Shown here: in pieces, positions 1 through 64,000 of the stretch | Layout of the letters: each line of letters starts with the position of its first letter | How positions within the stretch are numbered: position 1 is the stretch's first letter | Source: a bacterium | GTDB taxonomy: Bacteria; Sysuimicrobiota; Sysuimicrobiia; Sysuimicrobiales; Segetimicrobiaceae | DNA: 64,000 nucleotides | NCBI GenBank assembly: GCA_035307765.1 | Contig: DATGHU010000006.1 | Location: 1-64,000, forward strand | Direction of reading: 5' to 3' | Translations under genes and position numbers: made by a program | The notes under the pieces: model-generated | What the model was told of the DNA's origin: nothing | What the model saw: only the letters and a program-made list of their open reading frames with translations | Database searches by the model: none

Positions 1-112
1 GCTGTCCTCGAGGGTCACGTCCGTCTCCCTCCTCCCGAAACCCGGCAGGTCTCGGTTGGAGTATTCGGAGGCTGGGCTGTGACCCTCTTGCTGTCACGGG
101 AGGTAGCCCTCC

Positions 113-124
113 AAGTGTCAACAC
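113..124. repeat. 12-bp copy of an IS481-type end
   Basis: The 12-mer AAGTGTCAACAC here is repeated in the same orientation at 4652-4663, just behind the transposase tail at 4451-4621, where it looks like the right terminal repeat of an IS481-type element. No transposase remains next to this copy. It may be the footprint of a second, lost element, or chance. Bases 1-203 otherwise show no gene. Confidence 0.35.
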
Positions 125-203
125 TACATCCAAACAGTACACCCTAGATTGCGTTGCGCGCCTGGCCGTCTGCCACCGCTAGAAGGCATATGGCGACTAT
201 AAG

Positions 204-671
204 ATGAATACGATAGCCGATTCATGGGCGGTCGCTAAGACAAACTCCGTAGGGGAACGGCCTGTTGTGCATTGGCTAAGGCGCATCTCAGGGTTCTTAG
301 TCCTCACCTTTTTCATTGTTCTCATCAATGTTGTTGTCCGTTATGTGTTCAAGAACCTGGGCGAGACTCTAACCCAAGGTTTTCCATTCGATCATCTCGC
401 GGGGATTGAGAAATACCCTGTCATTGGCCCTTTGGCGATTGTTGTGGATTGGGTGTTATTCGCCATGACTGTAGTTCTGGGATCATTCTTGGTTCTCGGC
501 CCTCCAGTGCTAATCATTTTCGCCACGTGGGCAGTGCTTCAGCATCAACATCGCCCCCATGGCATTCTCGGTTATTTGGCATTCATCGTCCTCTTTGTCT
601 TGGCGCTGGCAGTTATCTGGGTTCTGGGGATCATCGGCATGTCCTACTGCCATCGGTGGGGGGCTTGCTGA
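204..671 (+). CDS. hypothetical membrane protein
   Basis: This 155-residue protein has about three hydrophobic segments, at roughly residues 28-48, 75-105 and 121-147, separated by short polar loops, so it is probably an inner-membrane protein. The ATG at 204 has only a weak ribosome-binding site upstream. The C-terminus ends in a short Cys/His-containing tail (MSYCHRWGAC). I recognise no family. Its neighbours are small accessory genes and IS fragments, so it gives no functional hint. The long hydrophobic stretches in a single frame are the main support for it being real. Confidence 0.5.
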   Translation: MNTIADSWAVAKTNSVGERPVVHWLRRISGFLVLTFFIVLINVVVRYVFKNLGETLTQGFPFDHLAGIEKYPVIGPLAIVVDWVLFAMTVVLGSFLVLGPPVLIIFATWAVLQHQHRPHGILGYLAFIVLFVLALAVIWVLGIIGMSYCHRWGAC

Positions 672-1074
672 TCGTCTCGCCCATGCCTCCGTGGAAGTAG
701 ACTCGATGGGCCTAACTACTGCAGGTTGATCATGACTTTGGGCAATTGCAGCAGAAAGGCAAGAGCGATGAGTCCGACGCCAAACCACTATCGGTGAGGA
801 ATCACGAAAGCGAATGGATATTTCGTGTCGCCGATTCTCACATTTGCTTCAGGAGTACCAGGTGGTACAAGCGAGGTTACTGCCCGGGGATGGAAAAAGT
901 AGGCACCCTGCGCCCTTGTTTTAACAATCCGGGTAAGAGGATCGTAGTGGGCGCGGGGTGGTCTGGCTCTGTATCCTGGGGTGCCGGAAGGGGCTCCTAG
1001 GCGGTCTGACGGGCTCTTGTGGAGGGCAACAACTAGTGGGTGGTGTGGGCACAGCGATTTGGGGTATATGATCA
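672..1074. other. intergenic, nothing recognised
   Basis: Short open frames exist on both strands, but none has a plausible start, ribosome-binding site or recognisable motif. No tRNA, repeat or strong promoter was seen. Confidence 0.5.
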
Positions 1075-1299
1075 ATGAAGACGATCCAGTTCTACGACCA
1101 TGGACTGGCCCGGATGCACCAACGAGGTATTCAAGAGGAGGAGGCCAGATCCATCGTACAGAACCCTGAAATCATTCTTCCGCGTAAGGGGAAGCGAAGG
1201 CGCCTCATGGGAACTATACGGGGTCGGAGATTGAATGTGGTAATTGAGGAGACAGACGACACAATCTGGATTGTAACATCTTTTTGGGCGGAACTATGA
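1075..1299 (+). CDS. DUF4258 family protein
   Basis: A 74-residue protein with the DUF4258 pattern: an N-terminal HGLARMHQRGI segment, a basic middle (KGKRRRLMG), then a beta-rich end with RRLNVVIEE and a terminal aromatic residue. From family knowledge, DUF4258 proteins are small and often sit beside DUF2283 or antitoxin-like partners; a BrnT/RelE-like fold has been suggested but no activity is visible here. Its stop codon overlaps the ATG of the next gene (ATGA, 1296-1299), so the two are translationally coupled. The ribosome-binding site at 1075 is weak. Confidence 0.75.
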   Translation: MKTIQFYDHGLARMHQRGIQEEEARSIVQNPEIILPRKGKRRRLMGTIRGRRLNVVIEETDDTIWIVTSFWAEL

Positions 1300-1571
1300 A
1301 GCAGGGCTACAACATCACCTATGACCGAGCCGCTAACGCGCTCTATATCTATTTGCGCGGAGTGGAGTCTGTGTCCCAGCGCGAGTTCTCAGAGGACATC
1401 ATTCTCGACCTGGGCGAAGATGGTGGACTCGTGGGGATTGAAGTGCTCGATCCGGGGGCCGATCTTTCCAGGCTGGTAGGAGAATTCGGTTTGGATCCCC
1501 ATCTTCTAAGTGTCGTCGATACCTTTCGCAAGCTTATTCCAGACACCCGCAAACAACTAGCCCTCACTTAG
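1296..1571 (+). CDS. DUF2283 family protein
   Basis: A 91-residue protein with the DUF2283 signature: YDRAANALYIYLR near the N-terminus, then a strand ending ILDLGEDGGLVGIEVLDPG. I chose the ATG at 1296 because it overlaps the DUF4258 stop codon and starts directly at the conserved domain; an ATG four codons upstream is also possible. DUF2283 proteins are small and uncharacterised, and are frequently encoded right after DUF4258 genes. The pairing suggests a two-component unit, perhaps toxin-antitoxin, but that is inference. Confidence 0.8.
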   Translation: MKQGYNITYDRAANALYIYLRGVESVSQREFSEDIILDLGEDGGLVGIEVLDPGADLSRLVGEFGLDPHLLSVVDTFRKLIPDTRKQLALT

Positions 1572-2274
1572 GTCGGCGTCGGCCCACGGCGTCCGGACCC
1601 GTCTCATTTCGAGTTCTCGCCCTGACCCTTTCCTTGAATTGTCCGGTAAACTTGAATATCTCCTCCTTTATCGTCTTAAGACCGTCATATGTCGTGTGAG
1701 AGTAACTAAGAATGTCCTTGATGTGTGTTTCGCCCGGGAGGTCCCCGTCCAAATGAGATGCGTAAAAAGACATGGCCGGTTCGCCCGCCTCAACCATGGC
1801 CCTCAGATTCGCCGTACGTTGCCGAGCGTCGAATATTGACGCTTGAATCTCATCCGGCAGCAGTCGAAGCAACCCGGATGCAGACAGATTTTCATAAGCC
1901 GCAACGGATAATCCGCCGGCTAATTTGGCTGCCCAACCGAGAAGGATCACCCTCCTATGGCGGTCGGCGATGAGCGCCTTGTTTAGTGCCTCGATTACCT
2001 TGGGCACGGTCTGCTGGTTATCGCGAATCTCAATCTTCAGTCGATCAAGGTGAACAAGCAGGTATTCCTGGTCACGACTTTCTTCTAGTGACCTTTCCGT
2101 GCTCAGTGTAGAATGCGCGACTTTTCTCTCGATTCGGTAAGCTAAATACGCCCCTGCAAGCACGCCAAAGAAGGTTACCACAAAGTCTGGCCATTTCTCA
2201 ACGAGCTGGATGTACCATGGGACCTGGGACATTGAATATGGTATGTTCCCAAAATTATAGAGATAGGGACTCAT
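1564..2274 (-). CDS. hypothetical single-pass membrane protein
   Basis: About 236 residues when started at the ATG at 2274, which has a strong GGGGGGAGG ribosome-binding site six bases upstream. A hydrophobic segment at roughly residues 23-45 (WPDFVVTFFGVLAGAYLAY) precedes a charged, probably helical cytoplasmic part. This layout, a short N-terminus, one membrane helix and a long soluble region, is common in uncharacterised bacterial proteins. It lies just downstream of, and in the same direction as, the 2349-2615 gene. The 3' end overlaps the end of the convergent DUF2283 gene by 8 bases. Function unknown. Confidence 0.6.
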   Translation of the reverse strand: MSPYLYNFGNIPYSMSQVPWYIQLVEKWPDFVVTFFGVLAGAYLAYRIERKVAHSTLSTERSLEESRDQEYLLVHLDRLKIEIRDNQQTVPKVIEALNKALIADRHRRVILLGWAAKLAGGLSVAAYENLSASGLLRLLPDEIQASIFDARQRTANLRAMVEAGEPAMSFYASHLDGDLPGETHIKDILSYSHTTYDGLKTIKEEIFKFTGQFKERVRARTRNETGPDAVGRRRPK

Positions 2275-2348
2275 GATACCTCCCCCCCTCTCCCGCTTCT
2301 GGTGTGCCTCACCTCCCCCTTGCCCACGACGGTGCCGGGGCACAGGTC

Positions 2349-2615
2349 TTATCCACGGTCAAAAATATCTCGGACTCTGCCATGATTGTCCGCGACATAG
2401 ATGTAGCGCATAGCATCCTGGCTATTCGCATTGTACTTCGTCATGTCTTTGATAGCTTTAGCTTCTGCCGCGTCAAGGTTCTCGACCTCAAATTCCCACT
2501 CCACCAACCGGATACCTTGGCTCGCTAGGGTCTCCTTAGCGTCCAGGTCCTCCCTAGTGAGGGTATGAATCCGGAATCTCCCACCCCTAACGAACACCCC
2601 TCTGCACATTTCCAT
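2349..2615 (-). CDS. hypothetical protein
   Basis: An 88-residue acidic protein. The ATG at 2615 was preferred over an upstream ATG because GGGAGGAA lies six bases before it. The sequence reads like a compact alpha/beta protein with the helix-forming stretch ENLDAAEAKAIKDM, followed by MRYIYVADNHGRVRDIF, which could be a terminal strand-turn-strand. No family recognised. Together with the membrane protein at 1564-2274 it may form a two-gene unit on the minus strand. Confidence 0.5.
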   Translation of the reverse strand: MEMCRGVFVRGGRFRIHTLTREDLDAKETLASQGIRLVEWEFEVENLDAAEAKAIKDMTKYNANSQDAMRYIYVADNHGRVRDIFDRG

Positions 2616-3042
2616 CGGTTCCTCCCTTCCGCAGCATTGCGGCAAGCCCAACTGGCATTTCCCAGCGGAGACTGTCTATTAAGCGAACCGGTTTACCGGC
2701 CACTCTGTGAGTTCCCTTCTGGGCATCCTGAGGATAACTCACGGACATATGCGCGCCGTCTCGGAAGTGACCCCCGAAACAGCGATAGCTCCCCCGGGGC
2801 AAATTGTTCTTTTTTGCCAGCCTGCCTACTTTCCCACACGCGCCGCGTCTCGTCCCTGCGTATAGCCATGCCGGTGGTTCAGCTTTGACAACCAATAATT
2901 ACATGCAAGAGGGTCGGGGGCTGCAAGGGCACAACGGAGACTACTCGGATTTTCCTTGGGTTACTAACGTGGCCGTGCCTTTATTCGGAGAACCCGGACC
3001 GCACAAATACGATGCTTAGCGGGATAAGTACTGCATCCATTC
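2616..3042. other. intergenic, nothing convincing
   Basis: Overlapping open frames on both strands lack ribosome-binding sites and coding-like composition. No repeat, RNA or clear promoter was identified. Confidence 0.45.
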
Positions 3043-3228
3043 TCACGTTCGACCACGGCCCGAGCCAAGGCTTCGGCCCAACACGATTGCCACGATCACC
3101 CAAAACGCCGCGGCTGCCCCGGGTAATCTCGCCAATCGATCGTCTTCAAGTTGTCCCCCACTTCCCGCCGATTTCCGGACCGGTGGTGTGATTCCCACAT
3201 TTCGCAGGGCCGTTTTGACCCTTGTCAC
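3043..3228 (-). CDS. small membrane-anchored protein, coupled to upstream gene
   Basis: A 61-residue frame starting at a GTG that overlaps the stop of the upstream gene (GTGA, 3225-3228). A polar N-terminus is followed by a hydrophobic segment of about 17 residues (LPGAAAAFWVIVAIVLG) and a Gly/Arg-rich tail, which would give a tail-anchored topology. No family recognised. The four-base overlap and the membrane segment are the only evidence, so a chance frame cannot be excluded. Confidence 0.35.
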   Translation of the reverse strand: MTRVKTALRNVGITPPVRKSAGSGGQLEDDRLARLPGAAAAFWVIVAIVLGRSLGSGRGRT

Positions 3229-3407
3229 TTCGGCGTGGTCTTCTTCACCTTGGCCCAGCGGGCTTTGGAGGCCTTCCTGGCAAGGGCTTGGCGTTCCTGC
3301 TGGTCCAGCCTCTTGATCCTGGCCGGACCACCAATCCGCCCTCCCTGGCGTCCAAACTCGACGAACTGCTTTCTGATCTCTTCGGGAAGATTCATTTTCC
3401 TTGCCAT
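3225..3407 (-). CDS. small basic protein with RKASKARW tail
   Basis: A 60-residue, highly basic protein. It contains the pattern GRQGGRIGGPARIKRL followed by QERQALARKASKARWAK, which occurs in many short bacterial and phage proteins and has been likened to nucleic-acid-binding tails; no activity is known to me. It is divergent to the serine recombinase, and its 5' end lies next to the recombinase promoter, so the two may share a control region. Its stop overlaps the start of the small frame at 3043-3228. Confidence 0.6.
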   Translation of the reverse strand: MARKMNLPEEIRKQFVEFGRQGGRIGGPARIKRLDQQERQALARKASKARWAKVKKTTPK

Positions 3408-3437
3408 GCACCAACGATACCCTCTACGGATTTCTCA

Positions 3438-3466
3438 TGTCAATCCCTGACCCCCTCTGGTATAAT
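3438..3466 (+). promoter_or_regulatory. probable promoter of the serine recombinase
   Basis: A perfect TATAAT -10 element lies at 3461-3466, 27 bases before the ATG at 3494. The -35 region is poor (TGTCAA at about 3439-3444). The divergent small gene starts at 3407, so this short interval must hold control for both directions. Confidence 0.5.
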
Positions 3467-3493
3467 AATCGCATTGGACAGGGGGTTACGGTG

Positions 3494-4156
3494 ATGAGAG
3501 TGGGAGTTTACGCAAGAGTGAGTACGTCTGACAAGGACCAGAACCCCGAGACCCAACTGCTACCCTTGCGGGAGTTTGTAGAGAGCCAGGCGGGGTGGAC
3601 GGCCGTCGGGGAGTACATGGACCACGCTTCGGCCACCGACCTGAGAGGCCGTGTGGCGTGGGGGCGGCTCCTGGATGGCGCCAGCAGGCACAAGATTGAC
3701 CTCGTCCTAGTCTGGAGGCTGGACCGGGCCTTCAGGAGCGTTCTGGACGCCTCTACGACGCTGGAGCGCCTCCGAGGCTGGAACGTGGGTCTCCGCTCGT
3801 TTAGCGAGCCGTGGCTGGACACAACCTCGCCCTTCGGGGAAGCCCTCTACTATATCACCGTCGCTTACGCCCAGTTGGAACGAGGCATCCTGAGCGAGAG
3901 AGTTCGGGCAGGTATGGACAGGGCGAAACGCCAGGGGAAGCGGCTCGGGCGTCCCAGTCGCATCCAGGATGCGGAGTTCCTTTGCGAGTGGGAGGGGCTC
4001 GTACCCGCCCTCTACGCCGGACAGATCAGCCGAGCGGAAGCCGCCCGGCGGTTGGGCGTCGGACGGGCTACGATTGGGCGGCTCCTGGCAGGTGTCCGAA
4101 ATGGGAGTCACGTAGAGCCCTCCGAAAGCCGTACTCTGGGCGGCTCCGGTAAGTGA
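3494..4156 (+). CDS. serine recombinase (resolvase/invertase type)
   Basis: A 220-residue site-specific recombinase. The resolvase catalytic domain begins at once with GVYARVST, where Arg8 and Ser10 match the conserved Arg and nucleophilic Ser of the family. The LDR-type segment WRLDRAFRS follows at about 74-82, then the E-helix region with SERVRAGMDRAKRQGKRLGRPS. A C-terminal HTH (ISRAEAARRLGVGRATIGRLL) completes the small-recombinase layout. I chose the ATG at 3494 over an in-frame ATG 93 bases upstream because the domain starts here and a TATAAT box lies between. It probably belonged to a mobile element now mostly lost; no resolution site was identified. Confidence 0.85.
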   Translation: MRVGVYARVSTSDKDQNPETQLLPLREFVESQAGWTAVGEYMDHASATDLRGRVAWGRLLDGASRHKIDLVLVWRLDRAFRSVLDASTTLERLRGWNVGLRSFSEPWLDTTSPFGEALYYITVAYAQLERGILSERVRAGMDRAKRQGKRLGRPSRIQDAEFLCEWEGLVPALYAGQISRAEAARRLGVGRATIGRLLAGVRNGSHVEPSESRTLGGSGK

Positions 4157-4450
4157 TAATTACCTGCCCGTAAGGAACTCCTTTTGGGCCGGGGTAGCCG
4201 TTGTTCGTTCAGGCCTTCCAACCGGACAGTTCGTAGGCCACCTGATCTCGGGCGTCCGGGACTGCTACCTTTTTCCTCGCTGCAACCTCGCGCCAAAGAG
4301 GCTGAGTAGCCCCGACAAAGTCCGGTTCATCGCCTGTTCGCAGAACGGGCCGAATACTGGTCATTGGACGGTCTAACTATCCCCGGATGCATTTTTTGTG
4401 GGACGAATTTGCGAATCGGGTAGAGTGACGGTTTATCCGGAGGGAAAATC
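4157..4450. other. intergenic, junction of a broken element
   Basis: Between the recombinase and the transposase tail I find no complete gene. The missing 5' part of the IS481-type transposase is not present in any frame here, so the element is truncated on this side. Confidence 0.45.
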
Positions 4451-4621
4451 ACCGAGCTGTGGCGCGGGGCCTTTCGCCGGACGTACTACTGGAGCGTCGC
4501 GCAACTGGAGCAGGACCCGCAGGCGTACCTGCGCTTCTACAACCGGGACCGATCGCACCAAGGCTATCGGCTCCACGGTCGCACGCCGGCCGCGGTCTTT
4601 CTGGCCCCGAAGGCCAGCTGA
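4451..4621 (+). pseudogene. C-terminal fragment of an IS481-type transposase
   Basis: This frame encodes about 56 residues of the end of an integrase-core transposase: ELWRGAFRRTYYWSVAQLEQ, then AYLRFYNRDRSHQGYRLHGRTP and a stop. The YNRDRSHQGY block is the typical tail of the DDE integrase fold in IS481 and related families. The catalytic DDE residues and N-terminal HTH are absent, so it cannot be functional. A probable right terminal repeat follows at 4639-4663. It shows that an IS once sat between the recombinase and the ABC operon. Confidence 0.75.
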
Positions 4622-4638
4622 GCGCGAATGAGGACGAT

Positions 4639-4663
4639 GGTTGGAGGACAAAAGTGTCAACAC
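4639..4663. repeat. probable right end of the IS481-type remnant
   Basis: Directly behind the transposase stop lies a GGTTGGAGGACAAAAG block ending in TGTCAACAC. In IS481-like elements the terminal repeat reads outward as TGTTGACACTTT..., which fits this strand. The terminal 12 bases recur at 113-124. No matching left end was found near the fragment. Confidence 0.5.
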
Positions 4664-4726
4664 CTCGCCCATACTGGATAAACTAGCAGACGCGCCGGGA
4701 GACCCTGGGTGTCTCCAGATCCTTAA

Positions 4727-4903
4727 CTAAATACAGCTAAGCTGGCCCAGGTTTTCTTCCTGCGCGAGCCAATTGGTAAAATCGAGCGCTTCGTGGCTCC
4801 AAGCGTTGCGTAAGTCTACCTTCTGCAGCTTCGCAAGAAGCTTCCTGGTATACGCCACGATGTAAGTCTCTTCGAGAGTGTATGATGAGGTTCCCTCAGA
4901 CAT
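4727..4903 (-). pseudogene. N-terminal fragment of a DUF4268-like protein
   Basis: A 58-codon frame from an ATG at 4903 encodes AKLQKVDLRNAWSHEALDF followed by TNWLAQEENLGQLS and then a stop. This block closely resembles the start of DUF4268-type proteins (KLEKVDLR.. W..EA.DFT.WLAEEENL), which are nuclease-associated and usually several hundred residues long. Here it ends after 58 residues and no continuation is seen downstream, so I read it as a truncated gene. It sits in the IS-scarred interval between the recombinase and the ABC operon. Confidence 0.5.
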
Positions 4904-5136
4904 TAGTGCTAACGGTTTGCTAACGGGACCGCCACGAAGGGCGAAGAATCGATAAGAAGAGCCGCGAAACAGATCGGCGAAATTGCTTCATAACCGCGGA
5001 TTTCATGAACGGGCGAGGCAGGACGGTAACCTCCGGGCCGATCGATTAGTTTGTGGGCCGAATCCCCTTGGGACCGACTAGACAGTTACATAGAATCATG
5101 GGCCAAATCCTAGGACCGAGCGAAGCCGCACTGGAT

Positions 5137-5928
5137 TCATCCCGTGATGTCATGGGACAGAATCTTCGCAAGAAAAGCTTTGGCACGCTCAGTCTCCGGG
5201 TTTGCAAAGAAGGTCGTCGCCTTAGCGAACTCCAAAATTTCGCCTCGATCCATGAACATTATTCGGTGCGCGACGCCGCGGGCAAACCCCATTTCGTGTG
5301 TAACAATTACCATCGTCATGCCTTCTTTGGTCAAGGCGGCAATTACCTGGAGGACCTCGTTAATCATCTCGGGGTCTAACGCTGATGTTGGTTCATCGAA
5401 GAGCATGATCTTAGGTTGCATAGCTAGGGCACGTGCAATCGCCACGCGCTGCTGCTGTCCTCCAGACAGATAGGCGGGGTGGACGTTCGCTTTATCTGCT
5501 ACCCCTACTCGTTCCAATAGCGACATCGCTAGATCGCGCGCTTCTCGCTTGGATAGTCCCTTGACCAAAATAGGCGCTAGTGTCACATTCTCCACGGCGG
5601 TCTTGTGAGGGTACAAGTTGAAGGTCTGGAACACCACCCCTATTTCCGATTGCAGCTCCCTGAGATTGCGCTTCCACTCATCAATGGGCCGCCCAAAAAC
5701 AGAAATGGTGCCCGATTGAACCGGCTCTAGGTGATTAATGCACCGTACCAGCGTACTCTTTCCGGATCCCGAAGGGCCACAAATAACTATGACTTCGCCC
5801 GGCGCGACCGCAAAAGATACATCGCGCAGTACGTGAAGATTGCCAAACCATTTGTTTACTTTTCGGAACTCGATTGTAGGCGGCGACGCGCCTGCCGGTG
5901 CCAATCTGGCCGAAGGTTTAGACGCCAA
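5137..5928 (-). CDS. polar amino-acid-type ABC transporter ATPase
   Basis: A 263-residue ATP-binding subunit of the GlnQ/HisP type that energises import through the two permeases upstream. Walker A GPSGSGKST is at about 51-59, the Q-loop Gln at about 101, the signature LSGGQQQR at about 154-161, Walker B IMLFDEP at about 174-180 and the switch His in VTHEMGFA at about 211. The start is a TTG with a modest AAGGTCGGA ribosome-binding site. It is the last gene of the minus-strand operon 9836-5137 and the only importer ATPase in the window. Substrate assignment to amino acids rests on the permease and binding-protein families. Confidence 0.93.
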   Translation of the reverse strand: MASKPSARLAPAGASPPTIEFRKVNKWFGNLHVLRDVSFAVAPGEVIVICGPSGSGKSTLVRCINHLEPVQSGTISVFGRPIDEWKRNLRELQSEIGVVFQTFNLYPHKTAVENVTLAPILVKGLSKREARDLAMSLLERVGVADKANVHPAYLSGGQQQRVAIARALAMQPKIMLFDEPTSALDPEMINEVLQVIAALTKEGMTMVIVTHEMGFARGVAHRIMFMDRGEILEFAKATTFFANPETERAKAFLAKILSHDITG

Positions 5929-6067
5929 CGGTTCCGACCTTCGGCCAGCAAGTCGCTATGTCCCAAATGATCGTAACGACTTCGTCCTCGGGTCTCGAAT
6001 ATGCCACGGGGGCCGAGTAATCTCTTCGTGAGGTCATAATGAGAGTATCCTAGCGATTTTCGTCCTT

Positions 6068-7321
6068 TTAGACCACCGCGCCACAGAGATCGATTATCGC
6101 TGCCGCATAAATTTTCGCGGCACACACTAGCTTGTCGACTTCCACATATTCGTCCGGGAGACTCGACGTGAATCGTCCCGGCCCCATGACAACGCCGTCT
6201 CGAATTCCGGCCTCCTGCATGAACCCCGCATCGGTTCCCGTGAACATATAGGGCTCGATCGGTCCCAATGGGGGCTCGGCTCCCATGATCTCTCGATAGG
6301 CGTCGGCCAGGGCCTTGACCGTGGCCGAATTTTCCGGCGACTCAAACGCTGGCTTTCCACAAGAACATGAAAGCTCGAATTGAAAACCCGGGGTGCCCTT
6401 CTGCATGTCCCGTAGCAATTTTTCGAAACACTCTAGGGTCGTTTGGAAATGCTGGTTGGGTGGTACGCGAACATTGATGACAGCGGTGCAAAAAGAGGGG
6501 GTGTTGGCCGGCACCTCGAGCAACTCCCGTCCGAGTCCGCCTCTTATTGCACCAAGATGATAAATTGGCAAGCCTCGATATTGTGGACGATCCTCATATT
6601 CGAGCCACCCACCTGCAGGGATCTTCTGGTGCATCGGACCAAGTCGACCCACCAGCTGACACATCAGGGCCGCTGCGTTTACGCCACGATCGTGGGAGCC
6701 CGAATGACCCGCTCGTCCCAATATGTTCACTCGGATATACTGAGGGCCAGAATTGAGCGTGAGAATTCCGAGTTCAGTTGGCTCCGTATTGATGAACCTG
6801 CCTGTCTTGATGTTCTTGGACATCAGATCCATTGAGCCAATGCCACTTTGGCATTCGCTTACTACCAGTGCAACGAGAACATCGCCTCGAAGCTTTAGAC
6901 CGGCTTCCTTTATCGCGTAGGCTGCATATACCATTGCGGAATCCGATGCCTTCATGTTTGAAATACCATTGCCGAATATCTTACCCTCGAAGACGTCGCC
7001 GCCATAGGGGTTTCGGGTCCAACCGTCGGCAGGCGGTAGAGTGTCCATGTGTCCAGTCAGCATAAGGCTCTCGCGCTCGCCTGAACTTCGAATCCACCCC
7101 AAGACGTTATTTTGATTGGAGGATACGCTCGATAGCTCGGTCTCGAGTCCCAAGCTACGCATTCGCTGGGCGCATGTCTCGGATATTGCGGCCTCGTTAC
7201 CTGTGACGCTAGGAATCCTAGCGATGTCGCGTGTGAACTCAACCAACTCGTTGCGTTTGGCGTCCAATATCTTGAGTACGCTGTTGAGCATTGCGCCTTT
7301 ATTCGGCTGCGTTTGGGACAT
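6068..7321 (-). CDS. M20-family metallopeptidase/deacylase, variant metal site
   Basis: A 417-residue M20 amidohydrolase (ArgE/DapE/CPG2 superfamily), probably cytoplasmic and acting on the imported amino-acid or peptide derivative. The start at 7321 was chosen because AAGGGAG lies upstream. The GHMDT motif (His91, Asp93) is intact. The usual bridging-Asp motif DMK reads NMK (Asn122), and the usual DEE reads SEC (Glu156-Cys157), so two standard zinc ligands differ. The pattern looks subfamily-wide rather than a local mutation, because fold and dimerisation regions are well kept, for example GRAGHSGSHDRGVNAAAL. It sits between the permeases and the ATPase in the same operon. Confidence 0.85.
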   Translation of the reverse strand: MSQTQPNKGAMLNSVLKILDAKRNELVEFTRDIARIPSVTGNEAAISETCAQRMRSLGLETELSSVSSNQNNVLGWIRSSGERESLMLTGHMDTLPPADGWTRNPYGGDVFEGKIFGNGISNMKASDSAMVYAAYAIKEAGLKLRGDVLVALVVSECQSGIGSMDLMSKNIKTGRFINTEPTELGILTLNSGPQYIRVNILGRAGHSGSHDRGVNAAALMCQLVGRLGPMHQKIPAGGWLEYEDRPQYRGLPIYHLGAIRGGLGRELLEVPANTPSFCTAVINVRVPPNQHFQTTLECFEKLLRDMQKGTPGFQFELSCSCGKPAFESPENSATVKALADAYREIMGAEPPLGPIEPYMFTGTDAGFMQEAGIRDGVVMGPGRFTSSLPDEYVEVDKLVCAAKIYAAAIIDLCGAVV

Positions 7322-7352
7322 GTATCCACACTCCCTTCTTCGTGTCTCACCC

Positions 7353-8057
7353 CTACACTGCTGTATCGAAACTGTGTACTTTCGGTGCCCACTGCCACCG
7401 TTTCTCAAGTTTCCGACCCAATCGCGTCAGACCGTAGCTGAAGCAGAAATACACGGCACCAACAAAGCCGAAGATTTGCATCGGGTAGATTAGGGAGCGG
7501 TCATTCAACAGTACGCCAATTCGCATGAAGTCCAGGACGCCGAATAGGGCAACTACAGATGTGTACATAAACAGCGTCACAAACCGATTGACCAAGGCTG
7601 GGATAATGGCTCGCACGGCCTGAGGTAGGATGATATGGTGGAGGATGTTGAGCCCGCCGAGCCCTGTAGCATAACCAGCTTCCCTCTGCCCTCGATGTAC
7701 CGCCTGAATGCCTCCCCGAATGTCCTCCGCCATGTAACTGCCATGATAAACAGCTAGTCCTATCGAGAGGCTCTGGAAGGGCGATAAATCAATACCGGTA
7801 AGTCGGGGCAACAGGAAGTACATCCAAAACAAGAAAACGAGCGAAGGTATGCCTCTAACGAGCATCACTAGAACACGGGCGATCCATCTTATCGGTGGGA
7901 AAGGCACCAGCGACATAGAACCCAATGTCAGGCCGATAGCGAGCGCTGTTGCTCCCGTGTAGACGCCTAGGTATACAGTAAGGATTAGGCCCCCGATTGG
8001 GCCCTGCGGATAAGTGCCCAGCAAGAAGTAACGCCAACTCTCCAGGATCACGGGCAT
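7353..8057 (-). CDS. amino-acid ABC transporter permease
   Basis: A 234-residue inner-membrane permease of the HisM/GlnP family. Several hydrophobic segments surround the cytoplasmic EAA loop (EAGYATGLGGLNILHHI followed by ILPQA), which contacts the ATPase. The ATG at 8057 follows the preceding permease gene by 20 bases. With the neighbouring permease it should form a heterodimeric channel fed by the binding protein at 8949-9836. Confidence 0.92.
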   Translation of the reverse strand: MPVILESWRYFLLGTYPQGPIGGLILTVYLGVYTGATALAIGLTLGSMSLVPFPPIRWIARVLVMLVRGIPSLVFLFWMYFLLPRLTGIDLSPFQSLSIGLAVYHGSYMAEDIRGGIQAVHRGQREAGYATGLGGLNILHHIILPQAVRAIIPALVNRFVTLFMYTSVVALFGVLDFMRIGVLLNDRSLIYPMQIFGFVGAVYFCFSYGLTRLGRKLEKRWQWAPKVHSFDTAV

Positions 8058-8077
8058 AGAGTCGACCCCGCCATGGC

Positions 8078-8764
8078 CTATTTCTTGCCGAAACTTCTTT
8101 CGAGCGCTGTCATGATGGCGAATATCGCTCCGTTCAAGACCAGGTAAGTCAGGGTAACGGCCGTCATCGCTTCAAAGCCTTTGAATGTCGCGGATTCAAT
8201 TTGCTGGCCTTGCGATGTAAGTTCCTTGACGCCGATTGCCATTGAGAATGCTGTGCTCTTTGTTACGTTTATTACCTCGCTCGCCATGCCAGGAAGAATA
8301 ATTGGCGCGAGTTGCGGGACAATTATATGCTGGAAGGTCTGTCGCTTGTTAATGCCAGAGGCGAGCGCAGCCTCGATTTGACCGCCTGGAACGGCTTCGA
8401 TTCCAGCGCGGATAACTTCGGCCATATACGCGCCGGAGACTAGGGATATCACGAGAATCGCGATATTTGTCTCGTAGCTTCCCGAATACAGGATCGGTAG
8501 CTGCCGCGGTTGCGCAAGCGTCGGAACGCCGAAGTAGAAGAAAAAGAGTACCACCAAGAGGGGGATGTTGCGGAAAATAGTTACATATGACTGACCGATG
8601 GACCTTAGCCATTTAGAAGTACTAAGTTGCAACAACGCACCGAGCGCGCCAAAGAGAAGCGCGCCAACGCAGCACGAAATCGACATTATTACGGTGAGCC
8701 AGAGTCCAGCAGCGATCTGTTGCAGCACGCCTTTGCTGATGATGAATTCCCAGTCGATTGGCAT
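8078..8764 (-). CDS. amino-acid ABC transporter permease
   Basis: A 228-residue HisQ/HisM-type permease. The N-terminal transmembrane region is followed by the typical YVTIFRNIPLLVVLFFFYFG segment and an EAA loop (EAALASGINKRQTFQHI, then IVPQLAP). The ribosome-binding site at 8764 is weak, perhaps because expression depends on readthrough from the binding-protein gene 185 bases upstream. It is the partner of the permease at 7353-8057. Confidence 0.92.
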   Translation of the reverse strand: MPIDWEFIISKGVLQQIAAGLWLTVIMSISCCVGALLFGALGALLQLSTSKWLRSIGQSYVTIFRNIPLLVVLFFFYFGVPTLAQPRQLPILYSGSYETNIAILVISLVSGAYMAEVIRAGIEAVPGGQIEAALASGINKRQTFQHIIVPQLAPIILPGMASEVINVTKSTAFSMAIGVKELTSQGQQIESATFKGFEAMTAVTLTYLVLNGAIFAIMTALERSFGKK

Positions 8765-8913
8765 TAACGGTCAGCCCGCTGCCTGTTCAAGGGGCGTCCC
8801 TATGTTTGTCGCTGACACCAGTGCGACACTGGCAACGGTGAGCATGGCTATGCCTGTGGGAGAGAACGACGACCACGCGCGACGCGCTGATGATCATACA
8901 GTCCGCGTCAACG

Positions 8914-8945
8914 GCGGCGTCTGGTACACTTCCCCACGACGCCGC
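8914..8945 (-). promoter_or_regulatory. intercistronic hairpin behind the binding-protein gene
   Basis: GCGGCGTC (8914-8921) pairs with GACGCCGC (8938-8945) around a 16-base loop, directly after the stop of the binding-protein gene. No T-tract follows in the direction of transcription, so it looks like an mRNA-stabilising or partial-termination stem. Such stems often keep binding-protein message above permease message. Confidence 0.5.
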
Positions 8946-8948
8946 TCT

Positions 8949-9836
8949 TTAATCTGGCATTCCCTGCAGATCTAGTGCCGGAACCGGCAAGTGAAATTGA
9001 CTGTTCTTACCAAAGTACTCGTCGAACAATTTCGCGTAAGTACCGTCCTTCTGCATGTCCAAGAGTGTAAAGGTCATTGTGTCACGCCATCTCGAGTCAA
9101 TGGGACGGACTCCCACCGCAATGGGAATGACGTCGAGGTCCGGGCCAACAATTTCATATTTCTGCTGAGTATCGGTTGCGGCGAGCTTCGTGATAATCAT
9201 AACATCAGATGCAAAGGCGTCCGCTAGTCCTCGTTTTAGTGCAAGAAACCCGTCGGGCAGTTCTTGATAGCGCAACAACTTAGCCTTCGGCTGTGCCTTT
9301 TGTAAGGCCACTTCGGTGCTAGATCCGGCGACGACCGCCACAGTTCGTCCTGCGAGATCTACAGGACCGCTAATACCGCTCCCTTGCTTAACCAGAAGTT
9401 TTTCGTCCACTGTAATGTAGGGGATGCTAAAGTCAATTTGCAGCATTCGTCTTCTAGTCACGGCCATGCCAGCCATCAAAGCGTCAACTTTTCCAGCGAA
9501 AAGGAGGGGAATCCGGGAGGAAGGAGTTACCTGAGTGATCTCGAGTTTGACTCCTAATCGGTTCGCCGTTTCCCGCGCCAAGTGGGGGTCGAAACCAGTC
9601 CACTGTCCGTTATTACCGAGGAGGCCGTAGGGAGCTTGCGCCGGATTTATTCCGACGACAATTTTTCCTCTCTTCTTTACTTGGTCCAGCGTTGATGACG
9701 ACGGGCAAGGTGACGCCCCCTGGGCCGAACGCACGCTACTTGCAACAGTCACCACGATAGGCAGAATGCTGGCCGCCGCCAAGAGCTCTCTGCGTCCCAT
9801 GTGGTTTGGCTTCGCATCGTTTCCGGCGCTTGTCAT
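8949..9836 (-). CDS. periplasmic-type amino-acid binding protein (family 3)
   Basis: A 295-residue solute-binding protein of family 3. The N-terminus carries MGRRELLAAASILPIVV, which looks like a twin-arginine (Tat) signal, followed by AQGA. The mature part opens with VKKRGKIVVGINPAQAPYG, then WTGFDPHLARETANRLGV, the family pattern around the ligand carboxylate-binding Arg. The ATG at 9836 has an AGGGGGGA site. It is the first gene of the minus-strand operon and faces the GntR regulator across a shared control region. Substrate is unknown; the M20 enzyme and the carbamoylase nearby suggest an acylated or carbamoylated amino acid. Confidence 0.93.
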   Translation of the reverse strand: MTSAGNDAKPNHMGRRELLAAASILPIVVTVASSVRSAQGASPCPSSSTLDQVKKRGKIVVGINPAQAPYGLLGNNGQWTGFDPHLARETANRLGVKLEITQVTPSSRIPLLFAGKVDALMAGMAVTRRRMLQIDFSIPYITVDEKLLVKQGSGISGPVDLAGRTVAVVAGSSTEVALQKAQPKAKLLRYQELPDGFLALKRGLADAFASDVMIITKLAATDTQQKYEIVGPDLDVIPIAVGVRPIDSRWRDTMTFTLLDMQKDGTYAKLFDEYFGKNSQFHLPVPALDLQGMPD

Positions 9837-9976
9837 CCGAAATCCCCCCTTTTTTCATGCAAATGGTTGTCCGTGAGGCACCGTCACGGCACCGTGGTCA
9901 TAGGGGCGAGCTCATTGCCGCCGCCCGTCTGCCGAGCAGCTCTACCCCGGGTACTTGTAACTGATCCTAGCCCAGT

Positions 9977-10019
9977 TTGTATACCAATCTGGCTCTCTCT
10001 ATGAAATACCAATCGGTAT
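9977..10019. promoter_or_regulatory. paired GntR-type operators in the divergent control region
   Basis: TTGTATACCAA (9977-9987) nearly matches the TTGTATACAA-type operator of FCD-domain GntR regulators. A second site, ATACC-AATC-GGTAT (10006-10019), has 5-bp perfect arms. Both contain ATACCAATC, with a start-to-start distance of 25 bp. They lie between the binding-protein gene and the divergent gntR gene, so autoregulation plus control of the importer is likely. The rest of 9837-10158 is AT-rich with no gene. Confidence 0.55.
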
Positions 10020-10158
10020 GCTATATTGTCTTTGTTACGAACCAAAACAGTCCCTCTATTATATAAACATATATATAAACATAGACACGCCGTTTGACTC
10101 TTGGCACAGCAGACTCGGTACGAGCACGGGACCGCAATAGGGGCAGGGGGGTGGCGAT

Positions 10159-10854
10159 TTGGGGAGCGGAAGTGCCGTAACCGAAAAGGCATACATTCAC
10201 TTGAGGGACAGGATTATTCAAGGCTCTCTGAGGCCTGGGGAGCGCCTCAGTGATCGAGAATTGGCAAAGAACTTGGGGGTTAGTCGAACGCCCATCCGCG
10301 AAGCACTGCGCCGATTAGAGCGCGATGGTTTTGTAGAACAGCATGCCTTGGGCGGGGTGCGCATTATTGATCTTGACGCAAGGCAAGTAGCTGACCTTTA
10401 TGATCTCCGGGAAGTTCTCGAAGTGCACGCTGTACGACTTGCGATTGCGCGTTTGACTCCTGATACTTTGGACGGTCTAAGAAACATTCTCTCGCGGCTT
10501 GCACAATATTGCGATGATCCGGCAAAGCGCGGTGAAGAAATACTCGTGGGGCTCCGGTTGCACGAGGGTATTGCGAAGGCGAGTGGTGACTCCTTTCTCT
10601 ACGAAACGGTGTGCCGTCTTCTGAATCGCATGTGCCAAGTGATCTGGATCGAGGTGGTCGAGGAAGATGACGCGGCGGCGGAAGAAACGCGTCGCGAGCA
10701 CGCCATGATCGTCACACTAATTGACCGGCACCGCGCGGATGAGGCCGAGAGAGTGGTTCGAGCTCATATTCGCACGGCGAAGGATCACATCTTGCGGATC
10801 CTCAGGGCGCGGGAGGCATTCAACGCTGCGCTCGCCGGCGTGACAGTGTCATAG
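10159..10854 (+). CDS. GntR-family regulator, FCD (FadR) type
   Basis: A 231-residue transcription factor. The N-terminal winged helix contains LRPGERLSDRELAKNLGVSR and TPIREALRRLERDGFV, the canonical GntR recognition region. The C-terminal FCD domain shows DLYDLREVLEVHAVRLA and late His residues in EHAMIVTLIDRH and RAHIRTAKDHI that normally bind a metal and a carboxylate effector. The start is TTG with a GGGGG site. It is divergent to the amino-acid importer and upstream of the carbamoylase, and probably senses a carboxylic acid intermediate. Confidence 0.9.
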   Translation: MGSGSAVTEKAYIHLRDRIIQGSLRPGERLSDRELAKNLGVSRTPIREALRRLERDGFVEQHALGGVRIIDLDARQVADLYDLREVLEVHAVRLAIARLTPDTLDGLRNILSRLAQYCDDPAKRGEEILVGLRLHEGIAKASGDSFLYETVCRLLNRMCQVIWIEVVEEDDAAAEETRREHAMIVTLIDRHRADEAERVVRAHIRTAKDHILRILRAREAFNAALAGVTVS

Positions 10855-11011
10855 GATGCTAGCACGAGATCGTTCTCTCACAACGTGGAGGATTGGCGGT
10901 CTAGGACATATTCAATACGTGAAGATTCTTCATGCACAAACTGAGTTGTCTAATCTGCAGAGACGCGCCTAGCGGGCAGGTTGGCATGAGGAAAAGCCGG
11001 AGGTAGCTTTA

Positions 11012-12250
11012 GTGACTCAAGGTCCGACTTCAGTCAATTCCGAGCGTATTTGGTCTAACCTCATGACCATGGCGGAAATTGGTAAGACGTCAAGCCACGG
11101 CGTCCGGCGCCTCGCCTTGAGCGACGCCGATCGTGACGCGCGGAACTTGTTAAAACAGTGGTTCACAGCGGCAGGCTTGACGCTTCGGGTTGACGATCTC
11201 GGCAATATGTACGGCCGACGAAAGGGTGTCGATGACAGCGCGCCACCGATAGTTTTTGGATCCCATCTAGACACAGTTCCGACCGGCGGTCGGTTTGATG
11301 GATCACTTGGCGTGCTGGGCGCACTCGAAGTTGTGTGCACGCTTAATGATGCCGGCGTTCGAACCGAAGCCCCGTTGGAAGTCGTGAACTGGACGAATGA
11401 AGAAGGTGTACGTTTCGGACCGGCAATGTTGGCGAGCGGCACCGTTTGCGGTCATTTCACCCGAGATCAGGCGTATGCGACGCGCGATGTAGAAGGGAGA
11501 ACCTTTGTCGACGAACTGACGCGCATCGGCTATCTTGGTGACCTTAATAACCGTCTTCGCGAATGCGCCGCTTACCTCGAACTTCACATCGAGCAGGGTC
11601 CCGTCCTGGAGCGGGCAGGGGCACAAATCGGCATCGTGGAGGGCATCGAAGGCATCTCTTGGAATCGCATCGAGGTCGTTGGTCGCGCGGCTCACGCGGG
11701 TCCAACACCCATGCCGGATCGCCGAGATGCAATGGTTGCTGCAGCGCGACTCGTATTGCTGTTGAGGGACATTTCAGAGCGGCTGAACGATATCAAAACT
11801 ACCGTCGGCCAGCTAAATGTCTCGCCGAACGTTGTCAACGTCGTCCCCGGCCGCGTGGAGATGATGTTGGACGTGCGGTCCCCGCGCGATGATGGGCTGA
11901 CGCGGGCGCTGGGCATGGCCGACGAGGCATGCCAGCGCGTTGAGGAACTAGATCATGTCACCATTCGACGCAGCGAAGTCTGGCGGAGCCCAGTTACGCC
12001 GTTTGCCCACCAGGTCGTCACGGCCGTAGCGAATGCGGCGGCAGGCCGTGGATATAGTCGGAGACGCTTATGGGCGGGCGCTGGTCACGACGCGAAGTAC
12101 ATGGCCGAGCACTTTCCAACTGGCATGATCTTTGTGCCCAGCAGAAATGGTCTTAGCCATAATGAGGCTGAATGGAGTGCCCCCGAAGATTGTGCGCGTG
12201 GCGCCGACGTACTGCTTGAATCCGTCCTCACACTGGCCGGCAGCGTATAG
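11012..12250 (+). CDS. Zn-dependent hydantoinase/carbamoylase (AmaB/HyuC type)
   Basis: A 412-residue M20-family amidohydrolase of the N-carbamoyl-L-amino acid hydrolase/allantoate amidohydrolase group. Diagnostic blocks are GSHLDTVPTGGRFDGSLGV (His85, Asp96), NEEGVRFGPAML (Glu130, Glu131), HIEQGPVLE and HAGPTPMPDRRDAM. It would hydrolyse a ureido or formamidino group to release an amino acid, CO2 and ammonia in the cytoplasm. The start is GTG behind GGAGG. It follows the GntR gene and complements the divergent importer and its M20 peptidase, so the region looks dedicated to an N-substituted amino acid. Confidence 0.88.
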   Translation: MTQGPTSVNSERIWSNLMTMAEIGKTSSHGVRRLALSDADRDARNLLKQWFTAAGLTLRVDDLGNMYGRRKGVDDSAPPIVFGSHLDTVPTGGRFDGSLGVLGALEVVCTLNDAGVRTEAPLEVVNWTNEEGVRFGPAMLASGTVCGHFTRDQAYATRDVEGRTFVDELTRIGYLGDLNNRLRECAAYLELHIEQGPVLERAGAQIGIVEGIEGISWNRIEVVGRAAHAGPTPMPDRRDAMVAAARLVLLLRDISERLNDIKTTVGQLNVSPNVVNVVPGRVEMMLDVRSPRDDGLTRALGMADEACQRVEELDHVTIRRSEVWRSPVTPFAHQVVTAVANAAAGRGYSRRRLWAGAGHDAKYMAEHFPTGMIFVPSRNGLSHNEAEWSAPEDCARGADVLLESVLTLAGSV

Positions 12251-12291
12251 TGGTGACCGCTAAGTTGGAATTGCCGTCGCGGGCCCAGGCT

Positions 12292-12900
12292 TCAGGCTTC
12301 GACTAGCGTCAATCTATCCCGCTTCCCCGAGACTGTCCCAATGCGCGGGTGCCCATTGTTCTGATAGGTCGCGTTGTCCACGTCCCGGCAGTACACCAGG
12401 TGGCCGCCGACCTCGGTGACACAGGCGCCCGGACTGGAGGTCCACTTGCCCCCGAGGCTTTGCCAGGAGCCCCACTGTCTTCCGTTCCATTCGGCGTAGC
12501 TGAGGGAGAAGTCATCGGCCCTCACGCCATAGACCCACATATAGGACCCCCCGCCGGTGCCTCCCCGGTAGGCGGCCGCCGCGGGGGAGAACGTCAGCCT
12601 GGGAATGGTGGGGACCTGAGCCCACTGGGTCCAGCCCACACCACTGACGGCCCAGGCGGGCCGGACGATGCTGTGGGCTGTGGCTATGGCGGCGAGACTG
12701 CCGATCAGCCCGATGGCCCGGCACCGCGAGATCGGCGTCCCCTCGGTCGGAAAGCAGTGCGCCGCGCCACGCACGTTCGACACATTGACCCCCGTCCTTT
12801 CGCCCGTGCCCGCCCCACATCTTCGCGGCCGGCCAAGCTGGCGACCTCGTCGGGGGATAGAGTGCGGCATCGCGCCGAAGTACGGGTCCTGCTCGGCCAT
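12292..12900 (-). CDS. secreted lectin-like (PLL/sialidase-type propeller) protein, short
   Basis: About 202 residues when started at the ATG at 12900, which has GAGGGAGG six bases upstream. A hydrophobic segment with AIGLIGSLAAIATA ending in RPAWA resembles a signal sequence, but is preceded by about 60 residues. The remainder contains a WTQWAQVP blade and a second blade GSWQSLGGKWTSSPGACV then HLVYCRDVDN, matching the repeating W..LGG..sSgP pattern of PLL-like fucose-binding lectins. A full propeller needs five to seven blades, and only about two are present, so the protein is short or truncated. Confidence 0.5.
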   Translation of the reverse strand: MAEQDPYFGAMPHSIPRRGRQLGRPRRCGAGTGERTGVNVSNVRGAAHCFPTEGTPISRCRAIGLIGSLAAIATAHSIVRPAWAVSGVGWTQWAQVPTIPRLTFSPAAAAYRGGTGGGSYMWVYGVRADDFSLSYAEWNGRQWGSWQSLGGKWTSSPGACVTEVGGHLVYCRDVDNATYQNNGHPRIGTVSGKRDRLTLVEA

Positions 12901-13269
12901 GAGAGATCCTCCCTCGTGGTCCCAGGGCCGGGCCTGTTCGCGCAGCGCCAGCCCCGTGTTGCGTGGACGTGGCGCCCTTCGCTGGAGGCATCCATCCGCC
13001 CTGCTGAACACTCACTCCTGATGGCAGACATAACCGTGTATCAACAACGGTCCCAGATTCAACGCGAAGCGACCAAGCCCATCTCAGGATTTTCGAGGAA
13101 GCCTGACCTCCCGAAGGTCTTGGTCGGCTCGCAACGCTTTCAGCGGTGGGTGACGTAGGCCGTCTGCTGGCGGCTCCCCATAGTCCACGTCGACCACGAG
13201 CATCGGTTTGACCCAATGCGGCGGCAGGTCGGTTCACAACTCCCCCAAATGGTTGTCGCTTGTCTGGGC
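12901..13269. other. intergenic, nothing convincing
   Basis: Long open frames here are explained by high GC; their translations are low-complexity Arg/Pro/Gly-rich and show no motif. The strong GAGGGAGG site of the 12900 start is at the left edge. Confidence 0.4.
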
Positions 13270-13533
13270 TCATAGGGTCAGCAGAACACTGCCGTTGCAG
13301 ACAGGTCGGGCGGCATACCTTGACGCGACCATCGGGCCGCCATTGCGTGGGGTAATGGCCTTAGCGGCTATCTTGATCACCCTGCCCGCATCGAAGCCAT
13401 TACGACTGCCGATCACATCGGCGACTTCCTTGCGTGCCCAATACTCCATGCTCCGTGCGAAGCCAAACCTCGTCAGTGTGGTATCGTCGATCCCGTTTCC
13501 TTCCAGTTCAGGAGGGCCAGCCCTTTGGACAAC
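13270..13533 (-). pseudogene. orphan open frame next to the IS
   Basis: An 88-codon open frame on the minus strand has coding-like composition, including MEYWARKEVADVIGSRNGF, but the only ATG (13449) gives 59 residues and has no clear ribosome-binding site. The frame is open upstream of that ATG, so it may be the 3' part of a gene broken near the IS insertion at 13585. I do not recognise the family. Confidence 0.3.
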
Positions 13534-13566
13534 CTACGGGCCGGACGGTGAAGGGTCATGACAGAG

Positions 13567-13578
13567 CCTCGCGCACCT
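13567..13578 (+). repeat. 12-bp direct repeat flanking the IS, left copy
   Basis: CCTCGCGCACCT lies seven bases outside the left inverted repeat and recurs at 15319-15330 in the same orientation. Two identical 12-mers this close to opposite sides of an element suggest a duplicated target, but the right copy is 60 bases beyond the inverted repeat. Confidence 0.5.
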
Positions 13579-13584
13579 AATTAG

Positions 13585-15258
13585 TTCGCCATGAAATACG
13601 TTGCTGCAAACCCAAGTAAAACAAGGATTTCTTGGGTGAGATACGTGCGAAATACTAGGGATTCCCAACCCAGACGGCGAATCGAACTGATGCAACCGCC
13701 AAGTCACACCTGTCCGACACACCGGGGAGGGAATCCCAATGCTGTTTCTTCGCGCTCCGGTTCGCCACTCCTCCTCCCGAGGCTGGCCATGTTGCGGCTG
13801 AGGGACCCCCAAGAGTCGTTGTGGGAACAGCTGCTGCCGCCCCAAGCGCGCACCCTCAGTGTCGAATTGACGACCGTCGATGCCTGCTTGGCGGATGACC
13901 GTTTCTTCGAACCCTACCGGCAACGCTTTCGGACGCTGATCGGCTGCCCCACCGTCCCCGTGGAGACCTATCTCCGCCTGATGTACCTGAAGCACCGCTA
14001 TCGGTTCGGCTATGAAACGCTGGTCCGCGAAGTCGCCGACAGTCTGCATTGGCGCCACTTCTGCCATTTGGCGCTCGACGCGGCGGTGCCGCATCCCACC
14101 ACGCTCAGCAAGCTGACCCGGAAGTACGGGCCTGAGGTCGTGCACGAGTTGAACCGCCTCCTGGTGCAGCACGCGAGCGAGCGGAAGCTCGTGCGGAGTC
14201 GCAGACTGCGCGTGGACACGACGGTCGTGCAAGCGCCCATCGACTATCCCACCGATATCGGCCTGCTGGCCGATAGTGTACGGGTGGTGACGCGAACGGT
14301 CCGCCGGCTCCATACCGTCGGAGCGGCCGTCCGCACGACCTTTCGCTCGCGGGCGCGGAGCATCAAGCGATCGCTCGCCGCGGTTGGTCGCAGTCTCCGG
14401 ATGCGCACGAACGAGGCGAAGACCGCGGTGCTGACGCAGACCGCGCGGGTGTTGCGGCTGACTCGGCAGATCAGCCTGCAAGCCCAGCGCGTCCTGCGCA
14501 ATAGCCGGCTGCGCGGCCCGCACGGGAAGGGCCGGACGGCCGCGCTGGTCCAGCGCACCCGGCTGCGCTTGCGGCGCCAACTGCAGTTGACGACGCGAGT
14601 TATGGCTCAAGCCCGCACCCGCATCGGGGGCACGACGTCCATTCCCGACCGGGTGGTGAGCGTGTTTGATCCTGAGGCACGCCCCATCCGCCGCGGAAAG
14701 TTGAGCATGAAGACGGAGTTCGGCTACAAGGCACTGCTTACGGAGACCGAGGATCGCGTGATCACGCATTACGAGGTCCACGTGGGGAACCCGGGAGATA
14801 GCGGCCTACTGGCCGCTGCCCTGGCGGGCCATACGCAGACCGTTCCGCGGACGCCGCGCGTCGTCGCCACCGACCGTGGCTTTGGTAGCAAGGACAACGA
14901 AGCGCGTTTGCGCAACGCCGGGGTCAAGCAGATTAGCCTGCCCTATAAAGGAAGACTCGGTGCCGCTCGGGCGGCACATGAACATCAGCGGTGGTTCCGC
15001 CGTCAACAACGGTGGCGGAGTGGGCAGGAAGCCACGATCAGCTTGGGCAGTCGCAAGTACGAGTGGCGACGCAGTCGCTTGCGGGGCCGAGATGGTGCAG
15101 ACATCTGGATCGGACTCGGTATTCTGACCCACAACCTGGACCGACTGGTGACGATCGGTGCGACGCGGTAGTTTCGGGCGAAAGGACCCGCTCATCCCTT
15201 CAGCCCGCTACCGGATCTGTACCAGATCGGTTATTCGACCTGCATTTTTCATGGCGAA
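13585..15258. mobile_element. complete insertion sequence, ISNCY/IS5-like
   Basis: A 1,674-bp element bounded by 12-bp inverted repeats: TTCGCCATGAAA at 13585-13596 and TTTCATGGCGAA at 15247-15258. The 8-bp palindrome CTAATTAG flanks both sides (13577-13584 and 15259-15266); it is either an 8-bp target duplication or part of the terminal repeats. The element holds a single transposase gene on the plus strand. Both ends and the gene appear intact, so it may be active. Confidence 0.75.
13789..15171 (+). CDS. DDE transposase of the insertion sequence
   Basis: About 461 residues from the ATG at 13789 (MLRLRDPQESLWEQLLP); an in-frame ATG at 13591 lies inside the inverted repeat and is less likely. 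An N-terminal DUF772-like region includes PVETYLRLMYLKHRYRFGYE. The first catalytic Asp is probably in RLRVDTTVVQAPIDYPTD, the second in VVATDRGFGSKDNEARL, and the C-terminus ends with IWIGLGILTHNLDRL. A long Arg-rich helical insertion lies between the first two Asp, as is usual for this ISNCY-like group. No frameshift or internal stop. Confidence 0.85.
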   Translation: MLRLRDPQESLWEQLLPPQARTLSVELTTVDACLADDRFFEPYRQRFRTLIGCPTVPVETYLRLMYLKHRYRFGYETLVREVADSLHWRHFCHLALDAAVPHPTTLSKLTRKYGPEVVHELNRLLVQHASERKLVRSRRLRVDTTVVQAPIDYPTDIGLLADSVRVVTRTVRRLHTVGAAVRTTFRSRARSIKRSLAAVGRSLRMRTNEAKTAVLTQTARVLRLTRQISLQAQRVLRNSRLRGPHGKGRTAALVQRTRLRLRRQLQLTTRVMAQARTRIGGTTSIPDRVVSVFDPEARPIRRGKLSMKTEFGYKALLTETEDRVITHYEVHVGNPGDSGLLAAALAGHTQTVPRTPRVVATDRGFGSKDNEARLRNAGVKQISLPYKGRLGAARAAHEHQRWFRRQQRWRSGQEATISLGSRKYEWRRSRLRGRDGADIWIGLGILTHNLDRLVTIGATR

Positions 15259-15276
15259 CTAATTAGTTCTCCGATT

Positions 15277-15296
15277 GGATGTTTCGCGAAACATCC
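15277..15296. promoter_or_regulatory. perfect 20-bp palindrome
   Basis: GGATGTTTCGCGAAACATCC is a perfect inverted repeat without spacer, 10 bases outside the right flank of the IS and about 275 bases upstream of the sugar-importer promoter. It recalls ParB parS sites (TGTTTCACGTGAAACA) but lacks their central spacing. It could be an operator of a dimeric regulator. Confidence 0.5.
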
Positions 15297-15318
15297 CTGC
15301 CCGATCACTGACACCAAA

Positions 15319-15330
15319 CCTCGCGCACCT
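15319..15330 (+). repeat. 12-bp direct repeat, right copy
   Basis: Second copy of CCTCGCGCACCT (first at 13567-13578). The 60 bases between the right inverted repeat and this copy include the 20-bp palindrome. The remaining interval up to 15531 shows no gene. Confidence 0.5.
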
Positions 15331-15531
15331 CGTCTATGCCCACATCTCGCATGGAACACGACGTCTCGGGACGCTGTAGCCCCTGATATTCCCTACTAAT
15401 TCAACAGGCTCATGAGCAGGCGATTAACAAAGGAGGGGCTGGGAGCAAACCATCCCGTCTCATCCGCGCCGAACGCGCCCTGGGGAACTTCTGTTGATGG
15501 TCCGGGAGTCATGTGGAAAAGGACGCGGTTC

Positions 15532-15560
15532 CGATGAAATGACTGAGACGATTTTCATCG
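15532..15560. promoter_or_regulatory. inverted repeat upstream of the sugar-importer promoter
   Basis: CGATGAAA (15532-15539) and TTTCATCG (15553-15560) form an 8-bp inverted repeat with a 13-base spacer, ending 9 bases before the -35 box. The position fits an operator or activator site. Confidence 0.45.
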
Positions 15561-15569
15561 GGAGAATCC

Positions 15570-15598
15570 TTTACATTACGGAGTCGCCATAGTATGAT
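15570..15598 (+). promoter_or_regulatory. sigma-70-type promoter of the sugar-importer operon
   Basis: TTTACA (15570-15575) and TATGAT (15593-15598) are each five-of-six matches to the consensus and are separated by 17 bases. The binding-protein ATG follows about 104 bases downstream. Confidence 0.65.
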
Positions 15599-15701
15599 GT
15601 CGTAGAAACAACGTTCTGGTAGAAGAAACACATGGATTGAGCGTTGCATCGGCCCATGCAAGGATCCCTCAAGCTTTCATCCAAGGAAAGGAGAGTGCAG
15701 A

Positions 15702-16973
15702 ATGAGCAAAAAGTCTAAGGTGTTTGCGTTATCGACTATCCTGTTGCTCGTGAGCGCCACCAGCTTGGCGGGGTCGACAACCAGTTCCGCATCTGACCAC
15801 ACAACCCTGACCTTTTGGACGTACTTTACGGCTACTCAAGCAGAGCACCAATGGATCATGGCAGCCGTGCAGAATTTCGAGAAGCATCATCCCGGCGCCA
15901 CGGTCCAAATTGTTCCGCAACCGCGCGGCGCCCAGTACTTCTCGCTTTTTGATGCAGCCTCGCTTGGGAAGACAGGACCTGACATCCTCAATCTGTGGAC
16001 CGGCCTGTACGCCCTACGGTACGGAAACTACCTGGTCCCGCTGAACAAGTACCTGACCCCCGCGCAGAAAGCGAGCATGATCGGGCTCAAATACACTGCC
16101 CAGGGATTCAACACCGATAACAGCATCTACGGTATCGTGAGCGAACTGCAATCGTATGAAGGCTTCTATAACAAGACATTGTTCCACCAAGCTGGAATCA
16201 ACAGCTACCCGACCACGTATTCACAGTTCCTCCAGGACTGCGCCATGCTGAAAGGACACGGGATCCTGCCTATCGTCGATGGGGCCTATCAAGCGTACAA
16301 CATGTTCTCGTATTACCTGATGAACTACCTCACCGCATCACAGATCACCGGTCTCAAGGATGGCAGCATCAAGTGGACGGACCCGCGTATCATGCAGGCC
16401 CTGACGCGCTACGTGGCCCTGTACAAGGACGGTTACGTCAATCCTGACACCCTAACCAATAAGGACCCGGAGCAGATGTTCCTTAACGGCAAAGCTGCCA
16501 TGATCCTCGACGCGGGCAGTTGGAACGTCCCAGTATTCTCTAAGGCGCTCGGCAGCAACGTGGGATTGATGTTCATCCCTCAGGACCCGGGCGCCCCTTC
16601 GTATGGCAATGTTGTCTCCTTCCCAGGTTGGATGACCTCTGTCACCAGCTATAGCAAGCACCGCCAGCTAGCGCTGGAGTTCATCCAGGACGCGCTACAA
16701 CCTGCCGTTAGCGGCGCGATGGCGAAAGCGGGGTTGGTACCTGCAGACAAAAATATACCGGCGGACATGCTGGCGGATCCTCTGCAGAAGAATCTCTACC
16801 AAAGGACCCAGACGGGCCACATTTGGCCAATGTTCGATAACCTCATCCAGGCCAACATCGCGGACGCTATGAACTCGGTATTCGGCTCGGCGATCACGGG
16901 CGGAGTTACGCCAACGCAGGCCCTCTCTCAGTTGCAGCAGGCCTGGGACTCATTGCCCGCGCGTCAGAAGTGA
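15702..16973 (+). CDS. carbohydrate ABC transporter binding protein (family 1)
   Basis: A 423-residue extracellular solute-binding protein. A Lys-rich start (MSKKSK) and hydrophobic core form a signal peptide ending near STTSSAS; there is no lipobox Cys. The mature protein opens TLTFWTYFT, typical of sugar-binding SBP_bac_1 proteins, and contains FLNGKAAMILDAGSW, the conserved block near the sugar site. AAGGAAAGGAG precedes the ATG. It leads an operon with two permeases; no ATPase is nearby, so a shared MsmX/UgpC-type ATPase must be assumed. Adjacent GH4 and sulfatase genes point to an oligosaccharide substrate. Confidence 0.92.
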   Translation: MSKKSKVFALSTILLLVSATSLAGSTTSSASDHTTLTFWTYFTATQAEHQWIMAAVQNFEKHHPGATVQIVPQPRGAQYFSLFDAASLGKTGPDILNLWTGLYALRYGNYLVPLNKYLTPAQKASMIGLKYTAQGFNTDNSIYGIVSELQSYEGFYNKTLFHQAGINSYPTTYSQFLQDCAMLKGHGILPIVDGAYQAYNMFSYYLMNYLTASQITGLKDGSIKWTDPRIMQALTRYVALYKDGYVNPDTLTNKDPEQMFLNGKAAMILDAGSWNVPVFSKALGSNVGLMFIPQDPGAPSYGNVVSFPGWMTSVTSYSKHRQLALEFIQDALQPAVSGAMAKAGLVPADKNIPADMLADPLQKNLYQRTQTGHIWPMFDNLIQANIADAMNSVFGSAITGGVTPTQALSQLQQAWDSLPARQK

Positions 16974-16980
16974 GGGCGAG

Positions 16981-17010
16981 GGGCGGTACCGGTATGGGAC
17001 GGCACCGCCC
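16981..17010 (+). promoter_or_regulatory. intercistronic hairpin after the binding-protein gene
   Basis: GGGCGGT (16981-16987) pairs with ACCGCCC (17004-17010). No T-tract follows, so it is more likely a stabiliser or partial terminator than a full terminator, as in the importer at 8.9 kb. Confidence 0.5.
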
Positions 17011-17055
17011 TCCGATCTCTACTCAATCCGAGACAGAGGCGGACACCATCTTCTC

Positions 17056-17961
17056 GTGACTCCTGCTCCCCGCACCCGACGGCCATCACTGAGTCGGCGT
17101 CTCTGGGGACGGCATCATGCAGGGCTGATCGGCGTCGTATACGTACTGCCCGCCGTTGCCTTTCTGGCCTTCTTTCTCCTCGTCCCGATCCTCGAAGCCT
17201 TCTACTACAGCTTCTTCGATTGGGATGGCGTTCATGCCATCTTTGTGGGCTTGGGCAACTACCTGCACCTCCTCCATTCCATCACGTTTCAGCAGATCGC
17301 GATCAACAACGTGATCCTGCTCGCCTGTATACCGATATGGACTCTATTCCCGCTCGTGTTGGCGGTGATGCTGCACGGCCGAGTCAGGGGTTGGCAGTTC
17401 TTCCGCTTGGCGATCTTCTCCACAACCGCGCTTTCGTATACGGTAATTGGGATCGTCTGGGCGTACATCTACTCCTACAACGGGCCGTTCAACGCACTGT
17501 TGAGCCTCTTCCATGTGGGGCGCGTGGACTGGCTTGCCAACAGCGTGACGGCGATGGGCGCACTGGTGGTTACCGCAATCTGGACCTTCATGGGTACCGG
17601 GCTCATTGTGTACCTCGGCGGTCTTGGCGCCATCCCGCCGGAGGTTCTTGAGTCAGCCAAGCTCGATGGAGCGAGCGGGGTCACCATGATGCGGTCGATC
17701 ATTTTACCTCTCATGAAACGGTACGTGGAATTTTTCGGTGTGTTCAGCATCATCAACGCCTTTACCAACCTGTTTGCGCTAATCTTTGTCATGACCAATG
17801 GCGGACCGGGGTTCTCCACAACGACCATGGAGTTTTACATATACGTTGACGCATTCTCCAACATGAACTTCGGAGAAGCTTCCGCTGTCGGCGTGTTGCT
17901 GTTTGTGGTGATGCTGGGGGTCGCGCTGGTTCCCATGAAGTTTCTGCAGACGGGGGGATGA
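17056..17961 (+). CDS. sugar ABC transporter permease (MalF/UgpA type)
   Basis: A 301-residue inner-membrane permease with about six hydrophobic segments. The N-terminus is basic (RRPSLSRRLWGRHHAG), followed by the first helix. The EAA loop reads ESAKLDGASGVTMMRSIILP, contacting the ATPase. Start is GTG. It ends six bases before the next permease gene, with which it forms a heterodimer. Substrate is inferred only from the neighbouring glycosidase and sulfatase. Confidence 0.92.
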   Translation: MTPAPRTRRPSLSRRLWGRHHAGLIGVVYVLPAVAFLAFFLLVPILEAFYYSFFDWDGVHAIFVGLGNYLHLLHSITFQQIAINNVILLACIPIWTLFPLVLAVMLHGRVRGWQFFRLAIFSTTALSYTVIGIVWAYIYSYNGPFNALLSLFHVGRVDWLANSVTAMGALVVTAIWTFMGTGLIVYLGGLGAIPPEVLESAKLDGASGVTMMRSIILPLMKRYVEFFGVFSIINAFTNLFALIFVMTNGGPGFSTTTMEFYIYVDAFSNMNFGEASAVGVLLFVVMLGVALVPMKFLQTGG

Positions 17962-17967
17962 CCGAAC

Positions 17968-18804
17968 GTGGCGAACGCACTCGGTAGGCTACACGTGAGC
18001 AGGATCGCGGTGTATGCGGGGTTGAGCATCGTGACGATCTCCTCCCTCTACCCCTTCTTTCTGATGTTCATCAACTCGTTCAAATCGATGGGCGAGTACT
18101 TCGCCAACCCATACGGATTACCGCGGGACTGGACGCTCTCTAGCTTCCAGCTCATGTTCAACACGATGGACCCGCTGAGGGCCCTGCTCAACTCCACGAT
18201 CGTCGTTGTTCTTGGCGTGTTGCTGAACCTCCTGGTGGCCAGCATGGCGGCGTACTCGCTGACGAAACTGCGACCTCCCGGGTACCGGTTCTTGTTCGTT
18301 AGTATCCTTAGTGCCATGATGGTACCCTTCCAAGTGATCCTCGTCCCCCTGTTCGTGAATATGGCACATCTCGGTTGGGTGAATACCTTTCAGGTTGTCG
18401 TTCTCCTGTACGTCGCCACTTCTTGCCCCTTCGGCGTCTACCTTATGCGGTCGTACTACGCAGGCGTGCAGGATGAACTCATCGAGGCCGCTCAAATGGA
18501 CGGCCTATCCTATCACGGCATATTCACGCGCATCATGATTCCTGTGGCACGTCCTGCGCTCGTGACATTGGGCGTGATCAACTTCGTCCAAATGTGGACA
18601 AATCTACTAATCGCACTAGTGTTTCTACAACAGCAAGGCACGCGCACGATCACAGTGGGCATCGCGTTGCTTACTGGCCAGCGGTTGACGAATTATCCGG
18701 CGATGTTCGCCTTGCTCTTGATCGGTAGCGTACCGACGGTCATTTGTTTCCTCCTGTTCCAGCGGCACCTCGCCAGCGGCGTGCTCGTGGGTGTGGAGCA
18801 CTGA
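17968..18804 (+). CDS. sugar ABC transporter permease (MalG/UgpE type)
   Basis: A 278-residue permease. Characteristic features are the FLMFINSFKSMGEYFANPYG segment after the first helix and the EAA loop EAAQMDGLSYHGIFTRIMIP. The start is GTG, six bases after the partner's stop, behind GGGGGG. It completes the membrane part of the importer that begins at 15702. Confidence 0.92.
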   Translation: MANALGRLHVSRIAVYAGLSIVTISSLYPFFLMFINSFKSMGEYFANPYGLPRDWTLSSFQLMFNTMDPLRALLNSTIVVVLGVLLNLLVASMAAYSLTKLRPPGYRFLFVSILSAMMVPFQVILVPLFVNMAHLGWVNTFQVVVLLYVATSCPFGVYLMRSYYAGVQDELIEAAQMDGLSYHGIFTRIMIPVARPALVTLGVINFVQMWTNLLIALVFLQQQGTRTITVGIALLTGQRLTNYPAMFALLLIGSVPTVICFLLFQRHLASGVLVGVEH

Positions 18805-19076
18805 CTATGGGTGCTACGCGTTACAGCCGGCGGCCACGGTGCGTTGCGCAATCAACCTGCTTTGTATGTCCGCGCTGCTTTCGGCCGGGATCTGGGGCGA
18901 CCGTTGGGGTCAACCTGGACGGAGCATGGGGTGTGCAGGTAATCAATCAACACGAACTGGTGTGCGCATGCAAAAGCGCAACGCATCTTATCGAGGCTAG
19001 ACGGTGGGCGGGCGAATGTGCGGGGGACGCTAGGATTTCAGGTGTGAAACAGCAGCCTAAGACGTCGCTACTCGGG
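18805..19076. other. intergenic, no gene seen
   Basis: Two short overlapping open frames lack start signals and recognisable content. The interval ends with a strong promoter at 19077-19105, so the genes that follow need not be cotranscribed with the importer. Confidence 0.45.
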
Positions 19077-19105
19077 TTGACAGGCAGCTACATAGACCCT
19101 ATATT
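19077..19105 (+). promoter_or_regulatory. strong sigma-70-type promoter of the glycosidase operon
   Basis: A perfect TTGACA (19077-19082) is followed after exactly 17 bases by TATATT (19100-19105), a five-of-six -10 match. The GH4 start lies 50 bases downstream. Confidence 0.75.
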
Positions 19106-19154
19106 TTGTATCGACTAACAGAACAGTGTATTCTTTTTTGAAGGAGCGGATGCC

Positions 19155-20525
19155 TTGCCGAAGGTGGCCGTCATTGGTGCCGGGAGTGGGATGTTCTCGC
19201 TTTCGCTCGTCAAGGACATCTGCCTGACACCGGGACTGCGGGGCAATACCATCACCTTCATGGATATCGACGCAGACCGTCTGGGGGCCGCGTTCGAAGT
19301 CTGCAACCGGTATGCGCTGGAAGCTGGCGCCGCATTGCGACTTGAGAAGACGACCGACCGCCGTATCGCCCTGGAAGGTGCAGACTTCGTCATCAACACG
19401 GCCCTGGCGGAGGGACATGACCGGTGGCGCGCGGGCTGGTCCATGGCAAAAGATCGCGGATATCGCTTTGGAGGCAGTTTCCATGTCATGCACGATGAGG
19501 CCTTCTGGATCAACTTCTATCAGTTCCGGCTAATGGAGTCGATCTTGCAGGACATGACTGTCCAATGTCCCGACGCTTGGTACGTACTGGTTGCCAATCC
19601 TGTCATGGCGGGGGTCACGTACCTGACCGGCAAGTATCCGCGATCCAAGATCGTAGGACTTTGCCACGGGTACCGGCATGTGTATACTCTCACGGACGCG
19701 ATGGGACTCGATCGCAGGGACGTTACCTACGAGATCCCCGGAGTGAACCACTTCGTCTGGTTGACGAAGTTGCGGTACCGGGGCGAGAACGCGTTCCCGC
19801 TCGTCGATGCTTGGATCGAGAAGCACGCGCAAGACTACTGGAACCAGTGCCCGCCGAGCGATTACCTGGGACCCAAGGCGATCGACTTGTACCGGCGATT
19901 CAGAGCTTTCCCCATCGGGGACACGTGCACGCCCGGGGGGGGGGCGTGGGGGTCTTGGTACCATACGGACGCGAACACCCAGCATCTTTGGCGAGAGGAT
20001 CCCGACGACTGGTTCGACCGCTACTTTCAGCACACGCAAAGCGTTGTGGCGCGCGTCCGGGACGCTGCGGCGAACCCGTCTCAACCCTTGATGTCGGTGC
20101 TTGGGGCTGAGCCATCCGGAGAGACGATGATTCCACTCATCGAGTCTCTTGCCAAGGATACACCGCGAGTTCTGATCGTCGACGTCCCCAATACGGGCTC
20201 GTATGTGCCGGGGATCCCGAGAAACTTCGCCGTCGAGATCCCCGCTCTGGTGAGTGGAAGCGGCATCCAAGCAATCCAGACGGATGGACTGCCGGCGCCA
20301 CTTCTGGCGCACGCGCTAAGAGATCGGGTGGCGCCGGTTGAGATGGAGCTCGATGCGTACGCGAATGGCGATTATGAGGCGCTGCTCCAACTGGTGATTA
20401 TGGACCCCTGGACGCGGTCTGAGTCGCAGGCGCGGGACATGCTGGACGCGATCCTCGGACTGCCCTACCACGGGGAGATGCAAGACCATTATCGCTGGCG
20501 GGTGCGGCGAGCAGCCGCCGTATGA
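19155..20525 (+). CDS. GH4-family glycosidase (NAD- and metal-dependent)
   Basis: A 456-residue cytoplasmic glycosidase of family GH4 (alpha-galactosidase, alpha-glucosidase, glucuronidase and 6-phospho-glucosidase members). The Rossmann motif GAGSGMFS is at 8-15 and binds NAD. Metal and active-site residues are visible in ANPVMAG (Asn148), GLCHGY (Cys170, His171) and GVNHFVW (Asn198, His199). The start is TTG, eight bases after AAGGAG and following a strong promoter. GH4 enzymes cleave by a redox-elimination route. The sugar-specific residues cannot be read by eye, so the substrate is open; the sulfatase next door suggests a sulfated or acidic glycan. Confidence 0.88.
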   Translation: MPKVAVIGAGSGMFSLSLVKDICLTPGLRGNTITFMDIDADRLGAAFEVCNRYALEAGAALRLEKTTDRRIALEGADFVINTALAEGHDRWRAGWSMAKDRGYRFGGSFHVMHDEAFWINFYQFRLMESILQDMTVQCPDAWYVLVANPVMAGVTYLTGKYPRSKIVGLCHGYRHVYTLTDAMGLDRRDVTYEIPGVNHFVWLTKLRYRGENAFPLVDAWIEKHAQDYWNQCPPSDYLGPKAIDLYRRFRAFPIGDTCTPGGGAWGSWYHTDANTQHLWREDPDDWFDRYFQHTQSVVARVRDAAANPSQPLMSVLGAEPSGETMIPLIESLAKDTPRVLIVDVPNTGSYVPGIPRNFAVEIPALVSGSGIQAIQTDGLPAPLLAHALRDRVAPVEMELDAYANGDYEALLQLVIMDPWTRSESQARDMLDAILGLPYHGEMQDHYRWRVRRAAAV

Positions 20526-20591
20526 TCGGGAGTCCGTGACCCCCAAATCCCAGGGTGTGGCTACGAAGGATGCCGGAAAGAGGAGCTTGCG

Positions 20592-22112
20592 ATGAACGTT
20601 GTCCTGATCTCGATCGATAGCCTAAACCGCCACTTTCTCAAGATCTATGGCCAACCCATCGAGATCGACGTCAAGACGCCAAATATGGACGTTCTGGCTG
20701 GCCGAGGGACCGTGTTCGATACGCACTTTGCTGGCAGCTTGCCGTGCATGCCCGCCCGACGGGAATTCCTGGCCGGTGTCCAAGAGTTCCTCTGGCGTCC
20801 GTGGGGCCCGATCGAGCCGTTCGACCGGCCGCTGGCGCGTCTCGCCCGGGGCGCGGGCATCGTCACACAGCTGGTGACCGACCACTTCCACTTTTTCCAA
20901 CATGGAAGCCAAGGATACTATAGCGATTACCAGGGGTTCGATTTCATCCGCGGCCAGGAACACGACGCTTGGAAGACTGCGCCCCGCTCGCCCGATCCGA
21001 CCTTTCTGCGGCAATTGAATTTTGATTCTGCGCAGCCTTCGACCGATTACATGAACCCGCTCTCGTACGCCCGCAATACATTCGGGTTCAAGGATGAGGA
21101 GCAGTTTTTCGCCCCTCGCGTATTCCAAAGCGCGGCCCGCTGGATCGACGACAACCATGATCAGGAATCGTTCTTCCTTGTGATCGACAGCTTCGATGTG
21201 CACGAGCCGTTCCACAATCCCGACGCGTACGCGCGAATGTACACGGACGAGGACGTGAACGACCCGGAGATGATCTTGTGGCCAGTCTACGGGAACGTAT
21301 ACGAGTCCGGGCCAGCCCGGCTGTCGCCTCGGCAGGTGGCGTTCGTCCGCGCGCAGTTCGCCGGTAAGATGACCATGGTGGACCGGTGGCTGGGCCGCTT
21401 CCTGGAGCGTTTGGATCACTATGGGCTGTGGGACAACACGGCCGTGATCTTGACCTCCGACCACGGGCACTACCTTGGCGAGAAGGGCGCGATGGGCAAG
21501 CCGGATTGTCATGTTTACAACGTGCTCGCCAAAACTCCCTTGATCATTTGGCATCCACAGGCGGCAACGAATAGCCGCCGGGTTAAGGCATTGACTTCAG
21601 CCGTAGACCTATATGCCACCGTGCTGGATCTGTTGGAACTCGATGTCGACCCCGGACCGCACAGTCACAGCCTGGTTCCTCTCCTGACCGAGGCCGGCGA
21701 ACGGGTTCGAGATTGGGCGCTATACGGCTACTACGGGCGGGCAGTCAACATTACGGACGGCCGTTACACTTATCACAGGGCTCCCGACTGGGAGCGGCCA
21801 CTGTATTTGTATTCGACGGCATTCATGAATCCGCTCGACTGGTTCCACCCCGTTCGGCTGCCCGATCCTGACACAGTGGTTAGCGGCCGGTTTCTGCCGT
21901 ATACGCCGACCCCGGTCTGGCGTTATCCGGTTCGGTTTGACCCGTGGTATAGGGAGTCGCTCCTGTTCGACACCCAGGCTGATCCGTGGCAGAATACCGA
22001 TCTCAGCGGCCTGGCCCCTGATCGATTACGGAGCATGGAGGCCTTCCTGAAGGAAGCCCTTGCCGCGCTCTCGGCTCCGGACGAGCTATATGCACGTTTG
22101 GAGCTGGCCTGA
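20592..22112 (+). CDS. sulfatase (type I, formylglycine-dependent)
   Basis: A 506-residue alkaline-phosphatase-superfamily sulfatase. The CxPxR signature is present as CMPAR (Cys52), the site converted to formylglycine. An early metal ligand lies in ISIDSLN (Asp9), and the later TSDHGHYLGEKG block supplies the second Asp-His pair. No signal peptide is seen, so it appears cytoplasmic, acting on imported substrate. GAGGAG precedes the ATG. It lies 66 bases after the GH4 gene. Activity requires a maturation enzyme (FGE or anSME) encoded elsewhere. The preferred sugar or phenol sulfate cannot be told from sequence. Confidence 0.88.
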   Translation: MNVVLISIDSLNRHFLKIYGQPIEIDVKTPNMDVLAGRGTVFDTHFAGSLPCMPARREFLAGVQEFLWRPWGPIEPFDRPLARLARGAGIVTQLVTDHFHFFQHGSQGYYSDYQGFDFIRGQEHDAWKTAPRSPDPTFLRQLNFDSAQPSTDYMNPLSYARNTFGFKDEEQFFAPRVFQSAARWIDDNHDQESFFLVIDSFDVHEPFHNPDAYARMYTDEDVNDPEMILWPVYGNVYESGPARLSPRQVAFVRAQFAGKMTMVDRWLGRFLERLDHYGLWDNTAVILTSDHGHYLGEKGAMGKPDCHVYNVLAKTPLIIWHPQAATNSRRVKALTSAVDLYATVLDLLELDVDPGPHSHSLVPLLTEAGERVRDWALYGYYGRAVNITDGRYTYHRAPDWERPLYLYSTAFMNPLDWFHPVRLPDPDTVVSGRFLPYTPTPVWRYPVRFDPWYRESLLFDTQADPWQNTDLSGLAPDRLRSMEAFLKEALAALSAPDELYARLELA

Positions 22113-22200
22113 TCGCGCAAAACTCCGGCCTTACTTGAGGCGCTTAGGCGCGGGGAGATTCGGGTACTTGATTAAGCCATGAAAGAAGGGTGCGCCCATA

Positions 22201-23148
22201 TTGGAAACGCCGGGTAACTGGCTTAGAACATTGGGTCTTTCCGCCGACCTAACCCATGTGCCGGAGTCACCATTGACCTTCCCGGACGGAGGGCGCTTCC
22301 GGATTGAGATTCCGGAAGTCGAGAACCTCGAAGTGTTCGACGTGATGGTGTACGCCGCCAGCCAGATGGGCGTGCCTGTCCATCGGGTGTCTCAGGGAAC
22401 GGGTATCACCAAGCTCAGTGACCGAGATCTCAGGGACATGCAAGCGATGGCCTCGACGCACAACATCGGCCTGTTCCTGTTCATGGGCGTGCGGGGGGAG
22501 AACGGGCCTCTGGCACAACCCCGCAGCCGCGCGGGCGGTTCGGCCCGCAAACGTTTGCAGGGTGCAACGCAGCTCCTGTTTGCCCTGGAAGATGTCTCGC
22601 GGGCCTTGAGCGCCGGCATCCGGGGCTTCCTGATCTCGGACGAAGGGCTCCTCTCGGTTCTGGACCAGCTCAGGACTCTCGGTGAGATCCCTGTCGACGT
22701 CTCGCTCAAGACCTCGGTGTCCATGGGGCACGGCAATCCGGCTTCGGCTCAGGTCCTCTGGCGCTTGGGTGCCAACTCGTTCAATCTGCCGGTCGACCTG
22801 CCCCTGGGCGCTATCGCCGCCATCCGGCAGGCGATCCCCATCCCTCTCGACGTGTACGTGGAGGCTCCCGCCGATTTGGGAGGGGGATCTCGGTTTCACG
22901 AGTTGCCGGAAATTGTACGGGTCGCGGCGCCGGTACACCTCAAGTTCGGGCTGAGCACTGAGTCGCCAACGGACCCCGTGGGACTGCACCTGCAGTCGAC
23001 GGCGAATCTGCAGATCAAGGAGCGGGTGCGACTGGCTGCAATCGGCTTGGAGGCGCTGGACCGTGCGGGGCTCCTTGGAAAGATGTCGCCGCCGGGCCAT
23101 GGGTTGGCCATGGATCCATCGAAGTCACCAGGCGGATTACGGGAGTAG
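22201..23148 (+). CDS. peptidase-U32-like TIM-barrel protein
   Basis: A 315-residue protein resembling the U32 'peptidase' fold: alternating beta strands and helices with segments such as GIRGFLISDEGLLSVLDQL, LGANSFNLPVDLPLGAIAAI and IPLDVYVEAP. U32 proteins are a mixed group (collagenase-like, hydroxylation enzymes), and the usual Cys cluster is not seen, so an enzymatic role is unproven. The likely start is TTG at 22201. It is downstream of the sulfatase and upstream of the IclR regulator, so it may act on the same substrate. Confidence 0.6.
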   Translation: METPGNWLRTLGLSADLTHVPESPLTFPDGGRFRIEIPEVENLEVFDVMVYAASQMGVPVHRVSQGTGITKLSDRDLRDMQAMASTHNIGLFLFMGVRGENGPLAQPRSRAGGSARKRLQGATQLLFALEDVSRALSAGIRGFLISDEGLLSVLDQLRTLGEIPVDVSLKTSVSMGHGNPASAQVLWRLGANSFNLPVDLPLGAIAAIRQAIPIPLDVYVEAPADLGGGSRFHELPEIVRVAAPVHLKFGLSTESPTDPVGLHLQSTANLQIKERVRLAAIGLEALDRAGLLGKMSPPGHGLAMDPSKSPGGLRE

Positions 23149-23408
23149 TAGGTGGGCCGTATACTGAGATCGCATGCGGTTACACTGCGTTCTCGCAGGG
23201 GCGCAGCTCGCTCGTCGCACGGCGCGACCCGAGTTCGATGGTCGACAGGCCCCGCCGTCGATGTGATCTTCACGGCTTCCTTGCCGAAGGGCCGGACGTT
23301 GGCCACAGTCGATCCTTTTGATCGTTTTCATTCACACACACCCGAAGCGAATACGGGTGGATCGGGTTGAGGCTTGGGTGTTAGAATGACGGACTGTACA
23401 AGGCGATA

Positions 23409-24185
23409 GTGCGTATGCCGAAGAAACGTGCCCAGGCGACCGGCTCCGAGAACGTATTGAAGATCATCGAGATCCTGGCATCCAGGGGCAAGGTGCGCGT
23501 GCGGGAGTTGGCGCGCGAGCTGAACATCGCGCCTTCCACCGCTATGCGGTTTCTGCGAACTCTGGTTCAAAGTGGTTTTGCCGCCGTCGATGAGGAGACT
23601 AGGCTCTATCGACCTGGGCTCCATTTCCTGCAAGTCGCGATTCAGCTGCAGGAGCAATTCACCCTTACGCGCGTCGCCCGCCCGGTTTTGGAGAACCTCT
23701 TCTCTCGGGTCCACGAAACCGTCAACCTCGGGGTCTTGAGCGACGACCTTAGAGATGTCATCCACGTTGACAAGATCGTCACCGACCGAGTGGTGCGGAT
23801 CGACACGAGCATCGGTCGCACGGCGCCATCGTACTGCACCGCGCTCGGCAAGGCGATGTTGGCATTCCGCCCGACCGTAGAGGTGGGTGTTTACATAAAG
23901 CAGGCCGACTTGATCCCCCATACTCCGAATACCCTGGTGGATCCGACGGAACTGGTCAGGCACTTGGGCGATGTGCGTAGGAAGGGCTATGCCGTGGATC
24001 TGGAAGAGTACTCAGAACACCTGGAATGCGTTGCAGCCCCGGTGTTGAATGATCGAGGCGTTGCCGTCGCTGGCATCAGCATCTCCCGGCTGGTAGTTCC
24101 GGGTGAACGTAACCTCGACGCCGTGGCCGCCGAGGTCGTGAGAGCGGCTCGGGCCCTGAGCATATTCGTGGCCAATGCCTATTGA
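23409..24185 (+). CDS. IclR-family transcriptional regulator
   Basis: A 258-residue regulator. The N-terminal winged helix shows ASRGKVRVRELARELNIAPS and TAMRFLRTLVQSGF. The C-terminal IclR effector domain contains GRTAPSYCTALGKAMLAF and GYAVDLEEYSEHLECVAAPV, the family hallmarks around the ligand pocket. Start is GTG at 23409 or ATG at 23415. It separates the glycosidase/sulfatase group from the sugar-acid enzymes that follow and is the obvious candidate to control one or both. Confidence 0.92.
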   Translation: MRMPKKRAQATGSENVLKIIEILASRGKVRVRELARELNIAPSTAMRFLRTLVQSGFAAVDEETRLYRPGLHFLQVAIQLQEQFTLTRVARPVLENLFSRVHETVNLGVLSDDLRDVIHVDKIVTDRVVRIDTSIGRTAPSYCTALGKAMLAFRPTVEVGVYIKQADLIPHTPNTLVDPTELVRHLGDVRRKGYAVDLEEYSEHLECVAAPVLNDRGVAVAGISISRLVVPGERNLDAVAAEVVRAARALSIFVANAY

Positions 24186-24453
24186 CGGTCGGCCTCGGAC
24201 TTTGCCAGATGAACGCGGCCTTAAAGTCGATGGCACCATGGTTAGGGCTTGGCGCCCGGAGAATCGGTGAGTCCAGCCGGAACGCGCGATGTCGGGCCAC
24301 TCACAGTATTCGCTATCTGCGAACGGCCGAGCGTATCGACCGTAGCACATCACCTCCTTAATCCTCCCCGACCGCGTTGCTTGATCTTCAGCCGCCCGTT
24401 CGTCCAAAGGTCGGGACTTGACAGGGACCTGCCTGCCCGTGAGGAGGGTGCGC

Positions 24454-25104
24454 ATGGACTTCATTGACCTGACGATTCCGATCCGTAACGGAACGCCGAG
24501 CATTCCGGGAGAGCCCGGCGGCTACGTCCTGCCGTTTGCGAAATTCGCCGTGCAGGGCTGGGTTTCGCACCAACTCCTTCTCTACACGCACCTCGGGACG
24601 CATCTCGACGCGCCGTCCCATTTCATCAAGGACGGCGGCGGGATCGAGACTTGGCCGCTCACACAGCTGATCGGGCCCGCGATCATCGCCCGCCTACGCG
24701 GAGAGCCGCAGTCTGGAGAAGTGGACTACGGTGACTTCGATTGGCCGCGTGAGCCAGGTTCGGGCGACCGAGTGCTGCTGCACACGGGTTGGGGGAAGCG
24801 CTGGGGCGCAGGAGGATACTTCTCTGGCTTCCCGTCCCTCTGCCTGCAGCTAGTACAGCGACTGATCGAAGCTGGGGTCGTCCTCGTGGGGATGGACACG
24901 CCGACCCCGCATGAGCAGGATCCGAAAACCATGCACGAGGCGCTGCTTGGGAGTCAAGTCGCCGTGCTCGAAGGTCTGATCCGCCTCGAGGAGGTGCCCG
25001 GATCGTCCGGCGAACTTATCTGCCTACCGCTGCCGCTCGTCGGACTCGATGGTGCGCCCTGCCGCGTCGTGTTCCGTGCGGACACAGGGGAGCGCCAGCG
25101 GTGA
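24454..25104 (+). CDS. cyclase-family (kynurenine formamidase-like) metal hydrolase
   Basis: A 216-residue member of the PF04199 cyclase family. The signature HLGTHLDAPSHF (His46 to His56) is the metal-binding HxGTHxDxPxH motif. Family members hydrolyse formamides, lactones or cyclic amides. I chose the ATG at 24454 because GAGGAGG is correctly spaced; an upstream in-frame start lacks one. The stop overlaps the next gene's GTG by four bases. Among sugar-acid genes it may act as a lactonase, but that is inference. Confidence 0.85.
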   Translation: MDFIDLTIPIRNGTPSIPGEPGGYVLPFAKFAVQGWVSHQLLLYTHLGTHLDAPSHFIKDGGGIETWPLTQLIGPAIIARLRGEPQSGEVDYGDFDWPREPGSGDRVLLHTGWGKRWGAGGYFSGFPSLCLQLVQRLIEAGVVLVGMDTPTPHEQDPKTMHEALLGSQVAVLEGLIRLEEVPGSSGELICLPLPLVGLDGAPCRVVFRADTGERQR

Positions 25105-26105
25105 GCCGTTCGCGTGCGGTGGCCGACAATCGGTGGGCGTACAACGGTCTCAAGGCCGTCGTATTGGAGAACCGATTTCTTCGGCTGACGGTGCTGCCGG
25201 AGGCCGGTGGCAAACTCCTCAGCCTAGAGGACCGCGCGGAGCGGCGGGAGTGGCTTTGGCGCAATCCGCGGATCGCACCAGAGCGCGCATCCGTCGGGGA
25301 TTCGTTCGATGACCACTGGTCGGGTGGAGCGGACACCTTCTTTCCCACATGTTATCCATGTAGCGTCGACGGACTCGACATCCCGGACTCCGGCGAATGG
25401 TGGAACGTACCATGGGAGGATTCCACCCATGAAGACGAGGCAGCCGTCCGGCTGGAACTCCGCGCTGGCGGGCGCGTCTTCCCCGTGGAATCGCTCAGGC
25501 GAATAAGTCTAGGCCACGACGCTCGTCATCTTCGCGTCGACTTCTCGATCCGGAACGTTGGACACGCACCGCTACCGTTCCTAATCGGGTTCCATCCTGC
25601 GCTTCAGGTAGTGCCGGGCAGCCGCATCCACCTGCCGCCAGGAACGGCCCAGGTGGATGAGTCGAGCGGTGGCAGCATGGGCCACGTCGGGCAGCGCTAT
25701 CGCTGGCCCATGCTGCCCGTCGCAGGCGGTGATTCGGTCGACATGGGCGTCGTGCGCGGACCCGAAGCTGGCCAGTTTGCCGGGCACTTCCTGTTTCCAG
25801 ACGCCGGGCGCGCCTTCTGGGCGCTCACGGACCCAGGTGGGGGCGCGGGGCTTGGGCTTTGGGCTTCCGAGGCGTTCACCGGGCTCTGGCTCTGGCAGGT
25901 GTACGGCGGCTGGCGCGGCTACTACCACGTGGCGCTGGAGCCCTGGACAGGACATCCAATCACCCTTAGCCAGGCGGTCGAGGCCGGGACGGCCTGCTGG
26001 ATCAAACCAGATGCGCAGTTTCACGCCTCGATCGTGCTGGTCTGCTTCCGTGGGTTCTCGGAGGTTCTGCAGATTACAGAAGCAGGGGACGTCCAAGGGG
26101 TTTAA
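25101..26105 (+). CDS. aldose-1-epimerase-like protein
   Basis: A 334-residue beta-sandwich protein of the galactose-mutarotase superfamily. Family-like blocks are LTVLPEAGGKLLSLED at the N-terminus, IGFHPALQV with the conserved His region, and VALEPWTGHP with a likely catalytic Glu. Its GTG overlaps the stop of the cyclase gene by four bases (GTGA), so the two are coupled. A mutarotase would supply the right anomer to the downstream SDR dehydrogenase. Confidence 0.7.
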   Translation: MSRSRAVADNRWAYNGLKAVVLENRFLRLTVLPEAGGKLLSLEDRAERREWLWRNPRIAPERASVGDSFDDHWSGGADTFFPTCYPCSVDGLDIPDSGEWWNVPWEDSTHEDEAAVRLELRAGGRVFPVESLRRISLGHDARHLRVDFSIRNVGHAPLPFLIGFHPALQVVPGSRIHLPPGTAQVDESSGGSMGHVGQRYRWPMLPVAGGDSVDMGVVRGPEAGQFAGHFLFPDAGRAFWALTDPGGGAGLGLWASEAFTGLWLWQVYGGWRGYYHVALEPWTGHPITLSQAVEAGTACWIKPDAQFHASIVLVCFRGFSEVLQITEAGDVQGV

Positions 26106-26118
26106 GGAGGGATCGTGC

Positions 26119-26880
26119 ATGGAGAGGTTCATCGGTACTGTAGTCGTCGTCACAGGAGCTGCTTCGGGGATCGGGCGAGCGACGGCTGAGCTTTTCCTCG
26201 AGGAAGGAGCGTCCGTCGCAGCGGTGGACATCGACGGGCGACGTCTCGATGCATGGGTGTCTGCGTCTCCTTTCAAGGACCGCGTGCGGGCCTATACTGT
26301 GGACGTGGTTCAATCCGGAGCCGTCGAGGCGATGGTCGAGGACGTGATCCGGAGCCTCACTCGTGTCGATGTCCTCTTCAATAACGCGGGTATCGAGGAC
26401 ACGGATTCGGTCACGAGGACTTCTGAGGAGCGCTGGGACCGCCAGATGACCGTGAACACGAAGAGCGTCTTCCTCTGCTCCAAATACGTCATTCCCCATA
26501 TGCAGCGGCAGGGTCGCGGCGCCATCATCAACACGGGGTCGATCGAGGGCATCGTGGGTGAGCGGAACGGCGCAGCCTACGTGGCGTCGAAGGGTGCGAT
26601 CGTGATGCTGACCCGCGAGATGGCGCTCGACTACGCCCCCGAGCAAATTCGCGTCAACTGCGTCTGCCCAGGCTGGATCGATACCCCGATGGCCCGCCGG
26701 TCCATGGACAAGCACGGTGGCATCGAGGCCATGATGCCAGAGATCCGCCGACTGCAACCGCTGGGTCGACTGGGCCGCCCGGACGAGGTGGGCCGAGCGG
26801 TGCTGTTTCTAGCCTCGGAGGACGCTTCGTTCGTAACCGGGGCGGTCTTGATGGTGGACGGCGGCTACACGGCTCAATGA
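26119..26880 (+). CDS. short-chain dehydrogenase/reductase
   Basis: A 253-residue classical SDR. The NAD(P) motif TGAASGIG is at 12-19, NNAG at about 88-91, and the catalytic triad in the family order Ser141, Tyr154, Lys158 (AYVASKG). It ends with the usual VTGAVLMVDGGYTAQ. AAGGAGG lies eight bases before the ATG, just behind the preceding stop. With the neighbouring mutarotase and IlvD-type dehydratase it probably oxidises a sugar or sugar acid. Confidence 0.92.
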   Translation: MERFIGTVVVVTGAASGIGRATAELFLEEGASVAAVDIDGRRLDAWVSASPFKDRVRAYTVDVVQSGAVEAMVEDVIRSLTRVDVLFNNAGIEDTDSVTRTSEERWDRQMTVNTKSVFLCSKYVIPHMQRQGRGAIINTGSIEGIVGERNGAAYVASKGAIVMLTREMALDYAPEQIRVNCVCPGWIDTPMARRSMDKHGGIEAMMPEIRRLQPLGRLGRPDEVGRAVLFLASEDASFVTGAVLMVDGGYTAQ

Positions 26881-26904
26881 CCGATCGCTTCGGAGGTGGC
26901 AGAC

Positions 26905-28629
26905 ATGAGATTGCGCAGCGCGGAATGGTTCGACGGGCCGAAGTCGTCGACGTTTCAGCACCGCATGTCGATGGCGGCCGTCGGTCGTGACTATGCTGAG
27001 TACGGTGGACGGCCCATCATCGGCATCGCAAACTCGTGGAACGACTTCAACAATTGCAACCTGCCACACAAGCACCTCGTCGAAGCGGTGAAGCGTGGCG
27101 TAATCTCTGGTGGAGGTTACCCGATGGAGTTCCACACCATTACCACGGCGTCGGACTTCGTGAAGCCTTCGGATCTCCTCTACCGCAACCTCATGGCGAT
27201 GGACGTCGAGGAGATGCTGCGCTGCCATCCCATCGACGGGGTCGTGTTGCTTGCAGAGTGCGACAAGACGACGCCTGCACAGCTCATGGGTGCGGCAAGC
27301 GTCGACCTGCCGACGATCCAGCTCGCAGCCGGTCACCGTTCATCCGGATGCTTCAAGGGAAATCGAGTAACGTATGCGACCGACTACTGGCGCTATCTCG
27401 ACGAGTACGCGGCAGGCCGCCTCAGCGACGACGATTGGGACTCGCTGGAGCGCAACATGTCTAGCTCGGGGGGGGGCTGCGCGGTAATGGGAACGGCGTC
27501 GACTATGAAGAGTATCTCGGAGGCACTGGGGATGATGCTGCCAGGTACCTCCGACATCCCTGCGACCCACGCACGGCGGATCGCGGCCGCGGAGGCGACC
27601 GGGAGACGGATTGTCGAGATGGTGCGGGAGGATCTGAGGCTGTCGAAGATCATGACCGAGGCGGCGTTCCGGAACGCCATCCGCGTGCTCGCGGCACTCG
27701 GAGGGTCGACGAACGCACTGTTGCACATCACGGCGATGGCAGGACGCCGCGGCATCTTCCTCGGGCTAGAGGATTTTGAGGTGGCCTGGGACGGTATCCC
27801 GCAACTCGTCGATCTTCAGCCGAACGGTAAAGGCAACATGGACGATTTCCACAGAGACGGGGGCCTTGCGACAGTCATGCGAGTGCTGCTTCCGTGCCTC
27901 GAGAGTGGCGCCCTAACGGCAACAGGACAGACGGTTGCCGAGAACTACCGGTCTGCGCAAACGGGGCCGAGTGGTGTCATCCGTACACTCGACGACCCTG
28001 TATCCTTCGGGCCAGCACTGCGGGTCTTGCGTGGCAACCTCGCTCCTGACGGTGCCGTCGTGAAGCAGACCGCGTGCTCTCCGCGCCTCATGCGCCATAC
28101 AGGCCGCGCCGTTGTTTTCCGCGACTATAACGACATGCTCATGAAAATCGTGCAAGAAACCCTCGATGTCAACCGGGACAGTGTGCTCGTGCTGCAGAAC
28201 TGCGGGCCTGTCGGGGTTCCGGGTATGCCAGAGTGGGGTGCGGTACCAATTCCGCCAAAGTTGCTGAGGCAGGGCGTCGACGATATGGTGCGCATCAGCG
28301 ACGGGCGCATGAGTGGTACCGGGTACGGCACGGTGGTGCTGCACGCTGCACCGGAATCTGCAGTGGGTGGTCCACTTGGTCTCGTGCGGGACGGAGATGA
28401 AATTACACTCGACATCCCTGCCGGCCGTATCGAGGTTCAGGTGAACGATGAAGAACTCGGGAGGCGGCGTGCGACGTCGACGCTGCCGTCACAACCGCAT
28501 GTGCGCGGCTACATGCGCCTTTTCGCCGACCACGTGTTGCAGGCGCCGGAAGGATGCGATCTCGACTTCTTGCGCCCGAAGAGCGTCGAGGAGGCACGTT
28601 TCGTGCCGCCGGTCGTCGGCCGCGGCTAG
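26905..28629 (+). CDS. IlvD/EDD-family sugar-acid dehydratase
   Basis: A 574-residue dehydratase of the IlvD/EDD family. Three cysteines that hold the Fe-S cluster are visible: NNCNLPHKH (Cys51), ECDKTTPA (Cys119, with Lys121 the carbamylated Lys) and GGGCAVMGTASTM (Cys192). The start is the ATG at 26905; a GTG at 26896 overlaps the GGAGG site and is not credible. The gene directly follows the SDR. Members outside branched-chain amino-acid synthesis dehydrate pentonates or hexonates, and the cluster supports an aldonate such as arabinonate, xylonate or galactonate. No aldolase is seen nearby. Confidence 0.88.
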   Translation: MRLRSAEWFDGPKSSTFQHRMSMAAVGRDYAEYGGRPIIGIANSWNDFNNCNLPHKHLVEAVKRGVISGGGYPMEFHTITTASDFVKPSDLLYRNLMAMDVEEMLRCHPIDGVVLLAECDKTTPAQLMGAASVDLPTIQLAAGHRSSGCFKGNRVTYATDYWRYLDEYAAGRLSDDDWDSLERNMSSSGGGCAVMGTASTMKSISEALGMMLPGTSDIPATHARRIAAAEATGRRIVEMVREDLRLSKIMTEAAFRNAIRVLAALGGSTNALLHITAMAGRRGIFLGLEDFEVAWDGIPQLVDLQPNGKGNMDDFHRDGGLATVMRVLLPCLESGALTATGQTVAENYRSAQTGPSGVIRTLDDPVSFGPALRVLRGNLAPDGAVVKQTACSPRLMRHTGRAVVFRDYNDMLMKIVQETLDVNRDSVLVLQNCGPVGVPGMPEWGAVPIPPKLLRQGVDDMVRISDGRMSGTGYGTVVLHAAPESAVGGPLGLVRDGDEITLDIPAGRIEVQVNDEELGRRRATSTLPSQPHVRGYMRLFADHVLQAPEGCDLDFLRPKSVEEARFVPPVVGRG

Positions 28630-29368
28630 CCATGGCTAGCCGTTCATATCGCTTATGAGGTGGTGCAGAGCCTTGAACCTATGCTTGGGAAGCAGACGCT
28701 GTTCGTCTCTCTTGGTCCTCTCCATCGCCCGCGGCCGCCCGAACGAGACGGACGAGGCCCTGCCGCCGGTCACCAGCGTTCCTCTAGGGATCGACGCCCG
28801 GGACGAGGGGAGACCCCACACGTACTTCAGTCGCAGTTCTGTGCGGACCGTTGTCGGCCATCGTCAGGTCTCCTGCCGGTTACGACTGCGCTGGTCGGCT
28901 CGCATGGTCGCCGTCGCGCCTAATGTACCCCACCGATCGGGGGCTGGCCAAGGTCCCGATCGTCCAGCATGTCGGACTTGTATCGCACGGGCCCCCGAAC
29001 ATCGCCCGGCACTCGCTATCCGGGCATCAAAAGAATGGTATGAAGCATTCGACCAACCGAGTGAGATGCTTACAGCGCTATCTTCAAGTGTCTGAGACCG
29101 TGACGAGAAACCAAGATTGCGAATGCATCTCGCAACAAGCGATGTGAAGCAATGTGTTCGTCGTCATCAGCGGGCGGGGGAATCGCACGGGACAAATGGG
29201 CTGCTTCAGGGGCATGGGAGGGGCGAGAAATTATTTCCGGTAAATACACAAGAAATTAACAAGGGGACTCACAAGCAGGCTCCATAATTGAGAAGCGAAG
29301 GACTGCGGGTGGGATAGTTAGCGGAATGAGGGATGGAAGGATCAACCAGCCGATAACGAACAGGAGTT
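28630..29368. other. long intergenic region, possible relics only
   Basis: No confident gene in about 740 bases. A minus-strand frame ending near 28636 is Arg/Lys-rich and an internal region near 28760-28990 shows scraps that could come from a decayed gene, but no frame is continuous and I do not assign a family. The 3' part is AT-richer and leads into the hairpin before the glycosylase. Confidence 0.4.
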
Positions 29369-29382
29369 CGCCCTACAGGGCG
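29369..29382. promoter_or_regulatory. inverted repeat before the glycosylase start
   Basis: CGCCCT-AC-AGGGCG lies between an AGGAG sequence (29362-29366) and the GTG at 29390. The spacing of the AGGAG to the GTG is too long for normal initiation unless the hairpin closes the gap, so it may gate translation or act as an operator. Confidence 0.4.
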
Positions 29383-29389
29383 CGAATAC

Positions 29390-30106
29390 GTGCATCCCGA
29401 GTTGTGCGGTGATTCGAAGCCGGAAGGTGAACACCAAGCGCGATATCGGCGACTTTTCGCCCGCCGACTGCTTCGTTGGTTCAGGGCTCACGGCCGGCGT
29501 TATCCGTGGCGCGAAACGCGAGAACCATACCGGATCTTTGTGGCGGAGTTCATGCTTCAGCGCACGGGGGCCCAGCAGGTTCTGCCGGTCTACATGCAGT
29601 TCGTCAAGAGGTTCCCTACACTACATGACGCCGCAGAGGCCGACGGAAAGACACTTCGAGGCATTCTTTGGCCTTTGGGAAGGGTCGAAAGGTACAAGAT
29701 ACTCCGGAGGGCCTTGCTATATCTGGCCGGAGAGCTCAAGGGGAAACTTCCATCCTCACTCAAGAAGCTACTCAAGATTCCGGGGGTTGGTCCCTACACA
29801 GGTCGCGCCGTTTTGGTGTTTGCACACCACCGGCGACTTGGCCTCTTTGACCCAAACATCTATCGCGTCATCGGGAGAGTTTTTGGGTTCGTATCTACAA
29901 AACAACGGCCGCACACCGATTCTTCGATGTGGAGGACGGTGGACGACCTGATGCCGAAGGGACGCAGTCGGGAAATGAATCTCGCCTTGCTCGACCTCGC
30001 CTCGACGATCTGTCGGACGCGGAGGCCGATTCATGAGAAGTGCCCCATGCAGGACATTTGTGCTTTCTATGGGAGGGCACGGAGTGAAGCCACACACGTT
30101 CATTGA
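29390..30106 (+). CDS. MIG-type T/G mismatch DNA glycosylase (HhH-GPD)
   Basis: A 238-residue MutY/EndoIII-fold DNA glycosylase. The N-terminal block PYRIFVAEFMLQRTGAQQV matches MutY. The helix-hairpin-helix reads IPGVGPYTGRAV: Tyr136 stands where EndoIII has catalytic Lys120 and MutY has Ser, as in MIG.Mth, which removes T from T/G mispairs. The catalytic Asp is Asp154 (LFDPNIYRV). The cluster motif is C208-x6-H215-x2-C218-x5-C224, with His replacing the second Cys. Start is GTG. The 3' end overlaps the methyltransferase start by 23 bases. It likely repairs T/G formed by deamination of the methylated C. Confidence 0.8.
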   Translation: MHPELCGDSKPEGEHQARYRRLFARRLLRWFRAHGRRYPWRETREPYRIFVAEFMLQRTGAQQVLPVYMQFVKRFPTLHDAAEADGKTLRGILWPLGRVERYKILRRALLYLAGELKGKLPSSLKKLLKIPGVGPYTGRAVLVFAHHRRLGLFDPNIYRVIGRVFGFVSTKQRPHTDSSMWRTVDDLMPKGRSREMNLALLDLASTICRTRRPIHEKCPMQDICAFYGRARSEATHVH

Positions 30107-31112
30107 CCTGTTCTGCGGGGCGGGGGGTATGGCTCTTGGTTTTGTTCAGGCGGGGTTCAAATCTGTCTATGCGGTGGACTTTGATAAGCTGGCGGCGGAG
30201 ACGTACAGGAGAAACTTCAAGCACGAAGTCTGGGACGGGCCTATTGAGAGTCTAGATCGCATTCCTGTGAAGGCAGAGATCATCATCGGCGGTCCTCCGT
30301 GCCAAGGGTTCTCCCCGTTAGGGAAAATGATCCCGCTGGCGGAACACCGCAGCATGAATAAGCTCTGGCGTCACTACATGCGGATCGTCGAGCAGGTCAA
30401 CCCTACCGTGTTCATCGTGGAGAATGTGCCGGAGTTCCTGCGATCGTTGGAGTTCAAGTCCCTTGAGCGGAAGGCGACGGAACTGGGATACGAAATCGCG
30501 GCCGCGGTGCTAAACGCGGTTGAATACGGTGTCCCCCAGCAGCGAAAGAGGACATTCGTAGTGGCGGTGAAGGGCGGCACTCCGCGCCTTCCTCCCCCCA
30601 CGACCGGGAGAATGACGGTCCGTGATGCCATTGGCGATCTGCCTCTGCAACCGACGGGCGTCGATTGGCACATTGGTCGGAATCCTACTCCGAAGTCGGT
30701 CAAGCGATACAGGTGTGTTCCGCCCGGTGGGAATCGGTTCGATCTCATAAAGAAGAGGCCCGATCTGGCTCCCCGTTGCTGGCTCAACAAGCCCACCGGG
30801 AGTACGGATGTCTTCGGACGCCTGGAATGGGACAAACAGGCTCTGACGATTCGCACGGAGTTCTTTAAGCCGGAGAAGGGTAGGTATCTCCACCCTCAGG
30901 CAGACCGGCCGATTACCCATCTAGAAGCGGCGAGGCTTCAGACGTTCCCGGACGACTTCGAATTCTACGGGTCCAAGATTCAGGTGGCGCGTCAGATCGG
31001 CAATGCGGTTCCCCCCAAGTTGGCACGTGCGGTTGCGGCTGAAGTAAGGGCGATACTCGAAGAGATCAAGCAGCGGAGGATGGGATCGGAAAAACAGCTG
31101 GCACGAATCTAG
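30084..31112 (+). CDS. C5-cytosine DNA methyltransferase
   Basis: A 342-residue 5-methylcytosine methyltransferase. Motif I is FIDLFCGAGGMALGF, motif IV GGPPCQGFSPLG with catalytic Cys73, motif VI VENV, motif VIII QQRKRTF and motif X RQIGNAVPPKLA. The short target-recognition region between VIII and IX suits a single 4-6 bp site, which cannot be read out. I chose the GTG at 30084 because GGGAGGG sits six bases upstream; an ATG at 30033 would overlap the glycosylase further. It is translationally linked to the glycosylase and precedes an HNH nuclease, so it is the modification half of an R-M unit. Confidence 0.95.
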   Translation: MKPHTFIDLFCGAGGMALGFVQAGFKSVYAVDFDKLAAETYRRNFKHEVWDGPIESLDRIPVKAEIIIGGPPCQGFSPLGKMIPLAEHRSMNKLWRHYMRIVEQVNPTVFIVENVPEFLRSLEFKSLERKATELGYEIAAAVLNAVEYGVPQQRKRTFVVAVKGGTPRLPPPTTGRMTVRDAIGDLPLQPTGVDWHIGRNPTPKSVKRYRCVPPGGNRFDLIKKRPDLAPRCWLNKPTGSTDVFGRLEWDKQALTIRTEFFKPEKGRYLHPQADRPITHLEAARLQTFPDDFEFYGSKIQVARQIGNAVPPKLARAVAAEVRAILEEIKQRRMGSEKQLARI

Positions 31113-31155
31113 GAGGTCTCGCCCGTTGGCAGAGGCGCGGAAAACCCCAAAATGG

Positions 31156-31189
31156 GGGCCTGGTAACGAAACCAGGCCCTCTGTCTTTT
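31156..31189 (+). terminator. terminator-like hairpin between methyltransferase and nuclease
   Basis: GGGCCTGGT (31156-31164) pairs perfectly with ACCAGGCCC (31171-31179) around a 6-base loop, followed by TCTGTCTTTT. It should terminate or attenuate transcription before the nuclease, letting methylation build up first. Confidence 0.75.
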
Positions 31190-31214
31190 CTCGCGGCAAT
31201 GCGGTGGAGCGGAG

Positions 31215-32156
31215 TTGAGTCAGCCTGATCCAGAGACCGCGAACCTCGTCAAGCGTATAACAGAACTTCTCCGTGAACTGGAAAAGCCCCTCGCAAGGGA
31301 CCCGTCGGAAATCCGTCGGGAGGTTTTGCTCCTCGCAGAGGCCGTGCATAATACGAGGGATTTGGGACGAGTTCGTCTCAAGGCCGTCACCTCCGCGAGG
31401 GGTGCGACCCAACGAATACTCGCGTATATGAAACTCTTCGAGAGCGAGGTCATTGAAGGCAAGGAACTTCAGGTTGTTTCAGGTATTCAAGAGTTCGCCC
31501 GACGGGTTCGGGAACTGAGGGTGCAGGATGGCTACAAAATCTCAACCGGAAGCATTGCGGCAGGTAATGTGCGTGAGGATCTGCGGCCGGATCAATATGT
31601 GTTGGAGAGCACCGATCCCGACACAGAGGCGGCCAGAAAGTGGCAGGTCGCCAACACGATTCGACGGCAGGGAGGGTCGGGAAAGAGCAGGATTCTGGCC
31701 TTCCTTCTTGCGAATGTTCGGCGCCCTGTGACAGGAGAACAGCTGGCGTACGTGGCAGGCCGGGTTAGGGAGGTAGGCCGAAGAACTCGTGAGCTGCGGA
31801 CCGAAGACGGCTATCGGGTTGCTACTCGGTTTACGGGCCGCCCGGATCTTTCGAGTGAGTTTTATGTTCTCGAATCCGAAGACCAACTACCAGACCATGA
31901 TCGACATATCTCCGACACCGTGTATGACGATGTCTTGAAAAGGGACATGAACAGGTGCAGGAATTGTGGATGGTCCGTGGAGCAGAGACGATCGGAGGAA
32001 CGCAGGCAATTCCTGGAAGTGCATCATATCGAGCATCATAAGGCTGGCGGATCGAACAACCACGAGAACCTGATAACGCTGTGCAATGTCGACCATGATG
32101 AAGTACACCGGTTGGGTATTTCAGGAAACGAGTTTTTCGGCTGGCTGCACAAATAG
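31215..32156 (+). CDS. HNH endonuclease with duplicated N-terminal module
   Basis: A 313-residue probable restriction nuclease. The C-terminal HNH domain shows RCRNCGW, FLEVHHIEHHKAGGSNNHENL and ITLCNVDHDEVHR: the paired Cys zinc knuckle, the catalytic His and the Asn and His of the HNH motif. Before it lie two related modules at about 68-131 and 160-220, each with an ILA(Y/F) helix, a VxxVREL.. or VGRRTREL.. helix, the DGY(K/R) turn and a (Q/F)YVLES end. They look like tandem winged helices for target reading. The start is TTG behind GGAG. It lies 103 bases after the methyltransferase, beyond a terminator-like hairpin. Confidence 0.85.
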   Translation: MSQPDPETANLVKRITELLRELEKPLARDPSEIRREVLLLAEAVHNTRDLGRVRLKAVTSARGATQRILAYMKLFESEVIEGKELQVVSGIQEFARRVRELRVQDGYKISTGSIAAGNVREDLRPDQYVLESTDPDTEAARKWQVANTIRRQGGSGKSRILAFLLANVRRPVTGEQLAYVAGRVREVGRRTRELRTEDGYRVATRFTGRPDLSSEFYVLESEDQLPDHDRHISDTVYDDVLKRDMNRCRNCGWSVEQRRSEERRQFLEVHHIEHHKAGGSNNHENLITLCNVDHDEVHRLGISGNEFFGWLHK

Positions 32157-32369
32157 CACATGGTGGTTCAATCGTTGCGACTCTGTTTGGTGAAGCTGGT
32201 GCCGGGAGGGAGATTTCGTCTTTCCAAACATCGGCGGGACCATTGAGCTCATCGTCACGCGGCCACGACTGGCCACCAGCGGGGGCAAGCTTCGGTCTTG
32301 ATTCCTGCTCCGGTGAGACGGGACACTTCGAACTTCCCCCCAGCGGGTGTAACAGGTAGCCGCGGACGG

Positions 32370-33539
32370 CTACAGCATCGCCTCCCAGCGCTCGATGGCG
32401 TAGCGATTAACAGCCCCGTCGTCGAGGCTGACACCGAGGCCTGGCGCATCGGGCACGCTCAGCATCCCTTCGCGGATCTGCGGCTTGCCCCCGGTGACGA
32501 TGTCACCGGCGTGGAGCGGCAACGTGCAGTCCATCGCCCGCTTGATGTGCGGAATTGCAGCAGCCAGATGGAGGTTGGCGGCCGTGGCCACTCCGAGTTC
32601 GAACCAGCTGTGGATCACGAGGTCGAGCCCAAACGTTCGGCAGATCGCTGCCAGTTCCCCGAGCGCCGACAGGCCGCCCCAACAGAAAACGTCGCCCAGG
32701 ACGACGTCAAGGGCACCGAGCCGAACGGCCGAGGACAGGTCGTTGAATTCGACGACGCACATGTTGCCGGCGAGCGGTGTCCGGAGCCGTCGCCGTAAGC
32801 TGGCCATGCCCTCGAGGCCCCATGTCGGATCCTCGTAGTACTCCAACCGGAGAGGTTCGAGCGCGGTGCAGAGCGCCAGCGCCTCTGGGAGCGACATGGC
32901 AGCGTTGGGGTCGAGGCGAAGCTCGACGGCTGGCCCAAGGGCCTCGCGCAAGCCTGCCATCACCGCCACGTCCCAGTCTCGCCGCACTCCTAGGCTCTTC
33001 ATCTTGACCGTCCCGCAACCGTCCTGCCGGGCGAAGCGCGCGACGTGGTCGACTAGGCGAGCGACGTTCTGATCGTCGGCGATGAACGCTACCGCCTCCT
33101 CTCGCGTGGCTCCCAGGGGGAGCGACGCCGCGCCGAAGCAAAGAGCCACCGGAACGCGTCGCCGCACCGCACCTCCGAGCAACTCCCAGACCGGCGCCGC
33201 ATAGCGCTTGCCCGCGAGGTCCCACAGCGCCATCTCAATGCCCGCGACCGCCATCCAGCCATCCCGCCCCTCGGAGTCGCGCAACGTAGGCGGGGCGATC
33301 CGTACCCGGAGGGCCGTCCGGTCTAGGCCGTCCTCCCCTAAAAGGGCTTGGCAGATGGCGGTCAGGAACCCGAAGGTGCTGGCAGACCCGACTGTCTCCC
33401 CGAGGCCTTGCAGGCCATCCTCGGTCCGAAGGCGGACGAGCGTACGATCAACCGACGACCGTGAACCTCCGGCGCCAACGTAGGGCACGACCAGGGGCAT
33501 GCGAATCTTGATGAGTTCGGCGGAGACAATCTTCATCAT
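32370..33539 (-). CDS. enolase-superfamily sugar-acid dehydratase (glucarate dehydratase-like)
   Basis: A 389-residue member of the enolase superfamily. The KxK base is VKMKS (Lys179, Lys181). Metal ligands are RLDPN (Asp210), YYEDP (Glu236) and GNMCV (Asn259, as in GlucD). The His-Asp dyad is LGDVF (Asp283) and LVIHSW (His310). This NMC plus His/Asp arrangement points to the glucarate dehydratase group, acting on a hexarate or related acid in the cytoplasm. The ATG at 33539 follows GAGGA. The gene ends the operon that begins with the family-5 binding protein at 35380, so the dehydratase probably uses what that protein collects. Confidence 0.85.
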   Translation of the reverse strand: MMKIVSAELIKIRMPLVVPYVGAGGSRSSVDRTLVRLRTEDGLQGLGETVGSASTFGFLTAICQALLGEDGLDRTALRVRIAPPTLRDSEGRDGWMAVAGIEMALWDLAGKRYAAPVWELLGGAVRRRVPVALCFGAASLPLGATREEAVAFIADDQNVARLVDHVARFARQDGCGTVKMKSLGVRRDWDVAVMAGLREALGPAVELRLDPNAAMSLPEALALCTALEPLRLEYYEDPTWGLEGMASLRRRLRTPLAGNMCVVEFNDLSSAVRLGALDVVLGDVFCWGGLSALGELAAICRTFGLDLVIHSWFELGVATAANLHLAAAIPHIKRAMDCTLPLHAGDIVTGGKPQIREGMLSVPDAPGLGVSLDDGAVNRYAIERWEAML

Positions 33540-33580
33540 GAAATCCTCGTCAGGATGCCGGACCGGTCAGAGGATGCGGC

Positions 33581-35380
33581 TTAGGACACGCGGCGCCAAT
33601 CGGCGACGTTGGGCGTCGCGCTGTCGAATGGACTCATGTTGTTGCCTGTGTAGAGCGTCGCCGCTCGGGCCGCGACGATTTTCCGGTCAATGAGGGGCAC
33701 TTCGACAACCTGCTCGACCAGCAGGTCGTTCATGCGCCTCCAGAGATCTTCATTCTTCTGAGCATCCAGTTCGACCAACGCCTGTTCATACATCTGATTG
33801 TACTCGGCACTTTGCCAGCGCGTCACATTCTGACCGGACCAGCCATTCTCTTTTTGCGCAACCGACCGTGCAGGATCCCCGCTGTAGAACTGCGCCATAT
33901 AACCGCTCGGAAAGAGCGTGAAATTCACTGCATACATTTCGGCGTCATTGTAGAAGTGCAGGTACGTGTCATTATTGCCTGCGGAGATGCTGAAGAACGA
34001 GCCGGAGTCGAGCGCCTTGATTTGTGTCGATACTCCAATCTTGTCCCAGCCGGCCTTGATGATCTGTTGTTCTTTCTGCCGGAGTGAGTTGACGCTCGTC
34101 GTGAGCGTCAGTTGCAACTTGTCACCGTTCTTCACTCGGATGCCGTCCGGACCGCGCTGCCACCCCGAGGCATCGAGCAGCCGATTCGCTTCATTAAGAT
34201 CGAAGACGATCCGCGCATTTCTCGACGCATATCGGGTCGGCGTGGTGAGCACGTTTGCCGTGGCGGCGCCTTCTTCACCGTAGAGTTGCGACGCCATGGT
34301 CTGCCGATCGACGGCCAGGGCGAGCGCGCGTCTCACGCGGAGATCGGTCAGGATAGGGTGGGGAATGCCGAGCGCCGACCGCTGCCCGTTCCGTTCGGTG
34401 TTCGGATCTGTCATGTTGAAATAGACGCCTTCGAGGCTGGCGCCCGGAGCAGTCAGCAGTTTGCCCCGCCCGGAGTTCTCCATCGCCTGCAAGACCGGCC
34501 ATTCCACCTGGAGGCTCCACGCGAAATCGTACTCGCCCGTCTGAAAGACCGCACGTGCTGCGGAGACAGCATCCCCGCCTCCCTTCCACTGCACTTGACT
34601 AAAGGCCGGTTTTAGGGGCTCCCGATAGAACTCGTTGATCGAATAGACGATCAGGTCGCCCGGGGCAAACGAATCGACTTTGTACGGTCCGGTGCCGAAA
34701 CACTTCGTGTTGAAGGGCGCGCTGCGCGCCGACTCGTTCAGATACGCTTCCAGCGCGTGCCGCGGGAGAATTTGGCCCCTGTCGCCCACGAAGGGCTGAT
34801 ACCATGCCGGCGTCGGTTTGGCGAACGTGATCTTTACCGTGTTGGCGTCCAGGGCCTCGGCACGATCGATACTCGAATAGCTTGCGTACCAGGTCGCCTT
34901 GGTGCGCGTGTCGGTGATGAATTTATACGTGAAGACGACGTCATCCGCGGTAAACGGCTGACCGTCGGCCCACCGGATGCCGCGCTTGAGCCGATATGTC
35001 ACCGATCTGCCGTCCGGCGCCAGGCCGCCGTTCGCGCGGGTCGGCACCTCGGCCGCTAGCACCGGCGTAAACTGGCCCGCTGCATTCACCGTCAGGAGCG
35101 GTTCAGTGCACAACCGCGTCGCCTGGATCTCCTGATTGCCTTCGGCCAACTGGGCGTTCAAGATGTTCGGAGCCTGCCAGTAGAGTATCTTCAGAGTTCC
35201 ATCAGCGCCTCGTCTTTGCGGCTGAGCGGCTGCCGCCGGTCTCGAATCGATCGTGGACAGTAACGCCCCGCTCTCTGCGGCAGACAACCCAAGGGCGAGA
35301 AGTCGGACAATTGCCTCGCGGCGGCCGAGTCGGGCGTGTGCCACGTCGTTCTTTATGAGAGCGATGTCACGCTTTCTCAT
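33581..35380 (-). CDS. family-5 ABC solute-binding protein
   Basis: A 599-residue SBP_bac_5 protein. LGRREAIVRLLALGLSAA resembles a Tat or hydrophobic export signal, and a Pro/Ala linker follows. The core has VTYRLKRGIRWADGQPFTADDVVFTYK and RRALALAVDRQTM, typical of DppA/OppA. These proteins bind peptides or, in some cases, sugars and sugar acids. Only the dehydratase follows it, with no permease or ATPase, so partner subunits must come from elsewhere. GGGGGA precedes the ATG. It is divergent from the IclR regulator at 35559. Confidence 0.9.
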   Translation of the reverse strand: MRKRDIALIKNDVAHARLGRREAIVRLLALGLSAAESGALLSTIDSRPAAAAQPQRRGADGTLKILYWQAPNILNAQLAEGNQEIQATRLCTEPLLTVNAAGQFTPVLAAEVPTRANGGLAPDGRSVTYRLKRGIRWADGQPFTADDVVFTYKFITDTRTKATWYASYSSIDRAEALDANTVKITFAKPTPAWYQPFVGDRGQILPRHALEAYLNESARSAPFNTKCFGTGPYKVDSFAPGDLIVYSINEFYREPLKPAFSQVQWKGGGDAVSAARAVFQTGEYDFAWSLQVEWPVLQAMENSGRGKLLTAPGASLEGVYFNMTDPNTERNGQRSALGIPHPILTDLRVRRALALAVDRQTMASQLYGEEGAATANVLTTPTRYASRNARIVFDLNEANRLLDASGWQRGPDGIRVKNGDKLQLTLTTSVNSLRQKEQQIIKAGWDKIGVSTQIKALDSGSFFSISAGNNDTYLHFYNDAEMYAVNFTLFPSGYMAQFYSGDPARSVAQKENGWSGQNVTRWQSAEYNQMYEQALVELDAQKNEDLWRRMNDLLVEQVVEVPLIDRKIVAARAATLYTGNNMSPFDSATPNVADWRRVS

Positions 35381-35473
35381 CAGGGCGGTCCCCCCTCTTC
35401 GATCCCGGACGAGCTCGCTTCAGCGTCCACAGAGTTTGTTTCACCCCATCCGTTTTCCTTCACATGCTGTACG

Positions 35474-35489
35474 AATATGGTACGCTATT
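35474..35489. promoter_or_regulatory. palindromic operator candidate in the IclR control region
   Basis: AATATGGTACGCTATT is a 16-bp imperfect palindrome (AATA..GTAC..TATT). It lies between the divergent binding-protein and IclR genes, where an IclR dimer usually binds. Confidence 0.4.
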
Positions 35490-35558
35490 ATCGATTTTTG
35501 GTTTGGCGGTTTTATTATGGCTACGGTTGCTGGATTTGACAAGTGGGGGTGTTTTTTG

Positions 35559-36365
35559 ATGGGCCATGATCGAACATCTGTACGCAAAGGATTCGAGAGC
35601 CGTTCCACCGTCGACAGAACAGCAAGGCTACTTGCGGCTTTGGGTCGTGGGCATCCCAGCCGAGGCATGCCACTGAGTGCCATCTCTGCAGAGGCCAGCG
35701 TTCACAAGACCACCGCTCTACGACTCTTGAATAGCCTCGAGCACAACGGCTTGGTCGAGCGACAGTCGGACGGGCGCTTCCGTATCGGACTGGGCCTCGT
35801 GGACCTGGTTTCCGCGTACTTGGATGATCTCGATGTCGTCGAACAAGCGCGGTCGATGCTAGAGCAACTTGCGGCCGAGACGCTTGAGACCGTCCACTTG
35901 GGGATCCCGAGCCAATCCGAAGTCGTTTATGTTGACAAGGTCGAAAGCGCTCAGTCGTTACGAATGGTGTCGCACATTGGGACACGCAGTCCGCTCTATT
36001 GCACAGCGTTGGGAAAAGCTATCCTCGCGCAAGCGGGAGAAGGTTACTTGTCAACCGTGATCGCGGCGGGGTTGGAGAGACACACGACGCACACATTGGC
36101 CACCGGCGATGCGTTGCGCGCAGATCTGACTGCAGTGAGGTCGCGCGGTTACGCTATCGATCGCGAGGAGTACAGAGAGGGCATTTGCTGCGTGGCGGCC
36201 GAGGTCAGGGAACGCCGTGGTCAAGTGGTGGCGGCGCTTAGCGTGTCTGGCCCATCGATCCGCATGGATCAAGCGGCCCAATTGCGCATCGGAATTGCTG
36301 TGCGACGTGCCGCAGACGAGATTTCGCGGCGGCTAGGGTATCAACCGGTGAGGGTATCACCGTAA
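35559..36365 (+). CDS. IclR-family transcriptional regulator
   Basis: About 268 residues from the ATG at 35559, chosen because GGGGGT precedes it and the regulator domain follows; an ATG at 35517 and longer in-frame extensions lack support. The HTH reads GMPLSAISAEASVHKTTALR and the effector domain has GTRSPLYCTALGKAILAQ and GYAIDREEYREGICCVAAEV. It faces the binding protein/dehydratase operon and probably responds to a sugar acid or its breakdown product. Confidence 0.9.
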   Translation: MGHDRTSVRKGFESRSTVDRTARLLAALGRGHPSRGMPLSAISAEASVHKTTALRLLNSLEHNGLVERQSDGRFRIGLGLVDLVSAYLDDLDVVEQARSMLEQLAAETLETVHLGIPSQSEVVYVDKVESAQSLRMVSHIGTRSPLYCTALGKAILAQAGEGYLSTVIAAGLERHTTHTLATGDALRADLTAVRSRGYAIDREEYREGICCVAAEVRERRGQVVAALSVSGPSIRMDQAAQLRIGIAVRRAADEISRRLGYQPVRVSP

Positions 36366-36625
36366 CCGACTACGAAGACTTGGGCGAGCCGCAGATCGAA
36401 CCTGCCAACTGTGCGTCGACAAACCGCATCCGCGGGAGTAATTAGCCGGATGTTCTTCAGAGGTGGAGCGTCGACAAGTCTTGTGCAAGAGCCGCAGTAT
36501 CAACATCATTCAACTCCGGTGTCGGAGGTATCATCCAAGCCTCGCACAGGCCTGCCCAAGCCAGCGCGGCCTTCCATGCCGAGGGGACCGTTCCACGTCT
36601 GCAAGCCACGATAGACGAAGCTAGC

Positions 36626-36766
36626 CATGAGAACCGGCGGAAGAGGGTAAGGCCGGATCAGCTGAGGCCCCTTTGTCCGAACTGTCATCGCATGGTCCAC
36701 CGCGAACAGCCATTTCTGACGGTGCAAAAATTTAGATCGATCTTGCGCCGAACGCCCGCTGGATAA
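36626..36766 (+). pseudogene. C-terminal tail of an HNH endonuclease
   Basis: This frame encodes RRKRVRPDQLRPLCPNCHRM followed by VHRE, a variable tail and a stop. LRPLCPNCHxMVHR is the signature end of HNH nuclease domains. The upstream part, including the first zinc knuckle, is missing in all frames, so only the tail survives. It lies in the integration scar ending at the tRNA half. The 36366-36625 interval before it shows nothing else. Confidence 0.55.
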
Positions 36767-36843
36767 ATGGAGCTACTGCGATCCGCTCCGCGCACGGCTA
36801 TGACCGTATCTCTCCGGCCCGTCTCTGGTGGATTCCCCAGCTC

Positions 36844-37782
36844 TCAGAGCTTAGGGTGCAGTGGATACCCATCCGGTCCGATCGGGCTGTCGCTCATCCT
36901 GATCAACTCCCAGCGGATGCGCCCGCCGCACAGGGGACATTCAGCGAAGTAGACTTCGCGCTTCTCACAACCAGACCCAGCATACGTCGGTATTCGGTAC
37001 CGACACGCTGCGCAATTGTGGATGGGCAAGGTATCGGGATCGTTCAGGTACAGATCCGCAACCACTCTGGGCAAGGCCAGGGGCCCGCCCCACTCCTGCG
37101 CAAGGATGTGGTAGACGATCCGCGCCAGGTTGCACCGGCCGGTCCGCTCCCGTGGCCAGTTCCCGCTCGCGAACACATCGAGGACGATCGCGACGTGCTC
37201 CGGGTCCATTGTGGGAAAAAGCGCTTGCCAGGTGGGCAAGTCCTCAACAGCCCTGCGGACCGCCGCGGGATCTCCGCTGCCCATAACTCCCAGCAGCCGC
37301 TCCCGGAGGGCTGGACCCAGCGGCCGAGGTATCCCGGGGTTAAGGCGGGCTTCCACCTTGTCCAACCGGTGGACCAGACGGCTATGCCCGATCGTTCGCA
37401 TCGCAGACTTGGGGCAGCGCCTCCAGCCGCTGGAGCCGCTCTCGCATGCCTCCGCCGCAACCTCAATTCCGGACACCCGGGCACCGAAGTGCGGGCCGCA
37501 GGCGTCGTTCTCGAATATGTCCTTGGGACCCAGGACCGGCTTGACCTCGAAACGGCCTCCACCCCGGCCTGCTGGAGGTCGGCGACGACGGCGTCGACCA
37601 TACAGCGCCGGGCCGATCGATAGGCTGTGTTGAACTCGGGGTTCTGTAGCCAGCGCCGAAGCGTGCTTTCGCCTTACACCACACCGAGTGGCCGCAGCCG
37701 TAAAAGTCGATTCGATCAATAGCGAGGCGATGGCCTGTTCCTGCTTGCGAGTCAACTTCTCGCCGTGACCATTCATCTGCAT
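36844..37782 (-). pseudogene. frameshifted phage-type HTH/zinc-ribbon protein
   Basis: The N-terminus (KLTRKQEQAIASLLIESTF then TAAATRCGV) matches phage-associated HTH proteins that continue ..ESTLRRWLQNPEF. That continuation (ESTLRRWLQNPEFNTAYRSA) is present at about 37600-37672, but in a different reading frame. A third frame holds MRERLQRLEALPQ, and the original frame resumes with LVHRLDKVEARLNP. The C-terminal part has two CxxC pairs (NCAAC and ECPLCGG) of a zinc ribbon. At least two indels are needed to restore it, so the gene is decayed or contains assembly errors. Confidence 0.7.
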
Positions 37783-38009
37783 TCACCTGCTGCCGGAGGT
37801 CGGGGCTCCCCCAAGTCTTGTGATGGGAAATGCCAACTTCCTGCTAGAAGTTCGGCGCTCACGAGGCGGGAATCTGCTACCGGTTTGCTACCGGACCTGG
37901 CGGCAGAGGGGTGGAGAGGACGGCGGAGGGCGGCAGTCGCGCTTGCCGGAAAAGTTGGAGGAGGCGGACCAGCGCACGACACGGCAAAGGGCGACAAAGA
38001 GGGGAGCCG
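37783..38009. other. junction between phage relic and tRNA half
   Basis: A Gly/Arg-rich plus-strand frame at 37820-38017 could be the very end of an integrase gene, as often found next to tRNA attachment sites, but no Tyr-recombinase motif is present. I see no other gene. Confidence 0.3.
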
Positions 38010-38055
38010 ACTCGTAATGCGCAGGTCAACGGTTCGAATCCGTTCGCCGGCTCCA
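38010..38055 (+). other. 3' half of tRNA-Thr(CGT), probable attachment site
   Basis: The sequence runs from the anticodon loop (CTCGTAA, anticodon CGT) through the T-arm (AACGG-TTCGAAT-CCGTT) to an encoded CCA. The matching 5' acceptor strand and D-arm are absent upstream, so no cloverleaf can form. A 3' tRNA half next to phage relics is the classic footprint of tRNA-targeted integration. Confidence 0.75.
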
Positions 38056-38408
38056 TATTATCAACGGTTTCCGCGAGGCATCTCCGCTCAGTGGGCCGCT
38101 GGTCTTACTTGCAAGCTCCTAGCAACCCCTGCCGCTGCATCTCAGAGATGCCCTGAGTATGAGTCGCCAGTGTAAACGCTGGGACACTGTGGCGTAGTCG
38201 GTATGCAACAGTTCTTGGGTCTACATTCGCGGCTACCGAGGTAGACTCCCGGCGGATCATGATTGTGCGGCGCAGACCCCCCATCCCAACGGAGGGGTCG
38301 GCCAAACACGCAGGGGATGCTAAGGCGCCACAGAAGTTCACCTTGGCAATGATCGCGCCCCGCCGACCACCCGACCGATGCCGTGGCGGATCCAGGAGGA
38401 ACGCGACC

Positions 38409-39980
38409 GTGTTGCGCATGCGTCTTGCTTGCCTGCTCGTCCTCGTCCTGGCCTTAGCCGTCGCGGCCCCCAGCGTGGGGGCACCGATTCGCGGCGGGAC
38501 GCTGAATCTGGTGACCGACTCCGATCCGCCGTCGCTCGATCCACACAAGACACCCTCGGGGGTGTTCGTCCACGCCCTGCTCTACGACACGCTCGTCACC
38601 GCCGACAAGAACACGGGTAACTTCATCCCGGAGCTAGCCGACTCTTGGACCATCGGCGCCGACGGCCGCGTGATTACGTTCAAGCTGCACCCCGGGGTGA
38701 GATTCCACGACGGCACGCCGTTCAACTCACAGGCCGTGCGGGCTACGATCGAGCGGTTGATCAATCCGCAGACGGCCGCGCCGGGTTCCAGTTGGATTGG
38801 CCCGATCGACCGGGTGGAGACCCCGGACGACTTGACGGCCAGATTCGTGTTCAAGCAGCCCTACGCGCCCATCTTCTCGTCGCTCCGCATCGTTTTCCTC
38901 GGCATGCTGTCCCCGGCCGCCATCGCCAAGCTCGGCCCGAACTACGGGCAGACGCCCGTCGGGGCCGGCCCATACAAGTTCCGGCAGTGGATCCCCGGCG
39001 ACCGGATCGTGCTGGACCGCGATCCCGACTACGCGTGGGCCCCGAAGTTCTACAAGAACCGCGGGGCACCCTACGTCGATTCGGTCGTGACGCGCATCAT
39101 CCCCGATGAATCGACCCGGGTGATCGCGTTCCAGCGCGGCGATCTCGACGTCCTGCCGGCGACGCCGGCGGCTCAAGCTCAGCAGCTGATCGCCAGCGGC
39201 AAGTACCAGGTGTTCCGGACGCCGCAGGACGGGGGTCTGTACCTCGGGCTGAACGTCACGAAGCCGATCTTCTCCGACATCCGGGTGCGCCAGGCGCTCG
39301 GCTGGGCGATCAACCGGGACGAGGTCGTCGACTACGCGCTCGAGAAGCTCGCGGTGCCCATGGACAGCCCGCTGGCGCCCACGATCTGGGGATACGCGAA
39401 GGGCCTCAAGAACGCGTATCACTACGATCCCGACCGCGCGCGCCGGCTGCTCGCGGAAGCGGGGTGGAAACCGGGCCCGGACGGTATCTTCCAGAAGGCC
39501 GGCCAGCCGCTCGCCTTCACGGTCTGGACGTACCCGCTGGAAACGAATGTCCGGATCGCCGTCGTCGTCCAGACCCAACTCAAGAAAGCCGGTGTGAGGA
39601 TGAACATCGAGCAGATCGAACCCGCCGCCCTGCTCGCGCGCACGGCCTCGGGCGCGCAGGACGCGATCCTCATCAGTTACGGCTGGCCCGACGCGGATAT
39701 CCTGTACTACTTCTTTAACAGCGGCCGGATGGCCAGCACCAACCGGGTGCACTTTTCCAACCCGGACGTCGACCGTCTGCTGAACGAGGGTCGGGTGACC
39801 GTGGACCCCGCGAAGCGTCTCGAGGTGTACCGGCAGCTCCAGGAGACCCTGCTCGAACAGGCGCCGTGGATCCCGATCGCGAGTCCTTACACGATCACGC
39901 TTGCGCAGCCGTGGGTCCACGACTTCTATGAGGACAAGTACGGCGACTTGCTCACCGACGATACCTATATCCAGAAGTAG
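38409..39980 (+). CDS. family-5 ABC solute-binding protein
   Basis: A 523-residue SBP_bac_5 protein. The GTG at 38409 follows AGGAGGAA and begins a signal peptide (LRMRLACLLVLVLALAVAA) ending at SVGA. The mature protein has FKLHPGVRFHDGTPFNSQAV and RQALGWAINRDEVV, the peptide/dipeptide-binding pattern. It is the first gene of a three-gene module with DppB and DppC homologues and lies eight bases before the permease. No ATPase follows. Confidence 0.92.
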   Translation: MLRMRLACLLVLVLALAVAAPSVGAPIRGGTLNLVTDSDPPSLDPHKTPSGVFVHALLYDTLVTADKNTGNFIPELADSWTIGADGRVITFKLHPGVRFHDGTPFNSQAVRATIERLINPQTAAPGSSWIGPIDRVETPDDLTARFVFKQPYAPIFSSLRIVFLGMLSPAAIAKLGPNYGQTPVGAGPYKFRQWIPGDRIVLDRDPDYAWAPKFYKNRGAPYVDSVVTRIIPDESTRVIAFQRGDLDVLPATPAAQAQQLIASGKYQVFRTPQDGGLYLGLNVTKPIFSDIRVRQALGWAINRDEVVDYALEKLAVPMDSPLAPTIWGYAKGLKNAYHYDPDRARRLLAEAGWKPGPDGIFQKAGQPLAFTVWTYPLETNVRIAVVVQTQLKKAGVRMNIEQIEPAALLARTASGAQDAILISYGWPDADILYYFFNSGRMASTNRVHFSNPDVDRLLNEGRVTVDPAKRLEVYRQLQETLLEQAPWIPIASPYTITLAQPWVHDFYEDKYGDLLTDDTYIQK

Positions 39981-39988
39981 CCGCCGCC

Positions 39989-40909
39989 GTGCACCGGTAC
40001 ATCGCCCAGCGGCTCCTGCAGCTCGTGCCGGTGCTGCTGAGCGTCTCGATCCTCGTGTTTCTCATGATCCACCTCGTACCGGGGGACCCGGTGCAGGTGA
40101 TGCTCCAGGATTACGGGTCCGCCGAGCAGGCCCAAGCCCTCCGGCACACGCTCGGGCTCGACCGACCGCTCCCCCTTCAGTTCGGGCTCTTCGTGTGGCG
40201 TCTGGCCCACGGTGACCTGGGGAGGTCGATCCGCACCGGCCGGCCGGTCGCCTCCGAGATCGCGCTCCGGCTGCCCTACACGCTCCGGCTCACGGCGGCC
40301 AGCATGGTCGTCGCGATCGCGCTCGGCCTCGTGTTCGGCACCCTCGCCGCGATCCACCACCGCCGCCTCCTCGACTACGCCGCGACGGTCGTCGCGCTGG
40401 CCGGGATCTCGCTCCCCAGCTTCTGGTTCGGGCTGGTGCTGATCCTGATCTTCTCATACTACCTGCGCTGGCTGCCGCCGGCGGGCGCCGACACCGCCGG
40501 AAGTCTGATCCTCCCGGCCGTCACGCTCGGGACCGGGGCGGCGTCGATCATCGCCCGCCTGTGTCGGAGCAGTCTGCTGGAGGTGCTGCGGCAGGAGTTC
40601 ATTCGCACGGCGCGGGCCAAAGGCGCGGGCGAGCTGCGGGTGCTGTACCGGCACGGCCTGCGGAACGCCCTGATCCCGATGCTGTCGATCGTCGGGCTAC
40701 AGTTCGCCGGGCTCCTCGGTGGGGCGGTCATCGTCGAATCGGTCTTCGGGTGGCCCGGGCTCGGCCGCCTCGCCGTGGACGCGATCTTCAACCGGGACAT
40801 CCCGGTGATCCAGGGGGTCGTTCTCGTCGCCGCCGCAATCTTCGTCGCCGTCAACCTCTGCGTGGATCTCCTGTACGCTCTCGTCGACCCGAGAATCCGC
40901 TACGTCTGA
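39989..40909 (+). CDS. DppB-type ABC permease
   Basis: A 306-residue permease of the DppB/OppB family. It begins MHRYIAQRLLQLVPVLLSVS, the family start, with LVPGDPVQVM, then DLGRSIRTGRPVASEIALRL. The cytoplasmic loop is FIRTARAKGAGELRVLYRHG. Six membrane segments are visible. The GTG follows the binding-protein stop by eight bases. Forms a heterodimer with the DppC homologue at 40995. Confidence 0.93.
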   Translation: MHRYIAQRLLQLVPVLLSVSILVFLMIHLVPGDPVQVMLQDYGSAEQAQALRHTLGLDRPLPLQFGLFVWRLAHGDLGRSIRTGRPVASEIALRLPYTLRLTAASMVVAIALGLVFGTLAAIHHRRLLDYAATVVALAGISLPSFWFGLVLILIFSYYLRWLPPAGADTAGSLILPAVTLGTGAASIIARLCRSSLLEVLRQEFIRTARAKGAGELRVLYRHGLRNALIPMLSIVGLQFAGLLGGAVIVESVFGWPGLGRLAVDAIFNRDIPVIQGVVLVAAAIFVAVNLCVDLLYALVDPRIRYV

Positions 40910-40994
40910 GGCCGCCGGCAGCGCCCCGCCGGTCCGGACGCTGTCGCACGGGGCGATCGGCCTCCGGCGGGTCGCCCGCCACCGCGGCGCCATC

Positions 40995-41777
40995 GTGGGG
41001 GCCTTCCTGATCGTCGGCCTGCTGCTCGGCGCCCTCCTGGCGCCGTACGTCGCCCGCTACGATCCGACCGCGCCGCACTTCAATCTGAGGCTGCAACCGC
41101 CGTCCGCCGCATTTCCCCTCGGTACCGATTCCTTCGGCCGCGATATCCTGAGCCGGCTGGTGTACGGGGGGCGCATCTCGCTCACGGTGGGCGCGATCTC
41201 AGTGGTCATCTCGTTTGCCGTGGGGGTGCCGCTCGGCATCGCGGCCGGGTACTACGGCGGCCGCCTGGACGATGTGATCATGCGGACCGTCGACGTCTGG
41301 CTCGCGTTTCCGGGCCTGCTGCTGGCGATCGGGATCGTCGCGGTGCTCGGCCCGGGCCTTCAAAACGTCTTGCTCGCCATCGGCATCTCCGGCGTGCCCG
41401 GCGTCTGCCGGCTCGTTCGCGGGTCGGTGCTGCCGGTCAAGGAGGAGGCCTATGTCGAGGTTGCGCGGGCCGTGGGGGGAAGCGAGGGGCGGATCATCAG
41501 GGTGCACATCCTCCCCAACGTGCTCGCGCCCGTCGTGGTGCTGCTGACGCTGCGGCTGGGCACGGCGATCCTGACCGGAGTGGGGCTCAGTTTCCTCGGG
41601 CTCGGCGTGCAGCCCCCCGCCGCCGAGTGGGGGGCCATGGTCTCGGAGGGCCGGGCTTACTTACAACAGGCGTGGTGGGTGTCCACGATCCCGGGCATCG
41701 CGATCTTCCTCAGCGTGATGGGCGTCAACGTGCTCGGCGACGGGCTGCGGGACGCCCTGGATCCCCGGCTGCACTGA
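40995..41777 (+). CDS. DppC-type ABC permease, start uncertain
   Basis: At least 260 residues from the GTG at 40995. The frame stays open upstream through LRRVARHRGA, which resembles the normal DppC N-terminus, but no ATG, GTG or TTG is found there, so a non-standard start or an earlier indel is possible. Diagnostic parts are FPLGTDSFGRDILSRLVYG and the EAA-like loop EVARAVGGSEGRIIRVHILP. The last gene of the module; the next gene is convergent. No ATPase genes follow. Confidence 0.88.
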   Translation: MGAFLIVGLLLGALLAPYVARYDPTAPHFNLRLQPPSAAFPLGTDSFGRDILSRLVYGGRISLTVGAISVVISFAVGVPLGIAAGYYGGRLDDVIMRTVDVWLAFPGLLLAIGIVAVLGPGLQNVLLAIGISGVPGVCRLVRGSVLPVKEEAYVEVARAVGGSEGRIIRVHILPNVLAPVVVLLTLRLGTAILTGVGLSFLGLGVQPPAAEWGAMVSEGRAYLQQAWWVSTIPGIAIFLSVMGVNVLGDGLRDALDPRLH

Positions 41778-41861
41778 GGGCGGCCGCCCACTTGCGGTGT
41801 CGATTACACCCGCGCTGGCCGTACAGGCGCCGCACCGGGCGGATTGGGCGGCGACGATCGC

Positions 41862-42782
41862 CTACGTGTTGGGCGTGGACGGGCGCCGGCTAATGTAGAC
41901 ATGGCTGGACACGGCGGCCATGATGATCGTTCCGCCGATCCAGGTCGGCACCGGCGGGACCTCGCGAAACGCCAGCCAGACCCAAAGCGGTCCGAGTGGC
42001 ACTTCCGCGGCTTGGATGAGTGCCGTCTCGGTTGCGGAGATCAGCCGCGCGCCAAGCGTGAGCAGCAGAAGGCCGAGACCGAACTGCGTTACGCCGAACA
42101 GGCCAAGATACAACATGTTTATTGGACCGGCGGTGCCCGGGTGGGCCAGCGGCCACACAAACACCGGACACAGAAGGGCGGAGAGGCTCGCGGCCGCCAG
42201 CATTGGGGTCTCACGATGGCGCCTGATGATCAGCATCACGCCGGCCATGCACAGCGCCATCCCGAACGCGAGCAGGTCCCCGGCGAGGTGTCCTTCGCGC
42301 ACCGATCCGCCGACCATGATCATGGTGCCCAACAGCGCGACCGCGCTTGCCAGCAAGGTGTTCCAGCGTTCGCGCTCTCGGAGCCACAACCATCCCAGCG
42401 CCGCCGCCAGGAACGGCGTCGTCGCGTTCATGATCATGACATCCGCGACCGAAGTGCGTCGGAAGGCGTTGATGTACATGATGGTGGCGAACGTCGAGAG
42501 GCACGCCGCGGTCACGCCCGGCACGCCGATGCCGCGGACGATGTCGACGGCCCGACGGCCGTAGCGCCACACGATCACGATGGCGATGAACGCGCCCGCG
42601 AAGATGCCCCGCCAGAACAGGATCGTCCATGGGTCAAGCGGGATCAGCCGGGTGTAGAAGCCGGAGGTGCTGTAGGCGACGGCGGAGGCGAGGTTTAGCG
42701 CGATGCCAAGCCAATGGTGGGGGGCGCCCCCGGCGGCGGGAAGGCCGGCGCGCGAGTCTACCGCAGGTGCTGCGCGAGCCAC
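41862..42782 (-). CDS. DMT/EamA-family transporter
   Basis: About 307 residues from a GTG at 42782 that overlaps the end of the upstream peroxiredoxin gene. Ten hydrophobic segments form two EamA repeats; the first includes WTILFWRGIFAGAFIAIVIV and the second begins near HLAGDLLAFGMALCMAGVML. Segments such as TSVADVMIMNATTPFLAAAL are typical of drug/metabolite exporters. Substrate unknown; exporters of this family often handle amino acids or small metabolites. A longer upstream in-frame extension has no start support. Confidence 0.8.
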   Translation of the reverse strand: MARAAPAVDSRAGLPAAGGAPHHWLGIALNLASAVAYSTSGFYTRLIPLDPWTILFWRGIFAGAFIAIVIVWRYGRRAVDIVRGIGVPGVTAACLSTFATIMYINAFRRTSVADVMIMNATTPFLAAALGWLWLRERERWNTLLASAVALLGTMIMVGGSVREGHLAGDLLAFGMALCMAGVMLIIRRHRETPMLAAASLSALLCPVFVWPLAHPGTAGPINMLYLGLFGVTQFGLGLLLLTLGARLISATETALIQAAEVPLGPLWVWLAFREVPPVPTWIGGTIIMAAVSSHVYISRRPSTPNT

Positions 42783-43342
42783 GCCTGGACACGCTCGGCG
42801 TTCTTGTCCGGCGGAAACACCGGATAGAAAACGTGCTCCACGCGGCCGTCGCGGAGCACCAGCGTGAGACGCTTGATCAACTCGGCCGGCTGCGCCCCGA
42901 AGCTCCACGCGAACTCGAACGTTGGCAGTCGCAGCGCTCGGGTGAACGCGAGATCAGCGTCGCTTAGCAACGCAAAGGGGAGATGCAGGCGCGTCACGGC
43001 CTCGCGCTGATAGTCCGTCGTCTGCGTGCTGAGGCCGAACACCCGCGTGCCGAGCTCCTCGAACGCGGCGTGGTGATCGCGGAACGCGCAGGACTGCGGC
43101 GTGCATCCGCGCGCGCCGGGAATCTCGTCCCACCCCTTGGGGACCTCCTGGTCCGGCCGGCCGGTCCGGGGGTAACAGTAGACGACCGTCCACCCCGGGA
43201 GCGCGGACAAGTGGACGGCGCCGCCTTCGGTTGACGACAGCGCGACGGGGGGCATGCGCATCCCGCTGAGATGAGCGCACGCCCCGTCATCCTCGGGGAC
43301 AGGCAGATCAGGCGGCAGGTCAAGTGGATTATGGGCCGACAT
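42758..43342 (-). CDS. PrxQ-like peroxiredoxin
   Basis: A 194-residue thioredoxin-fold peroxidase. The ATG at 43342 follows GGAGGG. The motif GCTPQSCAFRDHH holds Cys80 and Cys85, the peroxidatic and resolving Cys spacing of PrxQ/BCP (GCTxExCxFRD). The fold starts with WTVVYCYPRTGRP. It should reduce hydroperoxides with thioredoxin as donor. The end overlaps the start of the exporter gene, suggesting a two-gene unit. Confidence 0.85.
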   Translation of the reverse strand: MSAHNPLDLPPDLPVPEDDGACAHLSGMRMPPVALSSTEGGAVHLSALPGWTVVYCYPRTGRPDQEVPKGWDEIPGARGCTPQSCAFRDHHAAFEELGTRVFGLSTQTTDYQREAVTRLHLPFALLSDADLAFTRALRLPTFEFAWSFGAQPAELIKRLTLVLRDGRVEHVFYPVFPPDKNAERVQAWLAQHLR

Positions 43343-43758
43343 TGCGCACCCTCCGTCAGCGGTTGTTTGGTCTCCACGTCCGAGAGGCATTCATCTCGGC
43401 TTGGTCTCCCGTGGTAAATAGCGTGGTTGGCTTGTTGATGGCATCTGCGGGTAGTGTTCTGCTCCGTGCGATGCTCTCCCTGGCCCGACGCGGCCTCGCA
43501 CTGATGCTCTTGAGCCAGCGGGTGATGCACAGAACAGTTGCCTTCCAGGTCGGCGGTCCTCCAGAATTGCTCGTTACCCGGCTTGTATGCGAAAAGCGCC
43601 GATTACTACATCTCTATACCGACAGGGGTTCCTGTATCTGCCTCACGGTGGAGGTTCCGCTTGGTGGTTTCGTCGACCGGGTGACGACGGTCCTGCCATT
43701 CGTAGCCGTAAGACCTATCTCGGCCTGCTCCCCGCGATGGGCGTTGATCGCAAACAGT
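43343..43758. other. intergenic, open frames not convincing
   Basis: A 172-codon plus-strand frame (43324-43842) overlaps the peroxiredoxin 5' end and encodes a Ser/Leu-rich sequence with no motif; the reverse strand is His/Gln-rich. I treat both as non-coding. No promoter or repeat stands out. Confidence 0.4.
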
Positions 43759-44049
43759 TTAGGCGCAGCCAAGCTGTGCCCCCATCGTTGGACCTTTGTG
43801 CACACCGCGAGGTTCCCGATACAGCTCCCCCCAGTTCTTTGAATCTACAAAGAAAATTACTTCCCCGAGATCCTCAGAGATCAAAGACTTGACTGTGAGG
43901 CCCTTTAGCTCAAGGGTGGAGTTGATTCCGGCTGAGCCTTTGGCATAGAGATTGTCGAAGGCGGTTTGGTATGAGGACATATGCTTGCCACGCGTCGCGC
44001 GAACTAGCAGCATCCCCAAAGGCGGTTGGCCGGTTCCACTTCCGGACAC
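43759..44049 (-). CDS. hypothetical small protein
   Basis: A 96-residue frame with balanced composition, including GLTVKSLISEDLGEVIFFVD and a preceding MSSYQTAFDNLYAKG. The ATG at 44049 has no strong ribosome-binding site; a later ATG is possible. No family recognised. It lies alone between the peroxiredoxin and the hydrolase and may be a fragment of a larger gene. Confidence 0.3.
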   Translation of the reverse strand: MSGSGTGQPPLGMLLVRATRGKHMSSYQTAFDNLYAKGSAGINSTLELKGLTVKSLISEDLGEVIFFVDSKNWGELYREPRGVHKGPTMGAQLGCA

Positions 44050-44193
44050 TTAGCGAAGGTGTAAGGATGCCCGGGTGTTTGCAAGCACCTCACCCAGCCG
44101 TCTGGCAGCGTAGGGGATTCTGAGAACTCACAAAGGGATCAGCAATAGGACGCTGGAACTCTCAACCCCGACTCTGCGGGGAGGTGCTTGAGC

Positions 44194-45423
44194 GTGAACG
44201 GCTCTCGCCCGTTGCTGGCTGTTCTCGTTCACGGGATCGGCCCTCAGAACTCGACCGCTCAGTACGAGTTCCTCGATCGGCTCCGCGCCGCAACAATACA
44301 CAGGTTGCAGGATCTCGGCCGTAGCGACCTCGCGCCACGCCTCCTTGTGAAGCGCGCCGACTGGAGCCACTTATTCAACGAACGCGGGGGCTGGTTGGCG
44401 CACCTCTTCCCCAGCCACGCTAGCCAGTGGACGCGTGCCAGGCGAATCTTGACCATGGTGCTCTACGCGTTGGTCGTGCCGGTAATTGGGGCGGTGGGCA
44501 CGGGCTTCGGCATGCTTCGCCTTCCGCCGCTGGTGTTCGGCTGGGTCATTGGAACGGCCGTGGGGCTTGTGGCAGCCTCGCTGGCCGCCTGGTTCCTCAT
44601 TCTGCCCCGGTACCCATGGGGCCATCTCTGGACTTTCGCGCGCGGTTTCGAGGCAAACACCCTGAGCGATGTGGTCCTGTACGGGAGTGACGCCCCCCGT
44701 GAGGAGATCCTCAAAGTGGTCCTGGATACGATCGAGCCTTATCTTGCCGAAGCGTACCCGATCGACAAAGCGAGCACCCTGACAGCGCTGCCGGTCGTCT
44801 TCGTCGGGCACAGCCTTGGCACCGTCGTTGTGTACGACATTCTGCTCGGCACGAGCGCGACCACGTGGAACAAGCCGACTGCTGTCCACCGGGACCTGGC
44901 GGCCGTCAACATCGCGCTGGCGGCGCTCGAGACGGCGCCTGCGGTCCCCACGACAGTTCTTGCGGCAGCGGCCGCAAGCAAGAGGGGGGGCGTGGAGGAT
45001 GCGCACGCAGCGCTGCAGGAGAGAAAGAAGTTCCTCGAGAGGGCGAAGCGGGTTCAAGACATAGTGTGCCCGGTCGGGATGGCCACGATGGGGTCCCCCA
45101 TCTCACTCTTCCTGTTCCGCAAGCCGTCGTTGTTGGACTCCACTGACCTTTGGACCGAGGCGTGCCCGGCGGCGTTCGCGCAGGCGGGCGCACTGGAGAC
45201 GTCCGCCGGAATGCTGCGCTGGCGCTGGCAGAACTTTTGGCATTCGGCTGACTTCGTTGCGCACCACCTCGAGCCGCTCTTCAACCGCGGCTACCCGGCG
45301 GCGCCCGCACCCGGCCAGGCGCCGATGAAATTTGTCGAGGACGTGAAGGCCCGCGAGCCCATCTCTGCACACTCGACATACTGGACGAACCCGGCGCTCT
45401 TGAGCGCATCGCGGCGCAGCTGA
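44194..45423 (+). CDS. membrane-associated alpha/beta hydrolase-like protein
   Basis: About 409 residues from GTG at 44194, preferred over a TTG six bases earlier because GGGGAGG is then correctly spaced. The N-terminal AVLVHGIGP block is the oxyanion region of the alpha/beta-hydrolase fold. Two hydrophobic segments follow at roughly 92-117 and 122-144. The nucleophile elbow is VFVGHSLGTVVVYD, with Ser as the likely nucleophile. The layout resembles uncharacterised bacterial proteins that combine a lipase-like domain with membrane helices. No partner genes are evident. A role in lipid or ester hydrolysis is inference. Confidence 0.7.
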   Translation: MNGSRPLLAVLVHGIGPQNSTAQYEFLDRLRAATIHRLQDLGRSDLAPRLLVKRADWSHLFNERGGWLAHLFPSHASQWTRARRILTMVLYALVVPVIGAVGTGFGMLRLPPLVFGWVIGTAVGLVAASLAAWFLILPRYPWGHLWTFARGFEANTLSDVVLYGSDAPREEILKVVLDTIEPYLAEAYPIDKASTLTALPVVFVGHSLGTVVVYDILLGTSATTWNKPTAVHRDLAAVNIALAALETAPAVPTTVLAAAAASKRGGVEDAHAALQERKKFLERAKRVQDIVCPVGMATMGSPISLFLFRKPSLLDSTDLWTEACPAAFAQAGALETSAGMLRWRWQNFWHSADFVAHHLEPLFNRGYPAAPAPGQAPMKFVEDVKAREPISAHSTYWTNPALLSASRRS

Positions 45424-46317
45424 CTGCCGTCCTCACCGCGCTGCCGTAGCGTCCGCGCGGGCGCCTGCGTCAGGCCGTCAGCCCCCACTTACCTGCGCCA
45501 CGCGCAGAACACTTCAGCGACCCCGGTAGGGTGGGGGAAAGGCGGTCTCGCGGACACGGGGGACGCGATAAACTCGGGCGATCATTTTGACCTGATTGGG
45601 TAGGCGAAAAGAGCAACTTCTGCCGGCTCAGGCCTTCGCCGAGGTTCTTCAGGATCTCCAACAGGACCGACGGGAGCCGCGACCGTTCGCCAGGCCTGCT
45701 CCGTCTTTTGTGCTTTGAAGACCGCCCCCCCAAAGGCGATAGAAGTTCAGGTTCACTCGAAGCACCCAGCACAGTTCAACGACCTTGCCAGCGTAGCCCC
45801 AAGAGGCCCCTGCCGCATGGAGTCGAAAGGGCGGTGAGGTGGAACGGATAGTAGAGGATCGACCAATTCGCCTCGGCCAAGCCAGAGCCTGATCCTCGTA
45901 TTAGCCATCTCGAAGTGTCGCTTGCAAGGGACTTGCGCGTGGGTCAACCCTCAAAAAACCCTTATTTTACTGGGGTTGGCACGGATTGGCTTCACTATGG
46001 GGGGGCGGGGGAGAGCGGAAGCCTCTCGAAGATTTTTCCGACTGCCGTTTGGTTTCGCCACGCTAAAGGGCTATCGGATTGAAGGGATTCTTCTAGCGAA
46101 TAGCAAAGAAGCTCACGGTAGGCTAGTGTGTTCTCTTCTTTGCCAGTTAGCGGGGGGGCTCGGGTTTTCCGATCCCCCTGTTGATCAAGCGTCCATTGTG
46201 AAAGACTGTTTTGGTCCTGGTATTCACTGTTGGAATTGTCCCGAGTCGGCTTTCGTCTTTCGCGAACGTCGCCCTTAATGTAAGCGGCCCCATCATAGCC
46301 TCTCCCGGAGGCCGCAA
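45424..46317. other. long intergenic region, nothing recognised
   Basis: About 890 bases without a confident gene. Several short frames on both strands lack starts and motifs. Poly-G runs (for example near 46000 and 46150) occur. The regulatory protein gene begins 23 bases after the last stop of such a frame; its own promoter was not identified. Confidence 0.4.
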
Positions 46318-48993
46318 ATGCCCGGGCTGCGGACCGGAACGGTCACCTTTCTCTTCACCGATATTGAGGGATCCACGCGCCTGCTCCAAGAACTAGGCGC
46401 TCGGTATGTGGAAGTCCTCGCCGACCATCACCGACTACTCCGCGCTGCGTTCAAGGACTGCGGTGGTCAAGAACTCCGAACTCAGGGAGATGCATTCTTC
46501 GTCGCCTTCCCTCGGGCACGAGACGCTATTGCAGCTGCCATAGCGGCTCAGTGCGCCATCATGGACCATCGGTGGACCGATGGGGCGCTCGTCCGTGTCC
46601 GGATGGGCCTGCACACGGGCGAGCCCCTCATCACGGCGACGGGGTACGAAGGGATGGATGTCCACCGGGCGGCGCGCATTTGCGCGGCCGGACATGGGGG
46701 GCAGATTCTTCTCTCAGGCACGACGGCAATGCTTGTTGCCGGCAGCGTGCCCCCGGGGGTAGCGTTGCGCGACCTGGGCATGCATCGATTGAAGGATCTT
46801 CGTCAGCCGGAGTGGATCTTTCAGGTGATCGACCCGCACCTTCCAACCGAGTTCCGACTGCCGCAGTCCCTTACCACTCTCGCAAACAATCTGCCCCGAC
46901 CGCTGACGAGCTTCGTTGGGCGGGATTCTGAAGTCGCGGAAACCAAGCAGTTCCTATCCATGACCCGCCTGCTGACGTTGACCGGGGTCGGTGGCTGCGG
47001 CAAAACCCGTCTCGCCCTTCAAGCGGCCTTAGGCTTGTTGGAGAACTATGCAGACGGGGTATGGCTCGTGGAGCTAGCTGGTCTTTCCGACCCCGCGTTC
47101 GTCCCCAGATCCTTAGCCTCCGCCGTGGGCATCAGAGAAGAGGCCGGACAGCCGTTGCTGTCAACTCTTATGAGTGCTCTCCGCGAAAAACAGATGCTAG
47201 TCGTGCTCGACAACTGCGAGCACCTTATCACCGCCTGCGCGCAATTGGCCCAGGCGCTGCTCCACATGTGCCCAAGCATTCGGATCCTCGCCACCAGCCG
47301 CGAACCGCTGGGAATCGGGGGAGAAACCATCTTTCCAGTGACCCCCCTTCCCCTGCCCGATCCACTACGGGCCCGAACTGTGGATGATCTCATGGAGTGT
47401 GAAGCCATCCGCCTGTTTGTTGAACGAGCCGCAGCCATGCGGCTGACGTTCAAGTTAACTGCTGAAAACGCCCCCGCCGTCATCGCAATTTGCCGGCACC
47501 TGGATGGGATACCCCTTGCCATTGAACTGGCGGCGGCCCGGATCCAAGCGTTGTCCATCGCAGAGTTGGTTGCGCGGTTGGACGACCGTTTCCGGCTCCT
47601 GACCCAAGGCAGCCGGACGGCCCTTGCGCGGCAGCAGACTCTTCAGGCGACGATGGATTGGAGCTATCAACTCCTCTCGGAGCGGGAGGGTACCATGCTG
47701 CGCCGGCTCTCAGTTTTTGCCGCTCCCTGGACACTAGAGGCGGCGGAGGGGATCTGCGCGGATGATCAAGACGCAGGGATGGATGTCCTTTACCTGCTGA
47801 CCCAGCTTGTGTCCAAGTCTCTCGTGATCATGGATCATCAGGAAAGGGAAGTTAGGTACCACATGCTGGAGACGGTTCGGCAGTATGCTCGAGAACGGCT
47901 AATGCGATCAGCAGAAGCGGTTCGTGTCCGGAACCGGCACCTCATGTGGTACCTGGCGCTAGCGGAGCGATCGGAACCCGAGCTAGTCGCGGCTAGTCAG
48001 ACCCTACGGCTTACCCGCCTTGAGCTCGAGCACGATGACCTGCGGGCGGCACTCTCATGGTCGCTTGAGAACAATCAGGCGGAGTCAGGATTGCGATTGG
48101 CTGCGGCGGTCTGGCGCTTCTGGTGGATCCGCGGCTACTTTGGGGAGGGCAGGACCTGGCTTGAGGCCCTGTTGATGAATAGCGAGGGCAAAGGAACGAG
48201 AATTGTGCGTGCGAAAGCGCTGCAGGCGGTTGGCATTATTGCCGTTCTAGGCCAGGGAGATTACGCGGCCGGACGCGACTTCCTCAGCAAGAGTCTCGCG
48301 ATCTGGCGAGACGCGGGAGACAGGCCGAACATTGCGGCCCTGCTCGACAATCTTGGTACCCTATTCTCCGTCCAGGATGATCACGCCGCAGCTCGCGCCT
48401 TGTACGAAGAGAGCTTGGCAATTCGGCGGCAGCTCCAGGACAAATGGGGCCTCGCCCTTTCCCTGAACAACTTGGGCTTTGTGTTGTACCGCGAGAATGA
48501 CTACTCTGCCGCGTACGCACTCTTCGAGGAGAGTTTGGCTCTCTGGCGAGAGCAGGGTGACGGGCAGAATATTGCCAAGACCCTCAGCAACCTTGGACTC
48601 GTTTCTCTGAGCCGCGGTTGTTTCGCGGGGGCATATCGGTTCCTGAAGGAAAGCCTCGAAGTGCGATTGGCCGCAGGGGACAAATGGGGCATCGCACATT
48701 CGCTCGAGGGATTCGCGGGCCTGGCAGAAGCCCGGGGGGCAGGGGCGCGGGCGGCACGGCTCTTTGGAGCTGCAGAGGCCCTGCGGGAATCTATCGGCGC
48801 CCCCCTTCGACCCACTGATCGCCCCGATTACGACCGCAAAGTCGCTGCCGCGCGAGCGCGGCTAACCCTGGACGCTTTCGCTGCAGCGTGGTCGGCGGGA
48901 AGGGCGATGACCCTGGATCGGGTTGTCAGTGAAGCAATGGACACCGACGGATCGCCGGAAGGGAGATGTTCTAACGCCAACGCATCGATCTGA
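46318..48993 (+). CDS. class III cyclase-NB-ARC ATPase-TPR signalling protein
   Basis: An 891-residue multidomain regulator. Residues 8-170 are a class III nucleotide cyclase: TVTFLFTDIEGST holds the first metal Asp15, QGDAFFVAF the second, Asp58. The usual catalytic Asn of VNxAAR is His116 here (DVHRAAR), while Arg120 is kept, so activity is uncertain. Residues 220-470 are an NB-ARC/AfsR-like ATPase with Walker A GVGGCGKT (223-230) and Walker B VVLDNCEHL. The C-terminal 300 residues carry TPR-like repeats (ALYEESLAIRRQLQDKWGLA, ALFEESLALWREQGDGQNIA). Such proteins are abundant in Chloroflexota and actinobacteria. Start ATG at 46318. Confidence 0.88.
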   Translation: MPGLRTGTVTFLFTDIEGSTRLLQELGARYVEVLADHHRLLRAAFKDCGGQELRTQGDAFFVAFPRARDAIAAAIAAQCAIMDHRWTDGALVRVRMGLHTGEPLITATGYEGMDVHRAARICAAGHGGQILLSGTTAMLVAGSVPPGVALRDLGMHRLKDLRQPEWIFQVIDPHLPTEFRLPQSLTTLANNLPRPLTSFVGRDSEVAETKQFLSMTRLLTLTGVGGCGKTRLALQAALGLLENYADGVWLVELAGLSDPAFVPRSLASAVGIREEAGQPLLSTLMSALREKQMLVVLDNCEHLITACAQLAQALLHMCPSIRILATSREPLGIGGETIFPVTPLPLPDPLRARTVDDLMECEAIRLFVERAAAMRLTFKLTAENAPAVIAICRHLDGIPLAIELAAARIQALSIAELVARLDDRFRLLTQGSRTALARQQTLQATMDWSYQLLSEREGTMLRRLSVFAAPWTLEAAEGICADDQDAGMDVLYLLTQLVSKSLVIMDHQEREVRYHMLETVRQYARERLMRSAEAVRVRNRHLMWYLALAERSEPELVAASQTLRLTRLELEHDDLRAALSWSLENNQAESGLRLAAAVWRFWWIRGYFGEGRTWLEALLMNSEGKGTRIVRAKALQAVGIIAVLGQGDYAAGRDFLSKSLAIWRDAGDRPNIAALLDNLGTLFSVQDDHAAARALYEESLAIRRQLQDKWGLALSLNNLGFVLYRENDYSAAYALFEESLALWREQGDGQNIAKTLSNLGLVSLSRGCFAGAYRFLKESLEVRLAAGDKWGIAHSLEGFAGLAEARGAGARAARLFGAAEALRESIGAPLRPTDRPDYDRKVAAARARLTLDAFAAAWSAGRAMTLDRVVSEAMDTDGSPEGRCSNANASI

Positions 48994-49097
48994 CGAGGGA
49001 AATCGTCGGTAACCGCACAGGGTGCTCACGCTCTGGCCGCACCCGAGTGTAGTTGAAGAGAGGGGAGTACCGCGCTTAACGTTTGAGGAGGGGGGAC

Positions 49098-49502
49098 ATG
49101 GGGCCCGGCGCAAAAGTCCCGCTCGACCAACTGAATATCGGGTCCCGTCACTGGGACGGGATCAGTCAGATGAGCGCATTCGCCACGTCAATCGATGCAT
49201 TCAGGTCTCGTATTAAGCAAGGATTGAATGTCCTTGAAGGCCCGGGGGGGGCGCATTTCGATCGGCGCGCCGGGAATCCTAGCGAGGGGATTGACACGCA
49301 GGGCCTTCCGCTGGGGATTATCCCTGCTCTTGGGCAACGGGTGGCCGAGAAGGACCCCTACGCAGAGGATGCCCTAACGTTTACCCTGCTGGCAAGGGAG
49401 TTGGCCGTGCGTTCCCTCGCCGAGACCGATGTTCGCGCCATCCAGCGGCTCGCCAAGGCAATTTCGCTCTTGGTGGAAGCTGCGCTTAGCCTGTACCCTT
49501 AA
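49098..49502 (+). CDS. hypothetical protein
   Basis: A 134-residue protein. The ATG at 49098 follows GAGGAGGGGGG. The sequence has a polar N-terminal half and a C-terminal helical half (AEDALTFTLLARELAVRSL). No family recognised. It is about 105 bases downstream of the cyclase/NB-ARC gene and 125 bases upstream of the next gene, and shares their direction, so a functional link with that regulator is possible but unproven. Confidence 0.55.
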   Translation: MGPGAKVPLDQLNIGSRHWDGISQMSAFATSIDAFRSRIKQGLNVLEGPGGAHFDRRAGNPSEGIDTQGLPLGIIPALGQRVAEKDPYAEDALTFTLLARELAVRSLAETDVRAIQRLAKAISLLVEAALSLYP

Positions 49503-49627
49503 GCGCGGTATGGCTGCGGATAGGCGCGAGGTCGGCGTCTGATTTCCGCAGTGGGATCTGCTGACACTCTGCCAATGGAGTCTTTTACACACACGGTGTA
49601 CAGAAATGTGAGGAGGGTGGTTCCGGC

Positions 49628-50401
49628 ATGCAGATCACTTATGCAGGGGGACCGGTGGTCAGACGCCCGTTAGTTTACTCAAGCTTCTGGGGCCCGGGGT
49701 GGACCGATCCCGTTCACCAAGCGCAAGCGTCACAGCTCAACCAATTCCATCAAGATCTCTTAAATAGCAGCGTCATGGACGTGCTCACACAGTACGGGAT
49801 CCTTGGGCCCGGCGCTGGCGCTTTTGTGAATGCCTCCTTCCTCCCCTGGGTCCCCCGGGTGCTGACAGTCGCGAAATATCAGAACATCATTCAATCCAAC
49901 GTCCTCCCCGGGGCGTTGCCCCCGCAGCAGGCAGGATCGCATGTGATCCTGCTTTATCTCGATGAACACATAATCATTAACGACCCCGCGACCGGTCGCC
50001 AACTCAATTTCCTGGGAGCCTATGACGTTGGGTATCACGAGTTTTTCACGACGGCCGCGGGGGACCCTGTCTACTACGGCTTCGTCGCATACTCCGCGAA
50101 CACCGATGACACGACCACGGTGGCCAGCCATGAGTTCGCGGAGATTATCACCGATCCAGAGTATGATGCCTGGAGTCCTGACGGCGGGATGACCGAAATC
50201 GGCGACCTCTGTGAGCAAGGACAGGACACCATCACAGTAGGTGCGAATCGCTGGACGGTGCAGAAGATTTGGAGCAATATCGATAACTCATGCGTGTGTC
50301 GAGCGTCCCATCTCACCTGGGAAATCCAACCCGGCCCCGCGCAGAAAAAACTCCCGTCCGCTGCAGCGGGATGGCGGTGCGGCAAGGTCCGTGCAATCTG
50401 A
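49628..50401 (+). CDS. EXORDIUM/phosphate-induced-like protein with HExxE motif
   Basis: A 257-residue protein. The central motif VASHEFAEIITDPEYDAW matches the ASHExxEaxTDP block found in EXORDIUM/PHI-1-like and related putative metalloprotease families; His, Glu and the second Glu could bind zinc. The segment before it (HVILLYLDEHIIINDPATG) forms strands. No signal peptide is visible. GGAGGGTGG lies near the start. The last residues are Pro/Ala-rich. Context: next to orphan genes; a role in cell-wall or peptide processing is only suggested by the family. Confidence 0.6.
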   Translation: MQITYAGGPVVRRPLVYSSFWGPGWTDPVHQAQASQLNQFHQDLLNSSVMDVLTQYGILGPGAGAFVNASFLPWVPRVLTVAKYQNIIQSNVLPGALPPQQAGSHVILLYLDEHIIINDPATGRQLNFLGAYDVGYHEFFTTAAGDPVYYGFVAYSANTDDTTTVASHEFAEIITDPEYDAWSPDGGMTEIGDLCEQGQDTITVGANRWTVQKIWSNIDNSCVCRASHLTWEIQPGPAQKKLPSAAAGWRCGKVRAI

Positions 50402-50774
50402 TTGTCGATAGGGTGTATTAGCGCGCCTGAGGCGCGCCTGCCGGCGGGTGCGGCAGATTGTCCCCGCGGCTCGCCCCGCCAGCGCCGGAGTCACGTGCAA
50501 CTTCGCCGCATAACCGGGGGGGCTAACTGCATGCTCATTAGATTCCCGTCCCCATTGTGCAGATACGCAATTCATCACAGTACATGCGTGCGCTGCTATG
50601 AGGAAAATACTACGGCCGCACCGAGAATAAGAATAGCTTGCATTGGGCATGATGAGAGCTAGGAAGAAATGAAACGCGGGGAGATGAAGCAGTGGGATCG
50701 CTTGTTCAATGCTTCCTAGAAACCGAGGAGCCCTTGCATCACCGCAAAGCTAGATTGGGATAGACATTGGGAGT
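50402..50774. other. intergenic, nothing seen
   Basis: GC-rich 5' part and AT-richer 3' part. No convincing frame, repeat or promoter was seen apart from the short interval before the membrane protein. Confidence 0.4.
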
Positions 50775-51305
50775 ATGGTGGGCGAGAAATCGCCTGGTGT
50801 TAAAATCGTCATGCAGCACCCCGCCACGGAGGATATATTTATGAATGACATACCCACGCCGCCACCTGCCTTCTTGGAGCAGTACAAGGCTTACCTTCAA
50901 GACCTCAGCAACACTGATGCGAGGTATACTACCTTGAACGGGTTTCATCTTTCCATCATTACAGCTCTGCTTGGTATTCTGGCCCTTACAAAGCCTGGCG
51001 AGGGTCTCACGGACTTACAACCGATCCTCCGAGTGGTTGTGCCACTTTTCGCCTTCCTATTGTGTTGTATATGGTTCCAACCGTCGTGTCCTATGGGACG
51101 CTTTTCGGGGCAAAGTTTTCGGTTCTTCGCGAGCTCGAGCAGCGTGGTGGCCCTGTTCTCCGTGTTCCAGCGGGAACGAGAGTTGATTCAAAATGGCAGA
51201 ACCCGGTGGGTCCTTGAGAACGAAGAACGCATACCGCTTCTTTTGATTCTGCCATTCTTGATTATTCTACTCTATGCTTTCTTGAAGCTAATGAGGTGGA
51301 TCTGA
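50775..51305 (+). pseudogene. membrane protein with two compensating frameshifts
   Basis: The 176-codon frame begins with a soluble part, then RYTTLNGFHLSIITALLGIL and VVVPLFAFLLCCIWFQ, typical of a family of small two-helix membrane proteins. In the middle (about 51084-51150) another frame gives SYGTLFGAKFSVLRELEQRG, the expected continuation, while the original frame reads Ser-rich nonsense. The original frame resumes at FQRERELIQNGRTRWVLENE and a final helix (LLILPFLIILLYAF). Two opposite indels, or assembly errors, would explain this. Start could be ATG at 50775 or 50841 (MNDIP). Confidence 0.6.
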
Positions 51306-51500
51306 CACTTTAGCTTCCCGCGGGTTCGTAAGTCTAAGCCCTATTTCGGTGGTACCAACCCGTTGAATTCGTTTTGAAACGACCCCCCCTGACCGTAGAT
51401 TGGCAGGGCCACGTTCTGCCGTTCGCGTCGAGGGGATCCTCTTCTGCTTACCGCTCTTGACGCATGGCGGGATTGGGCGCCTCCGTGCGAGAAGTACCCT

Positions 51501-51519
51501 CGAGAGTGCTACACTCTCG
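51501..51519. promoter_or_regulatory. perfect inverted repeat upstream of the transpeptidase gene
   Basis: CGAGAGTG-CTA-CACTCTCG is an 8-bp perfect inverted repeat with a 3-base spacer, 67 bases before the ATG at 51587. It could be an operator or form an RNA stem. The surrounding interval 51306-51586 has no gene. Confidence 0.5.
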
Positions 51520-51586
51520 TAAGTTTGGGCGTCGCTCATCCGCCCTGGCAGGTTCAGGATTTACGAGTCCCTCGACGAGGTGCGAG

Positions 51587-53341
51587 ATGCTCGACTTGAT
51601 GACCGGGGCCACCGGCCCGGCGCTCCCCGTCACGCAAGGCAGGCCCGCATTTCTGGGCACGAACCACATGGTCAGCTCAACGCACTACCTGGCCACGATG
51701 GCCGGACTGCGCATGTTCGCGCTCGGTGGGAATGCCGCGGACGCGGGGGTGGCCGCCGGCATCGCGCTCAACGTCCTCGAACGCCATTTGACGGATTTTG
51801 GCGGCGTCGCGCCGATCATGTTTTTTCGGCCCGGGATGCCGCGGCCCGAGACGATCGCCGGCGTCGGATGCTGGCCGCGGCGGCTGACCCTGGAGCGGTT
51901 TCTCGAGCGGTACAACGGGGAGATGCCGCTCGGCGCGCCGCGCTACGTCACGCCCGCGGCACCGGATGCCTGGCTGACCGCGCTGGCGAGGTACGGGCGC
52001 CTCACGCTTCGCGAGGTGCTCGGGCCGGCATGCGAGTTGTGCGACGGATTCCCGGTCTACGACCGCCTCGCCCGTACGATCGCCAACCTGGCTCCGCGGC
52101 TGCGGGAATGGCCCGCCAGTGCGCGGGTGTTTCTGCCCAACGGCCGGCCGCCGCAGGCGGGCGAGGTCCTGGTGCAACGGGAGCTCGGCGACCTGTTCAG
52201 GCGGCTTGTCAAAGTCGAAAGCGGCGCCAAGCAACGCGGACGCGAGGCGGCGATCATGGCGGCCCGGGACGAGGTCTACCGCGGCGAGGTCGCGCGCGAG
52301 CTCTCCGCGCACGCCGAACGGACCGGAAGCGAGTTGGATGCGGAGGATCTGGCGGCGTACCATGTCTCGGTCGAGCCGCCAGTCTCCTCGAGGTACCGGG
52401 ACGTGGAAGTGCACGCCTGCGGGCCGTGGTCGCAGGGACCGCTCCTGCCGATGGTCTTGAATTTGCTGCAGGGTCAGGACCTGCGGCAGCTGGGGCAGGG
52501 GAGCGCCGCGCACCTACACTATCTCATCGAAGCGATCAAGGTCGCGTGCGCCGACCGGGAAGCGTTCATCGGGGATCCGGCTCAGGTCGACGTGCCCATT
52601 GGGGGCTTGCTCGATCCCGAGTACGCGGACGAGCGGCGCCGCCTGATCGACCCGGGGCGGGCGTGCCCGGAACTTCCGCTCCCCGGGAACCCGTGGCGGT
52701 ACGAAGGGCGCTCGGGGCCCGTGGGGTACGTTCCGGCTCCCGCCGCCGGCGCGGCGCAGGCCGATACGGCCTTCGTCTGCGCGATGGACGCCGAGGGCAA
52801 CGCCTTTTGCGCGACGCCGTCCGATCCCGGCTTGAGCGCTCCGCTCGTCGACGGCCTCGGCATCATCATCTCGACGCGCGGAGCGCAGCTGTGGACCACG
52901 CCGGGGCACCCCTCGGCGATTGCGCCGGGCAAGCGTCCGCGGCTGACGCCGAATCCCGCCATGCTCGTGCAGTCGGGGCGGGCGCTGATGCCCTTCGGCT
53001 GCCCCGGCGGCGATGCGCAGGTCCAGGCGATGGTGCAGGTGGCGTCAAACGTATTGGACTTTGGGATGAACGTGCAGGCCGCCATCGAAGCGCCGCGGGT
53101 CATCTCGGCGAGTTTCCCGTCGTCCTTCCACCCCCATCCATACGAGCCGGGGATGGTACGGGTGGAGGGCCGAATTCCCCCCGACGTACGGGACCGGCTG
53201 GCCGCGCTCGGCCACACCGTTGAGGTGCTGCCCAATGTCTCGCCCTCGGTGGCGGCGGTGTGCGCGATACGGCGCCGCGACGGCGGTGTGCTCGAAGGCG
53301 GCGCCGACCCTCGTCGTGAGAGTTATGCCGCCGGCTGGTAG
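51587..53341 (+). CDS. gamma-glutamyltranspeptidase-family protein
   Basis: About 584 residues, an Ntn-hydrolase of the GGT family. Conserved blocks include SSTHYLATMAGLRMFALGGNAADAG near the N-terminus. The autocleavage/nucleophile Thr is in QADTAFVCAMDAEGNAFC; the second Thr of the usual TTH is replaced (Thr-Ala-Phe). The G-rich late part reads FGCPGGDAQVQAMVQVASN. No signal peptide is apparent from the ATG at 51587; longer in-frame starts exist but lack support. It precedes a family-5 binding protein and two permeases, so it could process gamma-glutamyl compounds imported by them. Confidence 0.85.
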   Translation: MLDLMTGATGPALPVTQGRPAFLGTNHMVSSTHYLATMAGLRMFALGGNAADAGVAAGIALNVLERHLTDFGGVAPIMFFRPGMPRPETIAGVGCWPRRLTLERFLERYNGEMPLGAPRYVTPAAPDAWLTALARYGRLTLREVLGPACELCDGFPVYDRLARTIANLAPRLREWPASARVFLPNGRPPQAGEVLVQRELGDLFRRLVKVESGAKQRGREAAIMAARDEVYRGEVARELSAHAERTGSELDAEDLAAYHVSVEPPVSSRYRDVEVHACGPWSQGPLLPMVLNLLQGQDLRQLGQGSAAHLHYLIEAIKVACADREAFIGDPAQVDVPIGGLLDPEYADERRRLIDPGRACPELPLPGNPWRYEGRSGPVGYVPAPAAGAAQADTAFVCAMDAEGNAFCATPSDPGLSAPLVDGLGIIISTRGAQLWTTPGHPSAIAPGKRPRLTPNPAMLVQSGRALMPFGCPGGDAQVQAMVQVASNVLDFGMNVQAAIEAPRVISASFPSSFHPHPYEPGMVRVEGRIPPDVRDRLAALGHTVEVLPNVSPSVAAVCAIRRRDGGVLEGGADPRRESYAAGW

Positions 53342-53400
53342 GGGCGGAGCGGCACGTCGACGCGGCCCGCGCGCGGCGAAGTTGAGAGGGAGGTGTCGGA

Positions 53401-54948
53401 ATGGTACTCGGTAGCTGGCGGAAATTCGCCGCGGTCTGCGCCAGTGCGGCGCTCGTGCTCGCGGTAAGCTCGGGCGCGGCGACGCAGGCGCAGACGCCCC
53501 GCACCCTGGTCGTCGCTCAAAGCGCCGACATTGTCACGGGCGACCCTGCCAAAAGCACCGGACTCGCGACGATAGCCGTCCTGGCCAATATCTACGACAC
53601 GCTGGTCCACCGGGACGCCGCCCTGAATCTCAAGCCGGGTCTGGCGCTGTCGTGGCGGGCCGTCGACCCGACCACCTGGGAGTTCAAACTGCGCAAAGGT
53701 GTGAAGTTTCACGACGGCGAGCCCTTCAACGCCGACGCCGTCAAGTTCTCGTTCGACCGGATGCTCGACCCGAAGACGCACTGGCCGGGCGCCGGCGCCC
53801 TGCAGCTGATCAAAACAGTGACGGCGGTTGACGAAAGCACGGTGCGATTCACCACCTCGCAGCCCTGGCCGGACATGCCGCGATACCTAGGGTACTACGG
53901 GATGATCGTGCCGCCGGGATACCTCAAACAAAACGGCGAGGACGCGCTGATCCGCCACGCCGTCGGGACCGGGCCGTACCGCTTCGTCCGCTGGGTGCAG
54001 GACGACCGCGTGGAGCTGCAGGCCAATCCCGACTACTGGGGCGGCAGGCCCAAGATCGGCCACGTGGTCTTCCGCGTCATTCCCACCGACGCGCCGCGGG
54101 TCGCCGAACTGCTGGCCGGGTCGGTGCAGCTGGCCAACCTCCTGCCGCCCGAACTCTTCAGTCCCCTGCAGATTTCCTCGAAGACCAAACTCGTGATCGG
54201 CAAGAGCCTGAGCGTGTTCTTCGTCATCTACAACCTGGTCAACATCGCGAAGGACAAGCCGCTGGCCGACCCCCGGGTGCGGCAGGCGCTCAACTACGCG
54301 ATCAACCGCCAGGCGATTCTGGCCAGCGTGATGCACAACGTGGGCACGCCGGTGGCGACGTTCTGTTCCGACGTGATGGTGGCGTGCGATGCGTCCATCC
54401 CACCGTTCCCGTACAATCCCGACCGGGCCCGCGCGCTGCTGCGTGAGGCGGGATACCCCAACGGGTTCGACTTCACCATCAGCGGGACGAGCGGGACCTA
54501 CCCCGGCGACCGGGACATCGTCCTGGCCGTGGCGGACCAGTTGAGCCACATCGGCGTGCGCGCGAAAGTGGACACCACGGAGATTGGCGTGCAGCTGCGG
54601 GCGGTGCTGGACCGAAAGCTGCCCGAGGACGGGTGGTTTACCCGCTTCACCGATTTCTTCGGGATCAGCACCATCATCCCGCTCCGCGCGTTCTACTCGC
54701 CCGGCGAATGGTCGCAGTGGCGCCCCGGGTACTCGCAGTTCAATCAGCTGGTCGAGGCGGCGCAGGCCGCGCCCGACGAGGCAAAACTGCGCGACATCTC
54801 GAAGCGCCTGCAGTTGATGTACAAGGAGCAGGCGCCGGCCCTCACGCTCTTTACCGCGCCCAACGCCAACGGCATGAGCCGCGACCTGGAGTGGACGCCC
54901 CGGCCGGACTTGGAATTAACGATGTTCGACGCGTCGTGGACGCACTGA
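53401..54948 (+). CDS. family-5 ABC solute-binding protein
   Basis: A 515-residue SBP_bac_5 protein. A signal peptide (WRKFAAVCASAALVLAVSS) ends near AQA. Core motifs are FKLRKGVKFHDGEPFNADAV and RQALNYAINRQAIL. GAGGGAGG precedes the ATG. It lies 60 bases after the transpeptidase gene and leads a binding protein-DppB-DppC module without ATPase. A gamma-glutamyl peptide or glutathione is a possible ligand by context. Confidence 0.92.
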   Translation: MVLGSWRKFAAVCASAALVLAVSSGAATQAQTPRTLVVAQSADIVTGDPAKSTGLATIAVLANIYDTLVHRDAALNLKPGLALSWRAVDPTTWEFKLRKGVKFHDGEPFNADAVKFSFDRMLDPKTHWPGAGALQLIKTVTAVDESTVRFTTSQPWPDMPRYLGYYGMIVPPGYLKQNGEDALIRHAVGTGPYRFVRWVQDDRVELQANPDYWGGRPKIGHVVFRVIPTDAPRVAELLAGSVQLANLLPPELFSPLQISSKTKLVIGKSLSVFFVIYNLVNIAKDKPLADPRVRQALNYAINRQAILASVMHNVGTPVATFCSDVMVACDASIPPFPYNPDRARALLREAGYPNGFDFTISGTSGTYPGDRDIVLAVADQLSHIGVRAKVDTTEIGVQLRAVLDRKLPEDGWFTRFTDFFGISTIIPLRAFYSPGEWSQWRPGYSQFNQLVEAAQAAPDEAKLRDISKRLQLMYKEQAPALTLFTAPNANGMSRDLEWTPRPDLELTMFDASWTH

Positions 54949-54994
54949 TCGGCGGGCGCGCGGCGCGCCGCCGGCCCGCGCCGAACCTTTCGCT

Positions 54995-55924
54995 GTGAGC
55001 GAGTATCTGATCCGCCGGCTGGCGCTCTCGCTGACCGCCATGCTCGGCGTGATCACGATCGTGTTCGTGTTGCTGCACGCGAGCGGCGATCCAGCGGCGC
55101 TGTTGGTGACGCAGAACGCGACGAAGCAGGACATGGACCGCATCCGGCAGGCCTACGGGTTGGACCGGCCGCTCTCCGTGCAGTATTGGCGCTTCATCAC
55201 CCGCGTCGCCCACGGCGATCTCGGCTTTTCGTACCGCCAGGACCTGCCGGTGACCGAACTGATCGGCGACCGCCTCGGCGCGACGTTCGAACTGGCCCTC
55301 GCCGCCCTGGCGGTGGCGATGCTCCTCGGCGTGGCGCTCGGCATGGTGGCCGCCGCCCGCCGCGGGTCGGGCGTCGATACGGCCGCCATGACGATCGCCC
55401 TGCTTGGGACGAGCATGCCGAGCTTCTGGCTGGGGCTTCTGCTCATCATCGTCTTCGGGGTCAAGCTGGGATGGCTGCCGGTCTCGGGCTACGGAGGTCT
55501 CGACCACCTCGTGATGCCCGCGTTCGTGCTCGGCGGGTTCTATGCCGCGCAGGTCAGCCGGCTCACCCGGACGAGCCTGCTCGATGCCCTGGCGCAGGAC
55601 TACGTCCGCACCGGCCGGGCCAAAGGCCTGACGGGCCGCGTGCTGTTGTTCAAGCATGCGCTGCGCAACGCGGCGCTGCCGGTGCTCACGGTCCTGGGCC
55701 TCCACTTCGGTCAGATGCTGGGCGGCGCGCTAATTGTGGAGTCCATCTTCGCGTGGCCCGGCATGGGACGTCTGGCCGTCCAGGCGGTGCTGGGTCGCGA
55801 TTTCCCGGTCGTGCAGGGCGCCGCGATCATGGGTGGCGCCGTCTTCATCGCCGTCAACCTCATGGTGGATCTGCTCTATGGCTGGGTCGACCCTCGCCTT
55901 CGAAACGCCGCGCAGCGCGCCTAA
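54995..55924 (+). CDS. DppB-type ABC permease
   Basis: A 309-residue permease. It opens SEYLIRRLALSLTAMLGVIT and carries DLGFSYRQDLPVTELIGDRL and the cytoplasmic loop YVRTGRAKGLTGRVLLFKHA. Six membrane segments. The start is GTG. Its 3' end overlaps the DppC gene by 47 bases. Equivalent to the permeases at 39989 and 58833, from which it differs clearly in sequence, so the modules are paralogues and not recent copies. Confidence 0.93.
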   Translation: MSEYLIRRLALSLTAMLGVITIVFVLLHASGDPAALLVTQNATKQDMDRIRQAYGLDRPLSVQYWRFITRVAHGDLGFSYRQDLPVTELIGDRLGATFELALAALAVAMLLGVALGMVAAARRGSGVDTAAMTIALLGTSMPSFWLGLLLIIVFGVKLGWLPVSGYGGLDHLVMPAFVLGGFYAAQVSRLTRTSLLDALAQDYVRTGRAKGLTGRVLLFKHALRNAALPVLTVLGLHFGQMLGGALIVESIFAWPGMGRLAVQAVLGRDFPVVQGAAIMGGAVFIAVNLMVDLLYGWVDPRLRNAAQRA

Positions 55925-56792
55925 GGCGCGGCGGGACTCGCCGCTTCGCCGGCTGCTGCGCAGCCCATCGGGGGTGGTGGGCGCCGCGCTCCTCGCGGTG
56001 CTGCTCGCGGCCGGTTTCGTCGGCTCGTTTGTGACGCCCTACGACCCGGCGGCGCAAAACCTGGGCCTGACCGTGCATCCGCCCTCGTTGGCGCCGGTGC
56101 GCGGCGCCGTCCACCTGCTAGGCACGGATCAGCTTGGGCGCGATGTGTTCAGCCGGCTGCTCGTCGGCCTCCGGATCTCGCTGCTGGTCGCCCTGGCCGT
56201 CGTCCCGCTCTCTACGCTGGTGGGGGCCACCGTCGGCATGGTGACGGGATACCGCGGCGGATGGCTCGACGTCGCGCTGATGCGCCTCGTGGACGCGCAG
56301 CTGTCCATCCCGACGCTCCTGCTGACGGTCGCCGTGGTTGCGGTGCTGGGCTCGGGCCTGCTGCAGATCGTGGCCGTCCTCGTGATCGCCGGGTGGCCGG
56401 CCTACGCGCGCGTCGTGCGCGCCGAGGCCCTGTCCCTACGGGACCGCGAGTTCGCGGCGGCCGCGCGGGCGGTGGGCGCCTCGGACGTCCGCATCCTCGC
56501 ACGGCACGTGCTGCCAAACGTGCTTCCGACCGTGCTGGTGCTAGCGACCCTCCACCTGCCGGTGGTGATCGTCCTGGAGGCGGCGCTGAGCTTCCTCGGC
56601 CTCGGCATCCAGCCGCCGACCCCGAGCCTGGGGCAGATGCTCGGGTACTCGCAGGACCTGGTGTGGCAGGCCTGGTGGATGCCGACCATCCCCGGCGTGG
56701 CCATTACCCTCGTGGTCCTCGCCTTCAACCTGCTGGGCGACCGCATGCGGGATGTGCTCGATCCGCGACTGCGGGGCCTGGGGCCGGTGTGA
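55878..56792 (+). CDS. DppC-type ABC permease
   Basis: A 304-residue permease from the ATG at 55878 (MAGSTLAFETPRSAPKARR), whose basic N-terminus precedes the first helix. Family markers are HLLGTDQLGRDVFSRLLVGLR and the loop AAARAVGASDVRILARHVLP. It overlaps the end of the DppB gene, so it is translationally coupled. The stop is followed 20 bases later by the antitoxin gene rather than ATPases. Confidence 0.9.
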   Translation: MAGSTLAFETPRSAPKARRDSPLRRLLRSPSGVVGAALLAVLLAAGFVGSFVTPYDPAAQNLGLTVHPPSLAPVRGAVHLLGTDQLGRDVFSRLLVGLRISLLVALAVVPLSTLVGATVGMVTGYRGGWLDVALMRLVDAQLSIPTLLLTVAVVAVLGSGLLQIVAVLVIAGWPAYARVVRAEALSLRDREFAAAARAVGASDVRILARHVLPNVLPTVLVLATLHLPVVIVLEAALSFLGLGIQPPTPSLGQMLGYSQDLVWQAWWMPTIPGVAITLVVLAFNLLGDRMRDVLDPRLRGLGPV

Positions 56793-56811
56793 CCATGGAC
56801 CTCATGGGAAA

Positions 56812-57057
56812 ATGAGAAGGGTCCCTCTTCACGAAGCTAAAGACGATCTCTCCAGGTATCTTCGTGATGCGGAGAAGGAGGAGATCGTGATCACGCGGCA
56901 TGGAAAGCCTGCCGGGGTGCTCATCGGGTTCTCTTCCGAGGATGATTGGTTTGAGTATCGACTCGAGCACGATCCGCGCTTTTTTCAGCGGATCGCCCGT
57001 GCGCGCCGCAGTATCGTTGCTGGAAGGGGCGTCAAGTTCGAAGAGGCAGATCTTTAG
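56812..57057 (+). CDS. Phd/YefM-type antitoxin, orphan
   Basis: An 81-residue protein with the Phd/YefM N-terminal fold: RRVPLHEAKDDLSRYLRDAE then EIVITRHGKPAGVLIGF, the standard strand-helix-helix DNA-binding dimer. The C-terminal part (RIARARRSIVAGRGVKFEEA) would clamp a toxin. No VapC, RelE or Doc toxin gene follows; the next gene is an ABC binding protein. It may serve as a repressor or be the remaining half of a pair. The ribosome-binding site is weak. Confidence 0.75.
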   Translation: MRRVPLHEAKDDLSRYLRDAEKEEIVITRHGKPAGVLIGFSSEDDWFEYRLEHDPRFFQRIARARRSIVAGRGVKFEEADL

Positions 57058-57288
57058 CACGACTCCACAGATCCCTTGAAAATCGCATCTATCACCTCTC
57101 CGTTAACCTCGGAGGGACCGGTCCGAGCGCTCCTGGTTGGCCGCCACGGGTACCGTCTCAACTGAGGTGCCCCCTCGGTCGCGGTCAGTACACGCGTGAT
57201 CGTCGTGCCGTGTGTCCGCAAGGAAGTCGTGAGCGCCCTCACGAAACGTCCCGGGCAACACTACCGGTTCGACGGGGGGCTGTTCGTG

Positions 57289-58794
57289 ATGTCAATGCGG
57301 ACCCTGACCGCGTTTGCACTCGCACTGGCGGTGGCCGCCGCCGGACCAACCATGGCCACCGGGGCAACCGCCTTGACGATCGATCTCCAGGGGGATCCGG
57401 CGACGCTCGACCCCGGCCGTCAGTATGATACCAACAGTTATGACGTCTACCGAAACATCTACGACAACTTCCTTCACCGCAATCCGCAAACGAGCGCCAT
57501 CGAGCCCTATGTCGCCACGGCGTGGAAGGCCGTCACCCCGACCGAATGGCACTTCACCATCCGCAAAGACGTCAAGTTTCATGACGGCACGTCACTGGTG
57601 GCGGCCGATGTGGAGGCGACCCTCGAGCGCATTCTTGACCGGCAGTTCAACAGTCCTCAGTATGCTAACTTTAATGCGATCACCAGCGTCAAGGCTACGG
57701 GACCCGATACGCTCACCATTACCACGTCGCGGCCCTACCCTGTCCTGCTCGCCCAACTTGTGAACCTCAGCATCGTCTCCAAGGCGTACGCGGCGGCCCA
57801 TGATCAACCGTACATCAACGCGCATCCGATGGGGAGCGGTCCATACCGGTTCGGCGCCTGGCTCCGCGGCGACCACGTGACGTTGCAAGCGGTCCCGGGC
57901 TACTGGAAAGGCCGGCCGCGGATCGACGAGGTCACGTTTCGAACGGTGCCTGAGACAGCGACCCGGGTCGCCGACCTGCAGTCCGGACGTGTTCAGCTCG
58001 CCCTCGGCCTCACCTCTGATGACGTGAAGACGATCAAGAGCGACCCCAAGCTCCAGCTGCTTGGGGGGGCGACCGAGCGCGTCGCGTATCTGGCGTTCAA
58101 CACGCTCGGGCCGAGCCCGCTGCGGGACGTGCGCGTGCGGGAAGCGATCGCGGACGCGGTGGATACCCCCTCGCTGATCCGGATCCTGCTCGCGGGTTAT
58201 GCCCGATCGGTTACCGCGCTCCTGACGTCCCGCCACTTTGGCTACGATCCGAAGATCCCGGGCTACCCTCACGATCTCGCGAAGGTGAAGCAAATGCTCG
58301 CCGAGAGCGGTCATTCGAGCGGGCTGACGCTCGTGTTTACCACCTCCCCGACCTACGACCAGCGCATCATCCAAGCGATCCAGGGGCAACTCGAGCAGGC
58401 CGGCGTGACCGTGAAGACACAGTCGTATGACTTCGGGACCTATCTGCAGAAAATCCAGTCTCCGCAACACGATTGGGGGGATCTGCGCTACGGTCAGTGG
58501 TCGTGTTCTTGCCTGGACGCTGACGGGGTCATCTATCCGCTGTTTCACACCGGGAGCATCTGGTCGAGCTACAGCGATCCCGCCTTCGACAAGGCGGTCG
58601 ATGACGGGCGTTCGACGCTCGATGCGGCGGCGAGAAAAGCCGACTATTCGACCGCGCTGAACGTTCTCCAGCGGGATGTCCCCGCTGTGCCGCTGTGGGA
58701 GGTTGTGGCGCTCTACGGGGCGGACCGGAGCCTTCACTGGCATCCGACGGTGGACGAGCAGCTCTTTGTCGCCGATATGTCACTCGGGCGTTAG
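57289..58794 (+). CDS. family-5 ABC solute-binding protein
   Basis: About 501 residues from the ATG at 57289 (a GTG at 57196 gives a longer form without signal peptide at the start). A signal peptide (SMRTLTAFALALAVAAAG) is followed by LTIDLQGDPATLDPGRQYD. Core motifs: FTIRKDVKFHDGTSLVAADV and REAIADAVDTPSLI. It leads the third binding protein-DppB-DppC module; spacing to the DppB gene is 38 bases. No ATPase follows. Confidence 0.92.
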   Translation: MSMRTLTAFALALAVAAAGPTMATGATALTIDLQGDPATLDPGRQYDTNSYDVYRNIYDNFLHRNPQTSAIEPYVATAWKAVTPTEWHFTIRKDVKFHDGTSLVAADVEATLERILDRQFNSPQYANFNAITSVKATGPDTLTITTSRPYPVLLAQLVNLSIVSKAYAAAHDQPYINAHPMGSGPYRFGAWLRGDHVTLQAVPGYWKGRPRIDEVTFRTVPETATRVADLQSGRVQLALGLTSDDVKTIKSDPKLQLLGGATERVAYLAFNTLGPSPLRDVRVREAIADAVDTPSLIRILLAGYARSVTALLTSRHFGYDPKIPGYPHDLAKVKQMLAESGHSSGLTLVFTTSPTYDQRIIQAIQGQLEQAGVTVKTQSYDFGTYLQKIQSPQHDWGDLRYGQWSCSCLDADGVIYPLFHTGSIWSSYSDPAFDKAVDDGRSTLDAAARKADYSTALNVLQRDVPAVPLWEVVALYGADRSLHWHPTVDEQLFVADMSLGR

Positions 58795-58832
58795 ACTGAA
58801 GGGTAGCGCGGGAAGTCGGGCGAGCGAGACCA

Positions 58833-59762
58833 TTGGGACGGTTCCTGGCCGGTCGATTGGTGCAGGCGGTTGCCGTCCTGTGGGGGGCTTCCACGATCGT
58901 CTTCGTCCTCGTCCGGTTCTCGGGCGATCCGGTGGCGCTGATGGTCCCTCAGGGCACGCCGGCAGACGTCATCGCCCAGATGCGGCACACCCTTGGACTC
59001 GACCTGCCCCTCTATGTGCAGTACCTCCGGTTTCTTGCCGATCTGGCGCGTGGAGACCTTGGGACCTCCTACGTGCAGGATGCGCCGGCGCTGCCGCTGG
59101 TGCTCCAGCGTCTTCCATACACCATCGAGCTCACCGCGGCGGCCTTTGGGCTCGCCCTTGCCGTCGGCCTCCCCCTCGGCGTGGCTGCGGGCACTCGCCG
59201 CGGCGGACCGTTCGACCGCCTCGCTCTGCCGTTCATCCTCATCGGCCAGGCGATGCCGTCGTTTTGGACCGGCCTGCTCCTCATCCTGATCGTCAGCGTG
59301 CGGTGGCACCTCTTGCCCTCTTCAGGGTCCGGAACTCCGCAGACATTAGTCCTCCCGTCCATCACCCTCGCGTGGTTGTCCCTCGCCACGATAGCGCGCA
59401 TGAGCCGGTCGGCCGTGCTGGAGGAAGCGGGCCGTGACTACGTGCGGACCGCGCATGCGAAGGGAGTATCGCCCCGCCGCGTGGTCATCGCGCACGTGCT
59501 GCGCAATGCGGCGATCCCCATCCTGACGATCGCGGCCCTCGACATCGCCAATCTGCTCGGCGGGGCCGTGATCACAGAGACCATCTTCGCCTGGCCGGGA
59601 ATCGGCAGGCTGGCGGTCGAGGCGATCCAGGCCCGCGACTACACCATCGTGCAGACCGTCGTGATCGTGGGCACGGCGATCTTCGTCCTCACCAACCTGG
59701 TCACCGACGTGCTCTACGGTCTCTTGGACCCGCGGATCGCGCTCGCCGGGACGCCACCGTAG
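58833..59762 (+). CDS. DppB-type ABC permease
   Basis: A 309-residue permease starting at TTG 58833 (GRFLAGRLVQAVAVLWGAST). Family features are DLGTSYVQDAPALPLVLQRL and the cytoplasmic loop YVRTAHAKGVSPRRVVIAHV. Six membrane segments. It is the partner of the DppC homologue 14 bases downstream and is fed by the binding protein at 57289. Confidence 0.93.
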   Translation: MGRFLAGRLVQAVAVLWGASTIVFVLVRFSGDPVALMVPQGTPADVIAQMRHTLGLDLPLYVQYLRFLADLARGDLGTSYVQDAPALPLVLQRLPYTIELTAAAFGLALAVGLPLGVAAGTRRGGPFDRLALPFILIGQAMPSFWTGLLLILIVSVRWHLLPSSGSGTPQTLVLPSITLAWLSLATIARMSRSAVLEEAGRDYVRTAHAKGVSPRRVVIAHVLRNAAIPILTIAALDIANLLGGAVITETIFAWPGIGRLAVEAIQARDYTIVQTVVIVGTAIFVLTNLVTDVLYGLLDPRIALAGTPP

Positions 59763-59776
59763 CCGGGTCACCGACC

Positions 59777-60667
59777 GTGCCTGCCGCATCCGCGGCAAGA
59801 CCCGCGTTCGACACCGGCGGCGAGACTGTCCGACGTCGGCGCAGAAGGCTGCCGCTCACCGGCAATGCCGGGATCGGGATCCTCATGATTGTCGCCCTGG
59901 CGGCGCTGGCGGCGCCGAGCATGGCGCCCCGAAACCCCTTGACCCAGAACCTTGCCGATCGCCTGCTCCCGCCCGGGACGCGCGGGCCCCACGGTGAGGT
60001 GTTCTGGCTCGGGACGGACGGATTGGGCCGCGACGCCCTCAGCCGGCTGATCTATGGGGCCCGCGCCTCGCTTGCGGTGGCAAGCCTCGCCGTGGCGTGC
60101 TCCGGCGCGCTCGGCGTGTTCATGGGGCTCACGGCCGGATATTATCGCGGCTGGATAGGCGCGGTGTTGATGCGGTTTGTGGATCTCGTCCTGTCCATCC
60201 CCTTCTTATTGCTCGCCATCGCGGTCGTGGCCGCCCTCGGCCCCGGCCTCGAGCACACGGTGCTCGTCCTGGGGCTCACCCGGTGGCCGCGGTACGCGCG
60301 GGTCGCGTTCGCGCAGACCCTCGCCGGCCGGTCGCGGGAATTCGTTGAAGCGGCCCGTGCCCTCGGCGGGACGGACCTTCGCGTGATGCTGCGGCACGTG
60401 CTGCCTGAGGTTCTCCCGTCCGTCGTCGTCGTCGGCACGCTGGAGATCGGCCTGATGATCGTCTACGAGGCAGCGCTGTCGTTCCTGGGTCTCGGCGTTC
60501 AGCCGCCCACGCCCAGCTGGGGTAACATGCTCGCCGACGGGCGTGCCTACCTGGCGACCGGGTGGTGGCTGGCGACGTTTCCAGGCCTTGCGATCATGGT
60601 CACGGTGCTCGGCGCGAACCTGCTCGGCGACGCGGTCCGGGACCGCCTCGACCCTCATGTGCTGTGA
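59777..60667 (+). CDS. DppC-type ABC permease
   Basis: A 296-residue permease from a GTG at 59777. The N-terminal basic stretch (RRRRRLPLTG) precedes the first helix; FWLGTDGLGRDALSRLIYGA and the loop EAARALGGTDLRVMLRHVLP are diagnostic. It closes the third ABC module. A short GC hairpin (near 60697-60712) follows but lacks a T-tract. Confidence 0.93.
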   Translation: MPAASAARPAFDTGGETVRRRRRRLPLTGNAGIGILMIVALAALAAPSMAPRNPLTQNLADRLLPPGTRGPHGEVFWLGTDGLGRDALSRLIYGARASLAVASLAVACSGALGVFMGLTAGYYRGWIGAVLMRFVDLVLSIPFLLLAIAVVAALGPGLEHTVLVLGLTRWPRYARVAFAQTLAGRSREFVEAARALGGTDLRVMLRHVLPEVLPSVVVVGTLEIGLMIVYEAALSFLGLGVQPPTPSWGNMLADGRAYLATGWWLATFPGLAIMVTVLGANLLGDAVRDRLDPHVL

Positions 60668-60788
60668 TCGCTCGCCGGATCGCGCCCCGACGATCCCCGG
60701 AGGCTCGGGGTGAGTACCTTACAGCCGCACGTTGGTGACCTGCATTCTAATCTCCGGGCGCACTTCCTCAGCAGATGGTGTTCGAAGG

Positions 60789-61083
60789 CTATCGCGGCCG
60801 CTTCTTGTTGTCCCGCGAGGGTGTGAGTATGTCCGTCAGGGCCTCCGCGCCACTTGTTGCCGCCGGAGTACTTCGGCCCGGCGGATAGACATCGATCAAT
60901 TTCACCACCCATCCGAGTCGGTCCCGGTCGTCGAAACGAATAGCTTCCGCGAAACAGGACCGGCCAGCGTGAGATCCTCGTCGACCGGCTCCGCCACGTA
61001 CACGAGCACATCCGGCCGCGTCGCCGCGAACCGCTGGTTTGATAATCGGCTCGAGGGTGAACTACAGGAGCGGGGTGACGGCT
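60789..61083 (-). pseudogene. C-terminal remnant of a CocE/NonD-family hydrolase
   Basis: The minus strand encodes SNQRFAATRPDVLVYVAEPV then DEDLTLAGPVSRKLFVST, and after a one-base shift near 60910, WVVKLIDVYPPG. These match the C-terminal jelly-roll domain of CocE/NonD (X-Pro dipeptidyl-peptidase-like) hydrolases, where the motif reads DQRPVExRPDVLVY and WVVKLxDVYPDG. The catalytic alpha/beta domain is missing and the frame is shifted, so only a fragment remains. It lies between the ABC module and the propeller-cupredoxin gene. Confidence 0.7.
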
Positions 61084-61152
61084 AGGAGGAAGCGACGCCA
61101 CCATGGTGGGGCGGTTTCCTCTGAGGCCACCGTTCCCCGCTCCCGCGAACTC

Positions 61153-62529
61153 CTACTTTGTCACGATCACCTTCGCCTGCATGAACGGGTGGTCGCCGCA
61201 GAAGTACTCGTAGGTCCCCGGCTTGGTCATCGTCACGGTGAAACTTCCTCCCGGCACCACCTGGCCGGAGTCCCACCGCCCGTCTTTCGCCGTCGCGGTG
61301 TGCGGCACCGGATCACCGTCGATCCACGTCACCCGCTGACCTGCCCGGACGGTGACCGTGGCCGGGCCGAAGGCGAACGTCGCCATGCGGATCTGGACGC
61401 CGCCTGCCCCGGCTGCGACGGGCTGTGGCGGCCGAGCCGCGAACCCCTGGCGAGCCTGGGGCGTCGAGGGCGGCAGATACTCGCTCATCGCCCCCGCGCC
61501 CCGCTGCAGCGCGATCTTCCGTGGTCCGTCGCCGACGAGGATCGTCGCCACGACCTGCTGTTTTGCCATGTCCACGACTGAGGCGGTGTTGTCGCCCTCG
61601 TTGGTGACGTACGCTAACGCACCGTCCGACGTCAGCGCCACCCAGTGCGGGAACTTGCCGACCGCGACGTCTTTGACGATCTGATGCGAGGCGGCATCGA
61701 TAATCGCCAGCTGGCCGGTGGCCTGCACGACGGCCAAGGCGTACTTATGGTCCGGCGTGAATGCGATCTGATGTGGGATTGGGCCGACGGTGATCGTTGC
61801 TGTCACCTTGTTGGTCGCGGTGTCCAAGACCTTGACCTCGGCGCTGTTGGCCTCGGTGAAGTACATGGACTTGCCGTTGGGGCTGAGGGTCAGCCCGCGC
61901 GGCGTCTGGTCCAGGGGCAATCGCGCGGAGACACGCCGTCCCGGGATGTCAACGACGACGATCGCGTTGTGGTTCGGGCGGTCTTGGGAGCCGACGTAGG
62001 CAGTACGCCCATCGGGGGAGAGCGCGACGCCGTGCGGCTTGCCCACGGGGACCTGGGCGACAACCTTCAGGGTCGCGGTATCGATCACGTCCAGCTGGCC
62101 AATGTCGAACATCGATACCAGCAGCGTCTTCGTATCGCGCGACAGGGCCATGCCCTGCGGCGACCTCCCGAGATCGAGCGTCCTGATCACCGTGTCCGTT
62201 GCGGTGTCGATCACGCTGAGCTCGGTCGCATCCTCGCCCGAGACGTAGACCCGCCGCCCGTTGGGGGTGACGATGACCGCCTCGGGTCCGGCTGGGACTT
62301 TGATCGTCCGAAGGACGCGTCCCGTGGCCGTATCGAGCACGGCGACTGAGCTGCTGCCGTACAGCCCGATGTATGCCTTTGGTGCGGTGGCGGCCACCGC
62401 CGAGGGGGACGGGCCGGACATGCCCCCCCAGATGAGGCCCCCGACCACCAGCGCGGCCATCAGGGCCGACGCGCCGCCCGCGCGTACACGTAGAAGCCCC
62501 GTACGGAATGGGCTTACCCCGTTTCTCAT
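61153..62529 (-). CDS. secreted YVTN beta-propeller fused to a cupredoxin domain
   Basis: A 458-residue exported protein. An N-terminal hydrophobic signal (ALMAALVVGGLIWGG) is followed by about seven YVTN-type blades such as VLDTATGRVLRTIKVPAGPE and VVDIPGRRVSARL. The C-terminal 90 residues form a plastocyanin-like domain with the copper ligands His (VPHTATA), Cys and His (YFCGDHPFM) and Met. YVTN propellers bind proteins or surfaces, and cupredoxins carry electrons, so an extracellular redox or adhesion role is plausible. The start at 62529 is an ATG preceded by a GGAGGA-type site. A small secreted-protein gene lies upstream in the same direction. Confidence 0.85.
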   Translation of the reverse strand: MRNGVSPFRTGLLRVRAGGASALMAALVVGGLIWGGMSGPSPSAVAATAPKAYIGLYGSSSVAVLDTATGRVLRTIKVPAGPEAVIVTPNGRRVYVSGEDATELSVIDTATDTVIRTLDLGRSPQGMALSRDTKTLLVSMFDIGQLDVIDTATLKVVAQVPVGKPHGVALSPDGRTAYVGSQDRPNHNAIVVVDIPGRRVSARLPLDQTPRGLTLSPNGKSMYFTEANSAEVKVLDTATNKVTATITVGPIPHQIAFTPDHKYALAVVQATGQLAIIDAASHQIVKDVAVGKFPHWVALTSDGALAYVTNEGDNTASVVDMAKQQVVATILVGDGPRKIALQRGAGAMSEYLPPSTPQARQGFAARPPQPVAAGAGGVQIRMATFAFGPATVTVRAGQRVTWIDGDPVPHTATAKDGRWDSGQVVPGGSFTVTMTKPGTYEYFCGDHPFMQAKVIVTK

Positions 62530-62609
62530 ATACCATCCTCCTCCCGCATCCGAGCCCGAGGCGCGCCGCCCTCCAGCATCCGCAGTCGGCCGGCGCGCCT
62601 CATGGGCTC

Positions 62610-62837
62610 TTACTGACCGAAATTGTCAAGCCGCTGTTGATCGTACGGCCCGAAGGTGGGCGAGGTCTGCCCCGGGCCCGCCACGGTGCCGAGGCCGGCG
62701 GGCTCGAACTGCGCGGCCATCTGTGGGGCCTGCCAGGCGTTCGAATCGGAGTGGTTATCGTCAGCTGTGGCGGCAAACGCGCTGCCGGGCAGTGCGGCGG
62801 ACGCCCCCAGGACGAGCATGACGAGCATCTTCTTCAT
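62610..62837 (-). CDS. small secreted protein
   Basis: A 75-residue preprotein from the ATG at 62837 (GGGAG upstream). A clear signal peptide (MKKMLVMLVLGASAALPGSA) is followed by AFA, a likely cleavage site. The mature part of about 50 residues is polar, with Asn, Asp and Gln and no Cys. No family recognised. It lies 80 bases upstream of the propeller-cupredoxin gene in the same direction, so the two may be cotranscribed. Confidence 0.6.
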   Translation of the reverse strand: MKKMLVMLVLGASAALPGSAFAATADDNHSDSNAWQAPQMAAQFEPAGLGTVAGPGQTSPTFGPYDQQRLDNFGQ

Positions 62838-63054
62838 CGCTCTCACTCCCTTTGCTCGATTTGATCGCTCCGTGCGATCGTTCACTGGCTAATACACCTG
62901 GTGAGACAGCGCGGATTGCACCGGAGGGAAAATTGCCGTCACAAGTTCGTAAAGCGAGCTCGGAAAGGATCTGATCATCCCAACAGGGGGAAGGCGCGAG
63001 GCGGTGATCGGCCGGACTCCCGGCAAAAGGTGAAGGCCCGGGCTGCCCTCCCTG

Positions 63055-64000
63055 CTAACCGATGATGTGCATCTGGTATCCGCCGCGGAAGGGTCGGTTC
63101 TCCTCAAAGCGCGTGATGCTGAAGGCCTGGAGATCGAGGTGCGTACACCCTCCCGTGGTCACGTACTCGGCGATCGCTTCGCCGGTGGCCGGGGCGAGCT
63201 TGAACGAGTTTCCACTGCCCCCCACGATCTGGAGGTACCCATCCACGCCGGGGACGGGGCCGAAAAGGAGATGAAAGTCTGGGCTGTTGCCATCCGGGCC
63301 CGACCAGGAGCGGACCCTGGACATCCGCTCCCCCCACGGGCATCGGCGGATCAAGTTATCGTGGATCTCCGCTTCGAACATCATCGTCGGGCGAGACGGA
63401 TAATCGTCCGGATCGATGGCGTCCCCCTCCAGCACCGTGTTCTCGGATAGGCCGCCCCCGGCCAGCATCAAGCCTGCGGCGTCGGGGCGACAGTAGGTCA
63501 TAGTACACAGGTCAAGCCAGGTGGGGCTGTTCTGGCCCCAGTGCGGGTAGTGCGGATGAAAGGCCACCATCTGCAGGTACCCAGGGCTCACCGGCAGTTC
63601 CACCCCCAGCATCGCGGCGATCCGAGGGGCCCACGCCCCCGCGCAGTTGACGATCAAGGGCGTGCGGATCGAGCCCTGGTCCGTGACCACCCGTCGGCCC
63701 CCCGGACCGTTGGCGGCGATGGCGGTCACCGTCGTCTGCGTGCAGACCTGCGCGCCGACCTCCTGGGCCTTCCTGGCGAAGGCGACGGCGGTGGAGTAGG
63801 GATCGGCGTAGCCGGCCTGAGCCTCGTAGGCAGCGAGGGCGAGCCCGTCCGGCTCGAATTCCGGGATGAAGCGAGAGATCGCCTCCGGCTGGATGATCTC
63901 CGTCTCGACCCCGATGCGCTGCTGCATCCGTACGAACCGAGTCATCCCCTCGGCATCGGCCTTCGATACCGCGACGATCAAGCCATTGCGAACGTAATCC
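63055..64000 (-). CDS. FAD-dependent amine/amino-acid oxidoreductase (DAO type), partial
   Basis: The 3' part, about 315 residues, of a DAO-family flavoenzyme (sarcosine/glycine oxidase, HcnC-like). The frame continues to the window edge, so the FAD-binding GxGxxG N-terminus is outside. Visible features are GYADPYSTAVAFARKAQEVG, the VNCAGAWAP block and the C-terminal IVGGSGNSFKLAPATGEAIAEY, which closes over FAD. It would oxidatively deaminate a secondary amine or amino acid. The stop is at 63055; the 62886-63054 interval is empty. Confidence 0.85.
   Translation of the reverse strand, partial: DYVRNGLIVAVSKADAEGMTRFVRMQQRIGVETEIIQPEAISRFIPEFEPDGLALAAYEAQAGYADPYSTAVAFARKAQEVGAQVCTQTTVTAIAANGPGGRRVVTDQGSIRTPLIVNCAGAWAPRIAAMLGVELPVSPGYLQMVAFHPHYPHWGQNSPTWLDLCTMTYCRPDAAGLMLAGGGLSENTVLEGDAIDPDDYPSRPTMMFEAEIHDNLIRRCPWGERMSRVRSWSGPDGNSPDFHLLFGPVPGVDGYLQIVGGSGNSFKLAPATGEAIAEYVTTGGCTHLDLQAFSITRFEENRPFRGGYQMHIIG

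Follow-up and report, generated by a model that had tools for sequence, protein, structure and literature searches.

Deamination of 5-methylcytosine yields thymine and leaves a T:G mispair. The stretch of DNA analysed here, 64,000 nucleotides from a bacterial contig (the window), encodes a DNA glycosylase, a C5-cytosine methyltransferase and an HNH nuclease side by side, which raises the question of whether these three genes form a restriction-modification system that carries its own enzyme for the repair of this lesion.

Cassette layout and genomic setting

The initial annotation had described the three genes with their coordinates and a 23-bp overlap between the glycosylase and methyltransferase genes, all of which were confirmed from the open reading frames (Table 1). 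The three reading frames were intact, with no frameshift or stop, as were the catalytic Glu, Asp and Tyr of the glycosylase, the methyltransferase motifs and the HNH residues. The methyltransferase and HNH genes were separated by a gap of 102 bp, which contained a terminator-like hairpin and had a folding z-score of -2.0 for the region. HNH genes adjoined or overlapped their neighbors at most other loci, and the hairpin of the window differs in this respect; it is possibly a brake on expression of the nuclease.

The G+C content of the cassette was 55-58%, versus approximately 60-68% in its surroundings, and this drop is consistent with the cassette being a horizontally acquired insert. Read from their sequence, the flanking genes appeared to be metabolic: a dehydratase-like gene upstream and an enolase-superfamily-like gene downstream. 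No empty insertion site could be demonstrated because the 12 nearest relatives searched did not contain the upstream flanking gene, and no convincing repeats or tRNA marking an insertion were found around the cassette.

Table 1. Positions of the cassette genes and of the features predicted within them, numbered along the window
Feature	Position	Strand	Details
Predicted MIG-type glycosylase gene	29390-30106	+	GTG start, 238 aa
Catalytic Glu53 to specificity residue Ala61 (EFMLQRTGA)	29546-29572	+	Alignment; Val45 in MutY
Tyr136 in GVGPYT, at the Lys/Ser position	29795-29797	+	No Lys; common to MutY
Catalytic Asp154	29849-29851	+	Alignment
Specificity residue Leu198	29981-29983	+	Alignment; Leu in MIG, Gln in MutY
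His215, replacing the second Cys of the [4Fe-4S] motif (CX6HX2CX5C)	30032-30034	+	Alignment
C5-cytosine methyltransferase gene	30084-31112	+	GTG start, 342 aa
Target-recognition region of the methyltransferase, residues 195-260	30666-30863	+	Comparison with related methyltransferases
Terminator-like hairpin in the methyltransferase/HNH gap	31154-31181	+	11-bp stem, 8 G-C pairs, T-rich tail
HNH nuclease gene, putative restriction endonuclease	31215-32156	+	TTG start, 313 aa
Winged-helix repeat 1, residues 62-133	31398-31613	+	Predicted structure; weak HTH_39 matches
Winged-helix repeat 2, residues 154-224	31674-31886	+	Predicted structure
HNH catalytic domain, McrA/IscB-like	31920-32114	+	PF01844, structure match

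The glycosylase and its association with methyltransferases

Profile and structure searches placed the glycosylase close to both MIG and MutY. The best match in the PDB was MIG (1KEA, E = 4.9e-36), with MutY structures only slightly behind. It also matched the PADLOC profile PDLC03398 (E = 4e-36), a 221-residue 'nicking endonuclease' profile that has the length of MIG. The best NCBIfam profile was mutY (TIGR01084, E = 6e-50), for which the score of 170 bits was below the equivalog cut-off of 286.5. The protein of 238 residues lacked the C-terminal domain with which MutY recognizes 8-oxoG.

The specificity residues and the phylogeny were more informative. In the alignment, Ala61 and Leu198 correspond to A50 and L187 of MIG and to Val45 and Gln182 of Escherichia coli MutY, and nearly all MutY proteins from the order to which the window belongs had Val and Gln at these two positions. 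MIG in which Ala50 and Leu187 were changed to Val and Gln reportedly became an A/G enzyme, while the reverse changes in MutY gave no T/G activity (PMC2714593). In a maximum likelihood tree of 45 sequences, MutY formed a clade with support of 100/100 and the window glycosylase fell outside it, paired with the L176 protein at 100/94; the MIG-type sequences together were not recovered as a single clade. A separate, ordinary MutY was encoded on another contig of the same genome. Ala61/Leu198 and the position outside the MutY clade thus bear out the proposal of the initial annotation that the enzyme is MIG-type rather than MutY. The feature on which that proposal had leaned, the Tyr in GVGPYT, does not discriminate, because MutY carries Tyr at that position too: all aligned MutY proteins of the same order had it, except one with Ala. 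We conclude from these residues that the protein is a predicted MIG-type thymine/uracil-DNA glycosylase, which would remove T or U opposite G. Because there is no Lys at position 136, it is predicted to be monofunctional, with no lyase step. A search of approximately 690 genomes of Acidobacteriota and Desulfobacterota at a strict threshold (E ≤ 1e-60) returned no close relatives of the glycosylase.

Three of the 20 MIG-type sequences aligned (those of the window, L146 and L175), and no MutY or Nth sequence, had His where the [4Fe-4S] motif has its second Cys. All three of these His-bearing glycosylases are encoded next to C5 methyltransferases. His215 in the Fe-S motif, like Asp293 in the zinc site of the HNH domain, may be either a variant that the protein tolerates or an indication of decay.

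The genomic context of the two enzyme types was compared for 88 glycosylases from the phylum of the window, Chloroflexota, Nitrospirota and the genomes of the HNH loci described below. Only two residue classes were included, with the MIG-type class defined by Ala and a non-Gln residue at the specificity positions. A C5 methyltransferase adjoined 12 of the 14 MIG-type glycosylases and none of the 74 MutY-type glycosylases (Fisher p = 4e-13, which overstates the evidence because related sequences among the 88 are not independent). The MIG-type glycosylases beside C5 methyltransferases spanned several branches of the tree and several phyla. Of six plasmid-borne examples, five likewise had a C5 methyltransferase gene no more than a few kilobases away, the exception being that of Gloeothece. 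Ala combined with a non-Gln residue at the two positions therefore offers a sequence rule for MIG-type enzymes that have been annotated as MutY.

Several MIG-type genes were found in other settings. Two (L157 and L138, with Ala/Trp at the specificity positions) had no methyltransferase nearby and formed a small branch of their own (98/90). In a genome from the same order as the window (L133; G001:C1:115000-127000, at approximately 1700-7400), a MIG-type gene was flanked by the drmMII and drmA genes of a DISARM defence system, with matches to DrmMII (E = 4e-105), DrmA (E = 0) and DrmB (E = 3e-154). In two Chloroflexota loci (L209 and L213), a methyltransferase and a MIG-type gene were followed by a gene for a conserved protein of approximately 580 residues that overlapped the MIG gene, and this protein is perhaps a restriction component.

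The complete trio recurs, but rarely. In a Nitrospirota genome (locus L206), the glycosylase-methyltransferase-HNH order of the window was repeated, with 4-bp overlaps, and the identity to the window proteins was 66% for the methyltransferase, 50-54% for the glycosylase and 34% over 134 residues for the HNH protein. A Chloroflexota genome (locus L207) contained a rearranged set consisting of a methyltransferase different from that of the window, a short HNH gene and a MIG-type gene. The HNH proteins of both loci were shorter than that of the window, with one winged-helix repeat and 34-38% identity to it over approximately 133 residues. Co-occurrence of the three genes elsewhere, on which the initial annotation had staked its reading, was thus observed, though the window and these two loci were the only places where a MIG-bearing cassette was found.

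The HNH family, its repair partner and the predicted target

The HNH protein matched only generic HNH profiles (PF01844, E = 1.7e-9). Its predicted structure (mean pLDDT 87.5) began with a helical N-terminal part, continued with two winged-helix repeats that both carried the motif RRxRELRxxxG, and ended in an HNH domain. The closest solved HNH domain was that of EcoKMcrA, and IscB was also similar. The fourth zinc position was occupied by Asp293, where the family consensus is Cys. Short relatives of the protein matched PADLOC models of Type II restriction enzymes that span the winged helix and the HNH domain. The domain architecture points to a putative sequence-specific restriction enzyme of a two-winged-helix plus HNH family. 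A link between the winged helix and NaeI, which also has the site GCCGGC, was considered and rejected, as there was only a weak structural match (1ev7, E = 0.34, probability 0.96) and no sequence match.

Two plasmids encoded relatives of the HNH protein, and a search with an alignment that included two Vsr-linked members yielded relatives at 80 genome loci; none were found in phages or viral contigs. This is a large family, nearly always located by a C5 methyltransferase, for which there is no specific Pfam or NCBIfam model. The HNH gene was beside a C5 methyltransferase in 81 of the 83 family loci, and these neighboring methyltransferases belong to one C5 family. Vsr, the classical repair enzyme for 5-methylcytosine deamination, is a mismatch nuclease of the PD-(D/E)XK type and is unrelated to MIG. 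A vsr gene was present in 65 of the 83 loci and a MIG or MutY gene in none, with some contigs ending before any partner. No alternative repair genes were recognized among the ten flanking ORFs of the HNH loci that lacked Vsr. On a plasmid of Pandoraea oxalativorans (L009, 5557-6915), Vsr and a two-winged-helix HNH protein were fused into a single protein, encoded directly after the methyltransferase gene. The whole assembly of the genome from which the window came contained no vsr gene.

The proposal that the cassette is a restriction-modification unit is stronger because of these relatives, with a C5 methyltransferase at 81 of the 83 loci and Vsr at 65. In the window, a MIG-type glycosylase stands where most relatives in the HNH family carry Vsr. 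From this correspondence of position we infer that the two enzymes would be functionally equivalent.

The methyltransferase matched DNA_methylase (PF00145, E = 2e-64) and dcm (TIGR00675, E = 9e-55), both above cut-off. Its best PADLOC match was DruM2, and assignment to Druantia was rejected since there were no large Druantia ORFs in the flanks. The target-recognition region was 85% identical to that of L206 and approximately 67% identical to those of methyltransferases paired with NgoMIV-family enzymes. Such pairs, with methyltransferases of the window type, were present on Mycobacterium and Rhodococcus plasmids (L018 and L019), and the restriction enzyme of the Mycobacterium plasmid matched NgoMIV itself (1FIU, E = 7e-101). 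Independently of these plasmids, a relative of the two-winged-helix plus HNH family at L207 was accompanied by an NgoMIV-type methyltransferase, which shares 59% identity with the gonococcal enzyme encoded beside NgoMIV. NgoMIV cleaves G^CCGGC (PMC4081073). By analogy, these pairings suggest that the target of the window system is GCCGGC or a close relative. This target remains a prediction because the window showed no self-avoidance of GCCGGC, which was not depleted there (62 observed versus 67 expected).

Proposed function, alternatives and comparison with known systems

Taken together, these findings make it likely that the cassette was acquired horizontally and constitutes a Type II restriction-modification system that brings along an enzyme for base-excision repair, the activities being those predicted for each protein. 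The methyltransferase would add a 5-methyl group to one cytosine of a short palindrome, predicted to be GCCGGC or close to it. The HNH protein, probably dimeric, would use its two winged-helix repeats to bind this site as well and would cut it when unmethylated, so that the cell's own sites would be protected by methylation. When 5-methylcytosine at these sites occasionally deaminated to leave a T:G mispair, the MIG-type glycosylase would remove the T and, having no lysine nucleophile, leave the strand uncut. The AP endonuclease, DNA polymerase I and ligase of the host would then restore the C:G pair.

Other readings concern individual proteins. The glycosylase is very unlikely to be an ordinary MutY, acting on adenine opposite G or 8-oxoG, that lies beside a restriction-modification system by chance. 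Such a reading draws on the mutY profile being the best in NCBIfam and on MutY structures scoring nearly like MIG, but the score was below the mutY cut-off, the specificity residues were Ala/Leu and not Val/Gln, the C-terminal MutY domain was absent and the protein fell outside the MutY clade. In addition, the genome has its own MutY, and the 74 MutY-type glycosylases included none by a C5 methyltransferase. The existence of base-excision restriction enzymes such as the PabI family (PMC10273834) raises another role for the glycosylase, as a weapon that excises bases from invading DNA or as a remover of phage-modified bases. There is little reason to expect this of an HhH enzyme of the MIG group that is found, by the same methyltransferase and HNH family, in place of Vsr, an enzyme dedicated to T:G repair, and we give it hardly any credence.

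For the HNH protein, similarity to EcoKMcrA, a modification-dependent nuclease, together with a weak PADLOC match to a Type IV model, would fit a Type IV nuclease directed against foreign methylated DNA instead of the cognate restriction enzyme. Similarity of the HNH domain alone does not fix specificity, however, and the C5 methyltransferases by 81 of the 83 family members would place their own methylation at risk of attack; with short relatives also matching Type II models over both the winged helix and the HNH domain, a Type IV enzyme is improbable. The remaining reading applies to the system as a whole and takes the insert to be in decay, with at least one of its genes having lost its function. 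His215, Asp293 and the hairpin before the HNH gene could all be taken in this way, and the HNH gene was absent from the 42 remaining genomes of this phylum, which gave weak HNH-domain matches only. Decay is nevertheless unlikely given that frameshifts and stops were absent, that the key residues were intact and that the same His occurred in two other MIG-type genes by methyltransferases.

If the cassette is indeed a restriction-modification system with its own repair enzyme, then it represents a natural swap of two unrelated enzymes, Vsr and a MIG-type glycosylase, for the same lesion within one restriction-modification family. This swap permits a direct test of whether the linked genes are selected for repair of 5-methylcytosine deamination. 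A broader conjecture, which we regard as rather doubtful, is that the repair partner has been exchanged between Vsr and MIG-type enzymes more than once, that some of the recruited glycosylases belong to a recurrent class whose Fe-S cluster is His-ligated and which may be specialized for the methylated site of its own system, and that the HNH protein represents a new type of GCCGGC-cutting enzyme.

Each part of the cassette has counterparts in known systems. MutY shares the fold and the Glu, Tyr and Asp active-site positions of the window glycosylase, and differs from it in specificity residues, C-terminal domain, phylogeny and genomic context. Actinobacterial NgoMIV-family (GCCGGC) systems combine a methyltransferase like that of the window (approximately 67% in the target region) with Vsr, but their restriction enzyme is of the PD-(D/E)XK type, whereas that of the window is HNH. 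The Vsr-linked systems of a Sphingomonas parapaucimobilis plasmid and of Pandoraea oxalativorans pPO70-1 have HNH proteins 44-46% identical and methyltransferases 47-49% identical to those of the window, each of the same family; repair in these systems is by Vsr, fused to HNH in Pandoraea, where the window has a glycosylase. No description of an HNH system with either Vsr or MIG was found in the literature searched. The most similar arrangement is that of MIG (Mig.MthI) on plasmid pFV1 of Methanothermobacter thermautotrophicus, in which the gene for a MIG-type T/G glycosylase, with the same Ala/Leu specificity residues as in the window, likewise has those for a C5 methyltransferase and a restriction enzyme in its vicinity. 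The pFV1 system is archaeal, its glycosylase is 29% identical to that of the window, its gene order and strands differ, and it targets GGCC with a restriction enzyme of the NgoPII family and not an HNH enzyme. The initial annotation had regarded the coupling of the three functions as a layout without a described match, but because pFV1 already couples MIG, a 5-methylcytosine methyltransferase and a restriction enzyme, the layout in the window is a variant of this arrangement and not a new principle.

Follow-up and report, generated by a model that had tools for sequence, protein, structure and literature searches.

In the window, meaning the whole 64,000-nucleotide stretch of DNA that was analysed, a MIG-like DNA glycosylase carries histidine at the second of the four ligand positions of its Fe-S loop, and sequence comparison indicates that this natural Cys3His version of the loop is a recurring one in methyltransferase-linked MIG-like enzymes, and more than a private error. 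Histidine at ligand 2 was known before from engineered MutY; here it occurs naturally, at the same place, in archaea and bacteria. The role of the cluster in DNA glycosylases (structure, redox sensing, or allosteric coupling with the active site) remains a matter of debate, and is called enigmatic in PMC12000561; a recurring natural single-ligand swap in archaeal and bacterial genes that are under purifying selection would provide matched Cys4 and Cys3His enzymes within one family.

The window protein is probably a natural thymine-DNA glycosylase of MIG-like type with a Cys3His-ligated [4Fe-4S] cluster, travelling with a type II-like restriction-modification cassette and repairing T:G mismatches, a reading drawn from sequence and a structural model. 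The cassette comprises the glycosylase, an m5C methyltransferase and an HNH nuclease; deamination of the cassette's 5-methylcytosines would generate T:G mismatches, from which the glycosylase would most likely excise T, the job of Vsr in sister cassettes, with the [4Fe-4S] cluster still bound and held by Cys208, His215, Cys218 and Cys224. For this protein, we infer cluster occupancy, ligation by histidine and T:G activity from the following features and their comparison with relatives.

29390..30106 (+), HhH-GPD DNA glycosylase, MIG-like, 238 aa, GTG start, assigned from Pfam HHH, the 1kea match and the AF2 model
29546..29548 (+), E53, which we take to be the position of the catalytic Glu of MutY; Glu in 14/14 His-type rows of the alignment
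29795..29797 (+), Y136, presumably the position of the EndoIII catalytic Lys; Tyr in MIG and most MutY of the set
29849..29866 (+), D154-x-N156-x2-R159, catalytic Asp with the Asn/Arg network, from the alignment, the network as given in PMC12000561
30011..30061 (+), Fe-S loop, C208-x6-H215-x2-C218-x5-C224, from the sequence
30011-30013 (+), C208 codon TGT
30032-30034 (+), His215 codon CAT, ligand 2; Cys in 176 and His in 14 of 193 distinct rows
30041-30043 (+), C218 codon TGC
30059-30061 (+), C224 codon TGT
30033 (+), alternative methyltransferase start, an in-frame ATG formed by the last two bases of the His codon plus the one after
30084..31112 (+), DNA cytosine-5 methyltransferase, 342 aa, GTG start at 30084 with GGGAGG 8-13 bases upstream, PF00145 2.1e-64
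31154..31181 (+), terminator-like hairpin of 11 pairs between the methyltransferase and nuclease genes
31215..32156 (+), HNH endonuclease, presumed restriction enzyme, 313 aa, TTG start (the first start codon of the frame), PF01844 1.7e-9

The glycosylase frame (29390-30106, +) opens with GTG, and its product of 238 aa has the C-terminal sequence ...LLDLASTICRTRRPIHEKCPMQDICAFYGRARSEATHVH. The sequence-only reading had claimed the motif C208-x6-H215-x2-C218-x5-C224, which the codons at 30011-30061 (+) bear out, and had taken the histidine for a substitution, not a misalignment; this also holds, as MIG (1kea) aligns gap-free throughout the motif and places its Cys opposite H215. A single miscalled base would not account for His215, since both Cys codons differ from CAT at two or more positions and the exchange of Cys for His takes two substitutions (TGY to CAY). 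The aligned domain (residues 7-238) contains the three ligand Cys and no other; the one further Cys of the protein, C6, lies in the low-confidence tail of the model.

Family assignment was guided by structure as well as by profiles. Pfam HHH scores above its cut-off and HhH-GPD below (23.1 bits vs 26.2), while the NCBIfam cut-offs are not reached for mutY (170.4 bits vs 286.5) or for nth (36 bits vs 211.7), Tyr136 standing in place of the catalytic Lys. Among solved structures, the closest in sequence is 1kea, named 'Possible G-T mismatches repair enzyme' (5e-36). In the AF2 model (mean pLDDT 93.2; 95-97 in the blocks with the Fe-S loop), the top structural Z is again that of 1kea (27.8, rmsd 1.5, 214 residues), followed by MutY at 26.8 and less (human MUTYH 26.8) and EndoIII at 22.3 and less, the gap of ∼1 between 1kea and human MUTYH being close to a tie; Foldseek places MutY chains first by E-value and 1kea 14th, with 1kea having the highest TM-score among the 50 matches listed.

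The closest known comparison is MIG (Mig.Mth, plasmid pFV1, 1kea), a T:G-mismatch glycosylase with which the window protein shares a one-domain HhH fold (238 aa, Z 27.8 to 1kea, in near-tie with MUTYH), an Fe-S loop and the Glu/Tyr/Asp positions (E53, Y136, D154), together with a gene located near those of an m5C methyltransferase and a restriction nuclease; here the methyltransferase gene (30084-31112) overlaps that of the glycosylase. Since the chain stops 14 residues past the last loop Cys, the C-terminal MutY domain is absent. R58 stands where the MutY LQQT motif has Gln and MIG-like proteins have Arg/Lys, a contrast taken from these alignments and not from a curated definition. Tyr136 was considered as a MIG-specific marker and dropped, most MutY in the set having Tyr too. 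MIG differs in having Cys at ligand 2, and hence four Cys in the loop where the window protein has Cys3His, in its identity of about 30%, and in its NgoPII-family nuclease, as opposed to HNH in the window.

Histidine at the identical ligand, in the same fold, is found in E. coli MutY His199 (1kqj, titled 'a mutant of MutY catalytic domain'), which reads C192-x6-H199-x2-C202-x5-C208 and superposes on the window model with Z 25.6; that protein, however, is engineered, an adenine glycosylase and 28% identical, whereas the window His is natural. From title, date and sequence, 1kqj is presumably the Messick 2002 structure; this work and Golinelli 1999 are known at second hand, through reference-list entries and in-text citations. 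The folds of mitoNEET and IscR are unrelated to that of HhH glycosylases. According to a passage of PMC11138216, both hold a cluster by three Cys and one His, as proposed here, although theirs are [2Fe-2S] clusters; the same source ties His ligands in other iron-sulfur proteins to a raised potential, to proton-coupled electron transfer or to lability. A title cited in PMC3584444, PMC12000561 and PMC4348247 names a histidinyl-coordinated [4Fe-4S] cluster in MutY obtained via mutagenesis, and the paper bearing it would appear to be the one describing 1kqj.

Relatives were gathered from one genome-collection scan (80/295 loci kept), whole-genome searches and plasmids, the whole-genome searches covering the window's relatives and phylum, the phyla of L032, L038, L062, L034 and L053, and the order of L032 (1,996 genomes in all, some searched twice). 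Matches were cut by E-value, MIG-like first, with profiles drawn entirely (A2) or in part (A3) from His-type rows, and reading was confined to fetched loci, so that MutY is under-sampled and the share of His is not a natural frequency. At E up to 1e-20 there were 197 rows, of which 193 were distinct after merging partial copies at 97% identity; their ligand residues are CCCC in 176, CHCC in 14 and missing in three (L103 and L150, which lack the motif, and L096, which ends before it). None of the 193 distinct rows has any other single-ligand change in an otherwise intact motif, which, set against 14 with His at ligand 2, argues that the histidine is more than chance. L103 and L150 are MutY-like proteins with 0/4 cluster ligands, of the clusterless type.

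Typed by the residue at the position that is Gln in MutY, His occurs in 14/68 Arg/Lys (MIG-like) rows, and in 0/110 Gln (MutY-type) rows, 0/14 EndoIII-like rows and the one gapped row (0/1). This contrast between MutY and MIG-like proteins fits the count in PMC11078426, where four Cys are conserved in every one of the 160 MutY mined at a single site. The 14 His rows are those of the window, L037 (identical to L038), L062, L032, L054, L151-L154, L156, L166, L170, L176 and L189, with named sources including Methanoculleus sediminis, a Methanocalculus, Chloroflexota/Dehalococcoidia MAGs and a Bacillota MAG. Without exception, these rows retain Cys as ligands 1, 3 and 4, together with the Glu/Tyr/Asp positions and the Arg-Asn-Asp network, whose Arg and Asn, as stated in PMC12000561 for MutY and MIG, connect a cluster Cys with the catalytic Asp. 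An extra Cys stands beside ligand 4 in three His rows (L037, L153, L170), and Cys is found at the position of residue 145 in 7/14 His rows vs 4/48 Cys-type rows; the window protein has neither.

The interpretation given in the sequence-only reading is partly borne out. The sequence-only reading had proposed looking for a conserved His in related cassettes, and had named Cys in close homologues as the observation that would overturn it. The histidine does recur in distant relatives (14/193 distinct rows, all MIG-like), and the overturning observation did not arise, with the caveat that the nearest rows by identity carry Cys (L005, 43%; L024, 41.7%), and no relative of the window protein above 43% identity, other than itself, was found among the 61 relative and 43 phylum genomes searched. 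Loci fetched from the window's relatives and phylum, which represent part of the matches there, are Cys4. Because the closest rows carry Cys, the His in the window lineage could be recent and tolerated, not selected. Matches in phages and plasmids are all below 60% identity, the best for the window protein being 41.7%, and three scans of viral contigs gave no close relative of it, two of them yielding one Cys-type locus each (L108, L117). These two viral contigs carry MIG-like Cys-type glycosylases together with m5C methyltransferases. The literature searched, with its thin coverage of subscription journals, yielded no report of a His ligand occurring naturally in an HhH glycosylase.

The main tree comprised 67 rows (14 His, 41 Cys MIG-like and 12 hand-picked MutY) with the ligand-2 residue masked; left out were 7/48 short Arg/Lys Cys rows without the catalytic Glu, and long-frame Arg/Lys rows such as L006 and L163. 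Six state changes are needed on this tree, three of them forced by starred branches, and the same numbers were obtained from an earlier tree of 70 rows with ligand 2 unmasked and an EndoIII outgroup. The window protein falls outside the starred MutY clade; the genome's separate MutY-like gene (L002), 40% identical and with four Cys, falls inside it. A single clade for all 14 His rows is rejected (p-AU 0.00098), as is grouping the main His-containing clade (nine His, three Cys) with L037 and L062 (p 0.0067) or the window with L037 and L062 (p 0.0034), the latter two values being softer because both groups were named after seeing the tree. Grouping the window with the main His-containing clade (p 0.163) or with L166 (p 0.26) is not rejected; a value of p 0.0002 for the window with nine His rows was set aside, as those nine rows are not themselves a clade. 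At least two His lineages are thus well supported by the sequences, and the window's His may share the larger of them. The main His-containing clade encloses a Cys trio (L155, L157 and L161), making reversions to Cys possible. His is encoded by CAT in 12 rows and CAC in two, each two changes from the corresponding Cys codon. Close pairs of His-type genes, which cover His-type genes other than that of the window, have Ka/Ks of 0.10-0.18 in 6/6, indicating purifying selection and hence that the paired genes are working.

The 14 His rows correspond to 15 His-type loci, L037 and L038 carrying the same protein. An m5C methyltransferase, detected with a profile built from eight cassettes (seven of them among the counted loci), lies within the first-fetched stretches, mostly with flanks of 4-5 kb, at 7/15 His-type, 22/26 Cys-type MIG-like and 3/68 other loci of the genome-collection scan, the three others having short frames too (160-261 aa); the haloarchaeal Cys-type loci L111-L113 were left ungrouped. 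With longer stretches, which were read for the His-type alone, the count rises to 13/15; of the remaining two, L038 shows no methyltransferase before its contig ends and L062 sits on a contig of 7,668 bases. In defence cassettes, MIG-type glycosylases are often found beside m5C methyltransferases.

Several defence settings are represented, so the His form is not peculiar to one system. At L239, the glycosylase is preceded by genes matching MzaB, MzaC, MzaD and MzaE, and a DrmMII-type methyltransferase is present as well; L238 has the gene order of L239, as judged by length and opening sequence. In these Mza defence operons of Methanomicrobiales (L239, 4178-13672, and L238), the MIG-like glycosylase stands as an extra terminal gene. 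L038 has one DrmE-like and one NERD-helicase-like neighbour. At L037, L038 and L062, from MAGs labelled Chloroflexota and Bacillota, the His-type glycosylase lies directly 5' of DrmE-like and NERD-helicase-like genes; the close likeness of their proteins makes recent transfer, or else a mislabelled bin, likely.

A pointer to function comes from the cassettes of related methyltransferases. The best five plasmid cassettes among the matches listed (methyltransferases 45-50% identical) were opened, and a Vsr-type gene is present in four of the five: the Pandoraea cassette has one gene annotated vsr that also holds an HNH match, the Sphingomonas cassette has vsr and HNH, and those of Rhodococcus and Mycobacterium paragordonae each have a very short patch repair gene and an NgoMIV-family nuclease; the Halorussus cassette has HNH and no annotated vsr, in an incomplete gene table. 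The Pandoraea gene (L246, Pandoraea oxalativorans plasmid, 4566-5924) is an apparent Vsr-HNH fusion beside the related methyltransferase, its HNH part matching the window nuclease. The NgoMIV-family nucleases beside two of the related methyltransferases point to GCCGGC as a candidate site for the window methyltransferase. The Vsr family gave 0 matches in the window's whole assembly (96% complete), with a control that was positive in 5/14 known genomes. The glycosylase occupies the slot where sister cassettes hold Vsr, and this, together with the MIG-like fold, is the ground on which T:G repair is proposed. Vsr, the classical T:G-repair nuclease, would have the same presumed job in sister cassettes of the window's methyltransferase family; its fold is unrelated to that of HhH glycosylases, and it nicks DNA without base excision.

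Ligation of the cluster by Cys3His, raised as one option in the sequence-only reading, is favoured by the retention of the other three Cys and of the Arg-Asn-Asp network in 14/14 His rows, and by the crystallised MutY His variant; its alternative, an absent cluster, is disfavoured. A cluster lost or weakly held, in a protein that works without it or is decaying, has some precedent: clusterless MutY exists (MutYX, 8uuc; also PMC11078426) and likewise departs from the Cys4 cluster within the superfamily, and three of the 193 rows are without the motif. MutYX, however, is named clusterless and is marked by loss of ligands, whereas the window protein keeps three Cys and their spacing; the two degraded-motif rows retain no ligand at all (the third ending before the motif), all 14 His rows keep three Cys, and the pairs tested are under purifying selection, leaving this explanation improbable. 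Cys3His is a common ligand set for zinc. PMC9266487 describes zinc held by Cys3His in NEIL2 where relatives have Cys4 zinc, but a zinc ion in place of the iron-sulfur cluster is given little credence here, since the spacing and the cluster-to-active-site residues are kept and the MutY with a His ligand, according to its paper's title, kept its iron-sulfur cluster.

Tolerated drift, in which the cluster is normal and the exchange to His at ligand 2 is nearly neutral and without functional meaning, is unlikely. Of the four ligands, the second may tolerate replacement best, as MutY with His there was crystallised, and the Cys rows within the main His-containing clade do show state changes; set against this, two base changes are required with no Tyr or Arg intermediate seen in intact motifs, the replacement is always His and always at ligand 2, and it is kept across the Methanomicrobiales rows with Ka/Ks of 0.10-0.15 in 5/5 pairs. 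Hardly credible is a constraint from the overlapping gene, whereby CATGAG supplies the methyltransferase ATG at 30033, in the methyltransferase frame with GCGGAGG just upstream, and His is a by-product: the histidine also occurs where the methyltransferase is kilobases off or on the opposite strand (L220, L032, L243), and GTG 30084 has its own GGGAGG, on which grounds the start-codon origin was rejected. Both starts (30033 and 30084) are preceded by a GGAGG-like site.

Beyond the favoured reading of a Cys3His-ligated, cassette-borne thymine-DNA glycosylase, a bolder extension can be put forward tentatively, as possible but short of probable: the [4Fe-4S] site may have been rebuilt repeatedly as Cys3His, always at ligand 2, in methyltransferase-linked thymine-DNA glycosylases of restriction and phage-defence systems. 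The protonatable ligand would then shift the potential and couple it to pH, or would make the cluster a deliberately labile switch gating T:G repair. Such repeated rebuilding, if true, would have produced in nature what the His-199 MutY represents by engineering.

A scan for hairpins found six sites vs a shuffle mean of 3.5, the stem at 31154-31181 being the longest of the six, and its position suggests separate transcription of the HNH nuclease from the glycosylase and methyltransferase. The cassette is flanked by metabolic genes (dehydratase, short-chain dehydrogenase, enolase-superfamily enzyme, solute-binding protein), and signs of insertion around it are confined to short imperfect repeats, with no tRNA in the window. 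In 1-kb windows its GC is 55-58%, compared with 62-66% in the five kb before (60% straddling the start) and 62-68% just after; values of 58-61% return from 33.5 kb onward, making the dip weak evidence of a foreign origin. Further along the window, positions 46318-48993 encode a large protein in which guanylate cyclase, AAA and TPR domains are combined.
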